NCBI GenBank assembly: GCA_030042955.1
Contig: JASHYQ010000011.1
Coordinates: forward strand, 1 to 12,178
DNA from: Thermoplasmata archaeon
GTDB lineage: Archaea > Thermoplasmatota > Thermoplasmata > Lutacidiplasmatales > UBA184
DNA length: 12,178 bases
Direction of reading: 5' to 3'
The notes below the pieces were generated by a model. The model did no database searches. It was not told the DNA's origin and saw only the letters and a list, made by a program, of their open reading frames with translations. Position 1 is the stretch's first letter. Each line of letters starts with the position of its first letter. Made by a program: the position numbers and the translations under genes. Of the stretch, positions 1 to 12,178 are shown in pieces.

Positions 1-1446
1 AAGATTCCAGCCCTCGTCCAGATGGACGAGTTCACCTACCGCATCGACCCCTCGGAGCGACCGGGGATGCGGGTCCCGGGCATCCTCTTCTCGGACGCCG
101 CGCTCCTGTCGGCGGTCGAGGGGGACCCGTCGCTCGCGCAGCTCGCGAACGTCGCGACCCTCCCCGGGGTCCAGCGCAACGCGCTCGCGATGCCGGATAT
201 CCACTTCGGCTACGGGTTCCCGGTCGGCGGGGTCGCCGCGTTCGACCTCGCGGAAGGGGTGGTCTCGCCCGGGGGGATCGGCTACGACATCAACTGCGGC
301 GTCCGCCTGGTCCGGACCTCCCTGACCGTCGAAGAGGTTCGCCCGCGCCTCTCGGAGCTCATCGAGCGGCTGTACCGGGAGGTCCCCTCCGGCGTCGGCT
401 CGCGCGGGGGTTACCCGCTGGCCCCGTCGGAGATGGACGAGGTCCTGACCGGGGGCGCGCGGTGGGCCGTGCACCGCGGGCTCGGGCGGGCCGCCGACCT
501 CGAGTTCCAGGAGGAGCAGGGATGCCTTGCGAACGCGCTCCCGGCCGAGGTCTCGGAGAACGCGCACAAGCGCGGGCTGAAGCAGCTCGGCACCCTCGGC
601 TCGGGGAACCACTTCCTCGAGGTGCAGGGCGTGGACCGGGTCCTCGACGTGCCGTTCGCGGAGGCGATGGGACTGGCGGCGAACCAGGTGGTCGTGATGC
701 TCCACACCGGCTCGCGGGGCCTCGGCCACCAGGTCGCGACCGACTTCATCGCCCGGATGGACCGGCGCCTTGCCGAGGAGGGGAAGACGCTGGTCGACCG
801 TCAGCTCTCGTGTGCCCCGATCGACTCGGACGACGGGGCCCGCTACCTCGGCGCGATGGCGGCCGGTGCGAACTTCGCGTGGGCGAACCGTCAAGCGATC
901 ACCCACGGGATCCGTCGCGCGTTCACCGCCGTCTTCGGGCGTCCCGAGGAGGAACTCGACCTCTCGGTCGTCTACGACATCGCCCACAACATGGCCAAGG
1001 TCGAGACGCACCGGGTCGACGGCGGAGCGAAGCCGTTACTGGTCCACCGTAAAGGGGCCACTCGCGCCTTCCCGGCCGGTCGGGAGGAGGTGCCGGCCGC
1101 GTACCGCCGCTTCGGCCAGCCCGTGCTGATCCCCGGCGACATGGGAACGGCCAGCTACGTGCTCGCCGGACTCCCCACCTCGATGGAGCGCTCCTTCGGC
1201 TCGTCCTGCCACGGCGCCGGCCGCCGTCTGAGCCGGCATGCCGCGGTGCGGGCGTTCCGATTCGAGGAAGTGACCCGGGACCTGCGGAACAAGGGGATCA
1301 TCGTCCGGTCGGCCTCGCGCGAGGGCGTCACCGAGGAAGCCCCGGGCGCCTACAAGGACGTGGAAGAGGTCGTCCGTGTCGCCGAGGGGGCTGGCCTCAC
1401 CCAACGGGTCGCCCGGCTTGTGCCGCTCGGCGTCGTCAAGGGGTAG
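1..1446 (+). CDS. rtcB: RtcB family RNA-splicing ligase (5' end outside window)
   Basis: RtcB joins RNA 2',3'-cyclic phosphate or 3'-phosphate ends to 5'-OH ends using GTP and Mn2+; in archaea it ligates tRNA exon halves after intron removal. Numbering from the first in-frame Met (base 22), the family motifs are all present: GGIGYDINCGVR with D89 and C92, GSGNHF with H197, HTGSRGLGHQ with H228, YDIAHN with H322, and SCHGAGR with H397, which matches the histidine guanylated in the Pyrococcus enzyme. The protein ends in GVVKG like archaeal homologues. From that Met it is 474 residues, near the usual 480. The frame stays open to base 1 (seven codons, KIPALVQ), and these residues resemble the usual RtcB N-terminus, so I infer the true start lies just left of the window. 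No intein or frameshift is seen. Its 3' end overlaps the convergent protease gene by 11 bases. Confidence 0.96.
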   Translation, partial: KIPALVQMDEFTYRIDPSERPGMRVPGILFSDAALLSAVEGDPSLAQLANVATLPGVQRNALAMPDIHFGYGFPVGGVAAFDLAEGVVSPGGIGYDINCGVRLVRTSLTVEEVRPRLSELIERLYREVPSGVGSRGGYPLAPSEMDEVLTGGARWAVHRGLGRAADLEFQEEQGCLANALPAEVSENAHKRGLKQLGTLGSGNHFLEVQGVDRVLDVPFAEAMGLAANQVVVMLHTGSRGLGHQVATDFIARMDRRLAEEGKTLVDRQLSCAPIDSDDGARYLGAMAAGANFAWANRQAITHGIRRAFTAVFGRPEEELDLSVVYDIAHNMAKVETHRVDGGAKPLLVHRKGATRAFPAGREEVPAAYRRFGQPVLIPGDMGTASYVLAGLPTSMERSFGSSCHGAGRRLSRHAAVRAFRFEEVTRDLRNKGIIVRSASREGVTEEAPGAYKDVEEVVRVAEGAGLTQRVARLVPLGVVKG

Positions 1447-4400
1447 GCGGAGGGCGGTCCCGGGCGCGCCGCGAGGAGACCGCGACCGCCAGCGCGATGC
1501 CCGCACCGACCACGGCGGCGACCCCGAGATAGAGATAGCCCGGCTCTCCCCCGGTGGCGGGAGCGGCGGTGACCACGACCGTCCAGTTCTCCTGCGCGGT
1601 CGTCCCCATCCAGTCGGTCACGGTGAGGGTGACATTGTACCGGCCGGGGGACTGATAGAAGGTCACCACGTCGGGGCCGGCCACGGCGGTACGGTTCGTC
1701 GACTCGGACCAAAGGTACCCAAAGGGGGGTCCTGCCCCGCCCGACGCCGACGCGTTGAGCGTGACCTCCAGCGGAGCCACCCCGGATTGGGGGGAAACGG
1801 TGGCCACGATGGAGATCGGCGTCGTGGAGTGGGCGACCACGCCGAAAGGCAATCGAGCGGAGTCGTTCCACGAGTTGCTGGCGGTGACGTTCACGGTATA
1901 GTCTCCCGGCAGTCCGTACACCTGGGAGACAGCCCCTCCCGTCGAGGAGTTCCCGTTCCCAAAGCTCCAGGCGAGCGAACTGGTGCCAGGACCGGACGCG
2001 CTCGCGAAGGCCGTCCACCGGAACGGCACGTTCCCGGACCCGAGGCCGCCCGGTGAGGCAGCGAGCGTCAGGGCGTCCGTGCGCGGGACGAAGCCGCCGG
2101 TCTCGACCGCCAGGAACGAGGCGTCAGCGATCGCTACGGCGATGACGTTGTGGGCCAATGGCCAGCTGACGTTCAGGGAGAAGTCTCGCGCACGGGGGGC
2201 TCCCGAGGCAGGGGCATAGACGGTCTCCGAGGTGACGCGGTCGAGAGAGCTGCTCCCCGAGCCGAGCGACCAGTTGAACAGGACCGGCGGGAGGTAGGGG
2301 CTCGAGGTGGCGGAGAAGTTGACGGTCGTGCCCGCCACGACATTGACCGCGGGTTCGATGGTCGCGGTCACGGCCGGCGTCGAGGCCCCGGCCGCCGGGA
2401 GGACGTCGATCAAGAACCCCTCGCTCGCATTCCCTTGACCCGAGTCTTCCGCATCCCCGGTGGCAAAGTAGAAGCCGGGGGCCGCATAGGTGTGCGACAC
2501 AGCGGCCCCCGTCGTCGTCGTGCCGTCCCCGAACGCCCAGAAGGTCCGGTCCGCGTCCGACTCGTATCCTCCCGTCACCACCACGGAGAAGTTCACGGTC
2601 AGCGGCGCCTCGCCGGAGGTCGCCGAGGTCGTGAAGACCCCGACCAGCGGCGGGGCGACGGTGACGTTCGTCTCGTTCGAGGCGTGAGTGCCCGAGGAGT
2701 TCGTCGCGCTCAACGAGACGGAGTAGGTGCCGGGAGCACGGAAGATCGTGCAGCCGCACGCCCCGACGTACGGGTCGCTGGACGAGAGGACCTCGGTCGG
2801 GGTGCCGGTGCCCTCGCCGCCGGAGACTCGGAAGAGGGACGGGTAGTCCGCGGGGGCGTCGCGTACCCCTGGGCTCGAGTTGGCCGTGACCCGGAAGGGA
2901 CCGGTCTGGTTGGCACAGACCGGCGCCGGAGCCCCTCCCACCGCGACCGCGACGATCGCGCTCGTGCCTCCATCCATGGGTCGGGCAGAGTCGGTGACGA
3001 TCACGTCCGCGCAGTACCCACCCGCGACGGGAAACGCGTGCGTGGTGGTGTTGGTCCCCGTGCCGTTCAGGGAGGTGCCGTCGCCAAAGCTGAACTGGTA
3101 GGAGTACGGCGCCGTACCTCCGGCGACGGTCGCGGTGAATTGGTCGGCCGCTCCTACTGCGGGGGTAAGGTCCGAGACGTTGAGGCCCACGCGGAGCGAG
3201 GACCCGCCGACCACCACCGCGGTGGGGGCCGAGGCGCTCACGTTGCCCGACGAGTCTGCGACGTACCCAACGGCGGGGAAGACCCCGTCCGCTGGGTAGA
3301 CGTGCGAGACGCTCCCGTTCGAGACCAACGCTGCGGTCCCGTCCCCGAAGTAGACCCCTTCGAGAGGGTAGGTGCCCGACCCACCCGACGGGATCAGCAC
3401 GAAGTTCACCGTCAGGGCGGCGCTCCCGTGGGTGGGCCACGCGGCGAGGCCGGCCTTCAGCGAGGAGGTCGAGCGGGGTGCTTGCGAGAGGGCGGGGACC
3501 AACTTACCGACGATCGGGGTGCCGATCCCACTCACCGGGTCCCAGCCAGGACCTGCGGTGTAAGCTCCGTTGTTCCCGGAGAGGATGTCGTGAAAGTCGG
3601 CGGAGTAGTTAGGGCCCCGCAGGATCGTGTACAGCTGGGGGTCCAGGAACCCGAGGGACCGGCCCGCGTACTGGTCCCCGATCGCGGTCACCCCGGCCCA
3701 CAGGGGAGTCGCGAGGCTGGTGCCGGCGACCCCCCCCGCCTCGCCTCCCTCAAAGATCTCGGCCGGGGTCGCGGCATCGGCGGAGACATCCGGGTCGCCT
3801 CGGAGTTCGGGGGATGCCGGAACCCCCGGCCCGGTCTGCCACCAGGGTCGCGGGAACGGCGCGAACCCACCGCCCGAGCCGCCCTGATTGTCGCAGCCTG
3901 GGCTGGTGGCCCCTGTTTCGTTGCCGGACCACGCGGACTCCCCCTTCCAGACCCCGCTCGAGTTCACTTGGAGGACCGTCCCGCCTACGCCCGTCACGAA
4001 CGGGTCGGAGGACGGATAGTTGGTCGAAACGCCGCTCGTGCCGTCCGCGGACCCGCAATCCCCCGCCGCGGAGAAGACGGTGATCCCCTCGAGCGCCGCG
4101 GCCGCGAGGACCGGCCCGAGGACCTCGTACGACCCGTCGGTCGAGGCGTTGCACGCGGAGCTGCACGGGGTCGAGAAGGCGTTGTAGACCCCGACGTCCG
4201 GCTCCCCCCAGCTCAGGGTGATGACGTCGACCCGGTCGGTAGCCACGAGCCAGTTGACCGCCTCGTACAGCCCGACGTTCGTGTCGGGTGCGAACGTCAT
4301 CGCGATCGACGCCCCCGGGGCCGCCGCATGCGACCACTCGAGGTCGAGGGCATCCTCGAGGCCCCACTCGGTCTCGGTCAGGTTGAGGTCGACCGAGGTG

Positions 4401-5335
4401 TTGACCGGATAGTCGAAGCCGACCGTGGGGGCGGGAAGGAGGAAGGTCGAGTCGAACTTCGCTAGGTCGGACGCCAGCTCGGTCTGGGGCTCGCCGCCGT
4501 CGTAGACGTCCACGATCCCGATGCTCACCCCGGTCCCGTTCGTCCCGCTGTCGATGAGGCCGGCCGCGTCGTAGGCGGTCCAGACCTGGCACGGAGAGAG
4601 CCCGGTGGAACCTCCCGAACACGAGGCGGCGGGACTGGCCACGACGGAGCCCGGCACCTGGGGGACGAACTGGGCGAGCGGGACCGGTAGGCTGACGTTC
4701 CCCAAGCCGACCGCGCCCGTCCAAGGGATGGCGCTCGGGAGCGTGGCGGGCGTCGGGTGACTGACGAAGAGGCGTCCCGTCGAGCTTCGGTACTCCTGGA
4801 ACGAGGTCCCGAAGGCGCTCCCGAGCCCCGCCACGGGGCCGGTGACCGAGAGGAGCGACCCCCCGGGCAGCACCTGCGTGGCGAGGCCGAAGCCCCCGAA
4901 ATACTGTTCCGCCCCGGTGAGCGCGGCGGGGGCCGGCCCGTAGCGGGCCGCGACTTGGGCGGGGGACAGATAGTGATGATAGAGCCCCGAGCCCACCGTG
5001 TACTCCCCGGCTGCCTCGGCCTCGAGTCCGGTGGGGTCTTGCGAAGCGAGACCGACCAGTACGCTCATCGAATTCGACGGAGGAACCGGACCAACCCAGG
5101 TGTCGCCACCGGCCTCAGGAGAGAACGCCGGTGCGACCGTGACGGGTCCCGAGCGGGACGACGGTGGCTCGACCGGGGAGGTGCGGGAGAGGGAACCCCC
5201 ACCCGCGACCCCGGGGGCCGGGAGGCCGGGAGCGACGGTCAGGGAGAGCGCAAGGACCGCGAGGAGGGCGACCACGACGGGCCCGATGGCGGCGTCGGCT
5301 CGATTCACCGAGTTAACCAGCGGGCCGCCCACCAT
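1436..5335 (-). CDS. Secreted, membrane-anchored S53 (sedolisin/kumamolisin-type) protease with PKD repeats
   Basis: This is a 1299-residue extracellular serine-carboxyl peptidase; the family typically works at acid pH and matures by autocleavage. Order of parts: N-terminal hydrophobic signal (about 16-36); activation propeptide (about 75-225) with the typical YHHYLSPAQVAARYGP stretch; S53 catalytic domain (about 245-615); about seven PKD-like domains (near 625-710, 713-800, 811-893, 896-978, 986-1077, 1084-1168, 1172-1256), the third and fifth degenerate; one C-terminal helix (about 1267-1286) followed by a basic RRARDR tail. Catalytic residues look intact: E327 and D331 in EDALDLEW, D426 in SAAGDCG, and S540 in GTSLATPLW. 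D583 and D599 (WDPVSGIGTP) fit the calcium site. Many N-x-S/T sequons suggest glycosylation. I infer it is tethered outside the membrane and degrades proteins or processes surface proteins. Start ATG chosen because it directly precedes the signal sequence and lies about 41 bases from a TATA-like box. Confidence 0.93.
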   Translation of the reverse strand: MVGGPLVNSVNRADAAIGPVVVALLAVLALSLTVAPGLPAPGVAGGGSLSRTSPVEPPSSRSGPVTVAPAFSPEAGGDTWVGPVPPSNSMSVLVGLASQDPTGLEAEAAGEYTVGSGLYHHYLSPAQVAARYGPAPAALTGAEQYFGGFGLATQVLPGGSLLSVTGPVAGLGSAFGTSFQEYRSSTGRLFVSHPTPATLPSAIPWTGAVGLGNVSLPVPLAQFVPQVPGSVVASPAASCSGGSTGLSPCQVWTAYDAAGLIDSGTNGTGVSIGIVDVYDGGEPQTELASDLAKFDSTFLLPAPTVGFDYPVNTSVDLNLTETEWGLEDALDLEWSHAAAPGASIAMTFAPDTNVGLYEAVNWLVATDRVDVITLSWGEPDVGVYNAFSTPCSSACNASTDGSYEVLGPVLAAAALEGITVFSAAGDCGSADGTSGVSTNYPSSDPFVTGVGGTVLQVNSSGVWKGESAWSGNETGATSPGCDNQGGSGGGFAPFPRPWWQTGPGVPASPELRGDPDVSADAATPAEIFEGGEAGGVAGTSLATPLWAGVTAIGDQYAGRSLGFLDPQLYTILRGPNYSADFHDILSGNNGAYTAGPGWDPVSGIGTPIVGKLVPALSQAPRSTSSLKAGLAAWPTHGSAALTVNFVLIPSGGSGTYPLEGVYFGDGTAALVSNGSVSHVYPADGVFPAVGYVADSSGNVSASAPTAVVVGGSSLRVGLNVSDLTPAVGAADQFTATVAGGTAPYSYQFSFGDGTSLNGTGTNTTTHAFPVAGGYCADVIVTDSARPMDGGTSAIVAVAVGGAPAPVCANQTGPFRVTANSSPGVRDAPADYPSLFRVSGGEGTGTPTEVLSSSDPYVGACGCTIFRAPGTYSVSLSATNSSGTHASNETNVTVAPPLVGVFTTSATSGEAPLTVNFSVVVTGGYESDADRTFWAFGDGTTTTGAAVSHTYAAPGFYFATGDAEDSGQGNASEGFLIDVLPAAGASTPAVTATIEPAVNVVAGTTVNFSATSSPYLPPVLFNWSLGSGSSSLDRVTSETVYAPASGAPRARDFSLNVSWPLAHNVIAVAIADASFLAVETGGFVPRTDALTLAASPGGLGSGNVPFRWTAFASASGPGTSSLAWSFGNGNSSTGGAVSQVYGLPGDYTVNVTASNSWNDSARLPFGVVAHSTTPISIVATVSPQSGVAPLEVTLNASASGGAGPPFGYLWSESTNRTAVAGPDVVTFYQSPGRYNVTLTVTDWMGTTAQENWTVVVTAAPATGGEPGYLYLGVAAVVGAGIALAVAVSSRRARDRPPPTP

Positions 5336-5371
5336 AAGTCTGCCCCCGGTCGCTGCGTCCCGTCTGAAACG

Positions 5372-5380
5372 GGTATAAAC
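5372..5380. promoter_or_regulatory. Shared TATA-like box between divergent protease genes
   Basis: The 74-base gap between the S53 and site-2 protease genes contains GGTATAAAC, the only A/T-rich block there. Read on the + strand its centre lies about 34 bases before the GTG of the site-2 protease, giving a predicted leader of roughly 8 bases. Read on the - strand it is GTTTATACC, close to the archaeal TATA consensus, about 41 bases before the S53 ATG, giving a leader of about 16 bases. One box may therefore serve both directions, or only the - strand. This is motif reading plus spacing; no transcript data. Confidence 0.5.
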
Positions 5381-5409
5381 ACGCCCCGACGTGAGTAGCC
5401 CGGGTTACC

Positions 5410-6750
5410 GTGAATCCGTACCTCGGCTACGAGATCGCCGCCGGGGTGGTGCTCGCCTACATCGCGGCGGTGGTCGCGCTGTACCGCGGCAACTACATCG
5501 GGCGCGACCGCGCGCTCTCCCTGCTCGGCCCCGCCCTCATGATCAAGACCCGAAGGGGGAGGGAGGCGCTCGACCGGTGGGGCCGGTTCAAGCGGTTCTG
5601 GACCGCGGTCGGCGACCTCGGGATCGTGCTCGCCGTGGTCTCGATGATCTCGATCATGGTCCTCCTCCTGTTCGACGCCTACCTGGCCCTGCATGTCGCG
5701 CCGAGCGCCGCCCCCACCGTTCAGGAGGCGATCGGGCTACCGGGGATCAACCCGTTCATCCCGATCGGCTACGGGGTGATTGCCCTCGTCATCGGGGTCG
5801 TCCTCCATGAGCTCAGCCACGGGGTCATCGCGCGGTCCCAGGGCATCGGCGTGAAAAGCCTCGGAGTCCTCTGGTGCGTCGTCCCCGTCGGCGCGTTTGT
5901 CGAGCAGGACGACGCCGACATGAACGCCGCCCCCCGCCGGAAACGCGACCGGGTCGCCGCCGCGGGCATCTTCGCCAACTTCGTGATTGCGGTCGTCTTC
6001 TTCGTCGCCCTCTCCGTCCTGGTCTCGAGCTCCGTCGCGCCGAACGCCAACGGAGTCGGAATCACCTCCGTCTCGGCCGGCTCCCCGGCCGCCAAGCTGG
6101 GCCTGGTCCCCGGCGACATCCTCCTCGAGGTCAACGGGACCGCGCTCACCTCGGTCGACCTGTTCGAGTCCACGCTCGCCAACACGACTCCCGGGGAGAA
6201 CGTCTCGCTCGCCTACTATTCCGCCGCGCTGGGCCGGACGGTCATGGTGCCCAGCGTAACGCTCGCGACGAATCCCACGGTCTCGACCCGAGGTTTCCTT
6301 GGCGTCGCCCCTGCGTTCCTCACCCCGCCCGCCCTCAAGCAGACGCTCGTCTGGCCGCTCGGCAGCTCGAACGGACCGCTGACCGGTGCGATCGACTGGC
6401 TCGTGCTTCCCCTCGCCGGTCTAGAGCCGCTCGCCGGCTCCTCGCTCCAGTTCTTCCACCTCACCGGCCCGCTGGCGGGAGTGAACCCGACCGCCTTCTG
6501 GATCACCGTGAACATCTGCTACTGGGTCGCGTGGATGAGCCTGCTGCTCGGGCTCTCCAACGCGCTCCCGCTGGTCCCGCTGGACGGTGGGCTGCTCTTC
6601 CGGGACTTCGCCGCGTCCGTGGCAGCCCGCTTCCGGAAGACGTGGTCGGAAGCCCGTCTCGAGGCGTTCGGGGGCGAGGCGGCGGTCGCCTCCTCCATTG
6701 TGGTCCTGGTGTTGCTGGTATGGCAGTTCGTCGTTCCTCGGCTCCTCTAG
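5410..6750 (+). CDS. Site-2 protease family intramembrane metalloprotease (M50) with PDZ domain
   Basis: This 446-residue membrane protein belongs to the M50 zinc proteases that cut substrate helices inside the membrane, usually as the second step of regulated intramembrane proteolysis. The zinc motif HELSH (H133, E134, H137) sits in a hydrophobic helix (about 118-140), and the second metal motif is NALPLVPLDGG with D392. A PDZ-like domain (about 213-290, GSPAAKLGLVPGDILLEVNG) lies between them, as in RseP-type and archaeal homologues. Further likely helices are near 7-25, 70-90, 184-205, 363-390 and 426-444. The start is GTG at 5410, preceded by a TATA-like box and only a short leader; no clear Shine-Dalgarno is visible. 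It is divergent from the S53 protease gene, and its last 31 bases overlap the start of priL, suggesting co-transcription. The substrate is unknown; the membrane-anchored zinc finger protein at 9240-11207 is one speculative candidate. Confidence 0.93.
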   Translation: MNPYLGYEIAAGVVLAYIAAVVALYRGNYIGRDRALSLLGPALMIKTRRGREALDRWGRFKRFWTAVGDLGIVLAVVSMISIMVLLLFDAYLALHVAPSAAPTVQEAIGLPGINPFIPIGYGVIALVIGVVLHELSHGVIARSQGIGVKSLGVLWCVVPVGAFVEQDDADMNAAPRRKRDRVAAAGIFANFVIAVVFFVALSVLVSSSVAPNANGVGITSVSAGSPAAKLGLVPGDILLEVNGTALTSVDLFESTLANTTPGENVSLAYYSAALGRTVMVPSVTLATNPTVSTRGFLGVAPAFLTPPALKQTLVWPLGSSNGPLTGAIDWLVLPLAGLEPLAGSSLQFFHLTGPLAGVNPTAFWITVNICYWVAWMSLLLGLSNALPLVPLDGGLLFRDFAASVAARFRKTWSEARLEAFGGEAAVASSIVVLVLLVWQFVVPRLL

Positions 6751-7925
6751 ACGACGCTTCCCTCTACGGGGAGTACCCGTTCCTCCCGGGGGCGGAAACG
6801 CTCCTCCAGGACCCGAGCTGGACGCTCCGCGGCCTCTTCGAGGACCGACGGTACGACCCGGCCCGCGTGCTGGGCCGCGCTCGGATCCTCGCGGCCGCCG
6901 ATGACCCGCGGGCCGTCCGCGAGGTCGCGGAGTTCGCCGACGCGAGCCCCGAGGTCCGCTACCTGTCGTTCGTCTTCGCCCGCGTCGCCCTCGCCTGCGC
7001 CCCGTCGTTCGCCGCCCTGCGGCGGTGGGCGGTCGCCGAGTCCAAGCGGAGCTCGGCGCGGCTCGAGAATCTCGCCGGAGCGGAACAGGAGGAGGAGATC
7101 CTCGCCGTCGCCGGGAAGCTCCAGGTCGGGATGTCGCCCGCTCCGGGCGGGATCGGGATCCCACTGGTCGAGTATATCCGGCTAGCAGCCCCGATCCGAG
7201 AGGCCGACTTTCGGCTGGTGCGTCAGGACCTGCGCCGTGGGGAGGTCGAGGTCCGGTCGGCCCGGGCGGCCCGCCTCCTCGAGGAGGCGTTCCGCCGGCG
7301 GCTGGCGGAGCCGGTTCCCCTGAACGAGGACGTGGTCCAGTTCGTTCGGGGACAGGAGAAGGAGCTGTTCGAGCAGCTCGCCGCACGGATGCCGCTCCCG
7401 ACCGCGCGGGCCGGGGTCCCGGGCGGCGCGCTTCTCGCCGACCGGTTCCCTCCTTGCATCCGCAAGATGCGTCGGACCCTTCAGCAGGGGGAGAACCTCT
7501 CCCACGCCGGGCGGTTCGCGCTTGCGGCCTTCCTCCACCGCGCCGGAGCGGACGCCGAGACGATCGTGGACGCCTACCGGGGGGCCCCCGACTTCGACGA
7601 GTCGATCACCCGCTACCAGGTGGAGCACATCACGCAGCACGGCGGGGGAGCCGGGTACACGCCTCCCGAATGCGAGACGCTGCGCAGTCACGGCCTCTGC
7701 GTCCGCGACGGGGACCCGACCGCGACCGAGCCCCGGGACCGCCAGCGGGACGAGCTGTGCTTTGAGGACCGGCTGCACCATCCCCTCCAGTACTACCAGA
7801 TCCGGGGGGGTTCGGTCGTCGAGCGCGCGGAGGACGAGCCCCGGCCGGGGCCGGCTAGCCGCCCGGCGGGAGCGCCCGGTACACCCGGACCGCCCGGGCC
7901 AGCGCGGTCCACTGGCCGGCGATGA
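6720..7925 (+). CDS. priL: DNA primase large subunit PriL
   Basis: PriL is the regulatory subunit of the archaeal/eukaryotic-type primase; it binds PriS and helps start and size primers for DNA replication. The predicted protein has 401 residues, within the usual range. The N-terminal half is the helical PriL domain, beginning near LYGEYPFLPGAE. The C-terminal half carries the four conserved cysteines of the 4Fe-4S cluster: C246 (FPPC), C318 (PPEC), C327 (HGLC) and C347 (DELC), followed by the family motif HHPLQYY. The ATG at 6720 is the only plausible start codon just upstream of the conserved region; it lies inside the site-2 protease gene, so the two frames overlap by 31 bases and translation may be coupled. 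The last 40 or so residues are a low-complexity Pro/Gly/Arg tail that reads through the 3' end of the convergent phosphatidyltransferase gene. No priS gene is present in this window. Confidence 0.93.
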   Translation: MAVRRSSAPLDDASLYGEYPFLPGAETLLQDPSWTLRGLFEDRRYDPARVLGRARILAAADDPRAVREVAEFADASPEVRYLSFVFARVALACAPSFAALRRWAVAESKRSSARLENLAGAEQEEEILAVAGKLQVGMSPAPGGIGIPLVEYIRLAAPIREADFRLVRQDLRRGEVEVRSARAARLLEEAFRRRLAEPVPLNEDVVQFVRGQEKELFEQLAARMPLPTARAGVPGGALLADRFPPCIRKMRRTLQQGENLSHAGRFALAAFLHRAGADAETIVDAYRGAPDFDESITRYQVEHITQHGGGAGYTPPECETLRSHGLCVRDGDPTATEPRDRQRDELCFEDRLHHPLQYYQIRGGSVVERAEDEPRPGPASRPAGAPGTPGPPGPARSTGRR

Positions 7926-8517
7926 CAAAGTAGACGAAGGCCACGTCGATCACGGTGAAACCCACCCCCGCGACGACGAAGCGGGACCACGGCTCCGTCG
8001 GGGCCCACGGCCACGGGAGGGACCAGTCGAACTCGAGGAAGGTGGCGAGGGCGAGCACGACCAGACGGTCGGCCCGGGAGAGGAGGCCGGAGTACAACCG
8101 GCCCTGTCCGACCGCCTGGGCCTGGGTCCCCATGTAGCTGGTGAGGAGCAGGCTGACGAGCGCGAGCAGGGCCAGGAGGGGGTTGGCGTAGCCGGAGACC
8201 GCGATCCCGAGGACGATGAACACGTCGGCGTACCGGTCGAAGACATGGTCGAGAAGGTCGCCCCGAGCCGAGGTGCGACCGGTGGTGCGGGCCACCTCCC
8301 CGTCGAGCACGTCGAACATTCCGGAGAAGAAAATGAGAGCCGCGACGGGGAGGAACAGCAGCGGGGTGGTCCATCGGACCAGCGCGGCCACCACGGCGGC
8401 CGCCCCCGCGAGGCCGAGGGCGAGCCAGCTCAGCTGGGCCGGGGGCCAGGCCAGGAACGGACGGGCGAGTCGCACGACGTACGGGTGGACCTTCGCCCGG
8501 TAATCCTCGAGGACCAT
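7855..8517 (-). CDS. CDP-alcohol phosphatidyltransferase family protein (probable archaeal phospholipid headgroup synthase)
   Basis: The family moves a phospho-lipid group from a CDP-lipid (CDP-archaeol in archaea) to an alcohol such as inositol phosphate or glycerol phosphate at the inner membrane face. The 220-residue protein has the complete signature D-x2-D-G-x2-A-R-x8-G-x3-D-x3-D at residues 69-94 (D69, D72, D90, D94), which binds the catalytic metals and CDP. Several hydrophobic helices surround it (about 32-46, 52-67, 100-130, 140-155, 180-205). I chose the ATG at 8517 because a GGGAGG lies just before it and it follows the upstream kinase gene by 8 bases; an in-frame ATG at 8577 would overlap that gene by 52 bases and add 20 non-hydrophobic residues. 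Archaetidylinositol phosphate synthase is a plausible assignment, but the acceptor alcohol cannot be told from sequence. The 3' end overlaps convergent priL by 71 bases. Confidence 0.92.
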   Translation of the reverse strand: MVLEDYRAKVHPYVVRLARPFLAWPPAQLSWLALGLAGAAAVVAALVRWTTPLLFLPVAALIFFSGMFDVLDGEVARTTGRTSARGDLLDHVFDRYADVFIVLGIAVSGYANPLLALLALVSLLLTSYMGTQAQAVGQGRLYSGLLSRADRLVVLALATFLEFDWSLPWPWAPTEPWSRFVVAGVGFTVIDVAFVYFVIAGQWTALARAVRVYRALPPGG

Positions 8518-8520
8518 CGG

Positions 8521-8527
8521 CCTCCCT
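8521..8527 (-). promoter_or_regulatory. Shine-Dalgarno-like site deciding the phosphatidyltransferase start
   Basis: On the - strand AGGGAGG ends three bases before the ATG at 8517 and overlaps the TAG stop of the kinase gene. The spacing is tighter than usual, but this is the clearest ribosome binding site in the window and supports the shorter start and coupled translation with the kinase. Confidence 0.6.
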
Positions 8528-9113
8528 ACGGCGCCGTGTCCAAAAGATAGTCGGTGACTCTCGGGTCGGTCAGCCACCGGACCCGCCCGTAGACCGAAGG
8601 ACCTCGCTTCCGAATGCGGAGTCGCACCTCCCGGGCCACCTCCTCAGGCGAGCGCCCCGTCGTATCGACTTCCCAGACGCGACGCCCCGGGCCGAGCGCT
8701 TCACGGAGCACCAGGTCGATCGCCTCCGACACTACGTTGGCGTCTCGGTCCCGGGCCGAGCCTCGCCGGAGGCGACGGAGGCGTTGTGCCAGGACGACCG
8801 GGTTGCAGCGCAGGACCACGATGTCCCGAATGGGGAGGAGATGGGCTAGGTGCCCAACGTAGACCTGGTGCGGGTGCACGCGGTGGAGCCCGGGGAACCG
8901 GTGCTGAAGCTGGGGCAGGTCGACAATAATGCTCCCGCCCTGTCGACGCCCAAGTCCGGCCCTCACCGCAAGCTCAGCTACCTCCACCACCGAGAACCTC
9001 GGCCTCAGAAGGGCCGCAACGGACGACTTTCCAGAGCCGGGCGTGCCCGTCAACGCCACGGGCGCGACTCGGGAGTGACCGATACCCTCTCCCTCTCGAG
9101 ACCGAACGCTCAC
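8526..9113 (-). CDS. Fap7/hCINAP-like adenylate kinase family protein
   Basis: This P-loop nucleotide kinase belongs to the archaeal adenylate kinase group related to eukaryotic Fap7 (hCINAP), an enzyme that also binds ribosomal protein uS11 in small-subunit maturation. Numbered from GTG 9113 (195 residues), the Walker A is GTPGSGKS at 23-30. Typical family segments follow: IIVDLP (62-67), HQVYVGHLAHLLP (82-94), VVLRCNP (99-105), and VWEVDTTGRSPEEVA (146-160). The Arg-rich stretch near 108-123 fits a lid-like loop. The start is uncertain: GTG 9113 has a GAGGGAG about 8 bases upstream and a TATA-like box further up; ATG 9158 would add 15 residues (210 in all) and GTG 9059 would give a shorter 177-residue protein starting right at the P-loop, as in many homologues. 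It lies 8 bases upstream of the phosphatidyltransferase gene in an apparent operon. Whether it acts mainly in nucleotide balance or ribosome assembly is not visible. Confidence 0.88.
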   Translation of the reverse strand: MSVRSREGEGIGHSRVAPVALTGTPGSGKSSVAALLRPRFSVVEVAELAVRAGLGRRQGGSIIVDLPQLQHRFPGLHRVHPHQVYVGHLAHLLPIRDIVVLRCNPVVLAQRLRRLRRGSARDRDANVVSEAIDLVLREALGPGRRVWEVDTTGRSPEEVAREVRLRIRKRGPSVYGRVRWLTDPRVTDYLLDTAP

Positions 9114-9143
9114 GCCCAATGCTCCCTCGCTGCTGCGATAGGC

Positions 9144-9153
9144 GTAAAAAACG
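9144..9153 (-). promoter_or_regulatory. Candidate TATA box for the kinase/phosphatidyltransferase operon
   Basis: On the - strand CGTTTTTTAC is centred about 35 bases before GTG 9113, predicting transcription start near 9123 and a leader of about 10 bases. If true, the ATG at 9158 would lie upstream of the transcript and could not be used. A second weak A/T block at 9187-9198 could instead serve the 9158 start. Based on motif and spacing only. Confidence 0.4.
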
Positions 9154-9210
9154 TACACTCAGTCGAGACTTTGTCGGACCGCACTTGAGAAATAACTCAC
9201 CCCGGAGAAG

Positions 9211-9219
9211 CTTAAGTAG
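9211..9219 (+). promoter_or_regulatory. Candidate TATA box for the zinc finger surface protein gene (leaderless)
   Basis: CTTAAGTAG, preceded by purine-rich GGAGAAG that could act as a BRE, is centred 25 bases before the ATG at 9240. That spacing predicts a transcript starting at or next to the start codon, which fits the lack of a ribosome binding site. A TAAGT word recurs 9 bases downstream; its meaning is unclear. Confidence 0.5.
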
Positions 9220-9239
9220 CCTAAGTCATCCGGGCAGGC

Positions 9240-11207
9240 ATGCGAAAGGCCGCGTGGCGAACTTTGGGATCTCTTGGGTTGGGGCTCGTCGCAGTCTTCT
9301 TGGTGCTGGGTATGTCCGGGACCACCGTACTTCTGGGTCCGGCATCCTCCGCTCGCGACGGTGGCACGACCCTGATGGCGGATCATACCGCGGCAGCTGT
9401 CAAGCCGGACGCCGCGTTGACCAGCTGGATCAACACATCGGACGCGACGGGTCCCGCAGCCTTCCAGCCGGTCCCCGCGTGGATCAACTTTACCATCATG
9501 TACGGGAACGTGACGCCGGGCTTCGAGCTCGCGTCCAACAACACGTACGTGAACCTGACGATCTATGATGACGTTTCCCTGTCGTACTACCTGAACTACT
9601 CCTTCCCCATTGTTACGGGAGTAGCGACGTACTCGCTCGAGTTGGACCAGACGTTCCTCGGATGCTCGGCCGCGGACTGCACGGCGAGCATGCCCGACAC
9701 CTACACCTACACGCTGTTGTCGACGATCAACGACACTGCGAATGGAGGGAGCCTGGGAACCAACACTACGGTAGTGTCGACCACGCACTGGGTGACCTAT
9801 CTCCCGACCTACGTCTATTTCAAGGGCGTGTCGGGACCCACCGTCAACTCCGTCCTGCCGGCCTGGGTCAACTTCACGATTGCCTACGGCAACGTCGAGC
9901 CGTCCTTCGTGATCTCCTCGACCTATGTCACCGCCACGCTCGAGATTTACGACACGGTGACCCACTCCGATTACATGGTCTACTCGGTCCCGATCGTCAG
10001 CGGGCAGGCGACCTACTCGATTGAGCTGGACCAAACGTTCCTCGGGTGCTCGGCCGCCAATTGCACCGCGACCATGCCCGACACGTACGGCTTCAGCCTG
10101 TATGCGACCCTGACCGGGGTGGGCAACGGAGGGGTCCCGGCGTCCACCTCGGACCTCCTCTTCGCGACCACGACCTGGGTGAACGCCCTCTCGACCTGGG
10201 TCAACGCGCTGACCGCGACGGGCCCGTCCCCCTACTCGACCTTGCCCGGGTGGATCAACTTCACCCTCGTCTACGGCGGCGTCGGGCCCTCGTACGAGGT
10301 CGGGCCGGCCAACACTACGGTGTATCTCTACACCCTCAACGAGGTCACCCATGCGTCGGCGAACTACTCGGTCCCGCTCAAGCTCGGGCAGACGAGCTAC
10401 TCGCTCGAGCTGACGAGCTCGGGCCTTGCGGGATGCACGCAGGCCAACTGCACGACCACCTTCGGGTCGATGAACGACACCTACGCGTTCACCCTGTGGC
10501 CAAGCATCAACGGGACGGCACACCGGGGAATCTATACGGTGAACGGGACGCTGTTCGCCCCGCTCGCCGTGTCGGCGTTCATCCTGTATGCGCCGACCTT
10601 CTCGGTGAGCGCTCCAGCCGCGACCGCGATCGTTGGGAACGTCAACATCACGACGAACTACACGGCCCAGTTCTTGGTCACCGCGGAGGTCTACGTCTAC
10701 ACCGTGCCCACCCTCCAGGGCGTCGCCCCCGTCCTCCTCTACTCGGCGAGCGCGCTCAAGCCCACCGGCACTACGGGGGCGGTCACGAACGTCTGGTACG
10801 AAGGGACTCCGGGTAGCTACGAAGTTTCGTTCGTCGCGTACCTCACCTACGAGACGGTGTACATCAACGGCACGGTCACCGTGGAAACCACTCCGTCCGG
10901 CGGGGTCGTCTACCAGAATACCACGATCTACAACAACGTCACCGGCGGCTCGACCCCGGCGGGCTTCTTCGGATTGGGCCCGGCGGTCAGCGGAACGTTG
11001 TTCCTGCTCATCGGTCTGATCGTCGGTATCCTGGCCGGCCTGGTCGCAGCGAGGATGGTCATGTCCTCGGCCCAGGCGAAGCCCCCGCAGCAGTGGTCGG
11101 AAAAGAAGGAGGAGGAGACCTCCAACACCTGCAGCGTCTGCGGTAAGTCGTTCGGCTCCGCGGACGAGCTCGCAGCCCACTCCAAGAGCGAGCACGGGAT
11201 GCAGTAG
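9240..11207 (+). CDS. Repeat-containing surface protein with one membrane helix and a C-terminal C2H2 zinc finger
   Basis: I do not recognise a named family. The 655-residue protein starts with a signal sequence (basic RKAAWR, hydrophobic about 10-33). A large ectodomain follows with three related repeats (about 59-185, 186-315, 316-445), each with a P-(A/G)-W-(I/V)-N-F-T core (79, 207, 336) and a C-x4-C pair (C142/C147, C270/C275, C399/C404) that could be a small disulfide loop. A further Ig-like beta-rich region runs to about 550. Roughly 22 N-x-S/T sequons suggest dense glycosylation. One helix (about 586-605) is followed by a charged linker (WSEKKEEE) and a textbook zinc finger at 631-652: C-x2-C-x3-F-x5-L-x2-H-x4-H. 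Basic residues flanking the helix and the signal predict repeats outside and finger inside the cell. I infer a receptor-like, adhesive or membrane-tethered regulatory role; the finger could bind nucleic acid or protein. No neighbour proves its function. Confidence 0.9.
   Translation: MRKAAWRTLGSLGLGLVAVFLVLGMSGTTVLLGPASSARDGGTTLMADHTAAAVKPDAALTSWINTSDATGPAAFQPVPAWINFTIMYGNVTPGFELASNNTYVNLTIYDDVSLSYYLNYSFPIVTGVATYSLELDQTFLGCSAADCTASMPDTYTYTLLSTINDTANGGSLGTNTTVVSTTHWVTYLPTYVYFKGVSGPTVNSVLPAWVNFTIAYGNVEPSFVISSTYVTATLEIYDTVTHSDYMVYSVPIVSGQATYSIELDQTFLGCSAANCTATMPDTYGFSLYATLTGVGNGGVPASTSDLLFATTTWVNALSTWVNALTATGPSPYSTLPGWINFTLVYGGVGPSYEVGPANTTVYLYTLNEVTHASANYSVPLKLGQTSYSLELTSSGLAGCTQANCTTTFGSMNDTYAFTLWPSINGTAHRGIYTVNGTLFAPLAVSAFILYAPTFSVSAPAATAIVGNVNITTNYTAQFLVTAEVYVYTVPTLQGVAPVLLYSASALKPTGTTGAVTNVWYEGTPGSYEVSFVAYLTYETVYINGTVTVETTPSGGVVYQNTTIYNNVTGGSTPAGFFGLGPAVSGTLFLLIGLIVGILAGLVAARMVMSSAQAKPPQQWSEKKEEETSNTCSVCGKSFGSADELAAHSKSEHGMQ
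9414..10574 (+). repeat. Three tandem protein-coding repeats of about 384 bases in the surface protein gene
   Basis: The gene contains three consecutive units of about 127-130 codons, near 9414-9794, 9795-10184 and 10185-10574. Units 1 and 2 are close even in DNA: 9641-9702 and 10025-10086, offset by exactly 384 bases, match at about 50 of 62 positions by eye, including LDQTFLGCSAA. Unit 3 is more diverged but keeps the NFT core, the C-x4-C pair and the NDTY/PDTY segment after it. This points to internal duplication, with units 1 and 2 separated most recently or kept alike by conversion. Confidence 0.8.
10173..10214 (+). repeat. 21-base tandem duplication encoding TWVNALS/TWVNALT
   Basis: Two adjacent 21-base copies at 10173-10193 and 10194-10214 encode the heptads TWVNALS and TWVNALT at the join between ectodomain repeats 2 and 3. 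They differ at a few mostly silent positions, so the duplication is not brand new. It lengthens the linker by seven residues, which explains why repeat 2 is slightly longer than repeat 1. Confidence 0.7.
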
Positions 11208-11230
11208 GCTGGGAGGCGCCCCCAGACCAA

Positions 11231-11253
11231 CCCTTTCCTTCCTCTCTTATCTC
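11231..11253 (+). terminator. Pyrimidine-rich tract, possible terminator of the zinc finger protein gene
   Basis: The 110-base gap after the stop codon at 11207 holds a T/C-rich run beginning CCCTTTCCTTCCTCTCTTAT on the + strand, about 24 bases downstream. Archaeal RNA polymerase often ends at T-rich tracts without a hairpin, so it could end this transcript. It is not a pure T run. The rest of the gap shows only a tight GGAAC-G-GTTCC inverted repeat at 11262-11272, with a loop too short for a normal hairpin, and no gene. Confidence 0.35.
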
Positions 11254-11317
11254 CTACGGACGGAACGGTTCCCCGTACCACCCCCGGTTCTGCGGCGGGT
11301 ACTGGCTTTTGAGTAAT

Positions 11318-12178
11318 TCACGCGAAGCGCAGGGCGCGGTAGGAACGGCGCCAACGAAGGACTTCGGGAGCGACCTTCTCCTGCTTGAACCCCGCCCGCA
11401 CCAAGAGCTCGGCTAGCCGAGGCATGTCGTCCGGCGCGAGCCCCAGCCGGGTGACCTCGGCGGTCCCGATTCGACCCACCAGGTCGACCAGGAGCCGCTG
11501 GGCTTCCAGGCGTCGGGCCAGCGCTCCGGCGCCGATCCCGTGCCGCTCGCGGAGGCGGACCCGGTCAAGGTGAACCTGATGGGATTTCGTGAACCCCTGG
11601 GCCTCGGCGACCAACGGGACGTCCAACTCGTGGAGGGCCCGTGCGAGGCGCTGCGCGTTCAGGACGACCGTCCGGGCGTACTCCCGGCCACAGCGTTCCA
11701 TCTCGAGGAGGGTCTGGGCCAGGCCGGCGATCCGGTTCCAGTGCGCGTTGTCGAAGACGCGCCAGACGAGGGCGGGGTCGAGCTGGGCGAAGAGGTCCTC
11801 CCGGTCGGTGACCAGCAGCCCGCCCTGGGGCCCGGGGAACGACTTGTGGGTGCTGCCGAACATCACGTCCGCCCCCTCCCGCAGCGGGTCCTGGAACTCC
11901 CCACCGGCAATGAGGCCCAGGACGTGGGACGCGTCGTAGAACACGAGCGCGTCGTGGGCGTGCGCGGCCTCCGCAATCTCGCGGAGGGGGTACGGGAACA
12001 GCAAGAAGCTCTGGCCGAGCACGACCGCCTGGGGATGCTCGGCCCGGATGGTCGCCACCACAGCCGCCGGGTCGACCGAGTGTCCAGGTCCACCGGCGGG
12101 GAGCGGGCGGACCGTGTAGCCGAAGAGGGACGGCACGTACCCGGGGGCGTAGCCATCGTACCCGCCCTCGTCCGGGGC
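11318..12178 (-). CDS. glyA: Serine hydroxymethyltransferase-like PLP enzyme (5' end outside window)
   Basis: Serine hydroxymethyltransferase interconverts serine and glycine with a pterin one-carbon carrier, using pyridoxal phosphate. The visible 286 residues cover the middle and C-terminal part. The frame is open to the right edge, and the first residues there (EGGYDGY) sit where family members have the GGH-type segment, so the GTG at 12136 is internal. Key elements: YDASHVLGLIA with the PLP-ring Asp at 11933-11935 and the His three residues on; GSTHKSFPGPQGG with the Schiff-base Lys at 11843-11845; and GRIGTAEVTRLG in the C-terminal domain, whose Arg matches the substrate-carboxylate binder and whose form resembles archaeal enzymes. 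The usual TTTHK is GSTHK here. Folate versus methanopterin use cannot be told. A related PLP enzyme of different specificity remains possible. It stands alone on this strand, convergent with the zinc finger protein gene. Confidence 0.82.
   Translation of the reverse strand, partial: APDEGGYDGYAPGYVPSLFGYTVRPLPAGGPGHSVDPAAVVATIRAEHPQAVVLGQSFLLFPYPLREIAEAAHAHDALVFYDASHVLGLIAGGEFQDPLREGADVMFGSTHKSFPGPQGGLLVTDREDLFAQLDPALVWRVFDNAHWNRIAGLAQTLLEMERCGREYARTVVLNAQRLARALHELDVPLVAEAQGFTKSHQVHLDRVRLRERHGIGAGALARRLEAQRLLVDLVGRIGTAEVTRLGLAPDDMPRLAELLVRAGFKQEKVAPEVLRWRRSYRALRFA

Follow-up and report, generated by a model that had tools for sequence, protein, structure and literature searches.

Several archaeal surface proteins end in a predicted C2H2 zinc finger. 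Fingers of this type are usually discussed as readers of nucleic acids, yet here one forms the conserved, probably cytoplasmic, end of proteins that include extracellular acid proteases. Together with a membrane helix and a tryptophan motif, the finger makes up one conserved tail module. This helix-W-finger tail is real, under selection and common to surface proteins and acid proteases, and as far as we searched it is confined to a single archaeal family, known mainly from metagenomes. The best-supported reading of the sequence data, to which we give an even chance, is that the tail would act as a cytoplasmic docking device for surface acid proteases and partner proteins. If the finger does dock a partner, the tail would show how digestion at the surface of such cells is organised. 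In addition, natural losses of the finger and a conserved promoter element make its role testable by comparison.

The gene from which the analysis started lies in the window, that is, the whole stretch of DNA analysed (12,178 nucleotides; contig C28 of a Thermoplasmata genome of 1.59 Mb, listed as 59.4% complete). We call this gene and its relatives class A, and a paralogue often found upstream class B. The class A gene is single copy in the window's genome.

The window gene and its product

The anatomy of the gene and its surroundings is collected in Table 1. The first-pass annotation had placed the gene, its strand, three repeats and 22 sequons correctly, and its terminal finger pattern, C631-x2-C-x3-F-x5-L-x2-H647-x4-H652, can be read directly in the protein. 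The signal-like N terminus and single membrane helix that it described agree with the hydropathy windows above 1.6, which fall at the N terminus and at about residues 574-611, apart from two weak ones within the ectodomain (431 and 438).

Table 1. Features of the window gene and its neighbourhood (positions in the window; residues refer to the class A protein)
Feature	Position	Strand	Basis or remark
Large S53-like protein	1436-5335	-	Pro-kuma_activ and six PKD stretches
M50 site-2-protease-like protein with PDZ domain	5410-6750	+	Pfam
AAA_18 kinase-like ORF	8526-9158	-	neighbour of class A gene
Promoter element TTAAGTA-N4-AAGTCATC (TATA-like part plus AAGTC(A/G)TC)	9212..9230	+	9 nt before ATG
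Class A surface protein gene	9240..11207	+	ATG start; 655 aa plus stop; homologues found
Candidate N-terminal signal sequence, residues 1 to about 37	9240..9350	+	predicted; hydrophobic from residue 4 on
Extracellular repeat 1, residues 57-185, C142-x4-C147	9408..9794	+	repeat alignment, BLASTP
Extracellular repeat 2, residues 186-313, C270-x4-C275	9795..10178	+	repeat alignment, BLASTP
Extracellular repeat 3, residues 314-443, C399-x4-C404	10179..10568	+	repeat alignment, BLASTP
Membrane-proximal domain, residues 444-572	10569..10955	+	common to class A relatives in alignment A3, more weakly in alignment A5
Transmembrane helix core, residues 586-604	10995..11051	+	hydropathy; A1 consensus
Juxtamembrane P-x-Q-x-W motif, residues 615-619	11082..11096	+	W invariant in A1
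C2H2 finger, C631..H652	11130..11195	+	pattern, Pfam profiles, A1
SHMT-like gene	from 11318	-	neighbour of class A gene

The repeats are 128-130 residues long and share 50%, 44% and 41% identity in pairwise comparison (BLASTP, E 3e-45 to 6e-29), with 34 columns invariant across all three. The only cysteines of the protein are the three C-x4-C pairs of the repeats and the finger pair (631/634). All 22 sequons lie in the ectodomain and the last 55 residues hold none; 5000 shuffles of the ectodomain gave 7.7 sequons on average, and not one reached 22. Signal sequence and topology are predictions, and the protein is probably secreted, N-glycosylated and held at the surface by a single helix. The Pfam scan found no thermopsin domain (PF05317) in it; the pro-domain and catalytic motif of S53 kumamolisins are likewise absent from the protein, and direct reading of residues 569-604 revealed no PGF motif.

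Read in six frames, the window contains a single match to C-x2-C-x3-F-x5-L-x2-H-x3-5-H, namely the finger. Across its own genome, PF13912 matches at this place only (27.1 bits, cut-off 25) and PF00096 has its best match there (24.1 bits, cut-off 25.2), followed by two weak ones (E 0.9 and 2.6). When the whole protein is scored, both profiles fall below their curated cut-offs (22.3 of 25 bits for PF13912, 18 of 25.2 bits for PF00096). The protein holds one finger, not the two or more in series that are a trait of DNA-binding C2H2 proteins.

One tail module in one archaeal family

The tails of 30 loci have the helix, the W motif and the C2H2 finger in common. In the 24 rows of the tail alignment (A1), three glycines, the tryptophan, both finger cysteines, the phenylalanine, both histidines and one lysine are invariant.

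How far the tail is found depends on the query. With the whole protein, 44 of the 103 genomes of the family matched, mostly through the C-terminal part, and a large protein set gave 8 matches among the best 8000 candidates, including one almost the same as the query. The A1 profile matched 82/103 family genomes at 1e-3, many of them by finger or helix only; at 1e-5 it matched 60 of the 106 genomes of the order, all belonging to the window's family (f1), with G042 and G051 as finger-only cases. When the search was widened to 400 genomes of the class (best 12 candidates each), the sole matches outside f1 were G113 and G124 (finger-only) and G248 (helix-only). A profile search of contigs found 27 loci, whose record titles name Thermoplasmata in 26 cases (one of the loci is UBA184) and Euryarchaeota in one, and a single-sequence scan of the same contig set found nothing. 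Searching the protein set with the tail returned 39 proteins. One genome listed as 100% complete (G039) has no match, either to the whole protein or to the A1 profile.

Two observations concern finger-like sequences elsewhere. Three viral contigs (L072, L073 and L074) carry a 22-residue finger-like match with 74% identity to the tail finger, but a full finger was not recovered from them by regular expression. A putative open frame in a different family of the class (L188, G113:C33:12400-14700) has a hydrophobic stretch followed by three C-terminal C2H2 fingers; this frame extends beyond the stretch examined.

Different ectodomains and a tandem protease paralogue

Ahead of the tail stand quite different ectodomains: repeats, thermopsin, DUF4397 and, in the tandem paralogue that lies upstream, an S53 protease of kumamolisin type. 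The Pfam scans, which covered 43 of 53 class A proteins and 14 class B-type proteins, placed thermopsin in 6/43 class A proteins, and DUF4397 occurs in 4 of the 39 proteins of the tail search (known from the protein set only, with the host genome unseen). Three repeats, as in the window protein, recur in P0003, and the other eight rows of alignment A3 have fewer.

The second tail (class B, alignment A2) ends the gene upstream of class A in 11/30 loci, where the two genes stand in tandem and their fingers present different faces. Among the 14 class B-type proteins scanned, some of which are incomplete and one of which (L131) has no finger, Pro-kuma_activ was found in 9 and Peptidase_S8 in 5. 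By our own patterns, the GGTS serine motif is present in 14/14, E-x3-D in 10/14 and the D motif in 7/14. The class B profile matches kumamolisin structures at 4.5e-19, and all four proteins returned by the class B tail search of the protein set contain Pro-kuma_activ.

Two S53 proteins end differently. The class B-like protein of L131 (3-4574, + strand) ends in a Pro/Ser/Thr-rich tail. The large S53-like protein of the window (Table 1) has E-x-x-L-D and SAAGD motifs, gave no match to our serine-motif pattern, and ends with one C-terminal helix and a short basic end, without a finger. The passages of PMC9287336 consulted place UBA184 in Lutacidiplasmatales, to which the window's genome probably belongs, and report extracellular S53, thermopsin and A4 peptidases in that order; the terms 'zinc finger' and 'S-layer' are absent from the paper's text.

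The finger is constrained but dispensable

The first-pass annotation had proposed that an outside-sensing or adhesive domain is coupled to an intracellular finger. Helix and finger do stand together in most relatives: the finger is present in 60 of 74 tabulated proteins (40/54 in class A, 20/20 in class B) and is as constrained as the helix, but the coupling is not obligatory. The 74 proteins come from 59 chosen loci in 56 genomes, with L131 and G014 standing outside the table. All 14 fingerless proteins keep the helix and 13 of them the W motif; their tails are 24-70 residues long and consist of Ser, Thr and Gly to 34-65%. Sequons do occur in some tails, with one in 5/40 class A finger tails and in 1/14 fingerless tails.

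Homologues without the finger, the case that the annotation had set against its own proposal, thus exist, and they sit on several branches. The membrane-proximal segments of 64 class A proteins (50 with the finger, 14 without) were used for a tree built without the finger itself; L158 and L159, which are truncated where their loci end, and G009 are absent from it, and its filter would remove segments of 110 residues or fewer. On this tree the finger changes six times, five of the changes being forced by well-supported branches, and we read all six as losses. With so many changes the finger cannot be essential to surface function; it is dispensable, and anchoring does not need it.

A frameshift was considered as the origin of fingerless tails and rejected, as no finger-like stretch could be read in any of the three forward frames, either of the tail DNA or of up to 600 nt downstream, in 13 of the 14 cases. 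In the fourteenth (G009; L144, G009:C44) an in-frame TGA follows a Ser/Gly/Asp-rich linker and immediately precedes an intact finger; this may be a loss caught midway, readthrough or an artefact of the assembly.

Where it is present, the finger is under strong purifying selection. In 14 hand-chosen gene pairs (nine with the finger, five without), pooled pN/pS in the finger pairs is 0.13 for both finger and helix, 0.28 for the linker and 0.39 for the ectodomain; the fingerless pairs give 0.07 (helix), 0.35 (tail) and 0.40 (ectodomain). Values vary from pair to pair. One of the finger pairs, L048/L061, reaches no more than 73% identity, and of the five fingerless tails three are at least as constrained as many linkers.

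Each class retains its own finger helix face. Position +3 is E in 31/40 class A fingers; in class B, +2 is F or Y in 15/20 and +6 is Q in 18/20. Moreover, the fingers of the two classes may change together: in the clade whose class A genes are fingerless, the core F of the class B finger is lost in 4/4 genomes (L075, L077, L079 and L080), versus 0/16 other class B fingers, a co-variation that amounts to one event in one clade, the sole fingerless-A clade whose class B was read.

These patterns bear on a structural explanation, in which the finger would be a folded plug that keeps the helix from slipping, or a knob through which A and B tails dimerise, with no further partner. The equal conservation of helix and finger, the tandem arrangement with class-specific faces and the co-variation in one clade speak for such a cap or dimer. 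Against this, the helix stays conserved where the finger is missing, and several genomes have class A and no detected class B, though most of these are incomplete. We find the structural explanation doubtful. A zinc or redox sensor that alters the activity or turnover of the surface protein is very improbable: a Cys2His2 site near the membrane would suit it, as would the dispensability expected of a regulatory part, whereas the conserved residues go beyond the metal ligands and no neighbouring gene examined points to such a role. A docking tail, our preferred reading, is discussed below.

A promoter element and a conserved genomic place

The promoter element in front of the window gene has no other exact match in its own genome. 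In the form TTAAGTA-N3-6-AAGTC(A/G)TC it occurs once in each of eight genomes picked for showing it, and in the whole family in 19/103 genomes, again with one match each; the reversed control pattern matches in none of the 103. Eighteen of the 19 matches stand at a class A gene start. We also scored 45 class A starts, leaving out loci whose gene start is off the stretch: 26 agree with the element at 13 or more of its 15 positions, and in 25 of them the ATG follows at the same distance of 9 nt. In a control with random stretches, 1/1970 scored at least 13 (the control admitted stretches with starts up to 9100, which can include the site itself). Scores of 7-9 were obtained for the six thermopsin-type class A genes, some of whose starts may have been wrongly placed.

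The nineteenth match, in G084 (L169 1515-1547, G084:C44), lies 12 nt before the gene of a small polytopic membrane protein, which we take to be SatP-like and which is possibly a second member of the regulon. The class A gene of that genome has a diverged element.

The place of the gene is itself conserved. Searches with the window proteins (tblastn) of 31 class A loci found SHMT in 28, the kinase in 16, a CDP-alcohol transferase in 16 and the M50 protease in 13, many of the loci being incomplete stretches. In genomes chosen for an absent or weak class A match, SHMT was found in 27/27. Twenty loci taken from genomes that lack the class A gene gave no match to the class A tail profile (20/20), and one of them (L131) holds the class B-like gene described above. 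As the kinase lies directly beside SHMT in 18 of these 20 loci, we regard the class A gene as accessory, in a genomic setting that is itself conserved. The M50 protease was considered as a partner and rejected, since it lies near SHMT in 17/20 loci without the class A gene and is not tied to it.

The first-pass annotation had likened the protein to membrane-tethered regulators. In such a scheme the ectodomain would sense a signal, an intramembrane protease would free the finger, and the finger would bind DNA. The C2H2 pattern, the site-2 protease with a PDZ domain in the window (with homologues in the class A loci counted above, several of them incomplete) and the D and E at helix positions +2 and +3, which resemble a Zif268-type DNA-binding finger, are consistent with it. 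Zif268-type DNA-binding C2H2 proteins are defined by fingers in series and by basic contact residues at helix positions -1 and +6. The window protein has a single finger, and R or K at -1 or +6 is found in 0/60 tail fingers. This trait is weakly informative and does not separate docking from other roles, because 32/38 soluble fingers of related genomes used as a control also lack it (6/38 have it). Further points stand against a tethered factor. Six fingerless genes (G024, G025, G026, G053, G060 and G061) carry an exact copy of the element, and this argues against a finger that reads its own promoter; the tails are near-neutral in the 74-protein table; the same tail also ends proteases; and the M50 gene persists near SHMT where class A is absent. 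In addition, the predicted type I orientation is atypical for a substrate of a site-2 protease, as the usual substrates do not have it. The analogy finds no support here, and a tethered regulator is unlikely.

A docking tail as the preferred reading

Returning to the docking reading, the outside of the cell would carry a beta-rich repeat ectodomain, adhesive or substrate-holding, and the inside the 51-residue tail. The finger would face the cytoplasm and probably binds zinc. It may bind proteins as a handle would, holding or clustering acid proteases and partner surface proteins by way of a putative cytoplasmic partner. In favour of this are the spread of the module, the different ectodomains that share it, the class B tails upstream, the constraint on the finger, the class-specific finger faces, the co-variation in one clade and a window tail free of sequons. 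Against it weigh the six changes on the tree, the sequons in some tails of relatives and the accessory nature of the gene. We propose more tentatively, as a possibility that we would not rate as probable, that this is an undescribed archaeal module, in which a C2H2 handle would bring acid proteases and surface proteins to a common intracellular partner and so organise extracellular digestion from inside, the fingerless proteins representing a free-running state.

Comparison with known systems

In the titles, abstract openings and passages of the literature searched, no description of such a tail was found. The tail finger shares with known C2H2 zinc fingers (PF00096, PF13912) the pattern C-x2-C-x3-F-x5-L-x2-H-x4-H and the profile match at its place. 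It differs in being single and C-terminal, in standing behind a membrane helix, in lacking Arg or Lys at -1/+6, and in the sub-cut-off scores of the whole protein.

Two comparisons concern the parts to which the tail is attached. Kumamolisin-type S53 peptidases share with class B the Pro-kuma_activ domain (9/14), the GGTS motif (14/14) and the structure match by profile; class B, however, runs on for roughly 1000 residues and adds the helix and C2H2 tail, and the window protein is not an S53 peptidase. PGF-CTERM/archaeosortase anchors are likewise a C-terminal helix module on unrelated surface proteins. Unlike them, the window helix has no PGF motif and is followed by a 51-residue candidate folded domain instead of a short basic end.

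Two published membrane proteins resemble separate parts of the system, as far as the passages of PMC4343526 consulted describe them. The rhomboid RhoII of Haloferax volcanii has an N-terminal AN1 zinc finger and is, like the window protein, an archaeal membrane protein whose zinc finger adjoins the membrane part. RhoII is a protease, a six-helix enzyme with its AN1 finger at the N terminus, whereas the tail described here puts a C2H2 finger at the C terminus of single-pass surface proteins. SSO2194 of Sulfolobus solfataricus is a membrane thermopsin, an extracellular acid protease with one helix, and in this it resembles the class A relatives that carry a thermopsin domain; PKD and Y_Y_Y domains and no finger are named for it in those passages, and the window protein has no protease domain. 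Among the papers compared, and to the extent that those passages describe them, RhoII with its AN1 finger and SSO2194 with its one-helix thermopsin are the closest systems in print.
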